From: Tildeniella nuda ZEHNDER 1965/U140
Lineage (GTDB): Bacteria > Cyanobacteriota > Cyanobacteriia > Leptolyngbyales > Leptolyngbyaceae
Assembly: GCA_019358895.1 (NCBI GenBank)
Contig: JAHHIG010000003.1
Coordinates: 124,001-188,000 of the forward strand
Length of the DNA: 64,000 nt
Direction of reading: 5' to 3'
Shown here: positions 1 to 64,000 of the stretch, piece after piece
Layout of the letters: each line of letters opens with the position of its first letter
Numbering within the stretch: the stretch's first letter is position 1
The notes under the pieces: model-generated
What the model saw: the letters and a program-made list of their open reading frames with translations, nothing else
Told to the model about the DNA's origin: nothing
Database searches by the model: none
Made by a program: the position numbers and the translations under genes

Positions 1-918
1 ACTTTCTTCGCGCCAAAACGCCAGACTGTGTTCGTAGCAAGTTCGTGCGGTCTCCAATTCACCATGTGCGTGAGCATCCTGCCCTAGCAAGAAATCGAGG
101 CTTGCCTGTAGCGCTGGATGGAGGGTTTGACCACTACTTAGAATGCGATCAAACGCAAATTCCAACTCTGTGCGTCGGAGTGAATTGGTACCCCAGAGGC
201 TGTTATTGCTTTGCTGAAGCAATGCCCAGTTCGGTAGAAACTGCTCATCGCCTGCATCCAGAATCGATGTGAACAGGCGATCGGTGTGCTGATGCAATGC
301 TTTAATCAGGTCGGCAGTCCCCAGTTCAAAGGAAATAACAGTATTGCCTGCCCAACTCTTTAAATCCGGTGCCAGCCGATCGAGCTTCGCCAGAATGCGA
401 TCGTTCATCCACAGCACCAGCGGAAACGGAAATTTTTTGCCCAGTTCTTCGCGTACCAGATTGGTCGCTAACAGTACCTGATCGATTGCCGTCACCGACT
501 CTAACCCGTAGATCATGAGGGCGTTGGGAGGCTGACACTGTGATGAAGAATTTTGAGTTGGAGCAGTTTTTAGTTGTTGGTTGTTCGCTGTTAGCGGGTT
601 GTCTTGAGCCTCGACTCCCGACTCCCGACTCCCAACTCCCGACTCCCCCTCCTCACACTCCTGCCCAGTCTCCCTCATCTCTGTCCGAATGCTGGTGTAT
701 AGGGTCGTCGCGCTTTCGGGCAGAGTGTATTCATGAATGGGAAGCGGACAGCGTGCTTTGAGCTGCTGCACCATGCGATCGCGCAATTGAGTATAGTTAC
801 AGCGTACTAAAATGAGCGCAAACTGATGCTGCGATAGCGTGATAGCGCGAATCAGCGTATCCAGCGATCGTTCATTCTCTCGTTCCACATCTTGTTGGGG
901 TTGCTCGGTCGTACTCAT
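1..918 (-). CDS. TPR-type partner protein of the upstream ATPase, C-terminal part outside window
   Basis: The frame is open from an ATG at 918 to the window edge (306 codons, no stop), so the gene is partial. The N-terminal part (about residues 20-60) has the sequence FALILVRCNY and resembles the helical N-terminus of cyanobacterial tetratricopeptide proteins found beside small P-loop ATPases; the TPR array itself would lie outside the window. It is downstream of the ATPase at 1156-2502 on the same strand, 237 bp away, so the two are probably co-transcribed. Residues about 87-125 are low-complexity (GESGVGSRESGVEAQ followed by TANNQQLK). They are encoded by two short-repeat families that are otherwise intergenic, which suggests repeats inserted in frame. 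The family assignment is from memory of similar pairs; the open frame is certain. Confidence 0.7.
   Translation of the reverse strand, partial: MSTTEQPQQDVERENERSLDTLIRAITLSQHQFALILVRCNYTQLRDRMVQQLKARCPLPIHEYTLPESATTLYTSIRTEMRETGQECEEGESGVGSRESGVEAQDNPLTANNQQLKTAPTQNSSSQCQPPNALMIYGLESVTAIDQVLLATNLVREELGKKFPFPLVLWMNDRILAKLDRLAPDLKSWAGNTVISFELGTADLIKALHQHTDRLFTSILDAGDEQFLPNWALLQQSNNSLWGTNSLRRTELEFAFDRILSSGQTLHPALQASLDFLLGQDAHAHGELETARTCYEHSLAFWREES
613..646. repeat. Short tandem repeat inside a coding region
   Basis: About five copies of a 7-bp unit (CGACTCC/CAACTCC) lie in frame within the TPR-type gene. The same unit, on the opposite strand, fills the gap between that gene and the ATPase at 973-1048. 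A second motif, (C)CAACAACTAAAA, adjoins it at 570-600 and recurs in gaps at about 38.59 and 44.18 kb. Confidence 0.85.
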
Positions 919-972
919 AACTGGTACAGCCCTTTGGATACCCTATATGTTCCACGTTACACGCTGGAGTGA

Positions 973-1048
973 GAATGGGGAGTTGGGAGTCGGGAATGGG
1001 GAGTTGGGAGTCGGGAATGGGGAGTCGGGAGTCGGGAGTTGGGAATGG
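973..1048. repeat. STRR-type heptamer tandem repeat (GGGAGTY)
   Basis: Roughly ten heptamer units of GGGAGTT, GGGAGTC and GGGAATG lie in the gap between the ATPase and TPR-type genes. This is the typical look of cyanobacterial short tandemly repeated repetitive sequences. A related CT-rich stretch at 1136-1200 reaches into the last codons of the ATPase gene. Confidence 0.85.
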
Positions 1049-1155
1049 GAGATAGATTCCAGCTTGCAGATAATGCAGTAGACTGCCCGTGCCAAGCTGA
1101 TAGTTCCTCATCTTCTCATTCCACCACTCCTCCGCCTCTGCTTCCCCTTCACCCC

Positions 1156-2502
1156 TCACTCCTCACTCCTCACTCCTCTCTCCCCTCTCCCCTCCGCCCA
1201 CGCCTGATACCGTTTCGTCTCCACCAACATAGGGTTAATGCCAAACCAGCCGCCCTGCTGATCCTGATACTCGAAGATAAACATGCTGCGAAGAAGCGTC
1301 TGGTACTCAACTTCGCCTCTGGCGCTTTGCTGTTCAACGACCTGAAAGATCAGTGCCCATTCGCGATCATCGATCGTCCTCACCAGTGCATCGCGTTGCC
1401 CACGAATAACATGCTCTATAGCATCGTGAGAAAAGGGTGGATCGCCCTGCTGAACGCAGTTACGCAGCAAACCCAGTAGGTTACGGACGTGACCACCACT
1501 GACGAGACAAAGGCGATCGAGGGTTTCCACGCGATCGAACACGTCCTGGCTACGGGCAAGGCGTTGAGCAGCATCAATGTTGGGGAAAGCCCTTGCTAAG
1601 ACCATTTGCCGTAGCAGCGCAATACCCTCGTTACAATGGCTGCCATCACGGCGGCGGACAGGCACCATCGGCAGAATTTTGGGCGACACACCACCACCAA
1701 ACCATTGTTTCAAAATCTCGACTTCATTGGAAAAGACCAATGCAAGTGGAATGGTATAAACGACATGGCAGTTGAGTTTGGAGAGTTGTTCTCCCCGATC
1801 GACAAACAGATATTCTGGCTGTGTTCGTCCTGATGGTAGTTGGCGGGCATCGACGCGATCGAGGTTGTCAATGATTACCACCAAGCCCTGGTTACCACGC
1901 TGCTTGAGTTGCAGGTTTGCCTGTCCCAGCAGCTCAGTGTTCAGCGATTGCAAAATACCATTAGTGCGCGGTTCCATGTATTGCCGAAGCTGGTTTCGTA
2001 AGCGCGGACTGTCTTTGGTACGGGCAGTAATTTTACTGATGCCAACCGAGAAATCAACTTGAGAAATTTCGATCGGCGTTTGTAGAATTTCGCCAATTTC
2101 AGTGAACAAATTGGCGAAATATTTAGGCTTCAGTTTGATTTGATCGGTTTCTAATTTCTCGCTGACCTGATGGGCGATCGCAATCAAAATGTCGGTCACA
2201 TCCACATCCGACATATCCAGATCTTCAGTCGAAACAAAATAAACGACATAGAAACCTAGCTGTTCTAGCTCGTTTTTCAGTCGCAGTAATTCAGTCGATT
2301 TGCCGCAGCCAATGTGTCCCGTAAACAACTGACAGGTGCCTTCGTCGGGGAGCAGGGCGATCGTGCGCTTCAACTCCTGAATGATATTGCTGCCTCGCAC
2401 AGGCGCAAAATCGATGTAATAGTCCCGGTCTTGCGGATTGCTAATGGACAGTGCCCGACTGGGATCGCAGGCTTTGAGAAACTCAGACGCGTTGATAGGC
2501 AT
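1156..2502 (-). CDS. P-loop ATPase (AAA/STAND-like) of an ATPase/TPR gene pair
   Basis: 448 residues. Walker A is GHIGCGKST at about 62-70, a Walker B-like strand VVIIDNLDR lies near residue 210, and a C-terminal all-helical region follows. The architecture is that of an ATP-binding module acting with a partner, not of a metabolic enzyme. The gene is followed on the same strand by the TPR-type gene at 1-918, a pairing I know from other cyanobacteria, though its biological role is not established. The last ~10 residues (GRGERGVRSEE) are encoded by short-repeat DNA, so the stop codon lies inside a repeat and the original C-terminus may have been altered. The ATG at 2502 gives the usual start before a Walker A at ~60. 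Confidence 0.75.
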   Translation of the reverse strand: MPINASEFLKACDPSRALSISNPQDRDYYIDFAPVRGSNIIQELKRTIALLPDEGTCQLFTGHIGCGKSTELLRLKNELEQLGFYVVYFVSTEDLDMSDVDVTDILIAIAHQVSEKLETDQIKLKPKYFANLFTEIGEILQTPIEISQVDFSVGISKITARTKDSPRLRNQLRQYMEPRTNGILQSLNTELLGQANLQLKQRGNQGLVVIIDNLDRVDARQLPSGRTQPEYLFVDRGEQLSKLNCHVVYTIPLALVFSNEVEILKQWFGGGVSPKILPMVPVRRRDGSHCNEGIALLRQMVLARAFPNIDAAQRLARSQDVFDRVETLDRLCLVSGGHVRNLLGLLRNCVQQGDPPFSHDAIEHVIRGQRDALVRTIDDREWALIFQVVEQQSARGEVEYQTLLRSMFIFEYQDQQGGWFGINPMLVETKRYQAWAEGRGERGVRSEE

Positions 2503-2693
2503 ATGTAACAGGATGTCTCAGACGATTACAACGATTACTGATTGGGTAAGCCACAGTCAAGTGAATATGGGTGTGGGGTGTGGGGGATAGGGTGTGGTGA
2601 ATGCGAACGAAAATGGCTGCAAGTAACGTATCAATGTGATGCACTTGACAATGGCACCGCTGAGCAATGGTTGAGAGTTTGCCTGTCTCTGGA

Positions 2694-2771
2694 GCCGTCA
2701 GCCGTCAGCCGTCAGTCGTCAGCGAAAGCTGATAGCTGATCCAAAAGTGTGCAGTTGTTTTTTAGCAAGCT
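2694..2771. repeat. Dispersed ~75-bp repeat, copy A
   Basis: A GCCGTCA tandem array is followed by a unique tail that contains GATCCAAAAGTGTGCA and ends TTTTTTAGCAAGCT. A near-identical copy in the opposite orientation sits at 21460-21532, after the exported glycosidase gene. Both halves, array and tail, are conserved in the same order, so this is one composite element and not two chance repeats. Confidence 0.8.
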
Positions 2772-2920
2772 TCAAGCAACATCATCAGCACAATCATAGC
2801 GAGCCTTACCACAGACATCGTGCCGCTAGTTTTACAGCTATTTAGAGAGTGATCGTGTTTTTGCCGTGGTGCCTTTGCAGCTCTACGCAGCGCTGTAAGG
2901 TATAGCCACAGGCATATCTG

Positions 2921-2995
2921 TTAGGACGGGGTGCAGGGGTGAAACCCCTGGCTGGGGGCAAAGCCCCCACACCCCTTTTGATCCAAATGTCCTAA
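2921..2995. repeat. MITE-like palindromic intergenic element
   Basis: The ends TTAGGAC (2921-2927) and GTCCTAA (2989-2995) are inverted. Between them are two tight hairpins, AGGGGTGAAACCCCT and GGGGGCAAAGCCCCC. It carries no coding capacity, and the structure is typical of small non-autonomous cyanobacterial repeats. Confidence 0.7.
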
Positions 2996-3073
2996 GCGTC
3001 TTAGCGACAGCTATAGTCTGTGAATGTTTGCCTGTGTTTGACTCAATACTTGACCCAGTAGCGCGGCGGTCTT

Positions 3074-4243
3074 ATGGCTCACCTTATCCTAAAACTAATC
3101 AATGCCCGTTTGCCCGATCGCGTGGGGTTGCAGCAGCTTTCGATTGAGGAAAATATCATCCGGTCGATCGCGCCTATGAGTGCACCAGTATCGCTACCAT
3201 CAACTGCGATCGAAAGCGCCATTGAACACATCGATCTTGCAGGTGACTGGGTTTCGCTGGGGGGCATCGACTTGCAAATCAACGGCGCGTTAGGGCTGGC
3301 GTTTCCTGATTTGAGTGCCAATAACCGCGATCAACTCCATACGATCGGTCAATTTCTCTGGCAGCAAGGCGTAGATGGCTTCCTACCCACGATCGTCACC
3401 ACCTCTATCGAAAACATTCAGCGATCGCTCGCCATTCTCTCCCACTACACCCCACACCCCACACCCCACACCCCGTTTGCACAAATCCTCGGCATCCACC
3501 TAGAAGGTCCCTGCCTCAACCACACGAAGCGCGGTGCCCATCCTGCCGAATACCTGCTGCCGCTGACGATTGACACGATCAAGCGCATCCTTGGCGATTA
3601 TGCCAGCATCGTTAAAGTGATGACCTTAGCGCCTGAATTGGATACGACGGGAACGGTCATTCCCTATCTGCGATCGCTCGGCATTACCGTCAGTCTGGGA
3701 CATTCACAAGCAACGGCTGCTCAGGCACAGCAGGCATTCGATCAGGGCGCAACGATGGTCACACATGCCTTTAACGCGATGCCAGTCCTGCATCATCGTG
3801 AGCCAGGTTTATTGGGTGTGGCGATCGTCCATCCCAACGTCTTCTGTGGACTGATTGCCGATGGTCAGCACGTTTCACCGATCATGATGGATATTCTGCT
3901 GAAGGCAAGCCAATACGATCGCGGTATCTTCCTTGTCAGCGATGCCCTCTCACCCTTGGGATTGCCCGATGGCACCTATCCCTGGGACACTCGCCAGATT
4001 GAAGTGAAAGACGGCACAGCTCGGTTGCCCGATGGCACGCTCTCTGGGACAACGCTACCGCTGTTAGTCGGAGCGCAAAATCTCGTGAAATGGGGGCTTT
4101 GTGATGTGGAGCAGGCGATCGCCCTTGCTACCACTGCGCCTCGTCGGGCGATCGGTTTACCCACCGACTACATCGGACAGCCTGCTAACCTTCTCCGCTG
4201 GCACCAAGCAGACAATGGAGAGCTTACCTGGCAACGCTTGTAA
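3074..4243 (+). CDS. nagA: N-acetylglucosamine-6-phosphate deacetylase
   Basis: 389 residues, full length for the family. It hydrolyses GlcNAc-6-P to glucosamine-6-P and acetate in amino-sugar and peptidoglycan recycling, in the cytoplasm. Amidohydrolase motifs are visible in order: DLQING at 66-71, metal ligand Glu in HLEGP (E144), His210 in SLGHS, His231 in THAFNAM, and the catalytic Asp290 in LVSDAL. Residues about 125-134 (YTPHPTPHTP) are encoded by the tandem repeat CACCCCA and look like an in-frame insertion in a surface loop. No nagB lies nearby; the gene appears monocistronic. Confidence 0.92.
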   Translation: MAHLILKLINARLPDRVGLQQLSIEENIIRSIAPMSAPVSLPSTAIESAIEHIDLAGDWVSLGGIDLQINGALGLAFPDLSANNRDQLHTIGQFLWQQGVDGFLPTIVTTSIENIQRSLAILSHYTPHPTPHTPFAQILGIHLEGPCLNHTKRGAHPAEYLLPLTIDTIKRILGDYASIVKVMTLAPELDTTGTVIPYLRSLGITVSLGHSQATAAQAQQAFDQGATMVTHAFNAMPVLHHREPGLLGVAIVHPNVFCGLIADGQHVSPIMMDILLKASQYDRGIFLVSDALSPLGLPDGTYPWDTRQIEVKDGTARLPDGTLSGTTLPLLVGAQNLVKWGLCDVEQAIALATTAPRRAIGLPTDYIGQPANLLRWHQADNGELTWQRL

Positions 4244-4283
4244 AGGGCGTTTTGAATCAGTAAAATCCGATCAGACTTGAGTC

Positions 4284-5002
<719 letters not shown>

Positions 5003-5088
5003 ACCATTCTTTGCGCCCGCGCCCCCTTGGTTTCCGTCCCACACAGTAATAGGATGAAGCTGTTAGCAAAACCATGTAAGCCGAACTT

Positions 5089-5781
5089 ATGACTGCTGTT
5101 GACGATAAGACTGTTGTGCGCGAATACTTCAATGCCACCGGGTTCGATCGCTGGCGCAGAATTTATGGCGATGGCGAAGTCAACAAAGTCCAACTCGACA
5201 TTCGCACTGGGCACCAGCAAACCGTTGATACCGTGCTGAGTTGGCTGAGAACAGATGGTAATCTGGCGCAACTGTCCATTTGCGATGCGGGTTGTGGCGT
5301 AGGCAGTCTTAGCATTCCGCTAGCAGAAGCAGGCGCGACCGTTTTTGCCAGCGATATTTCTGAGAAAATGGTGGGCGAAGCGAAGGAGCGATCGCAGGCG
5401 ACGTTAGGACAAACCACTAACCCAACCTTTGCCGTTCAAGATTTGGAAACCCTGAGCGGTCGCTATCACACCGTCATTTGCCTGGATGTGCTAATCCACT
5501 ATCCTCAAGACAAAGCGGCTGATATGATTTCCCATCTCAGTTCCTTAGCCGAATCGCGCCTCATTCTCAGCTTTGCGCCCAAAACCCTCGCGTATAGCCT
5601 CTTAAAAAAGATTGGCGACTTCTTTCCAGGACCCAGCAAAGCCACTCGCGCTTACCTGCACCGTGAAGCTACTGTCGTGAAAATTCTCGAAAGCCAAGGC
5701 TGGACCGTGCAGCGCAACGCGATGACCAAAACCAGCTTCTACTTTTCGCGCTTGCTGGAAGTGACAAGGGAGAAAGGCTAA
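5089..5781 (+). CDS. chlM: Magnesium-protoporphyrin IX methyltransferase
   Basis: 230 residues. It transfers a methyl group from S-adenosylmethionine to the 13-propionate of Mg-protoporphyrin IX in chlorophyll biosynthesis, at the membrane. The N-terminal signature [19 protein letters not shown] is diagnostic of ChlM/BchM. The SAM-binding motif DAGCGVGSL is at 66-74, and the C-terminal ChlM domain includes LILSFAPKT. Length matches the family. Flanked by the dead HEPN/MNT pair and a membrane protein; no other chlorophyll genes are adjacent. Confidence 0.95.
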
Positions 5782-5867
5782 AGGCTAAATTTTTATCCTT
5801 CATACTTCATACTTTAGACTTTCCAAGAGCTAAGATCGCGGCATCACTGGGTCTGAATCTTGGGTCT

Positions 5868-6569
5868 ATGAAGCTCATCACGAAACTCACAGCAGGTGTA
5901 TTGTTGGGCATTGGCTTGCCGATCGCTTTGCTGGCTGTGACCGATATAGCGAATCCGACAGCAAAGAATAAAGAAGGCGCTGTAGCGGCGTTATGCCTGT
6001 TTGGGTTGCCAACAACTGCGCTTGGCGGCTGGCTTGTTTTGAGTGCGCGCCGTAAAGACCAGCAAGAAATGAGCGATCGCCTCCAAACCTCTTTCTTCAA
6101 GCTGCTTAAACAAGGAAACGGGCGGATTACTTCACTGGGCTTTGCAATGGAAACCGGACTCACAGGCGAAATGGCAAAAGCATACCTGGATGAGCGCGCC
6201 AGAGAATTTAGCGCCAATTTTGATGTGGATGACGAAGGCAATATGTTCTATTGCTTTAATCTAGGCAGTGCGAGCCTCCCAGGTAGCAGTGCTAGTAAGG
6301 TTCAACCACAAAAACAGCGGCTTGTAGTTGGTCAACCGATCGCCGCTTACGGTCACTTTGATGTCATTTTAGAAGCGGTACCAGGCGTTCACAAAATTGC
6401 TGCCATTAAAATTGTGCGGGAAATCACCGGATTAGGACTCAAGGAGGCAAAAGATCTGGTGGAAGCGGCACCAACACCACTGACAACAGGCGTGAGTGAG
6501 GCGATCGCGCAGCAGTACAAAAGGCAACTGGAGGCGATCGGTGCGACGGTGATGGTGATCGAAAATTAA
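5868..6569 (+). CDS. Membrane-anchored protein with ribosomal L7/L12 C-terminal-like domain
   Basis: 233 residues. Two hydrophobic segments at about 8-27 and 38-54 suggest membrane insertion. The middle is charged. The C-terminal 70 residues (from [20 protein letters not shown], with [15 protein letters not shown]) are the L7/L12 C-terminal fold, normally the factor-binding domain of the ribosomal stalk. Here it is attached to a membrane anchor, a combination seen in hypothetical cyanobacterial proteins. Function unknown; a role at the ribosome is not implied by the domain alone. Confidence 0.7.
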
Positions 6570-6576
6570 GATATGG

Positions 6577-6794
6577 CAAGAAATCGGGTTTCTGATGTTA
6601 TGGCGGTTCCTAATCCAGGAAGTACAGTCGCAAAGAGGCAGAAGGCAGAGGGCAGAGGGCAGAAGTGAAAGAGCACGGCGGCTTTCCTCCTGCCTTAAAA
6701 CCTCAGCCCTTGTACCGCACTCTAATGGGAACCGCTATAAATCAGGAAGCGAGTCTCTTGGTTGGGAAATTGTTGGGAAACCCGATTTCTATTG
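6577..6794. repeat. Nested inverted-repeat element (MITE-like)
   Basis: Outer arms AGAAATCGGGTTTC (6579-6592) and GAAACCCGATTTCT (6777-6790) enclose inner arms TATGGCGGTTCC (6599-6610) and GGAACCGCTATA (6728-6739). Between them is a GGCAGAG tandem repeat at 6637-6665. The element has no plausible gene of its own and fills the gap between two genes. Confidence 0.75.
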
Positions 6795-6821
6795 ATTTTT
6801 AACCAACTGCCAAGGTTCTAA

Positions 6822-7205
6822 ATGCTGTTAACGCGCATCTTTCTAACCACTGCTGCCATTTTCGCGGGGCTTTCCGTCGCAGCCGGAGCCTTTGCCTCTC
6901 ATGCCTTGAAAGAGCGGTTGACAGAACGTGCGCTGGAAATCTTTGAAACGGCTGCCCGGTATCAGATATACCATGCGCTGGCGCTGTTTCTGGTCGCGGT
7001 GCTGCTCAGTCGAACCGAAAGCGATTCGTCAACGCTGAGTGCCGCAGGGTATGCGTTCATCGCTGGCATAGCGATTTTCTCTGGCAGTTTATATGCGCTC
7101 AGTCTTACGGGAATCCAATGGCTGGGTGCCATAACACCTCTAGGTGGGGTAGCGTTTCTAGTCGGTTGGAGTTGCGTGGCGATCGCTGCGTGGAGCTTTA
7201 AATAA
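6822..7205 (+). CDS. DUF423 small integral membrane protein
   Basis: 127 residues with four hydrophobic segments. The family motif GAFASHALK lies in the first helix/loop, followed by a second segment with ARYQIYHALALFLVAVLL and a third with FSGSLYALSLTG. These are characteristic of the DUF423 (YwdK/YgdD) family, whose biochemical function is unknown. Length is typical. A strong stem-loop (7215-7236) follows directly, so transcription probably ends here. Confidence 0.88.
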   Translation: MLLTRIFLTTAAIFAGLSVAAGAFASHALKERLTERALEIFETAARYQIYHALALFLVAVLLSRTESDSSTLSAAGYAFIAGIAIFSGSLYALSLTGIQWLGAITPLGGVAFLVGWSCVAIAAWSFK

Positions 7206-7214
7206 CGATCCCAG

Positions 7215-7236
7215 CCCCATTAGCTTGCTAATGGGG
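7215..7236 (+). terminator. Stem-loop terminator after DUF423 gene
   Basis: A perfect 10-bp stem CCCCATTAGC/GCTAATGGGG with a 2-nt loop starts 9 bp after the stop codon. It is followed by CGATCGCTTTT, a short T-run. Confidence 0.7.
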
Positions 7237-7520
7237 CGATCGCTTTTCTATGCCTGGCACATAGCTTTAAGACGTGGACATTCATTCGATCGGCAGAGTG
7301 AAGGCTTACCCCTTAGACAGAGAAATAATCAGGTCAGGCTTTCTAACCTTTAGTGGTAAAAGAACAGCAATGAAGTTTGTCCCTGCCTGAATATACATCA
7401 GCTCGTTCTATTACGTTTGCAATTAATGGAATGGCTACAAATTCAGGCATACAAATCAGTCTTTAGCTGTTTGAAAGTTGCCGATCGTTCGTCTCAAATG
7501 AGACCAAAAAGGAAAAACAA
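7237..7520. other. Intergenic stretch, nothing recognised
   Basis: About 285 bp between the DUF423 terminator and the next gene. No repeats, RNA gene or coding frame is evident. It must hold the promoter and leader of the secreted low-complexity protein. Confidence 0.5.
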
Positions 7521-8129
7521 ATGAACAAAAACAACTCTAAGACTTTACTTGTTAAAGCGGCTGGCTTTCTAGGTGTCGCTGGCTTGAGCGTTCTGATTAG
7601 CCTTCCCGGTTTCTCGCAGCAATCTCCAGGCAACACCAACCCAAATGTGCCCTCCACCGTAAAGCCAACTAATCCAGGTGGTCAAGATGCTGGCACAACC
7701 AATGGTGGAGAAGATTTGAATCGGGTGCCCAGCAGCGGCAATCAGGTTCCCAGCACGGGAAATAATGCGCCCAACAGTGGCTCAACAATGCAGCAGAACA
7801 ATAGTTCAGACCCTATCAATCGGGTTGAAGGGCGTGACCAGGGTACTCCAGGTCAGATGAATTCTTCACCCAACGGTAGCAATGGTCAGCGCGGCACGAA
7901 TCAGCCCGGAGCGAACCAGCCAGGTTCAACCACAGGTGGCGATTCAAGCCAGCAGGTTGAGCAGAACCGAGACGGCTCGAATATGCAACGGAATCAGGCA
8001 GCTCCTCAAGGCAGCACGCAATCCTCACCACAAAGCCCACAGTCTGATAGCAATTCAGGCTCATCGACCAGCGACACGAGCACCTCACAGCAGCAACCAA
8101 CAGATAGCAGTGTGCGAGCTCTCTGGTAA
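7521..8129 (+). CDS. Exported Asn/Gln/Ser-rich low-complexity protein
   Basis: 202 residues. A signal peptide is clear: a basic start, the hydrophobic stretch AAGFLGVAGLSVLISLPG, and a likely cut after GFSQ. The mature part is almost wholly low-complexity, rich in Asn, Gly, Ser, Gln and Pro, with repeated GSN-, PGANQPG- and QSSPQSP-like runs and no Cys. A strong purine-rich ribosome site (AAAAAGGAAAAAC) precedes the ATG. I do not recognise a family. An intrinsically disordered extracellular or periplasmic protein is the most that can be said. Confidence 0.65.
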   Translation: MNKNNSKTLLVKAAGFLGVAGLSVLISLPGFSQQSPGNTNPNVPSTVKPTNPGGQDAGTTNGGEDLNRVPSSGNQVPSTGNNAPNSGSTMQQNNSSDPINRVEGRDQGTPGQMNSSPNGSNGQRGTNQPGANQPGSTTGGDSSQQVEQNRDGSNMQRNQAAPQGSTQSSPQSPQSDSNSGSSTSDTSTSQQQPTDSSVRALW

Positions 8130-8568
8130 GAACTGTGGTTTCAGTCAGGTACTGGGTGACGTTGACTGATCTGTAAAACTTCGAGGCATGAACAGAGTGC
8201 AGAGTCGGGGAATTTTGTTTCCCTGGTTCTGCACTTTTGCTATTAAGAGCATGGGCTTTACTCACTCGATCGAAGAATAAACTTCTAGAAAATAATGCGC
8301 CATTACCACTTCCTGATGCTGCTCTACCAGAGCGATTCTAGATGAAGCGTGAGAAGCACTATGACTCTCTTTAGCAGTCAGCGAACCCGGTTAGAGAAAA
8401 GCTGGTGGCTGACCGCTGACCGCTGACCGCTGACGGCTGAAAGCTGACCGCTCAATTTCCATACCTGCTAATCCAAATGTATGAACTAACTCTTCAGAAA
8501 GACCTGGATTTTAGGCGTAGTAGGGGCGAAGCATTCAAACATCCTTTAACAAAGGATCAGGTATCTGT
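8130..8568. other. Gene-free stretch with GCTGACC tandem repeat
   Basis: Convergent gap between the secreted protein and a minus-strand membrane gene. At 8403-8452 there is a GCTGACC/GCTGACG heptamer array of about six units, the same dialect as at 27.4-27.5 and 62.14 kb. The rest shows no gene. Confidence 0.65.
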
Positions 8569-8988
8569 TTACTTGCGTTGACAGACCGATTTCCAGAGCG
8601 GATGGCTACGTCCTTGAAGGCGAATCCGTTGCACCTGTTGTTCTAATTGCTGTCGATCGTGCTCCGATAGTCCAAAAAGAACATTGCGGCTTTGCCAAAG
8701 CAACACTGCAACCGTGAAGCCAATGCAGGTAGCCAACCCGATCGCGGGCAAACGGTTAAATGCCAGCCCATAGCGCACGGCTGACCACGTAAAATAATCC
8801 AGCAGGAGTGAAATAGGATAGCGCAAACCCCACACGCTGAGGGTGCCAACCGTTAACCACAGCCCTGCAACCATGCACCAGCGACTGTAGAGGGTTAGTT
8901 GGTAGAGCCGCTCAACTTCTTGCTGGAAGTCACTATCGGTAGGCGCTACAGCTATTTCAGTTGATCTATGTTCGTCAGGCTGGTTCAT
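8569..8988 (-). CDS. Small membrane protein in the secDF transcription unit
   Basis: 139 residues. An acidic N-terminal tail (to about 35) is followed by three hydrophobic segments at about 37-54, 60-68 and 83-100, then a charged, Gln-rich C-terminus ending KSVCQRK. It starts 14 bp after the secDF stop on the same strand, so it is very probably co-transcribed. No enzyme motifs. I do not know a named family; position suggests but does not show a link to protein export. Confidence 0.65.
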   Translation of the reverse strand: MNQPDEHRSTEIAVAPTDSDFQQEVERLYQLTLYSRWCMVAGLWLTVGTLSVWGLRYPISLLLDYFTWSAVRYGLAFNRLPAIGLATCIGFTVAVLLWQSRNVLFGLSEHDRQQLEQQVQRIRLQGRSHPLWKSVCQRK

Positions 8989-9002
8989 CTACAGTTGCTC
9001 GA

Positions 9003-11429
9003 TTACGCTTCGTCTGAGCTACCAGAGATATCGCTAGAGGCACGATCGCCCGTATCACCATCAACGAGCGCTGGCACGATTGGGGCAGATTTCTCCGTTC
9101 GCTCACGCCACCAAGTTAACAGGGTTGTGGCAATGAAGATGCTGGTGTAGATGCCTGTAGTAAAACCGATAATTTGGGCAAGGGCGAAGTACTTTAAGGT
9201 GTCTCCTCCAAAGAGCAGCAGCGCAAAGAGGGTGAGCAGAACGATGAAAGCAATGTTGAGCGATCGCTGTAGCGTTTGGTTAACGGCATCATCTACCGTT
9301 TCGCTGAAAGAGCGGTCGGGGTTGATTTCCATCAGCTCGCGGATACGATCGTAGATCACCACAGTGTCGTTCACCGAGAAGCCCGTAATCGTCAGCAGAG
9401 CCACAACAAAGAGACTGTCAACTTCAACCTGTAACGGCGACAGTCCTAAAAGTGCAAAAATGCCCAACGTGATCAAGATATTGTGCAGTAGCGCCACGAT
9501 CGCGAAGATCGCGAAGTCTATTTGGTAGCGCAGACTAATGTAAATCACGATGCCAACAAAGGAAACCAGTAACGCCATTAACCCAGAGGACAAGAGCTGC
9601 CGACCAATGGTTGGACCAACTGTATCAATTTGAGTTTTCTTGATATCAAAGGTGCCGACTTCAGTACTCAAGGCATTGGTCAAAGCAGTGCGCTGGTCTA
9701 CCCCTAGATCTTTCGTGCGAATTGAGAAAGCACGCTGGTCATTCCCCAGAATTTGCACACTACTATTCTTGTCAATTCCCTGTTCGCTCAACACGTCGCG
9801 CACTGCATCAAGCGAAATCGGACGGCAATTCTGCGGCTGAGTACAGTCCAACTCAAACTGTAGCCTTGTACCGCCGATAAACTCTAGACTTGGACGTAAG
9901 GGGCTTCCCAATTGCTGCCAAGAGATACCCATCGCAATCAACCCGCCGAGAATGGCGATTGTTGAGACAGTCCACCAACGCTTACGGGTGCGGTTAACGC
10001 TAATTTTTCGCGTGCGGCTCTCAATTTCTGCCGCCGTCGCTGATGGATTGCGAATGAAGAATTTGGGCTGACGCAACTCAGGTGAACTAATTGATACCAT
10101 CAAAAACGTACGAGTGCAGGTAACAGCCGTGAAGAAGCTGATAGCCACCCCGATCGCCAAGGTGAGAGCAAAGCCCTTCACCAAACCTGAGCCTAGCCAG
10201 AATAAGGAAACACACGCGATCGCAACCGTCACATTGCCGTCTAAAATGCTCGAAAAAGCCCGGTAGAAACCAGCCTCAACCGAGCGGTACAACGATTTAC
10301 CAGCACGCAGTTCTTCACGAGTACGCTCAAAGATCAGCACATTCGCATCGACCGCCATTCCAATACTAAGAATAAAACCAGCCACTCCAGGCAGCGTCAT
10401 GGTCACACCCAACAAGGCAAAGCTAGCCCACGACAAGAGAGCGTAGATGACCAGCGCCAGGTCGGCGATCGTGCCTGGCAGCAGGTAATAAATGCCCAAG
10501 AAGAGGAGAACTAGAATCAAGCTACCGACGCTGGCGTAAATACTGCGTTCAATACTGTCTCGTCCTAACGTTGCGCCTACCGTTCGGTTCTCAACCACTT
10601 CGACGGGGACAGGCAAGGCACCACCTCGGAGTTGAACGGCAATGTCGCTGGCGCGTTCAGCCGTGAAGTTACCCTCAATCACTGCACCACCGCCCGTAAT
10701 GCCTGTTTGAGCATACTGAACGTCTACTGTGTAGGCAAAGTCAGCGCTAATCGGCGCATTATCCAAAAAAATTCCCAGGGTGCGCCCTGTACCTGCAATA
10801 CTCTTCGTTAGTTCTGCAAATAGTTCGCCGCCGCGCGGGTCAAACTTCAACCCGACGTGCCAATTCTGACTGGCACCCACTGGTTCTGGGTAGGCATCTT
10901 TAAGGTTTTTGCCCGTCAATTCGGTTTTGTCAAACAGGTCGGCGATCGCTCCATTCGTGGCTTTCAGTTCCGCCTGATTTTTGGCGATCGCGGCTTGATC
11001 GGGTGTCTTTTTCAGTTGTGCCTGCGTCTCCAGCTTTTCGCGTAGGTTTTGCTTTTCAATTTGTAGCTGCGTTTCTGTCCCCGACTTCTGTTTGCGGAAA
11101 TCTAATTGAGCGGTTCCACCTAACACTCGCTCTGCCTGCTGTGGGTCGTTTACGCCCGGTAGCTGGACTAAAATCTGGTCTTTGCCAACCGTTTGCACCA
11201 CAGGTTCTGATACGCCTAGCCCATTCACCCGACCTTCAATGACCTTGAGAACGGCTTCGAGTTCTCGCTCTGTAATCTCTTTAACCTCTTGGGTCGTCTT
11301 TACCTGAAGTGTGAGCTGAGAACCACCCTGCAAGTCTAAACCGAGACGCGTTGGGATCTTGACGATGATCACCACGGCGGCAATGAGCAGAACCAAAATT
11401 AAGCCTAAGAGCGATCGCTGTCTTCCCAT
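9003..11429 (-). CDS. secDF: SecD-SecF fused protein translocase subunit
   Basis: 808 residues in one uninterrupted frame. SecD occupies about 1-465: first membrane helix, the LGLDLQGG motif at about 29-36, a periplasmic domain, then five helices. SecF occupies about 490-808 and is recognised by LEFIGGTRLQFEL and GFSVNDTVVIYDRIRE. The linker (RNPSATAAEIESRTRKISVNR) has no Met where a SecF start would be expected. SecDF uses the proton motive force to pull translocating polypeptides to the periplasmic or lumenal side. Most cyanobacteria I know of have adjacent but separate secD and secF, so the fusion is unusual here. Followed by a small membrane gene 14 bp away. Confidence 0.93.
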   Translation of the reverse strand: MGRQRSLLGLILVLLIAAVVIIVKIPTRLGLDLQGGSQLTLQVKTTQEVKEITERELEAVLKVIEGRVNGLGVSEPVVQTVGKDQILVQLPGVNDPQQAERVLGGTAQLDFRKQKSGTETQLQIEKQNLREKLETQAQLKKTPDQAAIAKNQAELKATNGAIADLFDKTELTGKNLKDAYPEPVGASQNWHVGLKFDPRGGELFAELTKSIAGTGRTLGIFLDNAPISADFAYTVDVQYAQTGITGGGAVIEGNFTAERASDIAVQLRGGALPVPVEVVENRTVGATLGRDSIERSIYASVGSLILVLLFLGIYYLLPGTIADLALVIYALLSWASFALLGVTMTLPGVAGFILSIGMAVDANVLIFERTREELRAGKSLYRSVEAGFYRAFSSILDGNVTVAIACVSLFWLGSGLVKGFALTLAIGVAISFFTAVTCTRTFLMVSISSPELRQPKFFIRNPSATAAEIESRTRKISVNRTRKRWWTVSTIAILGGLIAMGISWQQLGSPLRPSLEFIGGTRLQFELDCTQPQNCRPISLDAVRDVLSEQGIDKNSSVQILGNDQRAFSIRTKDLGVDQRTALTNALSTEVGTFDIKKTQIDTVGPTIGRQLLSSGLMALLVSFVGIVIYISLRYQIDFAIFAIVALLHNILITLGIFALLGLSPLQVEVDSLFVVALLTITGFSVNDTVVIYDRIRELMEINPDRSFSETVDDAVNQTLQRSLNIAFIVLLTLFALLLFGGDTLKYFALAQIIGFTTGIYTSIFIATTLLTWWRERTEKSAPIVPALVDGDTGDRASSDISGSSDEA

Positions 11430-11992
11430 ACTGTGACCCCTGTAACAAACGCTATGATAGCGCTTTAAAGTATTTGAATTTTGGGTTTCGAGGGACGAAT
11501 TTGACTAGCGCGTGCTGCTCACCAGCAGTCAAAGACCGAGTTCCCCAAAGTTTGCCCCTTTATAGAGCCTTTACACGGCAACCGTCGTAGATTTTTTGCT
11601 GGAGACACGCTGAAAGCCTGTAAACCCACTGAATTCAACCATTCGCTCAACAATTACTTAATTTTAGCCAATGCTCATTTAGTGAAGTCTCCGTGATTGC
11701 ACTAGGCAACCCGATCGCGCATTGGTTAGCTTACAAACATCATAAATCCTGCTTGAGTAAAACATTTAAGCTCCCAGTTCTGAACCTCCTAGCCCTAAAC
11801 CGTAGCATCCTGCTAAATCAGACGTGAGTTGCCATTAAGCCTAGCCATCTTTTGGGTTCAATCAATCAATGAGCCGCCAATAAAGATTTTAAAGGCAATC
11901 TCTTTTATCTAAATGGATGTGCATCATCGCAAGCTTTAACACGAAACGAGCTGAGAGAGCCAAGCGTGTCTCTCGCTAAGGTCATTGTGATT
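11430..11992. other. Intergenic stretch, nothing recognised
   Basis: About 560 bp between divergent secDF and the PEP-CTERM gene. It is moderately AT-rich and lacks the tandem repeats common elsewhere. No RNA gene, palindrome of note or conserved frame was seen. It should hold two divergent promoters. Confidence 0.5.
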
Positions 11993-12733
11993 ATGTCAAA
12001 CCATCAGCATAGAAACATTAACGTGGTGATGCTTGCTACGCAGAAAGCGATTGCTAAAGTCCTTTTTAAATCTACTGGGGCGGCGATCGTTGGTTTCACC
12101 ACTCTTAGCTTTGCAACAACGATCCAGCCCGCTCATGCCTTTAGCGTTACGTACAATTTTGCGGTGAAGATTAACAGTAATGCTTACGAAACACAGGGCT
12201 TAAGCAAAGGGTCAATTGAGCAAGGAAGCTTTACGTATGATACTGCTGGTTTGAAGCCTTATCCTACTGGTGACAATACTGGCTCAACGGGAATTCGCAG
12301 CGAATATGTCTCTGCTTCACAAGGAAATTTGACCCTTTTATTTAACTTTCTAAACAATATTTATACTGAGAAAAACGACCTGAATTATAGCGGACAGCGG
12401 TACTTTACTGACTATCCAGTTGCACTTTTTGCCAATGGTCAGTTAGTAGGACTCGATTTTCTTGTTGTACCTTCCCAGTTTCAGCCACCCCAAAAGGCGC
12501 TAGGCTTTCGTATTTTTAACAATGATTTTTACGTTGGCGCAACCGATAACAATAACAGTGGAAATCTGGTTGGTGCTGTCACGTACAGCGACACTACTAT
12601 TTTACCGGACGCGCCACTACCTGGCGCTGGTGTCGCAGCGGTTCCTGAACCCTCCGAACTGGGCGGCGCGATCGCTGCTTTTGGTTGCTTGGGCGTTTGG
12701 GCGCTGAAAAAGGTGAAAGGGCAAAAGAAATAG
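11993..12733 (+). CDS. PEP-CTERM sorted exported protein
   Basis: 246 residues from ATG 11993; a GTG nine codons upstream is a possible alternative start. A signal peptide lies at about 20-50, ending ATTIQPAHA before FSVTYNF. The mature domain is beta-rich, with no Cys. The C-terminus has the complete sorting signal: VPEPSE, a hydrophobic helix (IAAFGCLGVWAL) and a basic tail KKVKGQKK. PEP-CTERM proteins are handled by an exosortase, usually with exopolysaccharide production. No exosortase gene lies in this window. Ligand or role unknown. Confidence 0.85.
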   Translation: MSNHQHRNINVVMLATQKAIAKVLFKSTGAAIVGFTTLSFATTIQPAHAFSVTYNFAVKINSNAYETQGLSKGSIEQGSFTYDTAGLKPYPTGDNTGSTGIRSEYVSASQGNLTLLFNFLNNIYTEKNDLNYSGQRYFTDYPVALFANGQLVGLDFLVVPSQFQPPQKALGFRIFNNDFYVGATDNNNSGNLVGAVTYSDTTILPDAPLPGAGVAAVPEPSELGGAIAAFGCLGVWALKKVKGQKK

Positions 12734-12862
12734 GGGTAGAAGGCAGGAGGCAGAAGGCAGAAGGCAGAAGGCAGGAGGCAGAAGGCAGGAGGCAGAAGCA
12801 AAGGAGCAGGGGAAGCAAGGGAGCAGGGGAAGCAAGGGAGCAGGGGAAGCAAGGGAAGCAAG
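12734..12862. repeat. Purine-rich tandem repeat (GGCAGAA and GGGGAAGCA units)
   Basis: Two consecutive arrays follow the PEP-CTERM gene: about eight GGCAGAA/GGCAGGA heptamers, then AGCAAGGGAGCAGGGGA units. Apparent frames across it are repeat-coded and not genes. Confidence 0.85.
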
Positions 12863-12938
12863 CAGGGCAGGGAACAATTCAAAACTCAAAACTCTCTGCC
12901 TTTTACTCTTCACCCCTCACTCTTCACTCCTCTCCCTC

Positions 12939-14033
12939 CTACGCTGGATGGAAGTAAAACGCGGCTCCTAGAACGGTGTACGTTGCCAGCAGCAAAACGC
13001 CTTCTAGCCAGTTGGAGCGTCCGTCAAGGCTGATTAAGTTAGCGATCGCTACGGCAATAATCACAGCAACCACTTCAAACAAGTTGAAGCTCAAGTCCAT
13101 CGGTTGCCCGATCGCTTGCCCGACCAGCACTAAAACGGGTGCAACCAGTAGCGCGACGAGCAAACTTGACCCCATCGCCACAGAAACAGATAGATCCATA
13201 TTATTTTTCATGGCGACTCGCACCGCTGTGACGTACTCTGCGGCACCACCGACTAAGGGCAGCAGGATGACACCTGTAAAGAGCGGTGTTAAACCCAGTC
13301 CTTTGGTAGCTTCTTCTACAGCACCCACAAAAATTTCGGACTCGAAGGCAACAGCGATCGTGGCAACGAGCAGCACCCCGATCCAGAGCGGCAGATTGGG
13401 CTTGTGTGCAGGGTGAGTGCTTGCTTCGCCATCAGCATCCGCTTCTAGCTCCACTACACTCACATCGTAAAGGTAGCTGTGCGTTTTGAGGGAAAAGAGC
13501 AGAGTGAGCGCGTAGACAACAATCAGGACGATCGCCACGGTGATCGAGAGGCGACTGATGGCAACCTGATCCACCACATTTGAGGTCGAAATAACCATCG
13601 CCGGAAGCACGATCGCGGTGACCGCCAGCGTCATAGTCGAACCGCTCACTCGCGCCACGATCGGTTGAAATGCCTGTTCTTTATAGCGCAACCCTCCCAG
13701 GAACATCGACAGTCCCATGACCAGCAGCAAATTACTGATAATGGTGCCAGTAATGCTGGCTTTTACAATGTCAAGCAAGCCTGCCCGCAACGCCGAGAGC
13801 GCAATAATTAACTCGGTCGCGTTGCCAAAGATGGCATTTAACAAACCGCCGATCGACGGTCCCGTTGCCACAGCTACTTCTTCGGTTGCGGTACTGAGCC
13901 AGATGGCAAGCGGCACAATAGCGATTGCGGACGTGATGAATACTATTAACGCATCCCATTCCAACCGCTCTGCCGCGATCGAAATCGGGATAAAAACGAG
14001 CAAGCCTAGAGAAACAAGGTTCTTAATTGACAT
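12939..14033 (-). CDS. cax: Calcium/proton (cation) antiporter
   Basis: 364 residues, about eleven hydrophobic segments. The two alpha-repeat motifs of the CaCA superfamily are present: GNATELIIALSAL at about 70-82 and GGAAEYVTAVRVA at about 262-274. These mark a Cax-type Ca2+/H+ exchanger that exports cytosolic Ca2+ (or Mn2+) using the proton gradient. A short acidic patch (VELEADADGEAS) between the two halves resembles the acidic motif of the family. Length is typical. Monocistronic by its surroundings. Confidence 0.92.
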   Translation of the reverse strand: MSIKNLVSLGLLVFIPISIAAERLEWDALIVFITSAIAIVPLAIWLSTATEEVAVATGPSIGGLLNAIFGNATELIIALSALRAGLLDIVKASITGTIISNLLLVMGLSMFLGGLRYKEQAFQPIVARVSGSTMTLAVTAIVLPAMVISTSNVVDQVAISRLSITVAIVLIVVYALTLLFSLKTHSYLYDVSVVELEADADGEASTHPAHKPNLPLWIGVLLVATIAVAFESEIFVGAVEEATKGLGLTPLFTGVILLPLVGGAAEYVTAVRVAMKNNMDLSVSVAMGSSLLVALLVAPVLVLVGQAIGQPMDLSFNLFEVVAVIIAVAIANLISLDGRSNWLEGVLLLATYTVLGAAFYFHPA

Positions 14034-14336
14034 AGTGTCAGTAGGAGAAAGAGTAGGTGAATGGGCTTGTGAAGTAAACCATCATCAGTGAACGGCGTTC
14101 TCAGTTTAACTACGGTTGAAAAACGCCTTGTCCATCATAGAAGCCAAGTCTCGTTCTGACCCAAAGCAAAGGCGGTCACTCAAGACCAAAGGTTCGCACC
14201 GTAAAGTGTTGCTTTAGTCAATCTTCCCTTAGTTGGATGGTTCAGCGACAGAGCAGATTAAGGTAGTTACGTGGTCATCACTGTCAGGATGGCAAAACAC
14301 TAACTTGATCGTTTTGACTGTGCGCTAGATAACCGT
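14034..14336. other. Divergent intergenic stretch, nothing recognised
   Basis: 303 bp between the antiporter and the mechanosensitive channel gene, transcribed away from each other. No repeat or RNA gene was seen; it presumably holds both promoters. Confidence 0.5.
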
Positions 14337-16187
14337 ATGACACTGTATGCAACCCAAAGCCAAGCCAGAGCAGCCCATCTGAGGCTGAGCATCTTGCAAC
14401 TAACCAGGCATCGCTGGCGGGCGCTTAGTCTTGGGTTAGGGCTTCTTACGGCAATGCAGATTGTTACAGCAGGCTCAATAAGCTTAGGGCAGAGCGTGGT
14501 GCCTTCTTACCTGCAAGCGCCCAATGGTGCTGCACCCAAGATTGCCGCTGCGCCAAGTCCATCCGCTTCTACTGCACCGACGATCGCGACAGCCGATATC
14601 ACACTGGATGGGCGAACACTGTTTACGATCGCCGCTCCAAACGTTGCGTCTCAACCGGGCAATCGAGCGGACGGCAAGCCGCCGATTAAAGAGCGGGTCG
14701 AAAAAATCGAGGAGACACTTAACCGGATTGCTGCCAGCAACACCGAACCTAAAACCTTAGATGTGAAGTCGATCGTCGATGAGCAAAGTCGATTGCCCGT
14801 CATTTCAGTAGGAGCGCGCTACCTGATGACAGTGACAACCCTGGATGCCCAACTTCAGGGACAAGATCCTGAGCAACGGGCAACCGAGCTAACTCAGATC
14901 ACTAAAGACGCATTAGTCACTGCCAGACAGGAGCGTCAGCCACAGTACCTGCTGAAACAAGGTTCGCTAGCTGGGCAGCTTGCGATCGGCGTGGTTGCTG
15001 TCAGCGGTATTTTGGCATTGCTACAGCGCTGGCTGAAGTTACAACGACAGCGACTGCACGCTCAGGCTGCCGCTGCGATCGAGATTTCAGCAGAGACTGA
15101 ACCCACCAGCACCGCAGCAATGGCAGTAGTGCAAGAGCAAATCAACCAGCGACGGCAGCGTAACCTGAACGATATACAGCGCCGACTGCTGCAAGTGATC
15201 CAGCTGAGTCTTTGGTTAGGCGGCATTTTTTTCATCTTGGGGCTGTTTCCCTACACCCGTTGGGTACAGTCGCTCATACTGTCGGGACCGTTGAAGATCT
15301 TGGGAGTCGTGATCGCTACCTACCTTCTCATTCGGGTGAGTGATACGTTTATCGATCGCCTTTTCAGCGCTCTGACCACCAACGAACTCCTGTCTCCCGA
15401 CACGTCTCAACGTGTGGCACAGCGCGTCACCACGTTTTCACGAGTGCTACGGAGCGTCGTTGCCACCGTTTGGGTCAGTATGGGTGTTCTCAGTGCGCTG
15501 TCAATCATTGGTGTTGAACTGGGACCAGTGCTTGCGGGTGCAGGCATTCTGGGCTTAGCCATTTCGTTCGCATCCCAAAACTTAATTAAGGATGTCATCA
15601 ATGGCTTGCTGATTCTGTGGGAAGACCAGTACGCCGTAGGTGATGTGATCCAGATTGGCAAAGCGTCGGGGCTAGTGGAAGTGATGAATCTTCGCATCAC
15701 TCAACTCCGCAATTCCGAAGGACGTTTGATCACCATTCCCAACAGCTCGATTACAGTAGTCGAAAACCTCTCGAAGGATTGGTCGCGCGTTGATCTGGGC
15801 ATCACGATCGCCTACGACGCGAATGTCGATCGTGCGATCGCCGTCGTCAAGGAAGTAGGCGAAGCGATGACCAGCGATCCTGATTGGAAAAACAGAATCC
15901 CCGAACCGCCCGACGTTCTGGGTGTGGATGAAATTGGCAACGACGGTATCACCTTGCGCGTGTGGATTAAAACCCTGCCACTCCAACAATGGAACGTTGC
16001 CCGCGAATTTCGCCGTCGTCTGAAACGTGCCCTTGATGAAGAAGGCATTGCGATCGGGCTGCCACAGCAATCGCTCTGGTTCCACACCTCGTCAGACCTA
16101 CCGCATCTTACAGATGGCAATAATCGCGTGCATGGCATCAAAAGCAACACTCCACAACAAGCTCAGGTGAAGAGTGAGGATGAGTAA
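14337..16187 (+). CDS. MscS-family mechanosensitive ion channel
   Basis: 616 residues. An N-terminal signal/anchor is followed by a periplasmic region (to ~215), a membrane helix at ~218-232, a charged cytoplasmic loop, and helices at ~285-300 and ~320-335. The MscS pore region GPVLAGAGILGLAISFASQNLIKD (about 397-420), with its Gly/Ala-rich pore helix, and the beta domain (IGKASGLVEVMNLRITQLR, then ITIPNSSI) follow. It opens on membrane tension to release solutes after osmotic downshift. Larger than minimal MscS (~280 residues) because of the N-terminal extension. Confidence 0.92.
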   Translation: MTLYATQSQARAAHLRLSILQLTRHRWRALSLGLGLLTAMQIVTAGSISLGQSVVPSYLQAPNGAAPKIAAAPSPSASTAPTIATADITLDGRTLFTIAAPNVASQPGNRADGKPPIKERVEKIEETLNRIAASNTEPKTLDVKSIVDEQSRLPVISVGARYLMTVTTLDAQLQGQDPEQRATELTQITKDALVTARQERQPQYLLKQGSLAGQLAIGVVAVSGILALLQRWLKLQRQRLHAQAAAAIEISAETEPTSTAAMAVVQEQINQRRQRNLNDIQRRLLQVIQLSLWLGGIFFILGLFPYTRWVQSLILSGPLKILGVVIATYLLIRVSDTFIDRLFSALTTNELLSPDTSQRVAQRVTTFSRVLRSVVATVWVSMGVLSALSIIGVELGPVLAGAGILGLAISFASQNLIKDVINGLLILWEDQYAVGDVIQIGKASGLVEVMNLRITQLRNSEGRLITIPNSSITVVENLSKDWSRVDLGITIAYDANVDRAIAVVKEVGEAMTSDPDWKNRIPEPPDVLGVDEIGNDGITLRVWIKTLPLQQWNVAREFRRRLKRALDEEGIAIGLPQQSLWFHTSSDLPHLTDGNNRVHGIKSNTPQQAQVKSEDE

Positions 16188-16199
16188 GGAGTTTTGATT

Positions 16200-16268
16200 G
16201 AATCAATCCTACTCCCTCTGCTCCCTTTGCCTCCTCTGCTCCCTTTGCCTCCTCTGCTCCCTTTGCCT
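16200..16268. repeat. Pyrimidine-rich tandem repeat (CTCCCTTTGCCTCCTCTG)
   Basis: About three copies of an 18-bp unit lie between convergent genes. The unit is the reverse complement in style of the purine arrays at 12.8 and 62.1 kb. Confidence 0.85.
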
Positions 16269-16273
16269 GTGCT

Positions 16274-16657
16274 CTATTCCATCCCCTGCCCATCCCGTCG
16301 TCCCAGTTCATAAATGCCACAGCTAATGCAGGCAAGCATACCCACGCTGATTGCCCAACTGCGCCCTAGAGTCAGCTCCACAGTGTAGTTGCAGAGTGCG
16401 CCTACAAGGAAGAATGGCACAATGCTAAAAATAGAAGCATAAAAAGCATTCTGAGCTTCTCTGCCTTTACGAGTCCGTTCAAACTCTTCGATCGACGTGT
16501 ACAGCGATCGCTCGGCGAAATTGAACCACCGATTGAGCTGATGCGTCACCCAATCACTAATCGTTGAAAACCCCAGATACAAAGACAATGACCACAGACC
16601 TGTGCCCGCGATCGCAACTGCGCTCAGGTGAAGATCAAACGGGAAAAGGTCAAACAT
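16274..16657 (-). CDS. Small membrane protein, unknown function
   Basis: 127 residues. Hydrophobic segments lie at about 10-30, 75-92 and 98-115, separated by a charged, amphipathic middle (FNFAERSLYTSIEEFERTRKG). No catalytic motif. Converges on the MscS gene across a tandem repeat. I do not recognise a family. Confidence 0.6.
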   Translation of the reverse strand: MFDLFPFDLHLSAVAIAGTGLWSLSLYLGFSTISDWVTHQLNRWFNFAERSLYTSIEEFERTRKGREAQNAFYASIFSIVPFFLVGALCNYTVELTLGRSWAISVGMLACISCGIYELGRRDGQGME

Positions 16658-16842
16658 ACTAAAGCTAGCGTGAAATTAGGGATACATCTCAGTCAACAAG
16701 GCTTGCAAGCGATCGATATCACCGTGAATGCTGATCTAATTGCTTGTTAGGTATCTTAACGAAAATTAAACCACTGAACCATTCGTTCGCTATCGCAGCG
16801 GAGACAACTGTAGAGAACCCACTTGTTTCCGGGCATGTTTGA

Positions 16843-18549
16843 ATGAAGAAGGCAGAAGGCAGGCTTCGACGTGTCACTCCCCACTCCCTACTCCCCACTC
16901 CCCACCCCTCACCCGTGGAAATCTACCCTGCTCAGATCAACATCTCCCAAACGCTGGCTGCTGCCACTGCCCATCATCAAGCAGGACGGTTGCCCCAGGC
17001 AGAACAACTCTACCGTCAAATCTTGCAGCAGCAACCGCAGCAACTCGATGCGCTGAATTTGCTGGGCGTGATCGCGTGTCAGAAAGGTCGGCTGGATGAA
17101 GGCATTGCGCTGTATCGACAGGCATTGACGCTGCGTCCGGGGTATGTAGGCGCGCGGGAAAATCTGAGTGTTGCCCTCTGGAAGCAAGGTAAACAACTGA
17201 TTGAAGAGGCGATCGCCTCCTACAGCCAAATCATCACCTTTCAACCAGAGAACGGGCAGGCATACCATAACCTGGGTGTCATTCTGGTCGAGCAAGGCAA
17301 GCTAGACGAAGCGTTGAGTTATTACCTGCAAGCCCTGTCTGTGCAACCCAACGATGCTGTGGCACTGAACACGATCGGCACCATTTTGCAGCAGCAAGGC
17401 AAAGCCACTACTGCGATCGAGTATCACCGTCGAGCGCTGATAGTGCGACCAGATTACCCGGACGCACTCAACAGCTTGGGGACAGCACTGCAACACCAGG
17501 GCAATTTCCAAGAAGCCATGCTGTGCTTCGATCAGGCGTTAACACTCAACCCAGAGGATGCCAGTGCCCGTTACAATCGATCGCTAATCTTGCTCACCGA
17601 GGGCAATTACCACCAGGGGTTTCCAGAGTATGAGTGGCGCTTAAAGACTCAAGAGTTTCCACCCTGCCCCTTTCGACAGCCTCTCTGGGATGGCTCCGAT
17701 CTGACGGGACGCACCATTTTGCTTCATGCCGAGCAGGGTTTGGGCGATACGATTCAGTTCATTCGATATGCCGCGATCGTGGCGCAACGGGGTGGACGCA
17801 TTGTGTTGACCTGTCATCAGCCCTTGATGCGTTTACTGTCAACCGTGCCAGAGATCGCGCAGCTAGTGCCGTTGGGCTATCCTGTTCCCAACTTCGACGT
17901 TTATGCCCCGCTCATGAGCCTCCCAGGCATTTTGGGCACAACGCTAGAAACGGTTCCGGCTCAAATACCGTATCTAACGCCGCCCGCAGAAAGCCGGGTG
18001 CAACTTGCAATCCCACCTCGCTTGAAGGAACTCGCAAAACAACCTGATCAGAGCCATCAGCCACCGCTCAAAGTCGGCATTGTCTGGTCTGGCGGACATT
18101 TGTACAAGAAAAATCAGAGCCGCTCTTGCCCGCTGATGCACTTTCAACGCTTGCTGCAATTGCCTGATATTGCTTACTACAGTTTGCAAAAGGGCATTGC
18201 CCAGATAAATCTGGCAGAACTAGGCTGGGAGTCTCAAGTACAGGATTTGAGCAGCCAACTGAGTGATCTGGCAGATACTGCCGCTGCGATCGCCCAATTA
18301 GATTTGGTCATTACTGTTGATACGTCGATCGCTCATCTGGCTGGCGCTCTTGGCAAACCTGTATGGGTCTTGCTCACCTTCTTACCCGACTGGCGCTGGA
18401 TGCTGCACCGTGAAGATACGCCCTGGTATCCCACCATGCGGTTGTTCCGCCAAACTCAACCGGACGATTGGCAGGGCGTACTCGATCGCCTCTCGCAGGC
18501 ATTGCTCCGTCGCGATTTGCCTAACCCGCTGGGAGAGGGAACCAGCTAA
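16843..18549 (+). CDS. TPR protein with a GT9-like (heptosyltransferase-type) C-terminal domain
   Basis: 568 residues from ATG 16843. Residues 1-24 are encoded by a CCCCACTCCCTA tandem repeat and look spurious; GTG 16915, just after the repeat, gives a cleaner start (VEIYPAQINISQTL). About seven TPR units follow (ALNLLGVIACQKGRLDEGIA, then AYHNLGVILVEQGKLDEALS). The C-terminal half carries HAEQGLGDTIQFIRY, KVGIVWSG and VITVDTSIAHLAGALGKPVW, the nucleotide-sugar-binding fold of glycosyltransferase family 9. Such proteins are frequent in cyanobacteria; the substrate is unknown. Confidence 0.85.
   Translation: MKKAEGRLRRVTPHSLLPTPHPSPVEIYPAQINISQTLAAATAHHQAGRLPQAEQLYRQILQQQPQQLDALNLLGVIACQKGRLDEGIALYRQALTLRPGYVGARENLSVALWKQGKQLIEEAIASYSQIITFQPENGQAYHNLGVILVEQGKLDEALSYYLQALSVQPNDAVALNTIGTILQQQGKATTAIEYHRRALIVRPDYPDALNSLGTALQHQGNFQEAMLCFDQALTLNPEDASARYNRSLILLTEGNYHQGFPEYEWRLKTQEFPPCPFRQPLWDGSDLTGRTILLHAEQGLGDTIQFIRYAAIVAQRGGRIVLTCHQPLMRLLSTVPEIAQLVPLGYPVPNFDVYAPLMSLPGILGTTLETVPAQIPYLTPPAESRVQLAIPPRLKELAKQPDQSHQPPLKVGIVWSGGHLYKKNQSRSCPLMHFQRLLQLPDIAYYSLQKGIAQINLAELGWESQVQDLSSQLSDLADTAAAIAQLDLVITVDTSIAHLAGALGKPVWVLLTFLPDWRWMLHREDTPWYPTMRLFRQTQPDDWQGVLDRLSQALLRRDLPNPLGEGTS
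16874..16914. repeat. CCCCACTCCCTA-type tandem repeat at a gene start
   Basis: A pyrimidine-rich array directly upstream of, or within, the first codons of the TPR/GT9-like gene. The same units occur at 37.62 and 63.41 kb. Its presence makes the annotated start of that gene doubtful. Confidence 0.85.
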
Positions 18550-18709
18550 AATTCATTCCTCTCTCCCAGTAGGAAAAGGGTGTTCAGTTTAGGAGTGCCT
18601 ATTAACCTAAGTTGCGGGTCAATCAACATAAGCCAAGCCAGCAAAGGATTGGCAAGCGAAAGGTGCCCAACGTTCACGCCCTTGGGCAGGCAGCGACTTA
18701 ATACCTGGC

Positions 18710-19265
18710 TCAAGCGATAAAGGCGGACTCCACCGTCAAGGTAACAACGAACGCCACCAACTTGAGTAAAAAACCATCAATGGTCACGGCATGAATCGAC
18801 TTGGGAAAGCGAGCGGTCATGGTGCTAAACACGGTTTCGATGTCATGGCGGGTCGTTTGTTTGCTGTACGCCCAAGCCGATGAATCGGGACGTGTGGAAT
18901 TGCGCTTACGAGCGACCTGTAAGGTAATGCCATTGGTAGTGTGGAGGTCATCCTCTGCTTGATAATCAGTGTAAGCAGCATCGGCGTAGATCTCACTACG
19001 AGGCGGTAGGGCTAAGCCCTCAGCGCACACGGGAAATGCGAATGTTGTCGCAAAGGGGCACGGGGAAGGAATTGAGCCAGTATTCCGTGGTGGGTTTGAG
19101 ATCAGTCTGTGCCAGACGCTGATTGCTGCCAAAGAAGCGGGCAGCGAAAGGCAGTCGTGATCACTTCGGCATCGCTCAGTTGCAATCGGCAATCTTCGTG
19201 ATGTCCGATGGCTTTGCGCAGGTCATCGGTGATGGCATGAATCGCTATAGGGTTCGGTAATCATT
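18710..19265 (-). pseudogene. IS982-family transposase remnant
   Basis: The C-terminal third is intact and recognisable as an IS982-type DDE transposase: EIYADAAYTDYQAEDDL and, after it, RHDIETVFSTM and IHAVTIDGFLLK. Upstream, other frames still encode AIHAITDDLRKAIGHHEDC and LQLSDAEVITTA, the N-terminal part. The two ends are joined with at least one frameshift and an internal deletion of well over 100 codons. Clear terminal inverted repeats were not found, so the element is dead. Confidence 0.8.
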
Positions 19266-19568
19266 TTTTCTTCTCTCCAGGCTTTCGGACTTCTGGGGAG
19301 ATTTTATTTGCTTCGCTGCCACCGCCGCTTCTTACTAGCAACTTGAGTTAATAGGGTTCTGTCCTTCAGTATCAAGCAGCAAGCAACATTAAAACAGTGA
19401 GTCCGGTCATAATTTCCTAACAGTGGTGACAGCATGATGAACGAAAGCCTGACTGGGTGGCACCTATTTTAAACCCTGGCACAGTTTCAGCCACCTTCTG
19501 GTAATTTTGTAAAGCCCGGTTGCTGTTGCTCGACATCTCCTGTTGCCAAAGAAAAATTGTGATCAGAC
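19266..19568. other. Intergenic stretch beside the IS982 relic
   Basis: 303 bp. It may contain the old outer end of the insertion sequence, but I could not define it. Otherwise no feature was recognised before the exported glycosidase gene. Confidence 0.45.
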
Positions 19569-21446
19569 ATGAATATGCATAAGTGGTCTAAGTTATCTGC
19601 ACACTCAGCGCACTACCCGTTTCAGCGATCGTGGCTCCCTCGCTGCTTGCTCCTCATTGCGGGAGCGCTCTACTTCGGTTGTCTCAGCCAACTGAGTGAG
19701 TATGCGATCGCAGCGCCGGAGTACAGCCAAGCCTCATTGAGCCAGCGCGATCGTATCAGTCAGGCAACTCCACTGCCTGCGCCAAGCCAACAGGGTAATC
19801 AAATTCTGCTGAACGGTCGTACTTTATCCGCAGCCTGGGTGCAGTGGTCAACCAATGGGCAGCGTTTTGGCATCAGTGATGCAGGACTCTCACAAGTGAT
19901 CGGAGTCGAGCTACTCAACACAGCCGATGCCACGAGACAGCCCGTGCAATGGTTTTCTGATCCTACTACCGCTCCTCTCAACCTTCCAACGTGGCTCACG
20001 AGAACCCTGCGCTATTTGGATATTACCGAACTGGCACAGCGATCGGGTTGGCAACTGCAAGCCAACGGTGCCACGCTGCAAATTACTTCCCCATCCGCCA
20101 CTGTCCTGGGTATCCGTCAGAGTAGACAGCCTTGGGGCGATCGGCTGGTGCTTGACCTTGATCGATCCGCTCCCTGGCAAGTCGATCAGCAAAACCAGGA
20201 AGTCATTTTGACTCTCGATGCCCAGATCCCTGCTGCTCTGCTGCAAAACTTTAAACCTGGTATGGGCAATCAACTCAAAGCGATTAGTGTCGAACCAAGT
20301 GCTAATCAAACTCGAATTCGGCTGAGCCTCTCCAGTCCAATGCGCCCCCGTGTATGGAGTCTGCCTAATGCCAACCGTTTAATTGTGGATGTGCGTCCGG
20401 ATGCGATGGTCGATCGCGACATTCTCTGGGCACCAGGGTTACGCTGGCGTACCCAAACGCTTACTGTTGGCACCGCACGCTTCCCAGTCATCTGGCTAGC
20501 GATTGATCCCCGGCAGCCTGGAGTCAGCCTGAAGCCGATTCTGCCCAACCTTGCCAGTCTTGCAGGAATCGCCCCTTTGCTTCGCACGGCACAACAAGCA
20601 CAGGTCGCTGCTGCTATCAATGGTGGGTTTTTTAATCGTAATAATCAGTTTCCGTTGGGTGCGGTGCGGTTGGATGGACGGTGGCTTTCTGGTCCCATTT
20701 TGGGACGTGGTGCGATCGCCTGGAATGCAAGTGGAGACACGAAGTTCGATCGCCTCATGCTCCAGGAAGCCCTCATAACTCCTAATGGACAGCGCCTAAC
20801 GCTCACCCATCTCAACAGCGCCTACATTCAGGCTGGTATTGCCCGTTATACAGGCGATTGGGGCACACGCTACAGCCCCATCAGCGATAACGAAATTCTG
20901 GTGACTGTGCAGAACGATCGCGTGATCAACCAACTGTCCAGCGGAGCAGTGGGAAGCACTGAGTTGCCTATTCCTACTAACGGCTATCTATTAGTGCTGC
21001 GATCGAATCGTAACGCCCTTGCTTCACTTCCCGTAGGCGCGTCTTTACGCCTGGAAACAATGGTCACGCCTCCAGAGTTCAGTCGCTACGAGCAAATCAT
21101 TGGCGGAGGACCACTGCTTGTGCGAAACCGTCAAATTGTCCTGAACCCCAAAGCCGAACAATTCAGTAACGCCTTTGCGATCGAGCAAGCAAACCGTAGC
21201 GCGATCGGGCAAGCAGCCGATGGCAACCTGCTGCTTGTCACGGTTCACAACAATCTTGATGGTACTGGTGCCACACTCACCGACATTGCCCAAATCATGC
21301 AGCAGATGGGTGCCGTCAACGCACTTAACCTTGACGGCGGTAGCTCAACGACACTCTATCTCGGTGGGCAACTGCTCGATCGACTGCCCCGTACTGCTGC
21401 CCGCGTCCATAATGGCATTGGCGTGTTGATTCAACCCAACCGATAA
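19569..21446 (+). CDS. Exported phosphodiester glycosidase (NAGPA/DUF2233) family protein
   Basis: 625 residues. Signal/anchor at about 24-40 (CLLLIAGALYFGCL). The middle (about 80-280) is a beta-rich AMIN-like region (LVLDLDRSAPWQV; RLIVDVRP) thought to bind cell-wall polysaccharide. The C-terminal ~320 residues are the NAGPA domain: VAAAINGGFFNR near 345 and ALNLDGGSSTTLYLGG near 590. Family members hydrolyse GlcNAc-1-phosphodiester bonds, so a target such as wall teichuronic-like or sugar-phosphodiester polymers in the periplasm is plausible, but the substrate is not known. Confidence 0.85.
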   Translation: MNMHKWSKLSAHSAHYPFQRSWLPRCLLLIAGALYFGCLSQLSEYAIAAPEYSQASLSQRDRISQATPLPAPSQQGNQILLNGRTLSAAWVQWSTNGQRFGISDAGLSQVIGVELLNTADATRQPVQWFSDPTTAPLNLPTWLTRTLRYLDITELAQRSGWQLQANGATLQITSPSATVLGIRQSRQPWGDRLVLDLDRSAPWQVDQQNQEVILTLDAQIPAALLQNFKPGMGNQLKAISVEPSANQTRIRLSLSSPMRPRVWSLPNANRLIVDVRPDAMVDRDILWAPGLRWRTQTLTVGTARFPVIWLAIDPRQPGVSLKPILPNLASLAGIAPLLRTAQQAQVAAAINGGFFNRNNQFPLGAVRLDGRWLSGPILGRGAIAWNASGDTKFDRLMLQEALITPNGQRLTLTHLNSAYIQAGIARYTGDWGTRYSPISDNEILVTVQNDRVINQLSSGAVGSTELPIPTNGYLLVLRSNRNALASLPVGASLRLETMVTPPEFSRYEQIIGGGPLLVRNRQIVLNPKAEQFSNAFAIEQANRSAIGQAADGNLLLVTVHNNLDGTGATLTDIAQIMQQMGAVNALNLDGGSSTTLYLGGQLLDRLPRTAARVHNGIGVLIQPNR

Positions 21447-21459
21447 ACCGATGCCTTAG

Positions 21460-21532
21460 AGCTTGCTAAAAAATAATTGCACACTTTTGGATCAGCGATC
21501 GGCTTTTCGCTGACGGCTGACGGCTGACGGCT
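21460..21532. repeat. Dispersed ~75-bp repeat, copy B (inverted)
   Basis: Reads AGCTTGCTAAAAAATAATTG, then TGCACACTTTTGGATC and a GCTGACG array. It is the reverse complement of the element at 2694-2771, with only a few differences in the tail. Confidence 0.8.
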
Positions 21533-21793
21533 ACAGACCATGCTGTTATTTCTGTACAACTCCTTCGTTAAGGTTGGCTTCAGCAATTGACTTAGATGTA
21601 AAGCTTTTGTATGGATTGGGGTATGCGAGTTCTCGCAGGCAGACGTGCGGCTAGGAATTTGCTAGGTTTGCAAGCGACGATATAGCATCTGTCCGCTAGA
21701 GCTTCATTCCGTACGCGTCACTCGTCTGTCATTACTTGCTCATCAAACACCTTATTTAGTCCTCGTAGAACATCCTCTAAGAAGATAGCAGTC
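21533..21793. other. Intergenic stretch before the cupin gene
   Basis: About 260 bp after the dispersed repeat, with no gene or further repeat evident. It should contain the cupin promoter. Confidence 0.45.
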
Positions 21794-22210
21794 ATGGTTC
21801 AACCTCAAGAAAATCACCAAACCACCTCCCTGGCATTGCCGCTTGCCAGCGCACAAAAAACACTTGCAGCTACAGAACTACGACCTTGGGGTTCGTTTAC
21901 CATTCTGGAAGAAGGTCGAGGCTACAAAATCAAACGCATTGAGGTTAAATCTGGTCACCGCCTAAGCTTACAAATGCACCACCACCGTAGCGAGCACTGG
22001 ATTGTAGTATCTGGAACGGCAAAAGTCGTTTGCGGCGATCGAGAACACATTCTCAGCAGCAATCAGTCCACCTATGTGCCTCAATGCACTACCCATCGGT
22101 TAGAGAATCCCGGTGTAATTCCACTCGTGCTCATCGAAGTGCAAAATGGAGAATATCTAGGCGAAGATGATATTGTTCGCTTTCAGGATGATTACGCACG
22201 CTCCAAATAG
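21794..22210 (+). CDS. Cupin protein, mannose-6-phosphate isomerase type II C-terminal-like
   Basis: 138 residues, a single cupin barrel. Recognised by RPWGSFTILEEGRGYKIKRI and the metal-binding box LQMHHHRSEHWIVVSGTAKV, then YVPQCTTHRLENPG. This is the stand-alone form of the isomerase half of bifunctional ManC; it would interconvert mannose-6-P and fructose-6-P for polysaccharide precursors. The guanylyltransferase half is absent, as is usual for short cyanobacterial versions. A perfect stem-loop follows at 22230-22253. Confidence 0.88.
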   Translation: MVQPQENHQTTSLALPLASAQKTLAATELRPWGSFTILEEGRGYKIKRIEVKSGHRLSLQMHHHRSEHWIVVSGTAKVVCGDREHILSSNQSTYVPQCTTHRLENPGVIPLVLIEVQNGEYLGEDDIVRFQDDYARSK

Positions 22211-22229
22211 ACCCTGGTGGCTGTAATCA

Positions 22230-22253
22230 GCGCACGACGATCGCGTCGTGCGC
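22230..22253 (+). terminator. Palindromic stem-loop after the cupin gene
   Basis: Perfect inverted repeat GCGCACGAC/GTCGTGCGC around GATCGC, 20 bp after the stop. The T-run is weak (GTGTTTTC), so a terminator is likely but not certain. Confidence 0.55.
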
Positions 22254-22351
22254 TCAGTGTTTTCAGAACGCTATTCTGAGCCATTCGTCTCAGCAATATC
22301 GCCTCAACTTGCTGTAAGGTAAGCTCAGAATAGTTTTTCAGAATCTTTAAG

Positions 22352-22690
22352 ATGATACGTCTCAGCCATGCTGCTACCAGCGAAGTCTTACGCTTGAGAG
22401 CAAAGCGGAGCGATCCCCAACTTTTATTTCGCCTCAGCGCTCAACCAACTGGCTGCTTAGAGCTTTCTTACACCATGACGTTTGATGCAGTCATACACCC
22501 AGGCGATCGCCTCTTCGACTGCAACGGTATACAAACCGTCATCGATGCCCAGAGTCTTCCAGCAATTGACGGTCTCTCACTAGACTACTCAGAAGACCTA
22601 ATGGGAGGCGGTTTTCGGTTTCATAACCCTAATGCTATGCAAAGCTGCGGTTGTGGCAATTCCTTCTCCCTCGGCAACTCAACGGTGTGA
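22352..22690 (+). CDS. A-type iron-sulfur assembly (IscA/HesB-like) protein
   Basis: 112 residues. The three conserved cysteines of the A-type family are present: Cys35 in PTGCLELSY, and Cys99 and Cys101 in the C-terminal SCGCGNSF. A-type proteins carry Fe-S clusters or iron to apoproteins. The sequence is divergent (PTGC instead of the common GGCSG), so it is a paralogue and not necessarily the main IscA. Alone between the cupin gene and the str operon. Confidence 0.8.
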   Translation: MIRLSHAATSEVLRLRAKRSDPQLLFRLSAQPTGCLELSYTMTFDAVIHPGDRLFDCNGIQTVIDAQSLPAIDGLSLDYSEDLMGGGFRFHNPNAMQSCGCGNSFSLGNSTV

Positions 22691-22782
22691 GCTAGTTGCC
22701 CTTGGCTGAGTTCAGTCGAGTACAAGTTCAGTCGAGTACAACAGAGCAGTCTCATGCTTGCAACAGTGTCCTGAAAATTGTG

Positions 22783-22812
22783 TTGACGTGAACTGGGTAT
22801 TGTCAGTATGAT
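22783..22812 (+). promoter_or_regulatory. Sigma70-type promoter of the str operon
   Basis: TTGACG (22783-22788) and TATGAT (22807-22812) are separated by 18 bp and lie 48 bp upstream of rpsL. This is the clearest consensus promoter in the window. Confidence 0.65.
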
Positions 22813-22859
22813 TAGAGTTTGTAAAAAGTTAGTTCACGGAACCGCACACGTCTCATACC

Positions 22860-23240
22860 ATGCCCACTATTCAGCAACTCATTCGCACTGAGCGTCAGAA
22901 AACGCAGAAGAAAACCAAATCCCCCGCTTTGAAGAGTTGCCCTCAGCGTCGTGGTGTCTGCACGCGAGTCTATACAACAACACCGAAGAAGCCCAACTCA
23001 GCGCTCCGTAAGGTGGCTAGGGTTCGCTTAACGTCTGGTTATGAGGTTACCGCTTACATTCCAGGTATCGGGCATAACCTGCAGGAGCATTCCGTTGTAA
23101 TGATTCGGGGCGGTCGTGTAAAAGACCTTCCGGGGGTACGTTATCACATTATTCGAGGCACCCTAGACACCGCTGGAGTCAAAGATCGTAAGCAAGGTCG
23201 CTCCAAATACGGTGCTAAGCGTCCTAAAAAAGCCAGTTAG
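22860..23240 (+). CDS. rpsL: 30S ribosomal protein S12
   Basis: 126 residues, full length. Family motifs [18 protein letters not shown] and [15 protein letters not shown] are intact; Lys and Pro positions of the decoding-site loops are the wild-type ones. First gene of the str operon (rpsL-rpsG-fusA-tuf-rpsJ). Confidence 0.98.
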
Positions 23241-23482
23241 GTCTCTAGTACTACAGTGCTAAGTTGCCACTACTCTGTGGCACAGTAGCTCCCTTAGCTC
23301 TTTTTGCCATTCGACCTAGCTGTCTGGCTGGCAGCATCGCTGTTAAGCAGTGGTCCACTCTAATCTGATTGATTGTTTCGCTGGTCTGTGCAACTGAATT
23401 TGTTACTGATTGCTACCGACCAAATTCAGCGCTGATTCTTCACGTTTTACTTTTTCAAGGTCTATCTTTTTCAAGGTCTATT

Positions 23483-23953
23483 ATGTCTCGTCGTACCGCT
23501 ATTCAAAAACGCTCCGTTCCTCCCGATCCTGTCCACAATTCTCGGTTGGTTAGTATGATGGTTCGACGCATCATGCATCATGGAAAGAAGTCAGTCGCTT
23601 CTCATATCATCTATGATGCCTTTGAGGCGATCGCACAGCGTACCGGCTCTGATCCAATCGAAGTTTTTGAGCGGGCGGTGAAGAACGCGACCCCGTTGGT
23701 AGAAGTAAAAGCGCGACGTGTTGGCGGCGCAACGTATCAGGTGCCTATGGAGGTTCGCTCTGAACGAGGTACAGCCCTGGCGCTGCGTTGGCTGATTCAG
23801 TATTCGCGCCAGCGTCCTGGTCGCACGATGGCAAGCAAGCTCGCCAATGAGTTAATGGACGCAGCGAATGAGACGGGGAGCGCCATCCGTAAACGTGAAG
23901 AAACGCATCGGATGGCTGAAGCAAACAAAGCATTCGCTCACTACCGCTATTAA
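23483..23953 (+). CDS. rpsG: 30S ribosomal protein S7
   Basis: 156 residues from ATG 23483 ([10 protein letters not shown]). A frame start 38 codons upstream exists, but that extension is not conserved and covers the rpsL-rpsG gap, so it is rejected. S7 organises the 3' domain of 16S rRNA. Motifs [13 protein letters not shown] and [11 protein letters not shown] are intact. Second gene of the operon. Confidence 0.97.
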
Positions 23954-24058
23954 CTCCATGGTGTGGGTATCACTCCCCTTAACCCAGCCTGGAAAGTATA
24001 AAATTTTAATAGACGCAGTAATGCAGTAAGAGCTGCGGTAGAGACCAAGGAGGTAGTT

Positions 24059-26134
24059 GTGCCACGTACCATCCCAATTGAACGAGTGCGAAATATTGGG
24101 ATCGCAGCCCACATTGATGCTGGCAAAACCACAACCACTGAGCGAATTTTGTTTTACTCTGGTGTGGTTCACAAGATCGGCGAAGTTCACGAAGGGACTG
24201 CCACTACTGACTGGATGGCTCAAGAGCGTGAGCGCGGTATTACGATTACCGCTGCTGCGATCAGCACAAGCTGGAAAGACCACCAAATTAATATCATCGA
24301 TACGCCTGGTCACGTCGATTTCACGATCGAAGTTGAGCGTTCGATGCGAGTTTTGGATGGCGTGATCGCCGTTTTTTGCTCGGTTGGTGGCGTACAGCCA
24401 CAATCGGAAACCGTCTGGCGGCAGGCTGACCGCTATAAAGTACCCCGGATCGTCTTTGTCAATAAGATGGATCGAACCGGAGCGAACTTCTACAAGGTCT
24501 ACGCGCAAATTCGCGATCGGCTGCGGGCGAACGCTGTACCGATTCAGTTACCGATCGGCAGTGAAAGTGCCTTGAGAGGCATTGTTGACCTGGTGCGAAT
24601 GCGTGCCTTTATCTACAACAATGACTTGGGGACGGACATTGAAGAGGTAGCGATCCCTGAAGATGTTCAAGCTTTGGCTGCCGAATATCGTCTTAAATTA
24701 GTTGAATCTGTTGCAGAAACGGATGATGCCTTAACCGCAAAATACCTGGATGGTGAAGAGCTGACTGAGGCTGAAATTAAAGCAGCCTTACGAAACGGTA
24801 CGATTGCTGGCACGATCGTGCCCATGCTCTGTGGCTCTGCCTTCAAAAACAAAGGCATTCAACTCATGCTGGATGCTGTCATTGACTATTTGCCTGCGCC
24901 GACCGACGTGCCTCCGATTCAGGGTCTCCTACCCGCTGGCGGTACGGTTGAGCGGCACGCTGACGATTCGGAGCCAATGGCTGCCCTGGCGTTCAAGATC
25001 ATGGCTGATCCCTACGGTCGTCTGACATTCATTCGGGTCTATTCCGGCGTTTTGAAAAAAGGCAGCTATGTTCTGAACTCGACTAAGGACAAGAAGGAAC
25101 GCGTGTCTCGTCTGATTATTTTGAAAGCGGACGATCGCATCGAAGTCGATGAAATGAGAGCTGGTGACTTAGGGGCTGTTTTAGGACTTAAGGATACTTT
25201 TACAGGCGACACAATCTGCGATGATGATGCTCCTGTGATTTTAGAATCGCTCTTTATCCCGGAGCCAGTCATTTCAGTTGCGGTAGAGCCTAAGACAAAG
25301 CAAGATATGGAGAAGCTGTCGAAAGCGCTTCAATCTTTGTCTGAAGAAGACCCTACGTTCAGAGTGAATGTTGATCCCGAAACAAATCAAACGGTCATCG
25401 CGGGTATGGGTGAACTGCACCTGGAAATCCTGGTCGATCGCATGCTGCGCGAGTTCAAAGTTGAAGCTAACGTTGGTGCCCCTCAGGTCGCTTATCGGGA
25501 AACTGTCCGCAAAGCTGTTAAGGCAGAAGGAAAGTTTGTTCGTCAAAGTGGCGGCAAAGGTCAATACGGTCATGTTGTTATTGAGTTGGAGCCAACTGAA
25601 TCAGGTAGCGGTCTTGAGTTTGTCTCGAAAATTGTTGGCGGGTCGGTGCCCAAAGAGTACATCGGTCCAGCCGAACAAGGCATGAAGGAAGCCTGTGAGT
25701 CGGGCATCTTAGCTGGTTATCCAGTGATTGATCTTAAAGCAACGCTGGTTGATGGCTCCTATCACGATGTTGATTCTTCTGAAATGGCATTCAAGATTGC
25801 TGGCTCAATGGCAATCAAGAGCGCCGTAATGAAAGCTTCACCTGTTCTACTAGAGCCTATGATGAAGGTTGAGGTTGAGGTTCCCGAAGACTTCCTTGGT
25901 CCTGTCATGGGTAATTTAATCTCGCGTAGAGGTCAAATTGAAGCACAGGGAGTTGAGCAGGGGCTTGCCAAAGTAACCACAAAGGTTCCATTGGCAGAAA
26001 TGTTTGGATATGCTACAGATATACGGTCAATGACGCAGGGTCGGGGCATATTCACGATGGAGTTCAGTCACTATGATGAGGTGCCTCGCAGTGTGGCTGA
26101 AACGATCATCGCTAAAAGTAAAGGGAACGCATAA
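24059..26134 (+). CDS. fusA: Elongation factor G
   Basis: 691 residues. GTPase motifs [17 protein letters not shown] and NKMD are in order; domains II-V follow to the end ([19 protein letters not shown]). It drives ribosomal translocation with GTP. GTG start at 24059, preceded by a good AAGGAGG site, [15 protein letters not shown] being the standard N-terminus. Third gene of the str operon. Confidence 0.98.
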
Positions 26135-26157
26135 TCAGGAAGAGGAATAACTAAGTC

Positions 26158-27387
26158 ATGGCACGTGCAAAGTTTGAACGGAATAAACCCCACGTTAACA
26201 TCGGTACCATTGGTCACGTTGACCATGGCAAGACAACGCTAACGGCTGCAATCACGATGACCCTATCGGCACTAGGGCAGGCGGCGGCTAAAAAGTACGA
26301 CGAAATTGATGCTGCACCAGAAGAGAAGGCACGGGGCATCACGATCAATACGGCTCACGTTGAGTACGAGACAGCCGATCGGCACTACGCTCACGTAGAC
26401 TGCCCCGGGCATGCTGACTATGTGAAAAACATGATCACTGGGGCAGCACAGATGGATGGCGGTATCCTCGTTGTATCAGCCGCAGACGGTCCAATGCCTC
26501 AAACCCGTGAGCACATTCTTCTAGCAAAGCAGGTCGGTGTGCCTCAGCTAGTTGTCTTCCTCAATAAGAAAGACATGGTCGATGACGATGAGCTTCTGGA
26601 GTTGGTTGAGTTGGAAGTGCGTGAACTGCTAAGTTCGTATGACTTCCCTGGCGACGATATTCCGATCGTGGCTGGTTCGGCGTTGCAAGCGTTAGAAGCG
26701 ATGACCGCCAACCCAAAGACCAAGCGCGGTGACAACGAATGGGTTGACAAAATCTACGAACTGATGGACAACGTAGACTCGTACATCCCTACGCCAGAGC
26801 GTGACATTGACAAGCCGTTTTTGATGGCAGTAGAGGATGTTTTTTCGATCACTGGTCGGGGAACTGTTGCAACTGGTCGCATTGAACGGGGCGAAGTCAA
26901 GGTGGGCGACACGGTTGAGCTAATTGGCATTCGTGATACTCGTTCGACGACCGTAACGGGTATCGAAATGTTCAAGAAGAGCCTTGATAAAGGCATGGCT
27001 GGCGACAATGCGGGCGTACTGCTGCGGGGTCTGCAAAAAGATGACATTGAGCGCGGTATGGTCATTGCCAAACCAAAGTCGATTACGCCTCACACAAAAT
27101 TTGAGTCTGAAGTATACATTCTGAAGAAGGAAGAAGGGGGTCGTCACACGCCATTCTTTCCTGGCTACCGCCCTCAATTTTATGTGCGAACCACTGACGT
27201 GACTGGCACGATCAGCGACTTCACTACCGACGAAGGCGGCGAAGCCGAAATGGTGATGCCTGGCGATCGCATCAAGATGACGGTTGAACTCATCAACCCG
27301 ATCGCCATTGAGCAAGGAATGCGCTTTGCGATTCGTGAAGGCGGACGTACGGTCGGTGCTGGAGTGGTTGCTAAAATCCTCAAGTAG
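26158..27387 (+). CDS. tuf: Elongation factor Tu
   Basis: 409 residues. [17 protein letters not shown] and NKKD motifs intact; the C-terminus [14 protein letters not shown] is canonical. Delivers aminoacyl-tRNA to the ribosome. It starts 23 bp after fusA and has the typical ~10-residue cyanobacterial insertion ([13 protein letters not shown]) of the G domain. Confidence 0.98.
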
Positions 27388-27541
27388 TTGCGTTATGAGC
27401 GGTCAGCTATCAGCAGTCAGCGTTGGCTTTGACTGCTGATAGCTTCTGCTTCTAGGTGATCAGGCAAAAGATTTAGTCCACATCCGTTTCAAACAGAAAA
27501 AGCTGATAGCTGACCGCTGACTGCTGACTGCTATCCGTTAA
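27388..27541. repeat. GCTGACTGCTGATAG-type repeat array between tuf and rpsJ
   Basis: Units of CAGTCAGC/GCTGACTG and CTGATAGC occur on both sides of the gap, arranged in inverted orientation (27395-27445 and 27505-27535), so a long imperfect hairpin is possible between two ribosomal operon genes. It could reduce read-through into rpsJ. Confidence 0.7.
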
Positions 27542-27571
27542 ACAGAACCTTGACAATTTAGAGTGATTCCA

Positions 27572-27889
27572 ATGGCAACTATTCAGCAACAAAAGATTCG
27601 TATCCGACTGAAAGCGTTTGATCGCCGTTTGCTTGACACATCTTGTGAAAAGATTGTGGATACTGCAAACCGTACGAATGCTACTGCGATCGGTCCGATT
27701 CCGCTTCCTACGAGACGTCGAATCTATTGTGTGCTTCGTTCTCCCCACGTCGATAAAGACTCCCGTGAGCATTTTGAAACGCGCACCCATCAGCGCATCA
27801 TTGACATTTACCAACCTTCTTCAAAGACGATCGATGCTTTGATGAAACTGGATTTACCCGCTGGTGTTGATATTGAGGTCAAACTCTAG
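27572..27889 (+). CDS. rpsJ: 30S ribosomal protein S10
   Basis: 105 residues from ATG 27572 ([17 protein letters not shown]), the usual start; a codon three positions upstream is not needed. Motifs [14 protein letters not shown] and [13 protein letters not shown] are standard. S10 also serves as NusE in antitermination. Last gene of the str operon, separated from tuf by repeats, as in other cyanobacteria. Confidence 0.97.
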
Positions 27890-28088
27890 AAGCTTCAGAG
27901 GGCAGGCAAGAACTGCCCTTTGAGGGAATAGAAGTGGTCTTGTGAGATTACGATGTATTTACACAGCTAGCTTTATTAGACTGATACGTTCTATACTTCC
28001 ACGCTGTCAAAACCTGTCCCAGGCAGCCATCCTTCAGTCTAGATGCGGTACAGTAAAGGTAGAAGTACTGTCTCTTACCTGATAACTA

Positions 28089-28730
28089 ATGGCATCTTCT
28101 TCATCGATCGCGGTTCGAGAATTACCTCTTTTTCCTTTGCCTGAAGTGGTCTTATTTCCGGGGCGACCCCTTCCACTTCATATTTTTGAGTTTCGCTATC
28201 GGATCATGATGAATACGATCCTGGAAGGCGATCGCCGCTTTGGCGTTGTGATGTGGGATCAGTTACAGGGTAAGCCTGCTGCGATCGGCTGCTGCGCTGA
28301 GATCATTGAGTTTCAGCGATTGCCCGATGATCGTATGAAAGTCTTGACGCTGGGGCAGCAACGCTTCAGAGTCCTAGAATATGTCCGTGAGAAGCCTTAT
28401 CGGGTTGGGTTAGTCGAGTGGATTGAGGATACCCCCCCCGAAAGCGATTTAAATTCCTTGGCAACCAACGTGTCGGAACTTTTACAGGATGTTGTTCGCC
28501 TTTCAGCAAAGCTGACTGGTCAAGAGATAGAACTGCCCGACACGATGCCAGAGCATCCGATCGAATTATCTTACTGGATCGCCAGCAACCTGTATGGCGT
28601 TGCGGATGAGCAGCAAGCACTTTTGGAGATGCAGGACACTGCCGCTCGATTAGGGCGCGAGGCGGAGATTTTAACCTCGACTCGGAACCATCTTGCAGCG
28701 CGAACGGTGTTGAAAGACACGCTGAAATAA
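28089..28730 (+). CDS. Lon N-terminal (LON substrate-binding) domain protein
   Basis: 213 residues. Recognised by RELPLFPLPEVVLFPGRPLPLHIFEFRYR, the LON-N fold, which fills the whole protein; there is no AAA or protease domain. Stand-alone LON-domain proteins are widespread in cyanobacteria and their role is not settled; substrate binding for proteolysis is inference. No operon partners. Confidence 0.88.
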   Translation: MASSSSIAVRELPLFPLPEVVLFPGRPLPLHIFEFRYRIMMNTILEGDRRFGVVMWDQLQGKPAAIGCCAEIIEFQRLPDDRMKVLTLGQQRFRVLEYVREKPYRVGLVEWIEDTPPESDLNSLATNVSELLQDVVRLSAKLTGQEIELPDTMPEHPIELSYWIASNLYGVADEQQALLEMQDTAARLGREAEILTSTRNHLAARTVLKDTLK

Positions 28731-28993
28731 CATTATTGCTAGCCACCTTTCGCTTTCGGTAAGCGATTACTTGTGCAGTATCTGGTGCTACATAAAGTAA
28801 AAAGGGTTACCAGTTGGTGTCCTCGCGTACTTTTAGGTGAAACTGCTTAATCAGAACTTTAACTACTTGAGGTTAGGGCATAAAGTTTCCACTAACTAGG
28901 GGTTAGTCATTAGTCATAACCGAGAATCTACGGTTATGGTTGGGTGCATGAGACGAAATTCTCTTGGTTACTACTCCCAGTTAAGGTTTTCTT

Positions 28994-29332
28994 ATGCAGA
29001 ATGTACTCGTTCGTCCTCAAACTACTGCGGTTATTCAACCTCTTGGTTCTCTTCACTCTGAAAACATAACTACCTTTCAACATCAGCTAAACACAGCTAT
29101 TTTGTCCGAAGAGCATTCAAGTGTGTTAGTTGATATGTCTCAGGTGGAGTCGATCGACAGTGATGGCTTGATGGCTTTGGTTGCTGCATTAAGCATGTCA
29201 CAGCGCCTGAATCAGCGGTTTAGCCTCTGCTCCATTTCGCATTCTGTCCGAATCATTTTTGAGTTGACGCAACTCGATCGCGCCTTCGAGATTTTGAATG
29301 AGCGTCAGGCGCTTAGTGAAGCGATTGCTTGA
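28994..29332 (+). CDS. STAS-domain protein (anti-anti-sigma-like)
   Basis: 112 residues, one STAS domain. VDMSQVESIDSDGLMALVAAL carries the conserved phosphorylatable Ser region (ESIDSDGL) of SpoIIAA-like antagonists. The family acts in partner-switching signalling with HPK/RsbW-type kinases. No kinase or sigma factor gene is next to it, so the partner is unknown. Confidence 0.88.
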   Translation: MQNVLVRPQTTAVIQPLGSLHSENITTFQHQLNTAILSEEHSSVLVDMSQVESIDSDGLMALVAALSMSQRLNQRFSLCSISHSVRIIFELTQLDRAFEILNERQALSEAIA

Positions 29333-29525
29333 GTAGCGTGTAAGTTTGAGATTCTTCTTAATCTTTGGACGGTGATAAAGCTGACAGGAATAAGCACCTT
29401 TAATTGTACCTGCTGGCTTTATGGGTTAAGCGCTTAACTCATGCAGGCGTTAGTCTACGCAACATTGGTATACTAAGCGGTACCAGAGTTCGATTGACGC
29501 TTTAAACGTAAGAGGAAAGTCTGCT

Positions 29526-32201
29526 GTGACGGTTGCTGTTGAAGCATTGCTAACCCCAGAAATTCTGAAACCTGCTCGGTATCTGGGTAACGAGTTGGGT
29601 TCAGTTCACAAACCCTGGGATGCAGCAGCAATCCATTGGGTACTCACGTATCCAGAGGTCTATGAGGTGGGTGCGTCCAACCTGGGACACATCATCCTTT
29701 ACAACATCTTGAATACTCAGCCTCGGCAGTTGTGCGATCGAGCCTACCTGCCTGCTCCTGACCTGGCAACGAAACTGCGGTCAACGCAAACACCGCTGTT
29801 TGCAGTGGAATCACGTCGGTCTTTAATTGACTTTGACATTCTGGGCTTCAGCCTTAGCTATGAGTTAGGTGCAACCAATATCCTTGAAATGCTGACCTTG
29901 GCTGGCATACCCCTGACCTGGCGTGAGCGGCAGCATGCAGGCAACCTAGCCTATCCATTGATCTTTGCTGGGGGGCAAACGGCGACTTCCAACCCAGAGC
30001 CTTACGCTGACTTCTTTGATTTCATTGCCTTGGGGGATGGTGAGGAACTGTTACCAGAAATTGGGCTCATTCTAGAAGAAGGAAAAGCTGCTGGCTTGAG
30101 TCGAGAAGCAGTTTTGTTGGATTTGGCTCAGGTGCCAGGTGTTTATGTACCCCGTTTTTATAACATGGCTCCTGATGGGTCGGTGCAGCCCAATCGTCCG
30201 GATGTGCCTGCTCGTCTCTTGAGACGGGTTGCTGACCCGATGCCAGCGTATTCCGTCGGTCTGGTGCCGTATGTGGAAACGGTGCACGATCGCTTAACTG
30301 TGGAAATTCGGCGTGGCTGTACGCGCGGCTGCCGCTTTTGCCAACCAGGGATGCTGACACGCCCAGCACGCGATGTGGAGCCAGCGGTTGTAGTAGACGC
30401 GATCGAGCAAGGGATGCGAGCGACGGGTTACAACGAGTTCTCGCTACTGTCGCTCAGTTGCTCAGACTACCTGGCGTTGCCTGCTGTGGGCATGGAGATT
30501 AAAAATCGACTCAAAGATGAAAATATCTCGCTGTTGTTGCCGAGTCAACGGGTCGATCGCTTTGACGAAAACATTGCGAACATTCTAGGCGGTACGCGCC
30601 AATCTGGACTAACCTTCGCGCCCGAAGCGGGTACTCAACGCCTGCGGGATATTATCAATAAAGGCTTAACCAACGAAGAACTCCTGCGGGGGGTTAAAAC
30701 TGCCTGGGAGCAAGGTTGGGATAAAGTCAAGCTTTATTTTATGATTGGTCTCCCAGGTGAGACGGATGTCGATGTTGTAGGTATTGCCGAAACGGTGCGT
30801 TGGCTCCAGCAAGCGTGCAGCGCTAGAGGTAGAAAGCGGCTCCAGTTCAACATCACCATTTCTAATTTCACGCCGAAGCCTCACACCCCCTTTCAATGGC
30901 ATTCGGTCTCGACGGCAGAATTTGCCCGGAAGCAACGGTTGCTCAAAGAGGAGTTTTATCGCATTCGAGGTTTAAAGGTCAATTTCACGGATGTGCGTCT
31001 CTCGGCGATGGAAGATTTTGTAGGCAGGGGCGATCGACGACTGTCCTCAGTCATTCAACGCGCCTGGGAACTGGGAGCTGGGATGGATGCCTGGTGGGAA
31101 AGTTTGGAACGCGCTCATGCTGCCTGGGCACAGGCGATCGCAGAATCAGGATTGGACTGGAAATATCGCCAGGTTGAGAACGGTGAGTGGAATGTGTTTG
31201 AGGAAAAGGCTAAAGGCTTAGGAATAAAGGATGAAAAGGACGTTGAGCTATCCCTAAGCTCCTCTCCTTCCCTTGACGCTCCTCTTCCCTGGGATCATCT
31301 GGATACAGGCATTGATAAACAGTGGCTCAAAGAAGACCTACAGCGAGCGTTGCAGGCGGCTACCGTGCCAGATTGCTCGTTTGATGGCTGCTCTCATTGT
31401 GGGGTTTGCGGCACGGACTTTGGGCATAACGTAGTCGTGCCACCACTAGAAATACCAGCGTTTGCTGGGCACTTTGTACCCAATCAGCAGCGAGTCCAAC
31501 GATTGCGGGTCTGGTTGGGCAAGCAGGGCGAAATGGCTTTGGTGAGTCATCTTGACTTAATTCGTCTCTTTGACCGTGCTGTGCGTCGGGCAGGTCTACC
31601 GATCGCCTTTACAGGTGGCTTTCACCCTGGACCTCGCATTATTCCTGCCAGTGCGCTGCCGCTTGGTGTCACGAGCTCCGGTGAGATCGTCGATTTTGAA
31701 CTCACTGAAGTCATGGAGGTCGCAACCTTTCGATCGCAGCTAGAAGCGCAGCTTCCGGCTGCAATGCCGATCTATCACGTCGAAACGGTTGCGGTCAGTG
31801 CGCCTGCGGCTACGCAGCTACTAGAGAACGCAGAGTATGTCATCACCGTTGGCGTAGCTCAGCTAGACGAAACGACCACGTCTATGCAGTTTCCGGCTTT
31901 GTGCGCATGGCAGCAGTGGGTGGATGCCATTCAAGCCAGCGACACGCTCTGGTTTGAGCACACGACCAAAGCCGGTAAAACGCAAACTGTGAATCTGCGC
32001 GATCGCCTGGTTCGCTTAACAGTAGAGGCAGCGGTGAATGATGCAGCGATCGCGCTTCGCTACACGGGCAGTTGCCGCAACGATGGGACGTTACTCCGTC
32101 CCGATCACGTTGTTTTCATGCTGGAACAGGTCTCCAACCGTGAATTGCAGCTCTTGCAAGTGCATCGCGATCGGTTGCTTTTGGCAACGATCGAGTCTTA
32201 A
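29526..32201 (+). CDS. TIGR03960-type radical SAM protein fused to DUF2344 (TIGR03936) domain
   Basis: 891 residues from GTG 29526. An N-terminal B12-binding-like domain (about 1-250) precedes the radical SAM motif Cys265-x3-Cys269-x2-Cys272 in RRGCTRGCRFCQPG. A second Cys cluster (CSHCGVCG) lies near 625. The C-terminal ~240 residues are the DUF2344 domain (MALVSHLDLIRLFDRAVRRAGLP, GGFHPGPR). The two parts are separate genes in some bacteria. The gene is often near rng/rne, as here (rne follows), which hints at an RNA modification role, but this is inference. Residues near 560-580 are coded by a short repeat. Confidence 0.88.
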   Translation: MTVAVEALLTPEILKPARYLGNELGSVHKPWDAAAIHWVLTYPEVYEVGASNLGHIILYNILNTQPRQLCDRAYLPAPDLATKLRSTQTPLFAVESRRSLIDFDILGFSLSYELGATNILEMLTLAGIPLTWRERQHAGNLAYPLIFAGGQTATSNPEPYADFFDFIALGDGEELLPEIGLILEEGKAAGLSREAVLLDLAQVPGVYVPRFYNMAPDGSVQPNRPDVPARLLRRVADPMPAYSVGLVPYVETVHDRLTVEIRRGCTRGCRFCQPGMLTRPARDVEPAVVVDAIEQGMRATGYNEFSLLSLSCSDYLALPAVGMEIKNRLKDENISLLLPSQRVDRFDENIANILGGTRQSGLTFAPEAGTQRLRDIINKGLTNEELLRGVKTAWEQGWDKVKLYFMIGLPGETDVDVVGIAETVRWLQQACSARGRKRLQFNITISNFTPKPHTPFQWHSVSTAEFARKQRLLKEEFYRIRGLKVNFTDVRLSAMEDFVGRGDRRLSSVIQRAWELGAGMDAWWESLERAHAAWAQAIAESGLDWKYRQVENGEWNVFEEKAKGLGIKDEKDVELSLSSSPSLDAPLPWDHLDTGIDKQWLKEDLQRALQAATVPDCSFDGCSHCGVCGTDFGHNVVVPPLEIPAFAGHFVPNQQRVQRLRVWLGKQGEMALVSHLDLIRLFDRAVRRAGLPIAFTGGFHPGPRIIPASALPLGVTSSGEIVDFELTEVMEVATFRSQLEAQLPAAMPIYHVETVAVSAPAATQLLENAEYVITVGVAQLDETTTSMQFPALCAWQQWVDAIQASDTLWFEHTTKAGKTQTVNLRDRLVRLTVEAAVNDAAIALRYTGSCRNDGTLLRPDHVVFMLEQVSNRELQLLQVHRDRLLLATIES

Positions 32202-32783
32202 TGCTTTGAACTTTAAGCCAAGGCTCCTAGTCGTTTAGAGTTAGACAACACAGGTATTGTGACGATCAGTTCCTAGCGGCAACTTCTTAGAAGCCGTTGG
32301 GGGTTAAGGCTGACTTGAGTTTTAGCATTACAAGCTTTTCCCTGCATATCCACATCTTTTCTCTGTAATGCTCCAGTTATCGATTCTTGAATTTTAGTGG
32401 CAGAGAAATCTGTACACGCTATAATGCAACTCAACAGAGGCTACTGCGGGTTGAAGACTCTTAGGGGTACCGCTAAGTGAACCAGCGCTTGGCGCTGGAT
32501 GTAGCTTTCTTTGCCAGACTTCCATTTCATTTTTACAGAGTCTGCTACCGTCTCTTGTAGATCGGCGGCAGTCCGATTTGATTGATTGCTACTTCAGCGG
32601 TCTTTACCATACTTAACCATTCTGAGGCTGCTAGAGCAGGCTTCGTCTCAGAATCGGCACAGCTTCATTCCCACTGCGTAACCACAGAGTTTACACGCTA
32701 TGCAGTGGCATACATATACGAGCAAACGCGAGAGGACTACTCATTTATACTCTCCCGCTGCCGTCAATCCTTGAGGAAATTGA
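32202..32783 (+). promoter_or_regulatory. Long leader region of rne
   Basis: 582 bp without a gene. A clear -10 hexamer TATAAT (32420-32425), with no convincing -35, would give a 5' UTR of about 350 nt before rne. The UTR contains a U-rich run (CCATTTCATTTTTACAG near 32523-32539). Long 5' UTRs through which RNase E controls its own mRNA are known from bacteria including cyanobacteria; applying that here is inference. Confidence 0.55.
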
Positions 32784-35072
32784 ATGTCCAAGCAAATTGT
32801 TATCGCGGAGCAGCACCGCATTGCTGCAGTTTTTTCGGAAGATCAGATTCAAGAGCTGATTGTTGCAACAGGTAGCCATCAAGTTAGTGATGTGTATCTG
32901 GGTATCGTCGAAAACGTCTTACCAGGCATTGATGCCGCGTTTGTCAACATTGGTGATAGCGAGCGCAACGGTTTTATCCACGTCACCGATTTAGGTCCGT
33001 TGAAGCTTCGTCGGATGGCTGGCTCCATTACTGAGTTGCTCGCACCGCAGCAAAAAGTGCTGGTGCAAATCATGAAGGAGCCGACGGGCAACAAAGGACC
33101 GCGTTTGACAGGCAACATTTCGCTGCCAGGACGTTACCTGGTGCTCATGCCCTATGGGAAAGGGGTAAATCTTTCTCGCCGCATTCGTAGTGAGAACGAA
33201 CGGAACCGCTTACGGGCGCTGGCAATCTTGGTGAAACCAGCAGGTATGGGCATTGTTGTGCGTACTGAAGCAGAAAATATGCCTGAAGATGCCATCATTG
33301 AAGACTTAGAAGTACTGCAAAAGCAGTGGGAACAAGTTTTACAAGAGGCAACGACGACCCGTGCGCCTGCATTGCTGAACCGGGATGATGACTTTATTCA
33401 ACGAGTGCTGCGCGATGTCTATAGCGCCGATGTCAATCGTATTGTAGTGGATTCCCATACAGGGTTAAAACGGGTCAGGCAGCAGTTGACCAACTGGGGT
33501 GGCGGTGACCTGCCACGCGGTGTGTTGATTGATCACCATCGCGATCGTGCCCCTATTATGGAGTACTTTCGCATCAACGCCGCGATCCGCGAGGCGCTTA
33601 AACCGAGAACCGATTTGCCGTCTGGTGGCTATGTCATTATCGAGCGTACCGAAGCCTTGACTGTCATTGATGTCAACTCTGGTTCCTTTACCCGCTCTGC
33701 CACTGCCCGCGAAACAGTGCTTTGGACGAACTGTGAAGCGGCGACTGAGATTGCTCGTCAACTCCGACTGCGTAACATTGCTGGCATCATTGTGGTTGAT
33801 TTCATTGACATGGATCAGCGCCGCGACCAGCTGCAGGTGCTGGAACACTTTAACAAGGCATTGAGAGCCGACAAGTCACGCCCTCAGATTGCCCAACTGA
33901 CTGAACTCGGGTTGGTGGAACTAACGCGGAAACGACAGGGCAAAAATATCTACGAAATCTTTGGTCGTGCTTGCCCTACCTGCGGCGGCTTGGGACATTT
34001 GGTACATTTACCAGGTGATGGCGACACGGCAGAGGGCGAAATTGTGGAGCGTCCGACAGCCGTATCGCTGCGAGACTCACGAACCAGCGATCGCAGTATC
34101 AGCGGACGAGGGCGCGGACGCGATTTAGTGTTGCCGAGCATACCCAGCGTGTTGGAACCAACCTGGGAGGATCGCAGCGAAGATCTGGATGATTCAGACG
34201 ATGTGCAGCAGGATCTTGGTCTTAACCATCCCAGCTATCAAGAACTGGGCGGCAACAACCGTCGCCGTCGCCGTCGTCGCCCAGGTGATGAGGTTCGTAC
34301 AGGTAGCCCGTCCTATCCCAGCGCTCCTACGCTCAAACTCGATCCAGTGAGCGATGGGGAATCACCGCCATCCGACCTACCGTTCATTAGTCGTTCTGAT
34401 CGCCCGGAGCGTCCGGCTCGTGGTCGCGGTCGTGGTCGCGGTGGTCGTGAGAGTACCCCGCAAGAATTACTGCCCAGTCGGGAGGGTTTGCCTGCTCATG
34501 AGCCAGGAACCGCATTAGACGAAACATACGTACCAGAAAGCGTTGCACCGGAAAGCGTCCCAGAGCTTGGCTATCCGGAAGAACGGCGTGGGCGATCGAG
34601 GCGTGAGACATCACGAGCACCGCAAGAGCCGCCGGAAGTTGTTGCGGTTGAAATGACACCAGAAGAGCAAGATATCTATGCCTGGATGGGGATTTCGCCG
34701 CTGGTACTGTCCAGTCAGGAAGTGAAAAATCCCAAAGCAGCCATTATCTCGGTTGTTTTGCCAGGAGAAGTGCCTGCAATAACGGAACCAGAACAAATGA
34801 CTCTGACACCACAGTTAGAACCCGTCGGAATGCCCTTAAAGCCGAAGCAACGGTTTGTCGAAACGGTTCTTACAGAACCGGAACCGGAGCAAGACTCCAT
34901 CATCCAGCCTGAGGTCGAAGCTAGCCCCGAAGCTAGCCCAAATGCCGAGCTTTATGCAGTAGAGCCACCGGAACTCGATCAACTTGATGCCAACGGTGAT
35001 CAACTTGATGCTAACGGTGCGCCGATTACCCGTCGTCGCCGTCGTCGTTCTTCGGCAGTCACATCAGACTGA
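32784..35072 (+). CDS. rne: Ribonuclease E
   Basis: 762 residues. S1 domain near 35-120 (VYLGIVENVLPGIDAAFVNIG), then the catalytic domain with the Mg-binding Asp region IIVVDFIDMDQ and the Zn-link CPTCGGLGH at about 395-403. The C-terminal ~350 residues are disordered, with Arg-rich patches (RGRGRGRGG) and a terminal RRRRRRSSA-type tail, which in cyanobacteria binds PNPase. A 7-residue repeat QLDANGD/QLDANGA occurs near the end. Endonuclease that initiates mRNA decay and rRNA/tRNA maturation. Followed by rnhB, as usual in the phylum. Confidence 0.97.
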   Translation: MSKQIVIAEQHRIAAVFSEDQIQELIVATGSHQVSDVYLGIVENVLPGIDAAFVNIGDSERNGFIHVTDLGPLKLRRMAGSITELLAPQQKVLVQIMKEPTGNKGPRLTGNISLPGRYLVLMPYGKGVNLSRRIRSENERNRLRALAILVKPAGMGIVVRTEAENMPEDAIIEDLEVLQKQWEQVLQEATTTRAPALLNRDDDFIQRVLRDVYSADVNRIVVDSHTGLKRVRQQLTNWGGGDLPRGVLIDHHRDRAPIMEYFRINAAIREALKPRTDLPSGGYVIIERTEALTVIDVNSGSFTRSATARETVLWTNCEAATEIARQLRLRNIAGIIVVDFIDMDQRRDQLQVLEHFNKALRADKSRPQIAQLTELGLVELTRKRQGKNIYEIFGRACPTCGGLGHLVHLPGDGDTAEGEIVERPTAVSLRDSRTSDRSISGRGRGRDLVLPSIPSVLEPTWEDRSEDLDDSDDVQQDLGLNHPSYQELGGNNRRRRRRRPGDEVRTGSPSYPSAPTLKLDPVSDGESPPSDLPFISRSDRPERPARGRGRGRGGRESTPQELLPSREGLPAHEPGTALDETYVPESVAPESVPELGYPEERRGRSRRETSRAPQEPPEVVAVEMTPEEQDIYAWMGISPLVLSSQEVKNPKAAIISVVLPGEVPAITEPEQMTLTPQLEPVGMPLKPKQRFVETVLTEPEPEQDSIIQPEVEASPEASPNAELYAVEPPELDQLDANGDQLDANGAPITRRRRRRSSAVTSD

Positions 35073-35199
35073 TAGCCCAACTGTGCCTAGTGATAGCAGC
35101 AACCCGGTATCAACTCTCCTAGCCGAAAGATGACGAGGAGAGATCTATGCTATGCGAAACGTCTCAGCGCGCATGGTCTCTACGCGTACAATCTTTACC

Positions 35200-35850
35200 A
35201 TGACACGTAACGTCAGCCTTTGGGCAGAGCAACTAGACTTACCTAGTGAACTACAAGCCTACCCGCCTACAAGCATCATTGCTGGGGTAGACGAAGTAGG
35301 GCGCGGTGCCTTATTTGGTCCTGTTGTAGCGGCAGCTGTTGTTTTGCCTGTCGATGCCATTGACGTGCTTGCTGCTGCAGGTGTTACTGACAGCAAGCTT
35401 CTGTCGGCAGGACGACGGCTTGCTTTAGCAGACCAGATTCGCGCTGGCGCTTTAGCGTATCAAATCTGCTATGCCTCTGTTTGGGAAATCGATCGCCTTA
35501 ACATTCTGCAAGCGTCTCTGCTAGCAATGAAGCGCGCCATGCTCAAGCTGAAATTAACGCCAGATTTATGCTTAGTCGATGGCAACCAACGAATTCCTGG
35601 TCTGGCAGTGCCACAGCAAACGCTTGTCAAAGGAGACCAGCGATCGATTGCGATTGCCTCTGCCAGCATCCTTGCTAAAGTATGGCGTGATGCTTTGATG
35701 GTGCGCCTGGCAGCGAAGTATCACCACTATGATTTAGCAGCGAATAAAGGTTACGGTACACCAACTCATCGAGCAGCGCTGCAATTGTATGGACCATCGC
35801 GCTGGCATCGGCGATCGTTTAGACCCTGCCATCCCACACTAGACCTTTGA
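35200..35850 (+). CDS. rnhB: Ribonuclease HII
   Basis: 216 residues from ATG 35200; another ATG at 35152 would add 16 unconserved residues. The catalytic DEVGRG motif (IIAGVDEVGRG) and DSKLL are intact, as is the later region LVDGNQRIPG. Removes ribonucleotides and RNA of RNA/DNA hybrids. Lies 127 bp after rne, and the two genes are probably one transcription unit. Confidence 0.95.
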   Translation: MTRNVSLWAEQLDLPSELQAYPPTSIIAGVDEVGRGALFGPVVAAAVVLPVDAIDVLAAAGVTDSKLLSAGRRLALADQIRAGALAYQICYASVWEIDRLNILQASLLAMKRAMLKLKLTPDLCLVDGNQRIPGLAVPQQTLVKGDQRSIAIASASILAKVWRDALMVRLAAKYHHYDLAANKGYGTPTHRAALQLYGPSRWHRRSFRPCHPTLDL

Positions 35851-35920
35851 GTTTGTTACGTTCGCGCTTCAGAACTCATTCGCGCTTTAGAGCTTAGGGT
35901 CAAAAATAGGAATGCTCACC

Positions 35921-36505
35921 TCAAGCAGTGGGGCTGTGCGGCAAAATTGGGGTAGCTGCGGTGGTTGTAAAGGCTGGCTTTGAAACTGCCCATGCACGAT
36001 AATCTGCCAGCAAATGGTGCATCAAACGCTGTTTGACAGTCAGCAGAACGCTTTTGAGCAAGCCGTTGCCAGTTGCCTCAAGGAACGGCTTTGGTGTCAG
36101 CGCGATCGGCATCGGTATATCGACCTGCACCTCCAAATCTGCTTTACCTCTTAAAATTGTTATGCCATTCGACTGAACGGGTTGCAGCTTGCCGATCAGA
36201 CTTAACTTGAACCGTTGGTTAATATACTCAACGCCCTTAATCTCACAACCAACAGACTGCACATGCACGGTGCCATCTGACTCTGCCCAAACTCTCAAAT
36301 CGACGATCGGCTGCACAGTCAGCGCCATGAAGGTTAACGGGCGCATCTTCAGGCGAAAGCGTTCGTCCTCTAACTGCTCGATTTGGCTGGATGCTGCTAA
36401 AGCATTAACCACTCGCTGCGGCTGACGCAAATAGTGCTGAATGGGAACAAGCTGCTCTGAAACTACCATTTCGACAGCTTGAGCGGCAGTGAAGCGAGTG
36501 TACAT
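35921..36505 (-). CDS. DUF1997 family protein
   Basis: 194 residues. The domain (MRPLTFMALTVQPIVDLRVWAESDGTVHVQSVGCEIKG, here split for length as MRPLTFMALTVQPIVDLRVW and VHVQSVGCEIKG) is the DUF1997 fold, conserved in cyanobacteria and plants. No membrane segment, no catalytic motif. Function is unknown. It converges on rnhB. Confidence 0.75.
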   Translation of the reverse strand: MYTRFTAAQAVEMVVSEQLVPIQHYLRQPQRVVNALAASSQIEQLEDERFRLKMRPLTFMALTVQPIVDLRVWAESDGTVHVQSVGCEIKGVEYINQRFKLSLIGKLQPVQSNGITILRGKADLEVQVDIPMPIALTPKPFLEATGNGLLKSVLLTVKQRLMHHLLADYRAWAVSKPAFTTTAATPILPHSPTA

Positions 36506-36732
36506 AGCTAATCAACCAAGGAGAGATAGCAGGTATTGTCTACGTAGATATGTCTAATTCTAAACAAATGTAAAGGAGTGGAACTACATCATTTTAAGTA
36601 GATACACGCTCCACCCTATGACAGACTATTCTTGCAGAATTCCTGAGTTACCAATGCCTTTTGTCTGAGAAGTGTGAGAAGAATTGTTGCTATGGTGAGT
36701 TTTAGTTCAGGCTGATTCAGGGAATAGACGCT

Positions 36733-37587
36733 ATGGCAGTATCGATCGCCCACCTGGGACCCTCTGGCACCTATGCGGAAGCCGCAGCGCTCTTGTATGC
36801 AAACTGGCTGGCGCAAACAACCGCGCAAGAAACCGTGCTGTGCCCTTATCCCAGCATTGCTCTATCGCTGCGGGCGGTTGCAGAAGGAACGGTACCTGTA
36901 GCTGTGGTTCCGGTCGAAAACTCTACCGAAGGTAGCGTCCCTATGACGCTGGATGGTTTGTGGGAGTTGGGTAGCTTACAAGTTCAGTGGGCGTTAGTCT
37001 TACCGATCGCTCACGCACTCCTATCTCATGCAACGGTAATGGAAACCGTTCGGACTGTTTACTCCCATCCACAGGCATTAGCCCAATGCCAGGAATGGTT
37101 AGAAACCTTCTTGCCCAGCGCTCATCTCATCCCTACGAACTCGACGACTGAGGCATTGCAATATCTGAAGGCAGATCTAACGAGCGCCGCGATCGCGTCT
37201 CAGCGCGCTGCTCAACTTTACCGTCTGCCGATTCTGGCTGATGCGATTAACGACCAACCCGATAACTGCACTCGCTTTTGGGTGCTCAGCCAGCAGCCCT
37301 CTCCCGGCGGTCGTCATACATCGCTAGCCTTCACTGTGCATGATTTGCCCGGTTCTCTAGTCAAGCCACTGCAAGTTTTTGCCAGTCAGGGCATTAACCT
37401 TAGTCGAATTGAGTCTCGCCCAACGAAGCGATCGCTGGGCGACTACCTGTTTTTCATCGACCTGGAAGCCGATGCCCGTGAACCCGCCGTTAAAAAAACA
37501 TTGGCAGAACTCGCAGACAACACACAAACCTTGAAAGTATTCGGCAGTTACGATGTTTTGCCAGCAGAGGTGAGGGGCAAGGGGTGA
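36733..37587 (+). CDS. pheA: Prephenate dehydratase
   Basis: 284 residues. PDT domain 1-180: LGPSGTYAEAAA at the start, and VPVENSTEGSVPMTLD (the catalytic Thr region). ACT regulatory domain about 195-275 with GINLSRIESRPTKRSLGDY, the Phe-binding ESRP motif. Converts prephenate to phenylpyruvate in phenylalanine synthesis. Mono-functional, without a chorismate mutase domain. Full length. Confidence 0.95.
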   Translation: MAVSIAHLGPSGTYAEAAALLYANWLAQTTAQETVLCPYPSIALSLRAVAEGTVPVAVVPVENSTEGSVPMTLDGLWELGSLQVQWALVLPIAHALLSHATVMETVRTVYSHPQALAQCQEWLETFLPSAHLIPTNSTTEALQYLKADLTSAAIASQRAAQLYRLPILADAINDQPDNCTRFWVLSQQPSPGGRHTSLAFTVHDLPGSLVKPLQVFASQGINLSRIESRPTKRSLGDYLFFIDLEADAREPAVKKTLAELADNTQTLKVFGSYDVLPAEVRGKG

Positions 37588-37611
37588 AGTGAGTTTTGAG
37601 TTAATTCTGAT

Positions 37612-37664
37612 AACTGACTTCTATCGCTCTACTCCCTACTCCCCACTCCCTACTCCCTATTACC
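37612..37664. repeat. CTCCCTACTCCCCA tandem repeat
   Basis: Pyrimidine-rich array between the convergent pheA and hydrolase genes. Its right end touches the last codons of the hydrolase gene. Confidence 0.8.
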
Positions 37665-38558
37665 CAGTACCGCTGCTTGAACGCTGACACCCAAAAACTC
37701 TCGGACAAGCTGAAGATAGGTTGGTGCATCCTCTAGCATTGGGAAGTGAGCTGTGTCAGGAATGACGACATACTGGATGTTATCGTTCAACGCTGCCGCT
37801 TGCCGACCCATTTCAGCGGGGATGATAATGTCTCGATCGCCTGAAACAAGCAGCGTAGGCACTGTGAGCCGTGCAAACTCTTGAGGCATCACTTCCGTTG
37901 CCTTCTTACTCACACACGTAAAGATTGTTCCCAGCGCGGCATCGTAGTCCGCCATCAAAAAGTCGTCGAGAAACGATCGACTTACCGCACCTGGCAGCGA
38001 TCGATGGAGAAAGCGTTGCATAAACAGCCGATCGACAAACGGCAGCCCATACAGCCAGCGAGGGCGAAATTTGACGACATAGCCACCAAACTTATAGAAC
38101 GCATTGAACGCTTTTTCGTCGTACTCAAAAATGCCGCTACAGGTGAGAATGGCACGCTCGACGCGATCGGGGTACAGATTCAAAAAGAACGTTGCAACAG
38201 ACGCACCCATTGAGTGAGCGTTGAGATAAACGCGCTGCAACCCTAAAGCACTCAAAAGACCATTCAGATCGTCGGCGTAGGTTTCTAGCTCGTAGCTCAG
38301 TTCGGCTGCGGTTTCAGGTGGGTTCGCCAACGGCGATGGTTCGCTGGCATTTGAGCGCGATCGCCCGAACCCGCGCATGTCGTAGAGGAGACAGTCGAAG
38401 CGATCGCAAAGCGCTCTCGCCGTGCTTTCCCAATAGCGGGCAGAGCCACCCCATCCATGCAGAAAAACAAGCACAGGCTTACCAGAAGGTTCTGGACTTC
38501 CCGACTCTGTGATCCATTCGTAGTAGTGACTAAAGCCGCAAACGATAGCGTAAGACAT
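37650..38558 (-). CDS. Alpha/beta hydrolase
   Basis: 302 residues. Oxyanion region VFLHGWGGSARYWE near 31-44, nucleophile elbow NAHSMGAS (Ser near 116), an Asp in SGDRDIIIP and the catalytic His in DTAHFPMLED. Esterase, lipase or lyase-type activity cannot be told from sequence. It follows clpX on the same strand but is separated by a CAACAACTAAAAACC repeat (38580-38625), so co-transcription is uncertain. Confidence 0.88.
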   Translation of the reverse strand: MSYAIVCGFSHYYEWITESGSPEPSGKPVLVFLHGWGGSARYWESTARALCDRFDCLLYDMRGFGRSRSNASEPSPLANPPETAAELSYELETYADDLNGLLSALGLQRVYLNAHSMGASVATFFLNLYPDRVERAILTCSGIFEYDEKAFNAFYKFGGYVVKFRPRWLYGLPFVDRLFMQRFLHRSLPGAVSRSFLDDFLMADYDAALGTIFTCVSKKATEVMPQEFARLTVPTLLVSGDRDIIIPAEMGRQAAALNDNIQYVVIPDTAHFPMLEDAPTYLQLVREFLGVSVQAAVLGNRE

Positions 38559-38579
38559 TTGAAAACAAGAGTTTTTAGT

Positions 38580-38625
38580 TATTGGTTTCTAGATCTAACA
38601 ACTAAAAACCAACAACTAGCAACTA
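38580..38625. repeat. CAACAACTAAAAACC repeat
   Basis: The motif CAACTAAAAACCAACAACTA lies between the hydrolase and clpX genes. The same string occurs at 44179-44208, upstream of dapA, and a related one within the coding region at 570-600. Confidence 0.8.
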
Positions 38626-39966
38626 AGCCGATTCAGGTTTTGGTAAAGAAGATGGATGAATGATCAACTCTGCGGTCGATCGCTTCTCGACCATTTCGCG
38701 GGTGATGCTACAGCGAGTCACATCTTTGCGCGATGGCAATTCGTACATGATATCCAGCATGAGTTCTTCAACGATGCTGCGGAGGGCACGAGCGCCTGTT
38801 TTGCGACGATACGCCTCTTGGGCGATCGCCCGTATTGCCTCTTGTCGAAACTCTAGCGTCACGTTGTCCATCTTCAAGAGCTTTTGGTACTGCTTCACCA
38901 GCGCATTACGCGGTTCTGTCAGAATCTCGGTGAGAGCATCCTCGTCCAGTGGATTCACGACTGCCATCACAGGTACACGTCCAATAAATTCTGGAATCAT
39001 GCCAAACTTGACCAGATCGTCGGGTTCCATGTGACGCAGCACGTCTGCTGTCCGCTTTTCTTTCGGCTGGGCTTCTCCGGGTTGGATAAAGCCCATTGAT
39101 TTCTTACCAATCCGCTGTTCTACAGCTTTGTCTAATCCAACAAACGCGCCACCGCAGATGAAGAGAATATTACTGGTGTCGATCTGAATACAATCCTGAT
39201 AGGGATGCTTCCGTCCACCCTGTGGCGGCACATTAGCAACTGTTCCCTCTAGCATTTTCAGCAACGCTTGCTGAACGCCTTCACCAGAGACATCACGGGT
39301 GATGGATGGGTTCTCGCTTTTGCGGGCAATCTTATCGATTTCATCAATGTAAATGATGCCGCGCTGTGCTTCTTCGACATCTAAATCGGCGACTTGTAGC
39401 AAGCGCAAAAGAATGTTCTCCACATCCTCGCCAACATAGCCCGCTTCCGTCAGCGTCGTCGCGTCAGCAACGGCAAAAGGCACATCTAAAATCTCCGCCA
39501 GGGTTTGCGCTAGTAGCGTCTTGCCACAGCCTGTTGGTCCAATCAAAAGAATGTTGGACTTTTGTAGTTCAACTGGATCTTCAGACGCTGCTTTAGCGTT
39601 GCCCTTCGGCTGCATAAAGCTGAGGCGCTTGTAATGGTTGTAGACCGCTACTGAAAGCACTTTTTTAGCATCATCCTGACCAATGACATGCTCATCAAGG
39701 TACTTTTTGATCTCTCTGGGCTTCGGAATTTGACCGAGAGAGAGGTTTGCAGACCGAGCTTTGCGCTTTTCAGGCGATTGTTCGCGCCGTGGCACAGGTT
39801 GTGGTGCCGCAGCACTGGAATCAAACAGCTCTTCATCCAGAATTTCGTTGCACAGATCGACACACTCGTCGCAAATGTAAACCCCTGGTCCAGCTATGAG
39901 TTTGCGAACCTGCTCCTGAGACTTACCACAGAAGGAACATTTGAGATGGGAGTCGTATTTAGACAT
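38623..39966 (-). CDS. clpX: ATP-dependent Clp protease ATP-binding subunit ClpX
   Basis: 447 residues. Zn-binding domain Cys10, Cys13, Cys32, Cys35; Walker A GPTGCGKT at 143-150; GYVGEDVE pore loop; Walker [12 protein letters not shown]; sensor region [12 protein letters not shown]+ unfoldase that feeds ssrA-tagged and other substrates to ClpP. Starts 9 bp after clpP on the same strand: tig-clpP-clpX operon. Confidence 0.97.
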
Positions 39967-39975
39967 ACCTGCCTC

Positions 39976-40692
39976 TTAATTAACTGCAGCAACAGCCTCT
40001 CCCGCTTTAGGAAGATTTTGTCTGGAAATGACCTGATCAACTAACCCGTACTCTTTGGCTTCGGCAGCAGACATAAAAAAGTCGCGCTCGGTATCCATCT
40101 CTACCCGTTCCAATGGTTGACCTGTATGGTGCGCTAGCAGTTCGCTCAGCTTGCGCTTATGGTAGAGAATTTCTTTTGCCTGAATCTCGATATCGACGGC
40201 TTGACCTTGAGCGCCACCCAGGGGTTGGTGAATCATGATGCGTGAGTTGGGTAAAGACATGCGCTTACCCTGGGCACCTGCTGCCAGCAGAAATGCACCC
40301 ATACTCGCCGCCAGACCAAAGCAAATGGTAACAACATCAGAGCGAACTTGCTGCATGGTGTCATAGATTGCCATGCCAGCGGTAACAGAGCCGCCAGGAG
40401 AATTGATGTAGAGCTGAATATCTTTCTCTGGTTCTTCAGCTTCTAGAAACAGCAGTTGAGCCACGATCGAGTCAGAAACCGTGTCATCGATCGGAGTGCC
40501 CAGAAACACGATGCGTTCTCTAAGCAAACGCGAATAGATATCGAAGGCTCGATCGCCACGACCAGATTGCTCAACCACCATTGGTACGACGTTATGAGTA
40601 CCCGTTGAGGTAACGTCGAGGGGGTTCAAGCTGTTAATAGAGTAGTCAGCGGAGCGGGATACAAACATAGTTGGTGTTATCGCCTGAATCAC
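39976..40692 (-). CDS. clpP: ATP-dependent Clp protease proteolytic subunit
   Basis: 238 residues with the full catalytic triad (Ser130 in AASMGAF, His155 in MIHQPLGG, Asp near 204). The conserved domain begins at [23 protein letters not shown], so ~37 N-terminal residues are extra; cyanobacterial ClpP2 forms have such extensions. Between tig and clpX on the minus strand, this is the clpX-linked paralogue. Confidence 0.95.
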
Positions 40693-40849
40693 TGTAGACC
40701 GGATTGTGGGTCAGCAGACGCGATTCGCTGGTGGAATCGCATGTGTATATCCAAACATTATGCCTCAACTAACCAGGGACTTGTGGACACCCCAAGTGAA
40801 ATGCTCCGCTATTGTAACCCTGGTATTTCAAGGCGCAACGCATTCCCTT

Positions 40850-40980
40850 TACAGATAGAGACAAAACGTTAGGGCTGGCGCAAACCTCGGAGGTTTAACC
40901 AAGTATCAAGCATAGTCACCAATGTAGTTGCTTAAACTCCGAGGTTTTCAACTTTTTCAGATAGAGATAGACAAAATGTT
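40850..40980. repeat. Hairpin element with flanking direct repeats at the tig 3' end
   Basis: Arms AAACCTCGGAGGTTTAA (40882-40898) and TTAAACTCCGAGGTTT (40932-40947) are inverted. The block is flanked by direct repeats AGATAGAGACAAAACGTTA (40855-40873) and AGATAGAGATAGACAAAATG (40960-40979). The tig stop codon lies in the right-hand direct repeat, so the insertion may have duplicated its target. Confidence 0.6.
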
Positions 40981-42613
40981 ATTCGTCTGGTGACTCTGCT
41001 TTTGTCTTTGCCGTTTTACGCGGTTTTTTCGGCTTTTCAGTTTCGGCAGCCTCAGCCGATTCAGCGAGTTCAGGATCGGCTTCGGCATCAGCCGCGATCG
41101 CTGGAGCGTCAGAAGTAGAATCCCTAGATGGTTCAGTCTCTGTTGTTGGTTCAACGACCGATGCGGTGACATCTACCGTATTAGCGTCTGTCGCGTCAGT
41201 TTCAACGGTCGCTGCTAGAGTCTCCTCTGCTTCCTCAGCCTCCCCTCCTTCCGCCGCTTCCGGTTTTGCTAATGTCCCTTCGGGCACAAGCTCGATCGTC
41301 GATCGTTCAATCAGCCAGTCAACAATTTTCTCTTTCAGCAGATCCTCGGCGACTACTGCCTGGAGCCGATCGGGGTCAATCTCACGATCGCCCAACTCTG
41401 CCAGCAGTTCAGTGACTTTTACACTAATTTCTTCAGGTTCAACCTTAAGAGACTCGCGTTTGGCGACTTCACCCAGTGCCAGTGTGCGTTTGATGCGATC
41501 AATTGCTTCAGGGCGCGATCGCTCTTTGAGCATCGCAACGGTTTCTTGATTGAACAGGCGTTTGACATCAATGCCCTGGTTTTGCAGTTGCGCTGCTGTC
41601 TGGTTCAGGAGGTAGGTTGATTCCCGTTCGACGAGCGTTTCTGGCAGCTCAACCTCAATGTGCTTGAGCAGTTCATCCAGAATTGCCTGCTCTTTGTTTG
41701 CCGTTGTTTTTGCATCGGCTTCTTCGTTGTAGCGGGTTTCCAGGGACGATCGCAGCTCTGTCAGCGTTTCAAACTCACTCACCTCTTGAGCAAAGTCATC
41801 GTCAAGGTCAGGTAGCTCCTTTTCCTTGATCTCTTTCAGAGTGATGGTAAAGCGGGCTGCCCGACCCGCCAGCGTTTCTTGTGGATAGTCGTCCGGGAAA
41901 GGTACAGAAACATCTTTCGTTTCACCCGGTGTCATTCCCACAATGCCGTCGATAAAGCCTTCAATGAACTTTCCTTCCGTCAGCTCGACCTGAAAGTCTT
42001 CGGCTTCACCGCCGGGAAAGGGTTCGGCTTCGGCTTCCGGGTCATCAGCCACCAGTACGCCTTTGTAGTCCACGATGGTCGTGTCGCCTAGTTGGGCAGC
42101 GCGTCCTTCAACTGGGATCAAGGTCGCGGTTTGCTCTTGGTATTGCAGCAACACTTTGTCTACCTGTTCAGCATCAGGCTTTACTTCTTCTGCTTGAAGT
42201 TGAAAGCCAGTGTACTGAGCCAGCGCTACGTCTGGCTGCACGTCAACAGAGGCGGAAAACGTGAGTGCTGAACCGGGCACAAACTGGCTTACCAAGTCAT
42301 CAAACGACGATCGCAGTTGAAAGTTACCCAGTGCGTCAATTTTTTCTTGCTCGATCGCCTGCTTTAACGTCTCGTCGATGAGTTCTTCTAACGCGGTCGC
42401 TTTGAGTTGCACCGAGCCAAAGCGCTGAATCAACACCTGTCGTGGCACTTTGCCCTTACGAAACCCAGGAATATTGGCTGAGCGGGTAAACTTCTGAATG
42501 ACCTGCTCGTAAGCCTTTTGAGACATTTCCGGCGTAATTTCGATTTCCAAGCCAATCTGACTGGCGGGAAGCTTTTCCTGGGTAACTTTCATCGGTATAT
42601 TCGCTACAGACAC
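40979..42613 (-). CDS. tig: Trigger factor, with long acidic C-terminal extension
   Basis: 544 residues; the common length is ~450-480. N-terminal ribosome-binding domain with GFRKGKVPRQVLIQRFG; FKBP-like PPIase domain about 160-260; helical chaperone C-domain to about 445. The last ~95 residues are Glu/Ala/Thr-rich and end with a Lys-rich stretch (KKPRKTAKTKAE). First gene of tig-clpP-clpX. Chaperone at the ribosome exit tunnel. Extended tails occur in cyanobacterial trigger factors; this one is long. Confidence 0.95.
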   Translation of the reverse strand: MSVANIPMKVTQEKLPASQIGLEIEITPEMSQKAYEQVIQKFTRSANIPGFRKGKVPRQVLIQRFGSVQLKATALEELIDETLKQAIEQEKIDALGNFQLRSSFDDLVSQFVPGSALTFSASVDVQPDVALAQYTGFQLQAEEVKPDAEQVDKVLLQYQEQTATLIPVEGRAAQLGDTTIVDYKGVLVADDPEAEAEPFPGGEAEDFQVELTEGKFIEGFIDGIVGMTPGETKDVSVPFPDDYPQETLAGRAARFTITLKEIKEKELPDLDDDFAQEVSEFETLTELRSSLETRYNEEADAKTTANKEQAILDELLKHIEVELPETLVERESTYLLNQTAAQLQNQGIDVKRLFNQETVAMLKERSRPEAIDRIKRTLALGEVAKRESLKVEPEEISVKVTELLAELGDREIDPDRLQAVVAEDLLKEKIVDWLIERSTIELVPEGTLAKPEAAEGGEAEEAEETLAATVETDATDANTVDVTASVVEPTTETEPSRDSTSDAPAIAADAEADPELAESAEAAETEKPKKPRKTAKTKAESPDE

Positions 42614-43042
42614 TTACTTTAGTGGGTTAACAGCCTGACGAGCCGCTCAAGGGGCGTAGAATCACTCACTCAACGGTCTGATTAACAGACAGTCCAAGGT
42701 GGCGATCGCATTCACTGCATCGCCGCAATACGTAATCGTAACTGATCCTGCTTGACGGTTGCTCATTAATGTAAGCGAATCTTAAAGATCGGGCTTAACG
42801 TTGGGTTTACGAAAAATTTCGTTAGAACTCTGGCATTCCCTGAGAGCGTATGCTGAACTTATGACGTGGGTAAGATTTACAACGCTAAGAGTAGAGAAGC
42901 TGAACTTCTAAATTGAGCTGGAAAGTCTTTGCTGCCGAGCATTTCAGGAAGAAGGGACAATAAATAGCTTCTACTAAGCGTTTTAACCTCACCCCTCTTT
43001 AAAATTTCGCCTTTTCATACTTATTGTCTGGAGGAGAGTACG
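42614..43042. other. Divergent promoter region between tig and asd
   Basis: 429 bp between two divergent operons. It has no tandem repeats. No RNA gene was recognised; it should hold both promoters. Conserved divergent placement of tig and asd is typical of cyanobacteria. Confidence 0.5.
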
Positions 43043-44083
43043 TTGGTTCATCCCTATCGAGTCGCTATTTTAGGGGCGACAGGCGCAGTCGGTACAGAGC
43101 TGTTGGCACTGCTTGAGCAGCGAGACTTTCCGATCGCAAGCTTGAAATTACTGGCATCGGCACGATCGGCAGGGCAAACGCTTTCGTTTAAAGGTGAACC
43201 TCTGCCCATCGAAGCGGTTGAGGACAAAAGCTTTAAAAACGTCGATCTGGTACTGGCATCGGCGGGTGCGTCGGTGTCGAAGGCGTGGGTGGCAACTGCG
43301 ATCGCTGCTGGAGCAGTATTTATTGACAATTCCAGCGCCTTTCGGATGGATCCAACCGTCCCGCTAGTGGTGCCAGAGGTGAACCCTCAGGCGGCAGCTA
43401 CTCACCGAGGACTCATCGCCAACCCCAACTGCACGACAATTTTGATGGCAGTTGCGGTTTACCCCCTGCACCAGGTACAGCCCATTCGACGCATCGTTGC
43501 AGCAACCTATCAGTCTGCCAGTGGTGCTGGGGCGCGAGCAATGGCAGAGGTGAAAACTCAGGCTCAGGCAATTTTGCAGGGGCAAGAGCCAGTGGCAGAG
43601 CTGTTTCCCTATCCGTTAGCATTCAACCTGTTCCCGCATAACTCCGCGCTTGACGAGCAGGGATACTGTGAAGAAGAAATGAAGATGGTCAACGAAACGC
43701 GCAAAATTTTCGGGACACCCGATTTGCGGATAACGGCGACTTGCATACGGGTTCCCGTATTGCGGGCACACTCTGAAGCGCTTAATCTGGAATTTGAACA
43801 CCCGTTTGATGTGGCGCACGCGCGGAGCGTTCTGAGTCATGCTCCGGGTGTAACGCTGGTAGAAGACTGGAAGGCAAACTACTTTCCGATGCCGATCGAT
43901 GCCAGTGGTAAAGACAACGTACTCGTTGGACGCATCCGTCAGGATCTCTCTCATCCTAAAGGATTGGAACTTTGGCTCTGCGGCGACCAGATTCGTAAGG
44001 GCGCAGCGCTCAATGCGATACAGATTGCCGAACTATTGGCACAGCAAAATCTGATTCAACCGTCGATCGCTCTTGCAAATTAG
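43043..44083 (+). CDS. asd: Aspartate-semialdehyde dehydrogenase
   Basis: 346 residues from TTG 43043, preceded by GGAGGAG. NADP-binding GATGAVGTE at the N-terminus, catalytic Cys130 in IANPNCTTI, His in RVPVLRAHSE. Reduces aspartyl phosphate to the semialdehyde for lysine, threonine and methionine. First gene of the asd-dapA-rnj cluster. Confidence 0.96.
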   Translation: MVHPYRVAILGATGAVGTELLALLEQRDFPIASLKLLASARSAGQTLSFKGEPLPIEAVEDKSFKNVDLVLASAGASVSKAWVATAIAAGAVFIDNSSAFRMDPTVPLVVPEVNPQAAATHRGLIANPNCTTILMAVAVYPLHQVQPIRRIVAATYQSASGAGARAMAEVKTQAQAILQGQEPVAELFPYPLAFNLFPHNSALDEQGYCEEEMKMVNETRKIFGTPDLRITATCIRVPVLRAHSEALNLEFEHPFDVAHARSVLSHAPGVTLVEDWKANYFPMPIDASGKDNVLVGRIRQDLSHPKGLELWLCGDQIRKGAALNAIQIAELLAQQNLIQPSIALAN

Positions 44084-44178
44084 AGCCGTTAGCGATTAGC
44101 TAGTAAGCAGCGCTTGTACCCTCGTGTTGAAGCCTGCCTCCCATGAAAGACTAAACGATGTGGCTAAAAGCTCCGCAG

Positions 44179-44208
44179 CCAACAACTAAAAACCAACAAC
44201 TAGCAACC
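44179..44208. repeat. CAACAACTAAAAACC repeat upstream of dapA
   Basis: Same motif as at 38580-38625. It ends only 8 bp before the dapA start and so occupies the ribosome-binding region. Confidence 0.8.
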
Positions 44209-44216
44209 GTAACCGT

Positions 44217-45101
44217 GTGGTGAATTTTGGACGTGTTTTAACTGCAATGGTCACGCCATTCAAAGACGATGGCAGAGTAGACTTTGCGATCGCCGAGAAG
44301 TTGGCGTACCATCTCGCTGAGCATGGCACCGATACCCTTGTCGTCTGTGGCACGACGGGAGAATCGCCCACCCTAACCTGGGATGAGGAGTACGAACTTT
44401 TCCAGGTGGTGCAGCGGACGGTAGCAGGCAAAGCAAAAGTGATCGCAGGTACTGGCTCAAACTCGACGCGAGAAGCGATCGCAGCAACCCAAAAAGCAGC
44501 TAAACTAGGATTAGATGGTTCTTTACAAGTCGTTCCCTACTACAACAAGCCTCCTCAAGAAGGGCTTTATCAGCACTTTAAGGCGATCGCGGAAGCTGCG
44601 CCTGAACTGCCGATGATGCTCTACAACGTACCGGGGCGCACCGGGCAGAACATGCAGGCTGAAACAGTCGGTCGCCTTGCTACGATCGAGAACATTGTTG
44701 CGATCAAAGAGTCAACGGGGAATCTTGATCAGGCGAGTGAAATTCAACGTTTGACACCACCCGAATTTGCACTCTACTCTGGAGATGACTCCATCACATT
44801 GCCACTGCTAGCGATCGGTGGAAAAGGTATCGTTAGTGTTGCCAGTCACTTGGTGGGTTTACAGCTTCAACAAATGATTCAGGCATTTGAAGCGGGTCAG
44901 CATCAAGTCGCTACCAAGATTCATATTGAGCTTTTTCCTTTATTTAAAGCTTTGTTTGTGACTGCTAATCCGATTCCAATTAAGGCAGCACTGAGACTAC
45001 AGGGTTGGCAAGTCGGCTCTACCCGTCCCCCGCTGGCAGATTCTTCAACTGATTTGACGACTACCTTAACGTCAGTGATGAAACGTCTGGCTCTACTCTA
45101 G
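44217..45101 (+). CDS. dapA: 4-hydroxy-tetrahydrodipicolinate synthase
   Basis: 294 residues from GTG 44217. GTTGESPTL near 45-53, Tyr136 in LYNVPGRTG, and Schiff-base Lys164 in AIKESTGN. Condenses aspartate semialdehyde with pyruvate, the product of asd just upstream, in lysine/DAP synthesis. No Shine-Dalgarno-like site is visible because the CAACAACTAAAA repeat lies right in front. Confidence 0.96.
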
Positions 45102-45269
45102 GCATCTACAGCCCATAAAGTTTCTAGACAACTGAATACGCTCACTACCTGTACAAGGTTTGTGCCGAGGACGTTAAGTAGCTGGCGATCGTACAGTGCT
45201 TGCTGATTCATACAGCTTTTGCACACTGACGTTGGTTAGCCACCCCAGCGCTCCTACTTGCAGGTTTCC

Positions 45270-45299
45270 AACCGCTCGACAACTGAATCGAGCGGTTGG
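45270..45299 (+). terminator. Stem-loop between dapA and rnj
   Basis: Perfect 11-bp stem CAACCGCTCGA/TCGAGCGGTTG with an 8-nt loop. No T-run follows directly, so it may be a leader structure of rnj and not a terminator. Confidence 0.5.
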
Positions 45300-45362
45300 C
45301 TGTAACCGCTTCAACTATTCTCAACCAACCAATTTTCTTTACTCTCTACACGTTCGATAAGG

Positions 45363-47132
45363 ATGCCAATGACTCAAAACAATACTTCACCCGCGCTGAA
45401 AATCATCCCCCTTGGTGGCTTGCATGAAATCGGCAAAAACACCTGCGTCTTTGAAATTAATGACGAAATTATTTTGCTTGATGCAGGGCTTGCATTCCCG
45501 ACAGATGGGATGCATGGGGTGAACATCGTCCTGCCAGACATGACCTATCTGCGGGAAAATCGTCACAAAATTAAGGGCATGATCGTCACGCATGGTCACG
45601 AAGACCATATTGGCGGTATTGCTTTTCACCTCAAGCAATTTGAAATTCCTATCATCTACGGTCCTCGCCTAGCAATGGCGTTGCTCAAAGATAAGCTGAG
45701 CGAGGCAGGCGTGACCAAGCGGACGGAACTGCGCACTGTTGGACCGCGTGAAACGGTTCGCCTCGGCAAATCGTTTTTTGTGGAGTTTATCCGCAATACG
45801 CACTCAATGGCAGATAGCTTCACCGTTGCCATTCGTACCCCAGTCGGTGTGGTCATTCATACAGGCGACTTTAAAGTTGATCACACGCCTGTTGATGGCG
45901 AGTACTTTGACTTTCAACGATTGGCAGAATATGGCGAAAAAGGCGTTCAGTGCCTGATCAGCGACTCGACCAACTCAGAAATTCCAGGCAGTACCCCTTC
46001 CGAGCGATCGGTGTATCCCAACCTCGATCGCATTTTTGCTCAGGCGAAGGGGCGTTTGCTAGTCACAACGTTTGCATCGTCAGTCCACCGCATCAACATG
46101 ATTCTGGATCTGGCAAAGAAGAATGGGCGTGTGGTTTCGGTCGTCGGGCGATCGATGCTGAACCTTATTGCTCATGCTCGTACCCTGGGTTATATCAAGT
46201 GCGAAGACAGCTTGTTTCAGCCGCTGCAAGTACTCCAAAAACTAGCGGACGAACACGTTTTGATTCTTACCACTGGTTCGCAGGGTGAGCCGATGTCAGC
46301 GATGACTCGCATCTCGAATGGCGACCATCGTCAGGTTAAAATCCGTGAGGGCGACACGGTTGTCTTTTCGGCGAATCCGATTCCTGGCAATACGATCGCC
46401 GTTGTTAACACGATCGATCGGCTCATGATGAAGGGTGCCAAGGTGATCTACGGCAAGGAGCATGGCATCCACGTTTCTGGACACGGTTGCCAGGAAGACC
46501 AAAAACTTATGCTTGGCTTAACCCGACCCAAATTCTTTCTGCCTGTCCACGGTGAACACCGAATGCTGGTGAAGCATTCTCAGACGGCTCAAAGTGTGGG
46601 CGTACCTGCTGAGAACATGGTGATTATTGACAACGGAGATGTAGTTGAGCTGACTGCAACCTCAATGCGGATTGCAGGTAAAGTGCCGTCGGGCATTGAG
46701 CTTGTGGATACATCTCGCTCTGGTGTGGTAAACAGCAAAGTGCTGCGTGAACGCCAGCAACTAGCAGGTGATGGCATTGTGACCGTCGCTGCTGCGATCG
46801 GCTGGACAGGAGCACTGATGGCGAAGCCTCAAATTCACCTGAGCGGTGTGGTGACATCGCTAGAGCGATCTAAGCTCCAAACCGCTATCGAAACTGCGAT
46901 TGATACCGTCCTGCGCGATCGCTGGCATGAATTTGCCCGTCCAGTTGGTCATGATGGACAGCTTGAGATCGACTGGGTAGGACTGCAAACTCAGATCGAC
47001 CGCGAAATCCAGCGGACGTTGCGACGCGATTTGCAAAGTAACCCACTGCTCGTCTTTTTGATGCAGAATCCTGAAGAGCCACCCGTGCGAGAAGTAAGCC
47101 TTGAGCGACGCACACCCGCGATCGCGTCGTAA
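45363..47132 (+). CDS. rnj: Ribonuclease J
   Basis: 589 residues. Metallo-beta-lactamase motif THGHEDHIGG (His77, His79, Asp81, His82), the beta-CASP region, and a C-terminal domain with the extra HxH near PVHGEHRML. 5'-3' exonuclease/endonuclease in RNA decay. Third gene of asd-dapA-rnj. With rne in the same window, both major mRNA decay nucleases are encoded here. Confidence 0.95.
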   Translation: MPMTQNNTSPALKIIPLGGLHEIGKNTCVFEINDEIILLDAGLAFPTDGMHGVNIVLPDMTYLRENRHKIKGMIVTHGHEDHIGGIAFHLKQFEIPIIYGPRLAMALLKDKLSEAGVTKRTELRTVGPRETVRLGKSFFVEFIRNTHSMADSFTVAIRTPVGVVIHTGDFKVDHTPVDGEYFDFQRLAEYGEKGVQCLISDSTNSEIPGSTPSERSVYPNLDRIFAQAKGRLLVTTFASSVHRINMILDLAKKNGRVVSVVGRSMLNLIAHARTLGYIKCEDSLFQPLQVLQKLADEHVLILTTGSQGEPMSAMTRISNGDHRQVKIREGDTVVFSANPIPGNTIAVVNTIDRLMMKGAKVIYGKEHGIHVSGHGCQEDQKLMLGLTRPKFFLPVHGEHRMLVKHSQTAQSVGVPAENMVIIDNGDVVELTATSMRIAGKVPSGIELVDTSRSGVVNSKVLRERQQLAGDGIVTVAAAIGWTGALMAKPQIHLSGVVTSLERSKLQTAIETAIDTVLRDRWHEFARPVGHDGQLEIDWVGLQTQIDREIQRTLRRDLQSNPLLVFLMQNPEEPPVREVSLERRTPAIAS

Positions 47133-47167
47133 CTGTCTCACTGAAGATCTGTAAGCTGATGACTGTG

Positions 47168-47196
47168 AAGCAGAGCATTGATGTAATGCTCTGCTT
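47168..47196. terminator. Bidirectional stem-loop after rnj
   Basis: 12-bp perfect stem AAGCAGAGCATT/AATGCTCTGCTT with a 5-nt loop, between rnj and a convergent small gene. Confidence 0.7.
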
Positions 47197-47202
47197 CGTT
47201 GT

Positions 47203-47403
47203 TCATGCCATGACGCGATCGTCCCGTTCACGCGATTCCTGCCGGACAGAGCCAGACATTGCTGCTTGTTGCAGTAGCATAAACGCCTTTAAGTCTTTGG
47301 CATCATACTTAGTTCGTAAGAGCTGACGCAATTGGTTTTCTGCCTCGATCGTCAGGCAGCCAGTTATAAAAGCATGTTGGACGATTTCTCGAATCAAAAG
47401 CAT
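47203..47403 (-). CDS. Small conserved cyanobacterial protein, unknown function
   Basis: 66 residues. The N-terminal part (MLLIREIVQHAFITG then LTIEAENQLRQLL) is a pattern I know as a recurrent small cyanobacterial protein of unknown function. Charged, without membrane segments; probably all-helical. It converges on rnj across the hairpin at 47168-47196. Confidence 0.65.
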   Translation of the reverse strand: MLLIREIVQHAFITGCLTIEAENQLRQLLRTKYDAKDLKAFMLLQQAAMSGSVRQESRERDDRVMA

Positions 47404-48486
47404 GGCAGAACCCCAGATCTTACCGATACCGCAAACGGGCAGCTAATCCCCATGTGGCATGAAGTTGTTTATTGACAGACAATAATTAAAATACGCTTCT
47501 TTAACAGAGAATAGATTTATCTTTATGAAGCCAATAATATAAAGGTTTTGTAAAAAGTTCCTGTTAGCCAGGTAACAAAACGCTGGTTATGCCAATTCGA
47601 TCTGAGCCTGCACAGGACTAACTACTGTAAGTTAAGGGGCTTAAACCCACTGCTCAAACCCATTGTTCAATGCTGCTTCACGCAAAGTTTGTTTTAGTGA
47701 GCTGTGGATTTAATCGATCGATCTCACGTCTCGCTAGAGCTACTCGTCGATATGGGCATGAAACTCCTATCACAGCATCTGCTTACTCACAAAACCTCCT
47801 CGCTCACTGTGCCTTGACCTGTGAAAGACACACTAAGCGTCGGTACTACTCACGTCTCACATACCTTGGTGGCTAGTAGTGTATGACAACTAGCAGGAGA
47901 CTACCGCCCCATACAAAGCGGAATGATCAGTTGAAAATACCTGAGTAGGAAAGTTCAATTAAATACAAAATCTGCGTCGGATTGGTATAGCCTTCGGCAT
48001 TCAAGAAAAGTGAAGCGTAACCTATGCTGCTCAAGGTTCTGATGCGTTATGGCTACGCCCAACACATCCTACGTTTAATTCCACCTAGCTACTTAATCAC
48101 GCTGGGTTGTCTTGTTTGGTAAAGATAGAGAGAAACAAGGCTCCCTCAATCACCAGCTCAATGCCACAGTATCAGTATGTTGTCGTCATGCAAAAGCGGT
48201 CAAGCAGCGCACACTGTTTGGTTCCTGGCACTTTCATTGGGGCTACTCAACCAATGGGCGACCACAAGCACGGTCTTTATAGTTTTGGTTGCCCCACTGT
48301 GCGGTGCCATTTTTTCATGCTGCCATCGGAGCCACAGTTAGGAAAGCGGATAAAGGGATGGTTGACATAGGCGCTGAAAAGAACGATTACTGCCTACTTC
48401 CCTCTACCCTTTACGAAGGAGCACTACTCACGTTGAAAGGCTGCTTGACGGATTACGATTACTGAGGCATTATGAAGAATGCATCA
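47404..48486. other. 1.1-kb gene-free stretch upstream of tRNA-Ala
   Basis: Frames of 68 and 87 codons are present but lack a ribosome site, conserved motifs and coding-like codon use, so I do not call them. No tandem repeats or terminator hairpins. It forms the left outer edge of the accessory island and may contain decayed sequence. Confidence 0.5.
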
Positions 48487-48559
48487 GGGGCTATAGCGCA
48501 GTTGGTAGCGCATCTCAATGGCATTGAGAGGGTCAGCGGTTCGAATCCGCTTAGCTCCA
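48487..48559 (+). tRNA. tRNA-Ala (anticodon GGC)
   Basis: 73 nt fold as a full cloverleaf: acceptor GGGGCTA/TAGCTCC, D-arm GCGC...GCGC, anticodon stem TCTCA/TGAGA around loop ATGGCAT (anticodon GGC), T-arm AGCGG TTCGAAT CCGCT. CCA is not encoded as a separate tail. It sits at the left edge of the accessory island. Confidence 0.93.
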
Positions 48560-48595
48560 TTGTAGAGCGATGTCAGCAGTTCTGGTTTCTGGTGG

Positions 48596-48664
48596 GACAA
48601 CAAGCATTAATTGCCACAATTGCCACTTAATGCTTGTAACTGCTCGTGGTCACTTAATGCTTGT
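48596..48664. mobile_element. Candidate transposon end: clustered 11-bp binding-site-like repeats
   Basis: The core TTAATGCTTGT appears three times: inverted at 48600-48610 and direct at 48627-48637 and 48654-48664. The surrounding bases (GCCAC/GTCAC before, AA after) are also shared. It starts ~40 bp downstream of tRNA-Ala. Several spaced copies of a TnsB-binding site are the hallmark of Tn7-like ends, and that distance from a tRNA fits such elements. The exact terminal base is not determined. Not matched on the right side of the island. Confidence 0.5.
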
Positions 48665-48669
48665 AAAAG

Positions 48670-48869
48670 TTTCTGCTACTCCAAACAATGAATTCGGCTG
48701 TACTATAAGACTACCTTATCATTTCCTTCAACACCTCCGAGGGGCTAAAAGATTATGCTTAAAGCCCTTTAGCCTTAGAGTTATCTGACTAAAGCTCTCC
48801 TACTACGGATGAATAGCCAGTCGTCTTAGGTGAGGCTAACAGCAGCAAAACTAACTCATACCTAAATTT
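48670..48869. other. Stretch inside the left end of the island, nothing recognised
   Basis: About 200 bp between the repeated end motifs and the HTH remnant. A short AT-rich frame reads through it without support. No RNA or repeat was recognised. Confidence 0.4.
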
Positions 48870-48872
48870 TTG

Positions 48873-49201
48873 CTTTCGGTGCTAGAGTCCAGCTTTGCCT
48901 CTTCTATGGCTGCACGTACCTGTTTATATCGTAAGTAACCAGGTTTACTGATAAGTTGAGCCACCCGTTCTTCAGATGGCTACAAGCCCTCACTGTAAAG
49001 TTTTAGAACAGCCTGCTTGACTTCCTGGCGAGTCTGCTCAATGGCTTGACGATGACAGACCTTTTTGAATTTATCGTACTTGGCAGAAATCGCCTGACAC
49101 AGTTCTGGAAAGAGCCTAAAGATCGTCCTTCTATGAATCTCCAGTCGTCTAGAAATTTCCTCCATTGGCAATGGTGGACACTCATGGCTAAGGAGGAAAG
49201 C
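48873..49201 (-). pseudogene. C-terminal HTH remnant of a TniQ/TnsD-like transposition protein
   Basis: In one minus-strand frame: PMEEISRRLEIHRRTIFRLF, then PELCQAISAKY, then a helix with RQEVKQAVLKLYSEGL, a TAG stop (48987-48989), then PSEERVAQLISKPGYLRYKQ. Relatives have Tyr at the stop (YPSE), so a single base change broke the reading frame. The repeated HTH with FPELC and YPS..V motifs is what I recall from the C-termini of large cyanobacterial TniQ/TnsD-like proteins. The 5' part is cut off by the IS1 element at 49202. The assignment is from memory and moderate. Confidence 0.5.
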
Positions 49202-49222
49202 GGTAGTGCTGAATAGTAATGG

Positions 49223-49714
49223 TCAAGAACGAAGAGAGGCATTGTAATGATGCACAAAATACCAAATTGCCCCAATGTGGTTACTCAACTTCTTGGAGAA
49301 CGACAAGGTTTGACGCACCAAGCGCCCGACCCGCTGCCGCAAGGTATTGTTGAAGCGCTCAATATAGCTGGTTTTGCCAGTTTCTTTGCCCACCGCCCGA
49401 TGTCGTTTGCTCGGTAGGATCTGCTCATACGCCTCCCAAAAATCGGTGTAGCCAAGCGCGCACTGGCGGTACACTGCTGGTAGGGATTGCCAAAGTCCCT
49501 TTGCGCCCTGTCGAGAGCGATCACCCACGAAGACTCCAACCATCTCACGGCTATCGGCATCAATTGCCAACCAGATCCATTGCTTGTTCGCTTTAGAGCC
49601 AACAAACGACCACATCTCGTCGAGTTGAATGGTCAACCGACCCGGTTTTTTGGGGTGACTTCGATGGTTTGGGGAGTCTGGTAAAAGTTCTGATTGACGT
49701 ACAGTTGTAACCAT
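49223..49714 (-). CDS. IS1 transposase, InsB-like part (frameshifted fusion product)
   Basis: The catalytic part of the IS1 DDE transposase: LDEMWSFVGSKANKQWIWLA, GYTDFWEAYE (second Asp), and ERFNNTLRQRVGRLVRQTLS (Glu region). It is expressed by -1 frameshifting from the InsA-like gene at the slippery heptamer A6C (49645-49651 on the minus strand), giving ...TPK|KPGRLTIQLDE. All three acidic residues are intact, so the transposase may be active. Confidence 0.88.
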   Translation of the reverse strand: MVTTVRQSELLPDSPNHRSHPKKPGRLTIQLDEMWSFVGSKANKQWIWLAIDADSREMVGVFVGDRSRQGAKGLWQSLPAVYRQCALGYTDFWEAYEQILPSKRHRAVGKETGKTSYIERFNNTLRQRVGRLVRQTLSFSKKLSNHIGAIWYFVHHYNASLRS

Positions 49715-49929
49715 CGCTCAGACACACCTGTGACTCGCGCGATCGCTGCTAGTGCCAAGCGTTTAAGCAACAACTGATCAATTAATTGACGCGTTGCCTC
49801 ATCAATCGGTTGTCGGGTTGCATCCGCTACAAACTGCCGCCCACAGTCTCGACACTGGAATCGTGGTTTGCCGTAATGAGTATGCCCGTACTTGATCACT
49901 TGAGTCGATTGGCACTTGGGGCAGTTCAT
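49633..49929 (-). CDS. IS1 InsA-like DNA-binding protein
   Basis: 98 residues. Zn-ribbon with MNCPKCQSTQVIKYG, then QCRDCGRQF, and an HTH (LALAAIARVTGVSERWLQLY). Translation ends shortly after the A6C slippery site; a -1 shift there fuses it to InsB. In frame 0, codons are CCA AAA AAC; in -1, CCC AAA AAA. Confidence 0.88.
   Translation of the reverse strand: MNCPKCQSTQVIKYGHTHYGKPRFQCRDCGRQFVADATRQPIDEATRQLIDQLLLKRLALAAIARVTGVSERWLQLYVNQNFYQTPQTIEVTPKNRVG
49645..49651 (-). promoter_or_regulatory. A6C programmed frameshift site of IS1
   Basis: AAAAAAC on the minus strand, in the overlap of the two transposase genes, at the same place and of the same sequence as the known IS1 slippery heptamer. 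Confidence 0.75.
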
Positions 49930-49992
49930 CGAATCGCTTGCAATGGTTGGAAATTCTGGTTTATCAGTTTACCATTACTATGCATTGCTACC

Positions 49993-50129
49993 CTGACTTT
50001 GTTTACACCGATAGTCTTGCCCTGGGGGATGATGCTCGGAATCAGGCGATCGCCAACGCTCAAGTTGCCCTAAAAGCTTTGGTTGCACAAGGATGGAAAT
50101 CTATAGGAGAAAATTATGCCCGATCGTGA
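49993..50129 (+). pseudogene. 3' remnant of a gene truncated by the IS1 element
   Basis: The last 44 codons (DFVYTDSLALGDDARNQ then AIANAQVALKALVAQGWK, ending GENYARS) read in one frame, and the stop overlaps the next gene's start by 14 bp. The 5' part is missing beyond the IS1 boundary at 49992. I do not recognise the family. Confidence 0.5.
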
Positions 50130-50445
50130 CTTAGTATTTTATGTTCAGTTTCAAGTCAAACCTGACTGCGTACAAGAGTGGAAGGATGCGGTCGTAGAGG
50201 TAATTAATCACATGGCGAAGGAAAACACCTTCGTGACCTGTTATATGCACCAAGACACGCAGGATGCGAATCGATTCACCCTGTATGAGCGATGGTGCGA
50301 ATCCTCTGTTGAAGCATTTGTTCAGAATCAGTTGCAAGCCAAAAGCTATCGAAAGGCGTATGAAGAGAAACTACCAAATTGGCTTGAACTACTTAGGGAA
50401 ACCTCTGTGTTGAGTTGTGTCAATGAGTGGCAGCAGATTCAGTAG
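50116..50445 (+). CDS. ABM-domain protein (antibiotic biosynthesis monooxygenase-like)
   Basis: 109 residues. A dimeric alpha+beta barrel domain: FYVQFQVKPDCVQEWKDAV, TCYMHQDTQDANRFTLYERW, then FVQNQLQAKSYRKAYEEKLP. This is the ABM/LsrG-like fold; roles range from quinone monooxygenase to aldol cleavage, so the reaction cannot be named. Overlaps the upstream truncated gene by 14 bp, so they were one operon. Confidence 0.8.
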   Translation: MPDRDLVFYVQFQVKPDCVQEWKDAVVEVINHMAKENTFVTCYMHQDTQDANRFTLYERWCESSVEAFVQNQLQAKSYRKAYEEKLPNWLELLRETSVLSCVNEWQQIQ

Positions 50446-50500
50446 TGTTCAAAATTGACTAGAAGCTGCATAAAGTTGCAGTTCGGTAGTAAAGCCAGAG

Positions 50501-50962
50501 ATGGCTATGAAGGTATCGCTCATTAAATGGGAACTAACAAGTATGCCGATGCCAGCTGAATATCAACGAGCTGCGATTGAATTTGAAAAATTTCTGTTGG
50601 ATGCCCGTGAAGCCTCTGGTCTAATCACAACCAATCAAACTTACACGATGGTGCAAGGCGTTCTGCAAACCTTTCGGCGGCGGCTCACACTTCCAGAAGC
50701 AATTCACTTTGCTGGGGTTCTTCCACCCGTTCTGCGAGCCATATTTGTTGCGAACTGGGATACCAGTGAGCCGCGTCGTAGTTTTGCCGACCGCATAGAA
50801 ATGACTCAAGAAGTTCAGGGGTTGCGGGCAGATCATAACTTTGCCCCTGAGATAGCCATTCAAGCCGTTGCCGTAGCACTCAGGAAGAACATTGACGAAG
50901 CGAAACTTGACAATGTACTGAGCCGTCTACCAGCCCCAGCCCACGACTTTTGGTGTCCATGA
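50501..50962 (+). CDS. DUF2267 family protein
   Basis: 153 residues; ATG 50543 (MPMPAEYQRA) is a plausible later start. The region LTLPEAIHFAGVLPPVLRAIFVANW is the DUF2267 signature. No transmembrane or enzyme motif; function unknown. Ends one base before the minus-strand gene stop. Confidence 0.75.
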   Translation: MAMKVSLIKWELTSMPMPAEYQRAAIEFEKFLLDAREASGLITTNQTYTMVQGVLQTFRRRLTLPEAIHFAGVLPPVLRAIFVANWDTSEPRRSFADRIEMTQEVQGLRADHNFAPEIAIQAVAVALRKNIDEAKLDNVLSRLPAPAHDFWCP

Positions 50963-50963
50963 C

Positions 50964-51479
50964 TCATCCTCTAAATTCGACAGTTTCAGGATGCCAGTCT
51001 TCTCGATTCAGGCGATACACAAAGCAATCATCGTCATCAAATTGGCGGCGATCAATACATTGAAAACCCAATCGTTCGTAGAAGGGGTGAACGCGAGTAT
51101 TGCTGACCAGTGGATCAACCAGCACAGCCGCTACAGTCGGATCAGCAAAACATCTGTCCAGGGCAAGCCGCATCATTTTTGTGCCATAGCCTTTGCCTAA
51201 ATCAGTCGCTTCACCAATCCAAATATCAATGGCACGAAGGTTGTCTGCAACCTCTCCCCAGTAGTGGCTTTCTTCTCGTGCCGGATCAATGATTTGCATA
51301 AATCCGATCGCCCGCCCATCGAGTTCAGCAATCAATTGTTCGCGCCAATCTGGAGTGCGATCGAGTTCTTCCTCCCAATGCCAGTCATCATTCGGGTCTG
51401 AGGCAATCACATGGGGTTGCTCATCCCAATGTTGCAGGAGTGTCAGGTCAGCGATCGTAGCAGTGCGTAAGGTGATCAT
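50964..51479 (-). CDS. AAC(6')-like GNAT acetyltransferase
   Basis: 171 residues from ATG 51479 (MITLRTATIADLTLL); a longer frame upstream overlaps the beta-lactamase and is rejected. Acetyl-CoA motif LGKGYGTKMMRLAL, IDIWIGEATDLG before it, and NTRVHPFYERLGF after, close to the aminoglycoside 6'-acetyltransferase group (Acetyltransf_8). Lies 8 bp after the beta-lactamase on the same strand. Aminoglycoside acetylation is plausible from homology but untested. Confidence 0.8.
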   Translation of the reverse strand: MITLRTATIADLTLLQHWDEQPHVIASDPNDDWHWEEELDRTPDWREQLIAELDGRAIGFMQIIDPAREESHYWGEVADNLRAIDIWIGEATDLGKGYGTKMMRLALDRCFADPTVAAVLVDPLVSNTRVHPFYERLGFQCIDRRQFDDDDCFVYRLNREDWHPETVEFRG

Positions 51480-51487
51480 GATTTTAG

Positions 51488-52351
51488 TTAAAGGAGTCCC
51501 AGGTTTTGGAGACTGCGGCGAGTCAGTTCTAACCGTTTGCCAGCATCTTTGATCGTTGCCATATCCATGCTTGTGGCATAGAAATAGACGTTGTTGTTCT
51601 GTTCTAGATAACCGACAATCCAGCCAATATTCGGAGTCACACTGTTGAGCCAACCCGTTTTACCGCGCAGAGTATAGTCGGGTGTTCTCTCGATGATCAT
51701 CATGTCTTTGATCAGATCGATCGCGCGTTGTGAAAATGGCAGATCGTTGCGCTCCAATTTTTGCAGGAACTCAATTTCCTGTTTCGGCGTAATTTGCAAC
51801 GGACCCTCTAGCCAGAACCGATCAATTCGATCCGCAGCCCCAATTTGACGGTTACCATAACTCACCTGCTCAACAAACTTCTGCATCCGCTCATGCCCGT
51901 TCTTGCGTGCTAGAACTTGATAAAACCAAACGGTAGAGTCTTTGAAGGCTTGTCGTAAGTTTGTATCCCGGTTCCAGGCAGGAATCTCGCGCGTGACACC
52001 ATCCCAGGTTAAAACGGCAACATCATCTGAAATTACCCCCGTTTCCAGCGAGATCAGCGCATTCAGAATTTTGAAGGTAGAACCCGGAAAAAAGGCAGTG
52101 ACATTACGAGATGGATTGTGTTCGTAGAAGCGTTGGTTGTTTTTGTCGTAGATGACGATCGAGCCATTCACCCCCAGTTCCTGAAAAGCTCGACTCAAAT
52201 TGGAGGCTTGTGCAGTGAGTGCAGATTGCGATTGCTTTGCAGTTGCGCTTTGCGCTAAACGCACTCCAAACATCGTTGAATTCCAGGCGAACCAGAGCGA
52301 GATCGCGCAACTGATCAAGAGAGAAAACCTGATAAATTTGGGGTAGCGCAT
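51488..52351 (-). CDS. Class D (OXA-type) beta-lactamase
   Basis: 287 residues with a signal/anchor (LLISCAISLWFAW). All class D motifs are present: Ser91-Thr-Phe-Lys94, Ser139-Thr-Val141, Tyr165-Gly-Asn167 and Lys231-Thr-Gly233-Trp, with WDG and FWLEGPL as further marks. A serine hydrolase of penicillins in the periplasm; spectrum not predictable. It is the first gene of a two-gene unit with an AAC-like acetyltransferase, which makes a resistance cassette likely. No frameshift: probably functional. Confidence 0.93.
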   Translation of the reverse strand: MRYPKFIRFSLLISCAISLWFAWNSTMFGVRLAQSATAKQSQSALTAQASNLSRAFQELGVNGSIVIYDKNNQRFYEHNPSRNVTAFFPGSTFKILNALISLETGVISDDVAVLTWDGVTREIPAWNRDTNLRQAFKDSTVWFYQVLARKNGHERMQKFVEQVSYGNRQIGAADRIDRFWLEGPLQITPKQEIEFLQKLERNDLPFSQRAIDLIKDMMIIERTPDYTLRGKTGWLNSVTPNIGWIVGYLEQNNNVYFYATSMDMATIKDAGKRLELTRRSLQNLGLL

Positions 52352-52571
52352 TTCTTTCTTAAAGCAAGAGTAGAACTTGCAAGACTACATTGGAACCAAA
52401 GTAGATTCCAGACAATGCGGCGAGAAATCTAGGCGGACTTGCTCACATAAACGAACGCCGCTCTAGATGGTAGTGTTCTCTAGTTCTTCTATATAGTTCT
52501 CTCGTCTGGTTAGCGATCGCTTTTATGTACTTCATAGTGCAACTCAATTTAACCTGAGTCCGTTCGTCGCT

Positions 52572-52967
52572 TCAGAGGCTATGTTGGGTTGCAGATTGAT
52601 CAAAAGGGGCTGTGGGTGTGCCTTGGTGAAACACCATTTGCCAGCCTGACGCATCAAGCCGCCAAATCGACGATCGGTTCGTGTGATGGAACAACTCTCC
52701 CGATGGGTTTACGTGAGCCGATTGGTAGGTGAGTAACGCGATCGAATCCGAGAGTTTGTTCACAGCAAAGTTTTGAGCGTGGATCTGTGGTGGTTCTGGA
52801 TCAGTCGGCAACAACATTAGAGTGTGGTCGCGCGTGTAGGTCGCTCCTGATCGTCCGAACTCCATGAAGTCAGGAGCTAGCAACTGTATCAAGCGCTCTC
52901 GATCGCCTCGACACTTCGGCTGATGTAGCTCGCACTCTAATTGGCAGAGCGTGGACAGTAGTGACAT
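52572..52967 (-). CDS. DUF4440 (SnoaL/NTF2-like) protein
   Basis: 131 residues. NTF2-like fold with LIQLLAPDFMEFGRSGATY, then ALLTYQSAHVNPSGE and WRLDASGWQMVFHQGTP. Members act as ketosteroid-isomerase-like enzymes or unknown binders. Located in the cargo part of the island. Confidence 0.82.
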   Translation of the reverse strand: MSLLSTLCQLECELHQPKCRGDRERLIQLLAPDFMEFGRSGATYTRDHTLMLLPTDPEPPQIHAQNFAVNKLSDSIALLTYQSAHVNPSGELFHHTNRSSIWRLDASGWQMVFHQGTPTAPFDQSATQHSL

Positions 52968-53210
52968 ATAGATTCATTCCTCCACTCGCGATCGCCGTCT
53001 AGAGCAGCAGTCAATTCCTTTTCTAAGTGAGCTTTCTGACTCAATGGTTTACAAAACAAGCTTCCCTTCATGTCATCACAGCTTGCACCTTTCCAAGGCT
53101 AGGCAAATATTCTAGTCCAGGCTGTCAAATTCTTGTGGCACTGTCAAATTCCTGTGATCGATCTTCAAATGTGAAGATAGCTAATCAAGCAATGTAGCAG
53201 CCATTATTTC

Positions 53211-53550
53211 TCATTTTGGTGTAACAGGATGATCAGGCGGCGGAAGGACACACTGCGTAATGACTCGATCGACGATCGGTAATCCGGCTGCCATTTCTTT
53301 GAGCCTAATTTGTTGAAAACCAGTCGTCAGTTCAGTTTCGTCAACAGCGCAAAACCCTAGCTTTGAGTAAAAAGGAGCATTCCAGGGAAGCGTAAGGAAT
53401 CGCATCGGGATAACAAGCTTGCCCCAAATCGTGTCCAGCATGGAGAGCATCAGTGCGGTGATCTCTCCTTTTGCGTCGATTTCGGCAACGTCTTGCTACG
53501 TATTCATAGACCCAAATTTGGCTGCCCTGAGTCACTTCTAGCCAAACCAT
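53211..53550 (-). pseudogene. GNAT acetyltransferase, frameshifted
   Basis: The C-terminal part reads LPWNAPFYSKLGF and AVDETELTTGFQQIRLKEMA, typical of a GNAT acetyltransferase, in one frame (53211-53450). The N-terminal part (MVWLEVTQGSQIWVYEYVAR) reads in another frame (to 53550), and the acetyl-CoA loop R-x-x-G-x-G is missing in between. One frameshift, near 53455-53485, plus a deletion is needed. Dead gene. Confidence 0.7.
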
Positions 53551-53568
53551 AATTCTTCCTCCATTAGC

Positions 53569-53937
53569 TCAAAAAACGCACAAGCGGGAGTTGATGCGGG
53601 AGTTTGGATTGTACCTCTTATCTTGCCAAGCTTGGGTAAGGGGTTCATGGCTGTATTTACCGCTGTGTCGGGGTCGATAAGTCTCGTTATACAAACAAAG
53701 GCTATTGGGATGTTTCATCACAAATTGCATCATCTGCCGATGGGGTTCCCCTTGGAAGAACTGTTTTAAGTCCTGTTCTGAACGCCAGTAGCTGACCGTG
53801 ATCACTTCGTCGGGTCTGCAAATTCCAGCTTTCACTTGTACGCAGCCTGTTGCTTTGGCAGTGGCATTTCTGATCCACAGCAAGCAGATGTTGCCACATC
53901 CAGAAAAAGCCCGCGCGATTATAAAATCACGGCTCAA
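53569..53937 (-). CDS. DUF4188/ABM-like protein
   Basis: 122 residues from TTG 53937 (MSRDFIIARAF). The core has ITVSYWRSEQDLKQFFQGEP and CLYNETYRPRHSGKYSHEP, the pattern of the DUF4188 family of dimeric barrel monooxygenase-like proteins. The start is uncertain, and the N-terminal ~30 residues are not convincing. Truncation cannot be excluded. Confidence 0.6.
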   Translation of the reverse strand: MSRDFIIARAFSGCGNICLLWIRNATAKATGCVQVKAGICRPDEVITVSYWRSEQDLKQFFQGEPHRQMMQFVMKHPNSLCLYNETYRPRHSGKYSHEPLTQAWQDKRYNPNSRINSRLCVF

Positions 53938-53987
53938 TACGGGTTCATGATGTAGGGATTGTTAATCGTGTTGTTTCCAGAGCCACC

Positions 53988-54704
53988 TCAATTGATTAGA
54001 TGTTGTTGAAAGAACTGAGTGAGTTTTTGCCAAGCGTCTGCTGCGGCTGAAGGATGGTAATCCGATCGCTCATTGCAGAAAAATCCATGTCCTGCTTCAG
54101 GGTAAACTGTTAGGGTGTAGTCTTTGTCTAGCTCCCGGAAGCGATCGTCGATTTGCTGGATGCGATCGCCCGAGATAAAGACATCACGCCTTCCAAAAAA
54201 CAACAGCACCGGCACAGTAATCTCCTTCACCGCATCAATCCACTCGTCCAGAACCATGCCGTAGAACGGGGCTGCTGCTGCGATTTCACTGGACAATCTG
54301 CAAGCGGTAAAAAAGGTTAAGCCGCCACCCAAACAAAAACCTGTAACCCCAATGTGTTTAGCGTTCACATTCGGTTGAGTCTTCAAGAACGTTAAGGCGG
54401 CTCGAAGGTCGTTTTCCATTGACTGACCAAAATCTAAGCGCCACATCATTGCCATTGCCTGCTCAACCTTATCATAGCCAAACGTGTTGTTGGGCAATTC
54501 ACGGTAGTAAAGATCGGGCGTGAGGACGACGTATCCTTCCTGGGCAATTCGTTTCGCCACATCACGAATGTGGGGTGTTACGCCAAATGCCTCCATGAGA
54601 AGTAGAATCGCAGGTTTGCGGTCGAGTTTCTCCGGAACAAACAGTACGGCAGGCATTTGTCCATCAGGAGCGGGAATGAAGATTTCATTTTCTTGAATGT
54701 GCAT
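53988..54704 (-). CDS. Dienelactone hydrolase family protein
   Basis: 238 residues with a full triad: Cys124 in GVTGFCLGGG, Asp174 in GRRDVFIS, His206 in PEAGHGFF. Alpha/beta hydrolase that cleaves lactones or esters; natural substrate unknown. Cargo gene. Confidence 0.9.
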   Translation of the reverse strand: MHIQENEIFIPAPDGQMPAVLFVPEKLDRKPAILLLMEAFGVTPHIRDVAKRIAQEGYVVLTPDLYYRELPNNTFGYDKVEQAMAMMWRLDFGQSMENDLRAALTFLKTQPNVNAKHIGVTGFCLGGGLTFFTACRLSSEIAAAAPFYGMVLDEWIDAVKEITVPVLLFFGRRDVFISGDRIQQIDDRFRELDKDYTLTVYPEAGHGFFCNERSDYHPSAAADAWQKLTQFFQQHLIN

Positions 54705-54851
54705 GATCTCGTCCCAGTTCTATTTCTAAACAGCTTAAAAAACTGGCAATGGAAACCTCTAGAAAGAAGTTGCGGAGTTTTTGGATAATCTTGCGATCGC
54801 ACTATCAGAGCAAATCGTGGAGCTATCCAGGAAGAAATCACGAGTCGAGCG

Positions 54852-55109
54852 TCAGGATTTCAGAAACTGGTTCGGAGTCACGCCAAAGATGTGCTTAAAG
54901 CTCCGCGTTAGATGACTCTGGTCACAAAATCCAACCCTGACCGCGATCTCGGCAAGACTAAGTTGACTGTGTTGCAGCAAATGTTTTGCCTGCTCAACCC
55001 GGCATCGCAAAATGTACTGGTGGGGTGTTACTTTCATTTGCTGCTTGAATAGACGCAGAAAATGGTAGGGACTGAGTTGGGCGATCGCGCTCAAGTCACT
55101 CAATTTCAA
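54852..55109 (-). pseudogene. AraC-type regulator, DNA-binding domain only
   Basis: The 85-residue HTH domain (LSPYHFLRLFKQQMKVTPHQ, then LAEIAVRVGFCDQSHLTRSF) is complete, but the preceding frame is stopped by TAG after only seven more family-like residues (YIHEHLHQN). The N-terminal sensor domain is missing. Translation would have to start at TTG 55109. Best read as a truncated gene, though a short DNA-binding protein is possible. Confidence 0.65.
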
Positions 55110-55277
55110 GTTCTGATGCAGATGCTCATGAATATACTCCTATCTGGACTTTGGATGTGGAAAGGACAGGTGATTCGACAGTGGTTTAGACGTTAAAACA
55201 GGCAGTCTAAGGTTAATAGACTGCCTCTATGCAACATAGGCTAGTCCGTCAAACTGACATTAATCCATAGGAGGCTT

Positions 55278-55789
55278 ATGGCAACTGCTAACAATTTGCG
55301 CTTCCTCTTAATGCTTGTCGCCGCACTCGGCTGCGGGTTGATGGCAGGAGTCTTCTTCGCCTTCTCCACGTTTGTCATGCCTGCGCTAGCTCGACTTCAG
55401 CCATCTCAAGGGATTGCCGCAATGCAATCGATCAATATTACGGCGATTAATCCGTTGTTCATGATTGCCCTGTTTGGAACGGCTTTCGCTTGTCTCGTTC
55501 TAGCAGTTTCCGTTCTGCTCAAATGGCAGCAATCGGGTGCTGTCTCCTTACTCGTTGGTACCTGCTCTATCTTGTTGGCACAATCGGCGTGACGATCGCC
55601 TGCAATGTAACGCTCAATGATGCCCTGGCGTTGGTCTCTGACCTGCCTTCGGCACTCGCGAAACCCGACAGCCCAGAAGGCGCAACTCTCTGGGCAAAAT
55701 ACCTGAACGATTGGACTTTCTGGAACCATGTACGGACGATCGCAGCACTGGCAGCAGCGGCATTATTTACGGTTATCCCTTTGAAATAG
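55278..55789 (+). pseudogene. DUF1772 membrane protein, frameshifted
   Basis: N-terminal half from ATG 55278 (MAGVFFAFSTFVMPALARL, then MQSINITAINPLFM) and C-terminal half in another frame (YLLYLVGTIGVTIACNVTLN, then LWAKYLNDWTFWNHVRT) together give one DUF1772 (anthrone oxygenase-like) protein. The shift is near 55550-55565 and is explained by one lost base. Both halves are well conserved, so the break is recent or a sequencing error. Confidence 0.8.
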
Positions 55790-55899
55790 AACTTCAATAC
55801 AAAAGTTCATCAAAACAATGAAGATTGCCCTTGACAGAGCAGAGTAGTACAATTAACCTAGTGGTTAATTAACTGCGCGGTTAAATACTCTTGGGTTAA

Positions 55900-56244
55900 A
55901 TGTCCACTGATCAACTGAGTGTTACTCTATCTGCCCTGGCTGACCCCACCCGTCGGGCAATTCTGGCACAACTTGTACAAGGAGAAGCCACCGTCACAGA
56001 ACTTGCTGAACCCTTTGAGATCAGCCTGCCTGCCATCTCCAAACATCTCAAAGTTCTGGAACGTGCTCACCTGATTACCCGCAGCCGAGATGCCCAATGG
56101 CGACCCTGCCAACTTAATCCAGAACCGCTGAAGGATGTCGCAAACTGGCTGGAACACTATTGCCAATTCTGGGAACAACGTTTCGATCGCCTGGATCAGT
56201 ATCTCCAGGAATTACAGATAGAGGAGAAAAGGAGCGATCGCTAG
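55900..56244 (+). CDS. ArsR-family transcriptional regulator
   Basis: 114 residues. Winged HTH: ALADPTRRAILAQLVQGEATVTEL, split here as LADPTRRAILAQLV and ISLPAISKHLKVLERAHLI. No metal-site cysteines, so it belongs to the non-metal ArsR group that is often paired with an AHSA1 (SRPBCC) gene, which is indeed present two genes downstream at 57221. First of a four-gene unit. Confidence 0.9.
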   Translation: MSTDQLSVTLSALADPTRRAILAQLVQGEATVTELAEPFEISLPAISKHLKVLERAHLITRSRDAQWRPCQLNPEPLKDVANWLEHYCQFWEQRFDRLDQYLQELQIEEKRSDR

Positions 56245-56259
56245 TCGAAAGGAGAAGTT

Positions 56260-56667
56260 ATGACAACTCAGATTTTTGTGAATTTACCTGTGAAAGCGCT
56301 TGATCAATCAGTGCAGTTCTTCACACAACTCGGCTTCAAATTCAATCCTGAGTTTACAGATGAAACAACAACTTGCATGATTGTGGATGACAATATCTTT
56401 GTGATGCTATTGATGCACGACAGATTCAAAACATTTACACCGAATGCAATCTGTGATGCAACGAAAAGTACTGAAGTGCTCATTTGCTTGTCTAGGGAAA
56501 GTCGAGCCGCTGTGGATGAAATGGTGAAAACAGCCGTTGCAGCAGGTGGCAATACGTACAAAGAACCTGAAGATCATGGATTTATGTATGGACACGGCTT
56601 TCAGGACTTAGATGGGCACATTTGGGAGTGGGTATACATGGAACCCAGCCCAGAGCAGAGAAATTAA
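56260..56667 (+). CDS. VOC-family (glyoxalase/bleomycin-resistance fold) protein
   Basis: 135 residues. Opens QIFVNLPVKALDQSVQFFTQ and closes with HGFQDLDGHIWEWVYMEP, the hallmark of VOC proteins similar to lactoylglutathione-lyase-like enzymes. The ligand is unknown. Starts 15 bp after the ArsR gene on the same strand. Confidence 0.88.
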   Translation: MTTQIFVNLPVKALDQSVQFFTQLGFKFNPEFTDETTTCMIVDDNIFVMLLMHDRFKTFTPNAICDATKSTEVLICLSRESRAAVDEMVKTAVAAGGNTYKEPEDHGFMYGHGFQDLDGHIWEWVYMEPSPEQRN

Positions 56668-56697
56668 AGGACTTGCAAAGAAATAGGAGAAGACGTT

Positions 56698-57177
56698 ATG
56701 CAAAAAATCGTCCCTTGTTTATGGTTCGACGGCAACGCCGAAGAAGCGGCTGAGTTCTATGTCTCGCTGCTGCCAGGTTCGCGCATCGACCGGATTTTGA
56801 AGTCTCCCGCTGACACGCCGAGTGGTCCCGCCGGAATGGTCTTGACGGTCGAATTTACTTTGGCTGGTGCGCAATATGTGGGGCTAAACGGCGGCTCGCA
56901 GTTTCCGTTCACTGAAGCCGTGTCGTTTCAAATCCATTGTGATGATCAGCCTGAAGTCGATCGCCTATGGACTGCGATCGCAGAGGGTGGAGCGGAAGTC
57001 GCCTGTGGCTGGGTCAAAGATCGTTGGGGGTTTTCCTGGCAGATCGTACCCAAGCGGATGATCGAATTACTCAATGACCCCGACACAGACCGTGCTCGAC
57101 GTGCCCAAGAGGCGATGATGCAAATGGTCAAGCTCGATATTGCCACGATCGAGCGTGCAGCGGACGGTATCCGTTAG
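56698..57177 (+). CDS. VOC-family PhnB-like (3-demethylubiquinone-9 methyltransferase-type) protein
   Basis: 159 residues. Typical start MQKIVPCLWFDGNAEEAAEF with PGSRI, then VEFTLAGAQYVGLNGG and CGWVKDRWGFSWQIVP. Same family as PhnB and the misnamed 3-dmu-9_3-mt domain; not a proven methyltransferase. Third gene of the ArsR unit. Confidence 0.9.
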   Translation: MQKIVPCLWFDGNAEEAAEFYVSLLPGSRIDRILKSPADTPSGPAGMVLTVEFTLAGAQYVGLNGGSQFPFTEAVSFQIHCDDQPEVDRLWTAIAEGGAEVACGWVKDRWGFSWQIVPKRMIELLNDPDTDRARRAQEAMMQMVKLDIATIERAADGIR

Positions 57178-57220
57178 CCAAATCAACAATCGTCATTGCT
57201 TTATTGCAAGTAGGAGTCTT

Positions 57221-57727
57221 ATGTGGGAACACGATCATTCCACCACAAATCAATCCGATCGCGAAATCATTATCACTCGTATCTTCAATGCACCTCGTGA
57301 ACTTGTGTTTAAAGCCTGGACAGAACCCAAGCATATTGAGCAGTGGTTTGGTCCCGCAGGCTTCACGACTCGTGTCGAGGAACTGGATTTTCGCCCGCTC
57401 GGACACTGGCGCTATGTGATGATCGGTACTGATGGCACCGAGTATCCATCAGAAGGAGTATTTCGTGAAATTGTTCCGCCCGAACGAATTGTGACGACTG
57501 ATGAATTTGGCGAGGGCATTGAGCAAGTGCTGGATGCAGACCTACCTCAGGGAATGGTTGTCACCGTCCTATTTGAAGATTTAGGTGGAAAGACGAAGCT
57601 GACAATTCAGGTTATGCATGAGACGGTGAGCGATCGCCGCAAACACGAAGAAATGGGCGTTATTGCTGGCTGGAACTCTAGCCTCGACTGCCTGAGTGAA
57701 TACCTCCAGGGTAGCTCTATTTCTTAA
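57221..57727 (+). CDS. SRPBCC/AHSA1-domain protein
   Basis: 168 residues from ATG 57221; a frame extending 27 codons upstream is not conserved. Signature ITRIFNAPRELVFKAWTEP and QWFGPAGFTTRVEELDFRP. AHSA1 proteins bind hydrophobic ligands in a helix-grip cavity and are typically regulated by an ArsR protein, here two genes upstream. Last cargo gene before the Cas12k-like remnant. Confidence 0.9.
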   Translation: MWEHDHSTTNQSDREIIITRIFNAPRELVFKAWTEPKHIEQWFGPAGFTTRVEELDFRPLGHWRYVMIGTDGTEYPSEGVFREIVPPERIVTTDEFGEGIEQVLDADLPQGMVVTVLFEDLGGKTKLTIQVMHETVSDRRKHEEMGVIAGWNSSLDCLSEYLQGSSIS

Positions 57728-57810
57728 AGGATGAAGAATAATCGCCATTTTTAGAAGGCTTGCTAGATAAAGCTCTCAGAATTAGGCTTTTTTCTCTGTC
57801 CTTTACGTAA

Positions 57811-58360
57811 GGGCACTACCCCGATTCTCTATCCAAGCAGGGCTTAGAGAAGGTTCGCCAGCGCAAACTGGAGCCTCAATTGGAGAAGTTGAGAAAGAAA
57901 CAAGAAGAATTAGAGGAAAAGCAGCAACTTTTACAGAGCATAGAGGAAGTACCCGAAGCCCTCAGAAGTAAAGCCCAGTCCAAAAAGATGAGATCTCTGA
58001 CAAAGGCAATTCAGGAGCTTCAAGATGATCTGGCAAAACCGCGTCCAAAGCTAGACTGCCTACAAAATTCCCTCTTGTTCGATCGTCCCGATCGCCCACT
58101 TTATGAAGGTGTTCCCAATATCTTTGTCGGTGTTCTTCTGGATCTCGATAAACACTTAGTCGTTACTGTTGTAGATACAATGCGCCGTAAAATCCTAGCG
58201 ATTTGGAATGCTAGCAGTATTTCAAAGGAGGGATACGATCTACTACAAAGCTATTTTCACCAGCGGAGAGAAAGGGACACAGGTTCACGACCTACTTCAA
58301 TCATAGTCTGTGCAACCCAGATAAGTGAGTATGATCCGCAAGGATCTAAACGCCTTTAGC
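57811..58360 (+). pseudogene. Cas12k-like remnant (type V-K effector, C-terminal RuvC-I region)
   Basis: The frame GHYPDSLSKQGLEKVRQRKL, a long coiled coil (KLRKKQEELEEKQQLLQ), then FDRPDRPLYEGVPNIFVGVL, LDLDKHLVVTVVDTM and KEGYDLLQSYFHQRRE. I recall the corresponding Cas12k segment as RPSQPLYQG....VGVSLGLEKPATVAVVD....LLNRQRRQQ, so the match covers the start of the RuvC-like domain. The first ~400 codons are missing (a TAA at 57808 precedes the frame), and after the QRRE region the frame soon ends. A CRISPR array follows within 260 bp. Not TnpB: the spacing and RPxRPLYxG motif do not fit. Nonfunctional. Confidence 0.7.
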
Positions 58361-58618
58361 AGAGCAGTTCTTCTGATTTGTTAAGGGTAGGGCTTGGTTC
58401 TCCAAGGTGGCTACGAATTCTTCTCGATATTTTGGCAAACGGGAGCGGGAGTTATATTCCTGGTACCTTTGCCAATTTCTAATTCCTGAGTGGCTGTGGG
58501 TTTCACAATCTCTCTTGTTCACATACCTTTGTACAGAAGGGTAAAGGTGATACGAGAGAGGAGCTTTGCCAAAATAAAGCTTGAAACTGTTACAAATCAA
58601 GGGTTTTAGTTGTCAAGG
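58361..58618. other. Stretch between Cas12k remnant and CRISPR array (expected tracrRNA site)
   Basis: In type V-K loci a tracrRNA gene lies here. I looked for a complement to the repeat (for example GGTCATTGCAAC or CTTTCATTCC) and found none, so the tracrRNA seems lost or displaced. A minus-strand frame of 84 codons covers the stretch but has no recognised domain. The region also serves as a possible leader of the array. Confidence 0.4.
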
Positions 58619-59002
58619 GTTGCAATGACCAATTTGGCGTGAGACGGAATGAAACGCCATTTTTTCTTGACAAAAGAAGAGGCAAAAGAATGTTGCAATG
58701 ACCAACTTGGCGTGAGACGGAATGAAAGTTTTGAGACGTGACACAAATTCAACAGGGCTTCCTGGTTGCAATGACCAATTTGGCGTGAGACCGAATGAAA
58801 GGTCGCCTTTGAATTCCAGCGTCTCGAAACCGATCCCGTCGCAATGACCAATTTAGCGTGGGATGGAATGAAAGGACTAAAACCGTGAATGATGGCTGAA
58901 AGTTCTGGATTAAGTCGCAATGACAAGTTTGGCGTGAGACGGAATGAAAAATGCGTCAGGAAGGAGTATGTATGACTAATCTGGTGTGAGATGGAATGAA
59001 AG
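58619..59002 (+). CRISPR. CRISPR array, six 37-nt repeats, five spacers
   Basis: Repeats at 58619, 58692, 58765, 58838, 58914 and 58966, each 37 nt, begin GTTGCAATGACC (first ones) and end GGAATGAAAG. Repeats 1-3 are nearly identical, 4 and 5 have changes (GTCGCAATGAC), and the last is degenerate (GTATGTATGAC...). Spacers are 36, 36, 36, 39 and 15 nt. Degeneration increases rightward, so the leader is on the left, as the cas12k remnant is. The repeat length and the ends GTT.CAA..ACCA and GAAAG resemble V-K repeats as I remember them. No spacer matches tRNA-Ala in this window by eye. Confidence 0.85.
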
Positions 59003-59100
59003 TCCATGCGGAGATCAATCATGCACACGCAGCGACAGTATCACGTTTGAATTTTGAATAGATAGGACTAATTTCGCTACAATTTTATTGATCGAGAAGG

Positions 59101-59322
59101 ATGAAAGAGGCAGAGGTCTGCAAACTTCTGCACCTACCAGATAAAAGCAGCAGGACAACTAAATTGATAGCTGTCCTGCGCTCAAGGGACAAGCTTGAGC
59201 GCGTGTTGTTTTATAAAGTCAAAAATGCTCTCTCTAGTAAAACCCTATCTCTGAAAGCTTTGCCTATTCTAGGCTCGATCGTTTTTTGTGTCTCGCAAGG
59301 GTCGCTAAACTACGAGAATTAG
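59101..59322 (+). CDS. Small hypothetical protein at the right edge of the island
   Basis: 73 codons (MKEAEVCKLLHLPDKSSRTT...) after a GAGAAGG ribosome-like site. No family recognised. Two perfect hairpins (59150-59179 and 59178-59202) lie inside it, which argues for a structured DNA/RNA element or decayed sequence more than for a gene. Confidence 0.3.
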   Translation: MKEAEVCKLLHLPDKSSRTTKLIAVLRSRDKLERVLFYKVKNALSSKTLSLKALPILGSIVFCVSQGSLNYEN

Positions 59323-59326
59323 CGAC
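59150..59326. repeat. Cluster of three inverted repeats near the right edge of the island
   Basis: GCAGGACA/TGTCCTGC (59150-59157, 59172-59179), GCGCTCAAG/CTTGAGCGC (59178-59186, 59194-59202) and GTCGCTAA/TTAGCGAC (59301-59308, 59319-59326). All arms are perfect. They could be part of a transposon right end, but they do not match the left-end core TTAATGCTTGT. Confidence 0.5.
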
Positions 59327-59386
59327 ATGATCGTGCGAATCGCGATAAGACACTGCTATAGAAGTAGCCAACACGGAAACGCAAAC

Positions 59387-59415
59387 AAAAAGCAGCTAAT
59401 GAATAGCTGCTTTTT
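59387..59415 (-). terminator. Rho-independent terminator of groEL
   Basis: Perfect 12-bp stem AAAAAGCAGCTA/TAGCTGCTTTTT with a 5-nt loop. It gives a T-run in both directions, so it ends transcription of groEL and also read-through from the island. Confidence 0.85.
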
Positions 59416-59449
59416 TATTCGTAAAACGAAGGTTTTTAAAGCGGATGGA

Positions 59450-61150
<1,701 letters not shown>

Positions 61151-61161
61151 TCACATTGACT

Positions 61162-61188
61162 TTAGCACTCAATGGCAGAGAGTGCTAA
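61162..61188 (-). promoter_or_regulatory. CIRCE operator of groEL
   Basis: TTAGCACTC-N9-GAGTGCTAA, the exact consensus, 30 bp upstream of the groEL ATG. Binding site for the HrcA heat-shock repressor. Confidence 0.93.
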
Positions 61189-61223
61189 ATGATTACCTGT
61201 GATTCATACTCGTAGACACGTTT

Positions 61224-61988
61224 CTACGCCATCACCATGCCACCATCGACGTTCATCACCTGCCCTGTGATGTAGGCAGCAGCGGGATCAGCAGCGAGAA
61301 AGCGGATCAGCCCTGCCACTTCTTCAGGTTTGCCGTAGCGTCCCAGCGGGATAAATTGCAGGATACCTTCTGCTTTGACATCAGCCGTCATATCAGTGGT
61401 GATGAAGCCCGGAGCAACCGCGTTGACCGTGATACCACGAGTTGCCAGTTCTTTCGCTACGGTTTTGGTAAAACCGATGACTCCTGCCTTTGCAGCGCTG
61501 TAGTTTGCCTGCCCAGGGTTGCCCATTTGCCCTGCAACAGAAGTAATGCTGACAATGCGTCCCGATCGCTGCTTCAGCATAATTTTGCTCACGGCACGAG
61601 TACACAAAAAGACCCCAGTTAAGTTGAGGTCAATGACTGCCTGCCAATCCTCTGGTTTCATCCGCAGCAGCAGTGTATCGCGGGTAATCCCGGCATTGTT
61701 CACGAGGACATCCACCTGCCCCCACTTCTCCATGACCGCGTTGACTAACTCATCCACTTGATCGGCTTTCGACACATCAGCGGGAAGCGCGATCGCCTGA
61801 CTCCCCATCGCCTCAACCTCAGCGACTACGCGATCGGCAGACTCACGAGAACTGGCATAGTTCACCACAACCTTTGCCCCTTCTGCTGCCAATGCCAGCG
61901 CCGTCGCACGACCGATCCCGCGTGAACCGCCTGTGACGATCGCCACTTTTCCCTGGAGCCGTTGCAGGTTGGTTGGCAGTGCTTCCAT
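61224..61988 (-). CDS. fabG: 3-oxoacyl-[acyl-carrier-protein] reductase
   Basis: 254 residues. Rossmann GGSRGIGRA near 20-28, NNAG, and catalytic Ser and Tyr-Lys (YSAAKAG). C-terminus MNVDGGMVMA is canonical. Reduces 3-oxoacyl-ACP with NADPH in fatty acid synthesis. Could serve PHA synthesis in some species, but the sequence is typical FabG. Upstream of groEL on the same strand, with the CIRCE promoter between. Confidence 0.94.
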   Translation of the reverse strand: MEALPTNLQRLQGKVAIVTGGSRGIGRATALALAAEGAKVVVNYASSRESADRVVAEVEAMGSQAIALPADVSKADQVDELVNAVMEKWGQVDVLVNNAGITRDTLLLRMKPEDWQAVIDLNLTGVFLCTRAVSKIMLKQRSGRIVSITSVAGQMGNPGQANYSAAKAGVIGFTKTVAKELATRGITVNAVAPGFITTDMTADVKAEGILQFIPLGRYGKPEEVAGLIRFLAADPAAAYITGQVMNVDGGMVMA

Positions 61989-62024
61989 AGTTATCTCTCC
62001 AAATGTCGCTTAATGATCATAGAG

Positions 62025-62190
62025 GAAAGGGGGAGTGGGGAGGGAGAGGAGTGAGGGGTGATAGGAAGCATGGGGAGCAGGGGAAGCAGGGGGGCAGAGG
62101 GAGCAGGGGGATGAAGGCTAAAGGCTAAAGGCTAAAAAGCTGACCGCTGACCGCTGACCGCTGATTGCTGACCGCTGACCAAACTGTGCG
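62025..62190. repeat. Composite tandem repeat region (GGGGAAGCA, AAAGGCT, GCTGACC units)
   Basis: Three different repeat dialects stand side by side: GAGGGGTGA/GGGAGCAGGGG purine units, (AAAGGCT)3 at about 62114-62136, and GCTGACC units at 62137-62180. The dialects also occur singly at 8.4, 12.8 and 27.5 kb. No gene. Confidence 0.8.
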
Positions 62191-62321
62191 TCTGGAAACA
62201 GCAGTAGAAAGACCGCGATCGCAAGGATTAAGAAAGTGTTGAGTTTTGGTGGGAGGAGGGGTGGGAGGGGCGATCGTAGTTAGCAACACTAGAATCGCCA
62301 GCAGGCGATCGGAGAATTCCT

Positions 62322-62639
62322 ATGGCGGTTAAAAAGCAGTTTGATAGCTTTCAAGAATTGCTCTCTGGCTCAGAATTGCCTGTTTTGGTTGATTTTTACG
62401 CGACGTGGTGCGGTCCTTGTCAAATGATGGCGGGCATTTTGGAGCAGGTAAATGCTCAGATGAAGCATCAGGTGAAGGTGATCAAGATCGATACTGACAA
62501 ATATCCGCAAATTGCGACAGAGCACCAAATCCATGCACTGCCAACGCTGGTGCTCTTTAAAGACGGACAGCCTGTGGAACGCATTGAAGGTGTGGTGCCT
62601 GCGGAGAAGCTGATTCAGCGGCTGCAAGCGTTGGTGTAG
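62322..62639 (+). CDS. trx: Thioredoxin
   Basis: 105 residues, single thioredoxin fold; active site Trp29-Cys30-Gly31-Pro32-Cys33 (YATWCGPCQMM) and the cis-Pro in ALPTLVLF. Disulfide reductase in the cytoplasm, linked in cyanobacteria to ferredoxin-thioredoxin reductase. Which of several thioredoxin types (m, x, y) cannot be decided here. Confidence 0.93.
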   Translation: MAVKKQFDSFQELLSGSELPVLVDFYATWCGPCQMMAGILEQVNAQMKHQVKVIKIDTDKYPQIATEHQIHALPTLVLFKDGQPVERIEGVVPAEKLIQRLQALV

Positions 62640-62640
62640 G

Positions 62641-62690
62641 AGGTGAGGAGAGAGGAGAGAGGAGTAAGGGGTGAGGAGTGAGGATGAAGT
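62641..62690. repeat. GAGGAGAGA purine tandem repeat
   Basis: GGAGAGA/GGAGTGA units directly after the trx stop codon, within the gap before the exported protein gene. Confidence 0.8.
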
Positions 62691-62799
62691 TTGCTTCAAA
62701 GGCTTGGCTCACCATCTTCTTCGTCAACTCTTCATCACAAGTTTAGGGATTTTTCTATTGATACGGGAATTCTTTAAACAGAACTCACCCGGTCAAATC

Positions 62800-63333
62800 A
62801 TGAAACTTTTTCGTTGGGCTGTTGTACCAGCCGTCGCCGCTATGCTCCTTTTGCCTGCTGTTCGGGCTGCAAATGCATCGACTGAGCCTGATTATCCCTG
62901 CTATATGAGGACGTTGTCGGGGCGTGTGATTAACCTGACAACTCTTTGTGCTGGTAAACCAGTCGCCATTGACTTAGACAAAACTCCGACGAACCAGATG
63001 GCTAGTCTGCGACCTCAGAAAAAAGCTGCTAACAGTGGTCAAGTCGTGGAAACAGCGCGTGAGATTAAAGATAACGGCTCTGGTAGTTGGACTCTCTCTG
63101 GCAAAATACAGAATCAAACACAGCAAAGAATTAGTGGCATGTCAGTGACGCTTATAGTTCAAGCGGGATCGCAGACATTAACGCCGCGTACCCGGACAGA
63201 TCAATTTTCCCTTGCACCTGGGGGATACGCTGATTTTCAGGCAAGTGTGACCGACAAAGATCATCGCCCTGATTTTCGCGTTGCTTCTGTGGAGTGGAGA
63301 AACGAAGATGGTACGGCTGGCAATTACCCTTAA
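62800..63333 (+). CDS. Exported protein of unknown function
   Basis: 177 residues from ATG 62800 (MKLFRWAVVPAVAAMLLLP), a clean signal peptide; a longer frame from 62671 crosses repeat DNA and is rejected. One Cys pair (PDYPCYM, TTLCAGKP) lies near the mature N-terminus and could form a disulfide. The C-terminal ~100 residues are beta-rich (SGKIQNQTQQRISGMSVTLI). It resembles FxLYD-type beta-sandwich proteins in pattern only. Function unknown. Confidence 0.7.
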   Translation: MKLFRWAVVPAVAAMLLLPAVRAANASTEPDYPCYMRTLSGRVINLTTLCAGKPVAIDLDKTPTNQMASLRPQKKAANSGQVVETAREIKDNGSGSWTLSGKIQNQTQQRISGMSVTLIVQAGSQTLTPRTRTDQFSLAPGGYADFQASVTDKDHRPDFRVASVEWRNEDGTAGNYP

Positions 63334-63357
63334 ACCGTAAGCTCACTTTTTCATTTC

Positions 63358-63385
63358 ACCCCGATCGCCCCATCGGGGTATTTTT
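63358..63385 (+). terminator. Rho-independent terminator after the exported protein
   Basis: Stem ACCCCGAT/ATCGGGGT with a 6-nt loop, followed by ATTTTTA, starting 24 bp after the stop. Confidence 0.85.
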
Positions 63386-63402
63386 ATGCGCGATCGCACC
63401 TT

Positions 63403-63485
63403 TCTACTCCCCACTACCCACTACTCCCACCTTCTGCCCTCTGCCCTCTGCCTTCCGCCTTCTACCCCCCCACTCCCCACTCCCC
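63403..63485. repeat. CTCCCCACTACCCA / CTGCCCT tandem repeats
   Basis: Two pyrimidine arrays (CCCCACT and TCTGCCC units) in the gap before the HU gene, of the same dialect as those at 16.88 and 37.63 kb. Confidence 0.85.
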
Positions 63486-63730
63486 TTCTTCATATGCCTT
63501 CCTTATCGCTCCAGGCATTAAGAATCAGCAAAAAAGTCTCAAAAGCCATATATCTTAAAGGTTTCGTGGATCAAGAGCCAGGGGAACGCTTTAGAATAGG
63601 GCATTGAAAGTTAGATTTCACGGGTGTTTCAGCCTTTTTACCAAGTCTTTTGCTGGAATTTCGGTAGAAAGTCTTTCACCCAAAACTCTGATCAACCATG
63701 CATTGTGCCCTCAGAACCCAAGGAGAATCT

Positions 63731-64000
63731 ATGAACAAGGGAGAGCTAGTGGATGCGGTGGCAGACAAAGCCAGCATGACGAAGAAACAGGCAGATGCAG
63801 TGTTGACGGCTGCTTTAGACGCGATCGTCGAAGCCGTGAGTGGTGGCGATAAAGTCACGCTGGTTGGCTTTGGCTCGTTTGAATCACGGGAACGAAAGGC
63901 ACGCGAAGGGCGTAACCCTAAAACAGGTGACAAGATGGATATTCCAGCTACAAAAGTACCCGCGTTTTCGGCTGGAAAGTTATTTAGAGAGAAGGTCGCC
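63731..64000 (+). CDS. hup: HU family DNA-binding protein, 3' end outside window
   Basis: 90 codons to the window edge without a stop. MNKGELVDAVADKASMTKKQ, then GFGSFESRERKAREGRNPKTG, the classic HU arm, and FSAGKLFREKV. The full length is ~92-95 residues, so only a few codons are missing. Histone-like protein of the nucleoid. A good AAGGAGA site precedes the ATG. Confidence 0.94.
   Translation, partial: MNKGELVDAVADKASMTKKQADAVLTAALDAIVEAVSGGDKVTLVGFGSFESRERKAREGRNPKTGDKMDIPATKVPAFSAGKLFREKVA

Follow-up and report, generated by a model that had tools for sequence, protein, structure and literature searches.

Remains of a type V-K CAST, very probably of a tRNA-Cys-homing lineage, beside groEL in Tildeniella nuda ZEHNDER 1965/U140

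The 64-kb stretch of DNA analysed here, hereafter the window, contains a fossil of a known kind of CRISPR-guided transposon. We are highly confident that the sequence from position 57823 to about 59344 is a relic, about 1.5 kb in length, of a type V-K CAST from a lineage that homes to tRNA-Cys. It is a relic and not an intact member of its kind. The window is C24:124001-188000 of the host's own 6.08-Mb, 38-contig assembly, which is close to Leptolyngbya and Stenomitos genomes. The evidence comes from sequence comparison and consists of the parts that are present, their order, the match of a 17-nt spacer to tRNA-Cys, the PAM beside that match, the spacing in some relatives, and the complementarity between a truncated repeat, R*, and the tracrRNA region; together these point to a lineage that homes at tRNA-Cys. 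An earlier note, made from the letters of the window, had already proposed a V-K CAST system at this place, and it is backed by a Cas12k fragment, by homology in the tracrRNA region and array leader, by a TnsB-type site and by the homing unit.

In the living element, Cas12k and tracrRNA would use a dedicated short guide, made of R* and the 17-nt spacer and encoded outside the array, to bind tRNA-Cys beside a GTA PAM. The transposon would then enter the DNA on the tRNA's 3' side, about 65 nt beyond the PAM, and the spacers of the array would direct movement to other targets. By analogy with the V-K systems that have been studied, the homing guide would be transcribed and used in the same way.

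Parts and decay of the relic

Relatives of the element were sought by two routes. Among the 42 genomes of the order, own included, 14 have a match to the Cas12k fragment, four of them a strong one (E <=1.6e-51) when the own locus is set aside, namely G023 (MAG Leptolyngbya sp. Prado105), G037 (Leptolyngbya sp. FACHB-321), G019 and G034 (Stenomitos frigidus ULC18), and a tRNA-Cys gene adjoins the element in each of these four. A scan of genome contigs with two peptide patterns, by which diverged relatives would be missed, gave five confirmed loci: those of G023, G037 and G034, and further ones in Microcoleus sp. FACHB-1515 (L117) and MAG PMM_0036 (L120). The features of the relic are collected in Table 1.

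Table 1. Features of the V-K CAST relic (positions are those of the window)
Feature	Position	Strand	Remark
cas12k fragment, broken at both ends	57823..58272	+	blastn homology edges 57823, 58272
3' part of tracrRNA region and array leader (putative)	58273..58618	+	blastn 85% to G019 L079 12538-12920
Segment of tracrRNA region able to pair with R* (putative anti-repeat)	58419..58428	+	duplex in relic and 5 relatives
CRISPR array	58619..59002	+	37-nt repeats starting 58619, 58692, 58765, 58838, 58914, 58966
15-nt spacer	58951..58965	+	tRNA match no better than shuffles
Degenerate leader-distal repeat	58966..59002	+	8/37 mismatches
TACAAT	59078..59083	+	invariant upstream of R* in 5 aligned loci
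R*, truncated homing repeat, GATCGAGAAGGATGAAAG	59090..59107	+	resembles 3' end of repeat
Homing (anchor) spacer, 17 nt, AGGCAGAGGTCTGCAAA	59108..59124	+	tRNA-Cys(GCA) match, GTA PAM
TnsB-type end site	59323..59339	+	best window score, both strands: 19.7 vs next 13.3

The 159-aa open frame directly left of the array (57880-58359) matches the PADLOC Cas12k profile PDLC01708 over positions 368-484 of 623 (E 2.4e-21) and shares 69.6% protein identity with the Cas12k of G023. The frame is open to 58359 only through run-on into tracrRNA-region sequence. The cas12k gene of a V-K CAST is thus represented by a fragment only, homologous to the near full-profile Cas12k of G023, G034 and G037. Searched with the PADLOC Cas12k profile, the own genome has two matching places: this fragment and, on contig C9, a gene that is unbroken (E 6e-249).

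Homology to the G019 locus (L079) ends at 11851 and resumes at 12538, so that 686 nt of L079 are missing at 58272|58273, and with them the stretch of cas12k that encodes the C-terminus, together with the 5' tracrRNA region. Judging by homology and by its complementarity to R*, what follows would be the 3' part, and only that part, of the same-strand tracrRNA that lies between cas12k and array in a V-K CAST. Compared with the relatives by blastn, the relic falls into three blocks, at 57823-58272 (cas12k), 58273-58654 (tracrRNA region, leader and first repeat) and 59058-59219 (R* region), and its homology runs in element order over 57823-59219. Could the array instead be an ordinary one that belongs to a different CRISPR type, has decayed at its tail and has no tie to transposition? 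In the relatives the array is collinear with cas12k, the tracrRNA region and R*, and in the window it sits between the Cas12k fragment and the TnsB-type site, which makes such an origin wholly improbable.

Of the element ends, the relic retains a single TnsB-type site at 59323-59339, scored with a matrix that is sharp by construction, having been built from eight distinct 17-mers chosen by pattern from four element ends. The terminal site and the TGTAC terminus are missing, which places the right break near 59344. No TnsB match was found in the 64-kb window at E 1e-3. The Mu-transposase and TniQ profiles had no match near the window either, the silence of TniQ being weak since this profile is also silent on C9. 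In the own genome the Mu-transposase profile matches on C9 and at C24:370 kb, and the TniQ profile only at C24:373 kb. When L117 1-3730, which spans part of cas12k to the element end, was searched as DNA against the own genome, the only match outside the relic was a cross-match at the C9 end. With cas12k doubly broken, the 5' tracrRNA region and the terminus gone, and no TnsB in the window, the relic cannot move by itself.

Separately, a further Tn7-like element lies on the same contig at C24:370652-373666, with a TnsB-type open frame of 788 aa and a TniQ open frame of 365 aa.

The CRISPR array and its worn end

Six repeat copies are present at 58619-59002 in the 37-nt V-K register (58618-59001 in another register), so that a CRISPR array with 37-nt repeats stands 3' of cas12k as in a V-K CAST. 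The repeats start 73, 73, 73, 76 and 52 nt apart and enclose spacers of 36, 36, 36, 39 and 15 nt; the array at this place, with spacers of 36-39 nt and then one of 15, was described in the same terms in the earlier note. In order, the copies differ from the array consensus at 1, 1, 1, 4, 4 and 8 of 37 positions, and the last repeat is indeed degenerate, as had been noticed. The best match to the repeat consensus outside the array, on both strands of the 64-kb window, has 15 mismatches; all six repeats are therefore real, the worn last copy included.

Does this end of the array hold the homing unit? It had been proposed that the 15-nt spacer and the degenerate repeat are the relic of such a unit, on the ground that V-K CASTs carry a short-spacer homing unit near the array. 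The premise agrees with PMC9938897, in which V-K elements carry a truncated repeat and a short spacer; the repeat at the array end is degenerate, and a length of 15 nt is near 17. The proposal itself was to be supported by a match of at least 12 bases to a tRNA gene beside a GTN-like PAM. With the 38 tRNA genes found in the own genome, flanks included, the 15-nt spacer shares an identical run of at most 7 nt, and the 40 nt that follow the array one of at most 10 nt, both short of these 12 bases. Compared with the nearest GTN-adjacent protospacer of these 38 tRNA regions, mismatches number 5 for the 15-nt spacer, or 4 when it is moved by one base, and 6-7 for the 17 nt that come directly after the array. 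Shuffled sequences put through the same test gave mean mismatches of 5.4-6.6, about equal to both, and neither stretch matches a tRNA better than these shuffles. Spacers 1-4 have 6-8 mismatches to GTN-adjacent tRNA protospacers, and the earlier remark that the array has no match to tRNA-Ala is correct and is true as well of all 38 tRNA genes found in the genome.

Other arrays bear on the same question. In five other arrays that were measured the final spacer has 35-41 nt, and a length of 15 nt is peculiar to the relic. Most of the five also end in a worn repeat: mismatches of the last repeat to its own array, of 37, are 8 in the relic, 14 in G023, 13 in G019, 13 in the C9 element and 2 in G034, and the 16/37 of G037 are inflated by a one-base shift in the ungapped comparison. 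In addition, a better unit, R* with a spacer matching tRNA-Cys, is present at 59090-59124. Given this, a homing unit or its relic at the array end is scarcely credible. The simplest reading of the degenerate copy is an ordinary old leader-distal repeat, and the 15-nt spacer most likely arose from one of normal length by the loss of about 21 nt. The worn end of an array resembles a homing unit, and the two can now be told apart.

The array and R* region had no match among 50,697 phage and 72,556 plasmid records, and neither these records nor a search of viral contigs with exact 20-mers of spacers 1-4 gave a phage, plasmid or virus target for the array spacers. For spacers 1 to 4 the 20-mers occurred in 0, 0, 0 and 2 viral contigs. 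The two contigs with spacer 4 carry near-identical stretches of a phage-like gene; the matches stop at the edge of the 20-mer, 16/39 positions differ and a GTN PAM is lacking, and they were set aside as chance. At 58880-58893, spacer 4 also has a 14-nt exact match just upstream of the own tRNA-Cys (L030 1573-1586). This was rejected as a target because the PAM-proximal bases of the spacer are not covered, and is likely to be chance.

The homing unit and its partners

The 17-nt spacer stands directly 3' of R* GATCGAGAAGGATGAAAG and begins 105 nt past the last array repeat. A separate truncated repeat followed by a spacer of about 17 nt that matches a tRNA beside a GTN PAM, as expected of a V-K CAST, is thus found at 59090-59124. 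In the published layout R* is about 12 nt and clearly apart from the array, the anchor spacer is usually 17 nt and the PAM is GTN (PMC9938897 and PMC11406308). The relic spacer matches the tRNA-Cys of G019 at 17/17 positions and that of the own genome at 15/17, with a GTA PAM in both; its mismatches to tRNA-Cys number 1 in G023 and 2 each in the own genome, G034 and G037, again with GTA each time. The own-genome mismatches fall at spacer positions 6-7.

When 17-mers starting at each of 1080 positions (58360-59439) were compared with GTN-adjacent protospacers of the tRNA regions, 59108-59124 was the best. In 20000 shuffles of the R* spacer none had 2 or fewer mismatches and 21 had 3. Shuffles overstate the rarity of the match, and the real background of the window is the fairer control: with the neighbourhood of tRNA-Ala excluded, 19 of about 128,000 window positions have 2 or fewer mismatches, or about 0.15 expected per 1080. 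The match to the own tRNA by itself is therefore not decisive, and it is position and conservation that make the case for a homing unit.

R* with a 17-nt spacer is present in 5/5 relatives with a readable array side, and tRNA-Cys stands beside 4/5. The spacer of L117 is identical to that of the relic, as is that of G019; no tRNA was found on the 10-kb L117 locus. Compared with the tRNA-Cys of their own genomes, the spacers of G019 and G034 match in full, that of G037 has 1 mismatch and that of G023 has 2. The published distance from PAM to element end is 46-82 nt, with one case of 147 (PMC9938897 and PMC11406308). It is 63 nt in G019, 66 in G034 and 65 in the C9 element of the own genome, all within this range, and 121 in G023, which exceeds it; the element end in G037 looks different, with TGTACA 58 nt from the PAM, and by eye no such TnsB sites are seen at its tRNA-proximal end. 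The relic is not at tRNA-Cys, with the only tRNA in the window 10 kb off, and has no element end 46-82 nt from a PAM. Upstream of R*, TACAAT resembles a promoter -10 element, which suggests that the R* unit may have a promoter of its own. Even in a V-K relic as heavily decayed as this one, the homing unit can be read and names the lost attachment site. The term 'tRNA-Cys' was absent from the papers listed in a search of the literature, a set to which the main primary paper did not belong.

R* can pair with a segment of the tracrRNA region, and two compensatory changes count as evidence for this predicted duplex. The segment was picked after the complementarity was seen; in the relic and in each of five relatives a TTTTGGCA-like stretch follows it closely. 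In an alignment of four distinct rows and ten pairs, 95% of the cells are paired and 2 pairs are changed on both sides; if the partner is slid by 1-3 columns, pairing falls to 40-65%. In shuffle controls the covariation score was reached in 16/500 and the number of changed pairs in 353/500, modest results that are due to the few rows (4 distinct) and the split of one subgroup. In 6/6 cases the segment pairs more weakly with the final 23 nt of the array repeats than with R* (-9.2 to -11.7 vs -12.3 to -18.8 kcal/mol, all these energies being without a random control). For repeats taken as a whole, the tracrRNA region offers stronger partners at other places, and so these energies are no proof of a private channel for R*.

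The V-K element on contig C9 of the own genome, which is homed at tRNA-Thr, is a positive control for this reading of the homing unit. On this element (L038, C9:343001-353000) an unbroken Cas12k frame of 665 aa is accompanied by an array of three good repeats and one degenerate repeat (13/37 mismatches) and by a truncated repeat that stands apart and is followed by a 17-nt spacer. The spacer is a 17/17 exact complement within the neighbouring tRNA-Thr(GGT), the PAM is GTA and the element end is 65 nt from the PAM. A TnsB-type frame of 644 aa lies on C9, 30 kb left of the element, and the TniQ profile has no match on C9. The relic resembles the C9 element in having cas12k, an array with a degenerate last repeat, R*, a 17-nt spacer and end sites, with the tRNA adjacent in C9; the latter, however, has another repeat, another tRNA and an unbroken Cas12k, and is not the parent of the relic. 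Likewise, Cas12k, a downstream tracrRNA region and array, a separate R*, a 17-nt anchor spacer, a GTN PAM and a tRNA attachment site are shared with published V-K CASTs (PMC9938897 and PMC11406308), whereas the relic is a fragment off its tRNA and its relatives use tRNA-Cys and have long Cas12k frames. Twelve degenerated Cas12k proteins are mentioned beside 106 complete ones in PMC9938897.

Might the relic still supply a guide in trans? Its R* and spacer are undamaged, and could still yield an RNA that the C9 V-K element takes up as a guide, a dead transposon then giving a living one a second address at tRNA-Cys. Over 9 consecutive base pairs, the 3' end of the relic R* is able to pair with a segment of the C9 tracrRNA region, at -15.7 kcal/mol compared with -17.4 for the C9 R* (no random control). 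However, this C9 segment is only a putative anti-repeat, and a different part of the C9 R* has its partner at another place; the repeats of the relic and C9 have diverged, the own tRNA-Cys differs from the spacer at the two positions given above, and by eye the terminus-like sequence at that tRNA is unlike the C9 end. We regard such use as very improbable; if true, an orphan guide in use would mean guide sharing between transposons.

Relatives and genomic setting

The relatives describe a tRNA-Cys-homing V-K lineage with long Cas12k frames. Stop to stop, these are 862 aa in G023 (L076 4111-6699), 849 aa in G037 (L077 8142-10691) and 832 aa in G034 (L078 6826-9324), and frames of 832-862 aa exceed the 623-position PADLOC profile. 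In G019 cas12k is interrupted by a DDE transposase gene, and homology in L120 stops inside cas12k, with the contig ending 0.7 kb later.

In G023 and G019 TnsB is encoded immediately upstream of cas12k; on the 38-kb stretch of G034 and the 36-kb stretch of G037 none was found. In the published V-K layout tnsB adjoins the opposite element end, unlike the arrangement in G023 and G019. The short TnsB of these two is of V-K type, in open frames of 473 aa (G023, within L076 2689-6699) and 472 aa (G019, within L079 7006-10289). Farther upstream of TnsB both have a large HTH protein, and G019 has a tyrosine integrase as well.

The relic abuts groEL at a break in synteny. In 3/4 same-genus genomes whose locus reaches past groEL on this side, the next gene is a reductase gene, which we take to be an aldo/keto reductase and which in the own genome is on contig C3; groEL and the sequence past its other end are collinear with G034. 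Both a rearrangement and an insertion off the tRNA fit this position of the relic, and L117 suggests that off-tRNA insertion may occur.

A TGTACA located 3' of the own tRNA-Cys (C30; L030 1420-1500) was considered as the element end of the relic and rejected, being unlike the end-site motif by eye. It is 56 nt from the GTA PAM and has different inner motifs. A search of the genome found no second copy of this stretch and one 27-base partial match; it may belong to another Tn7-like element that used the same attachment site.

Two further observations concern the relatives. In Microcoleus sp. FACHB-1515 a second cluster of TnsB-like sites (L117 4490-4590) occurs about 770 nt past the element end and is, by eye, closer in wording to the single site of the relic; beyond it is a TnsB-like gene (L117 6744-8270) with 34% identity to the C9 TnsB. 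Upstream of the G034 Cas12k are MzaD- and MzaE-like defence genes (L078 74-3054), possibly cargo of that element.
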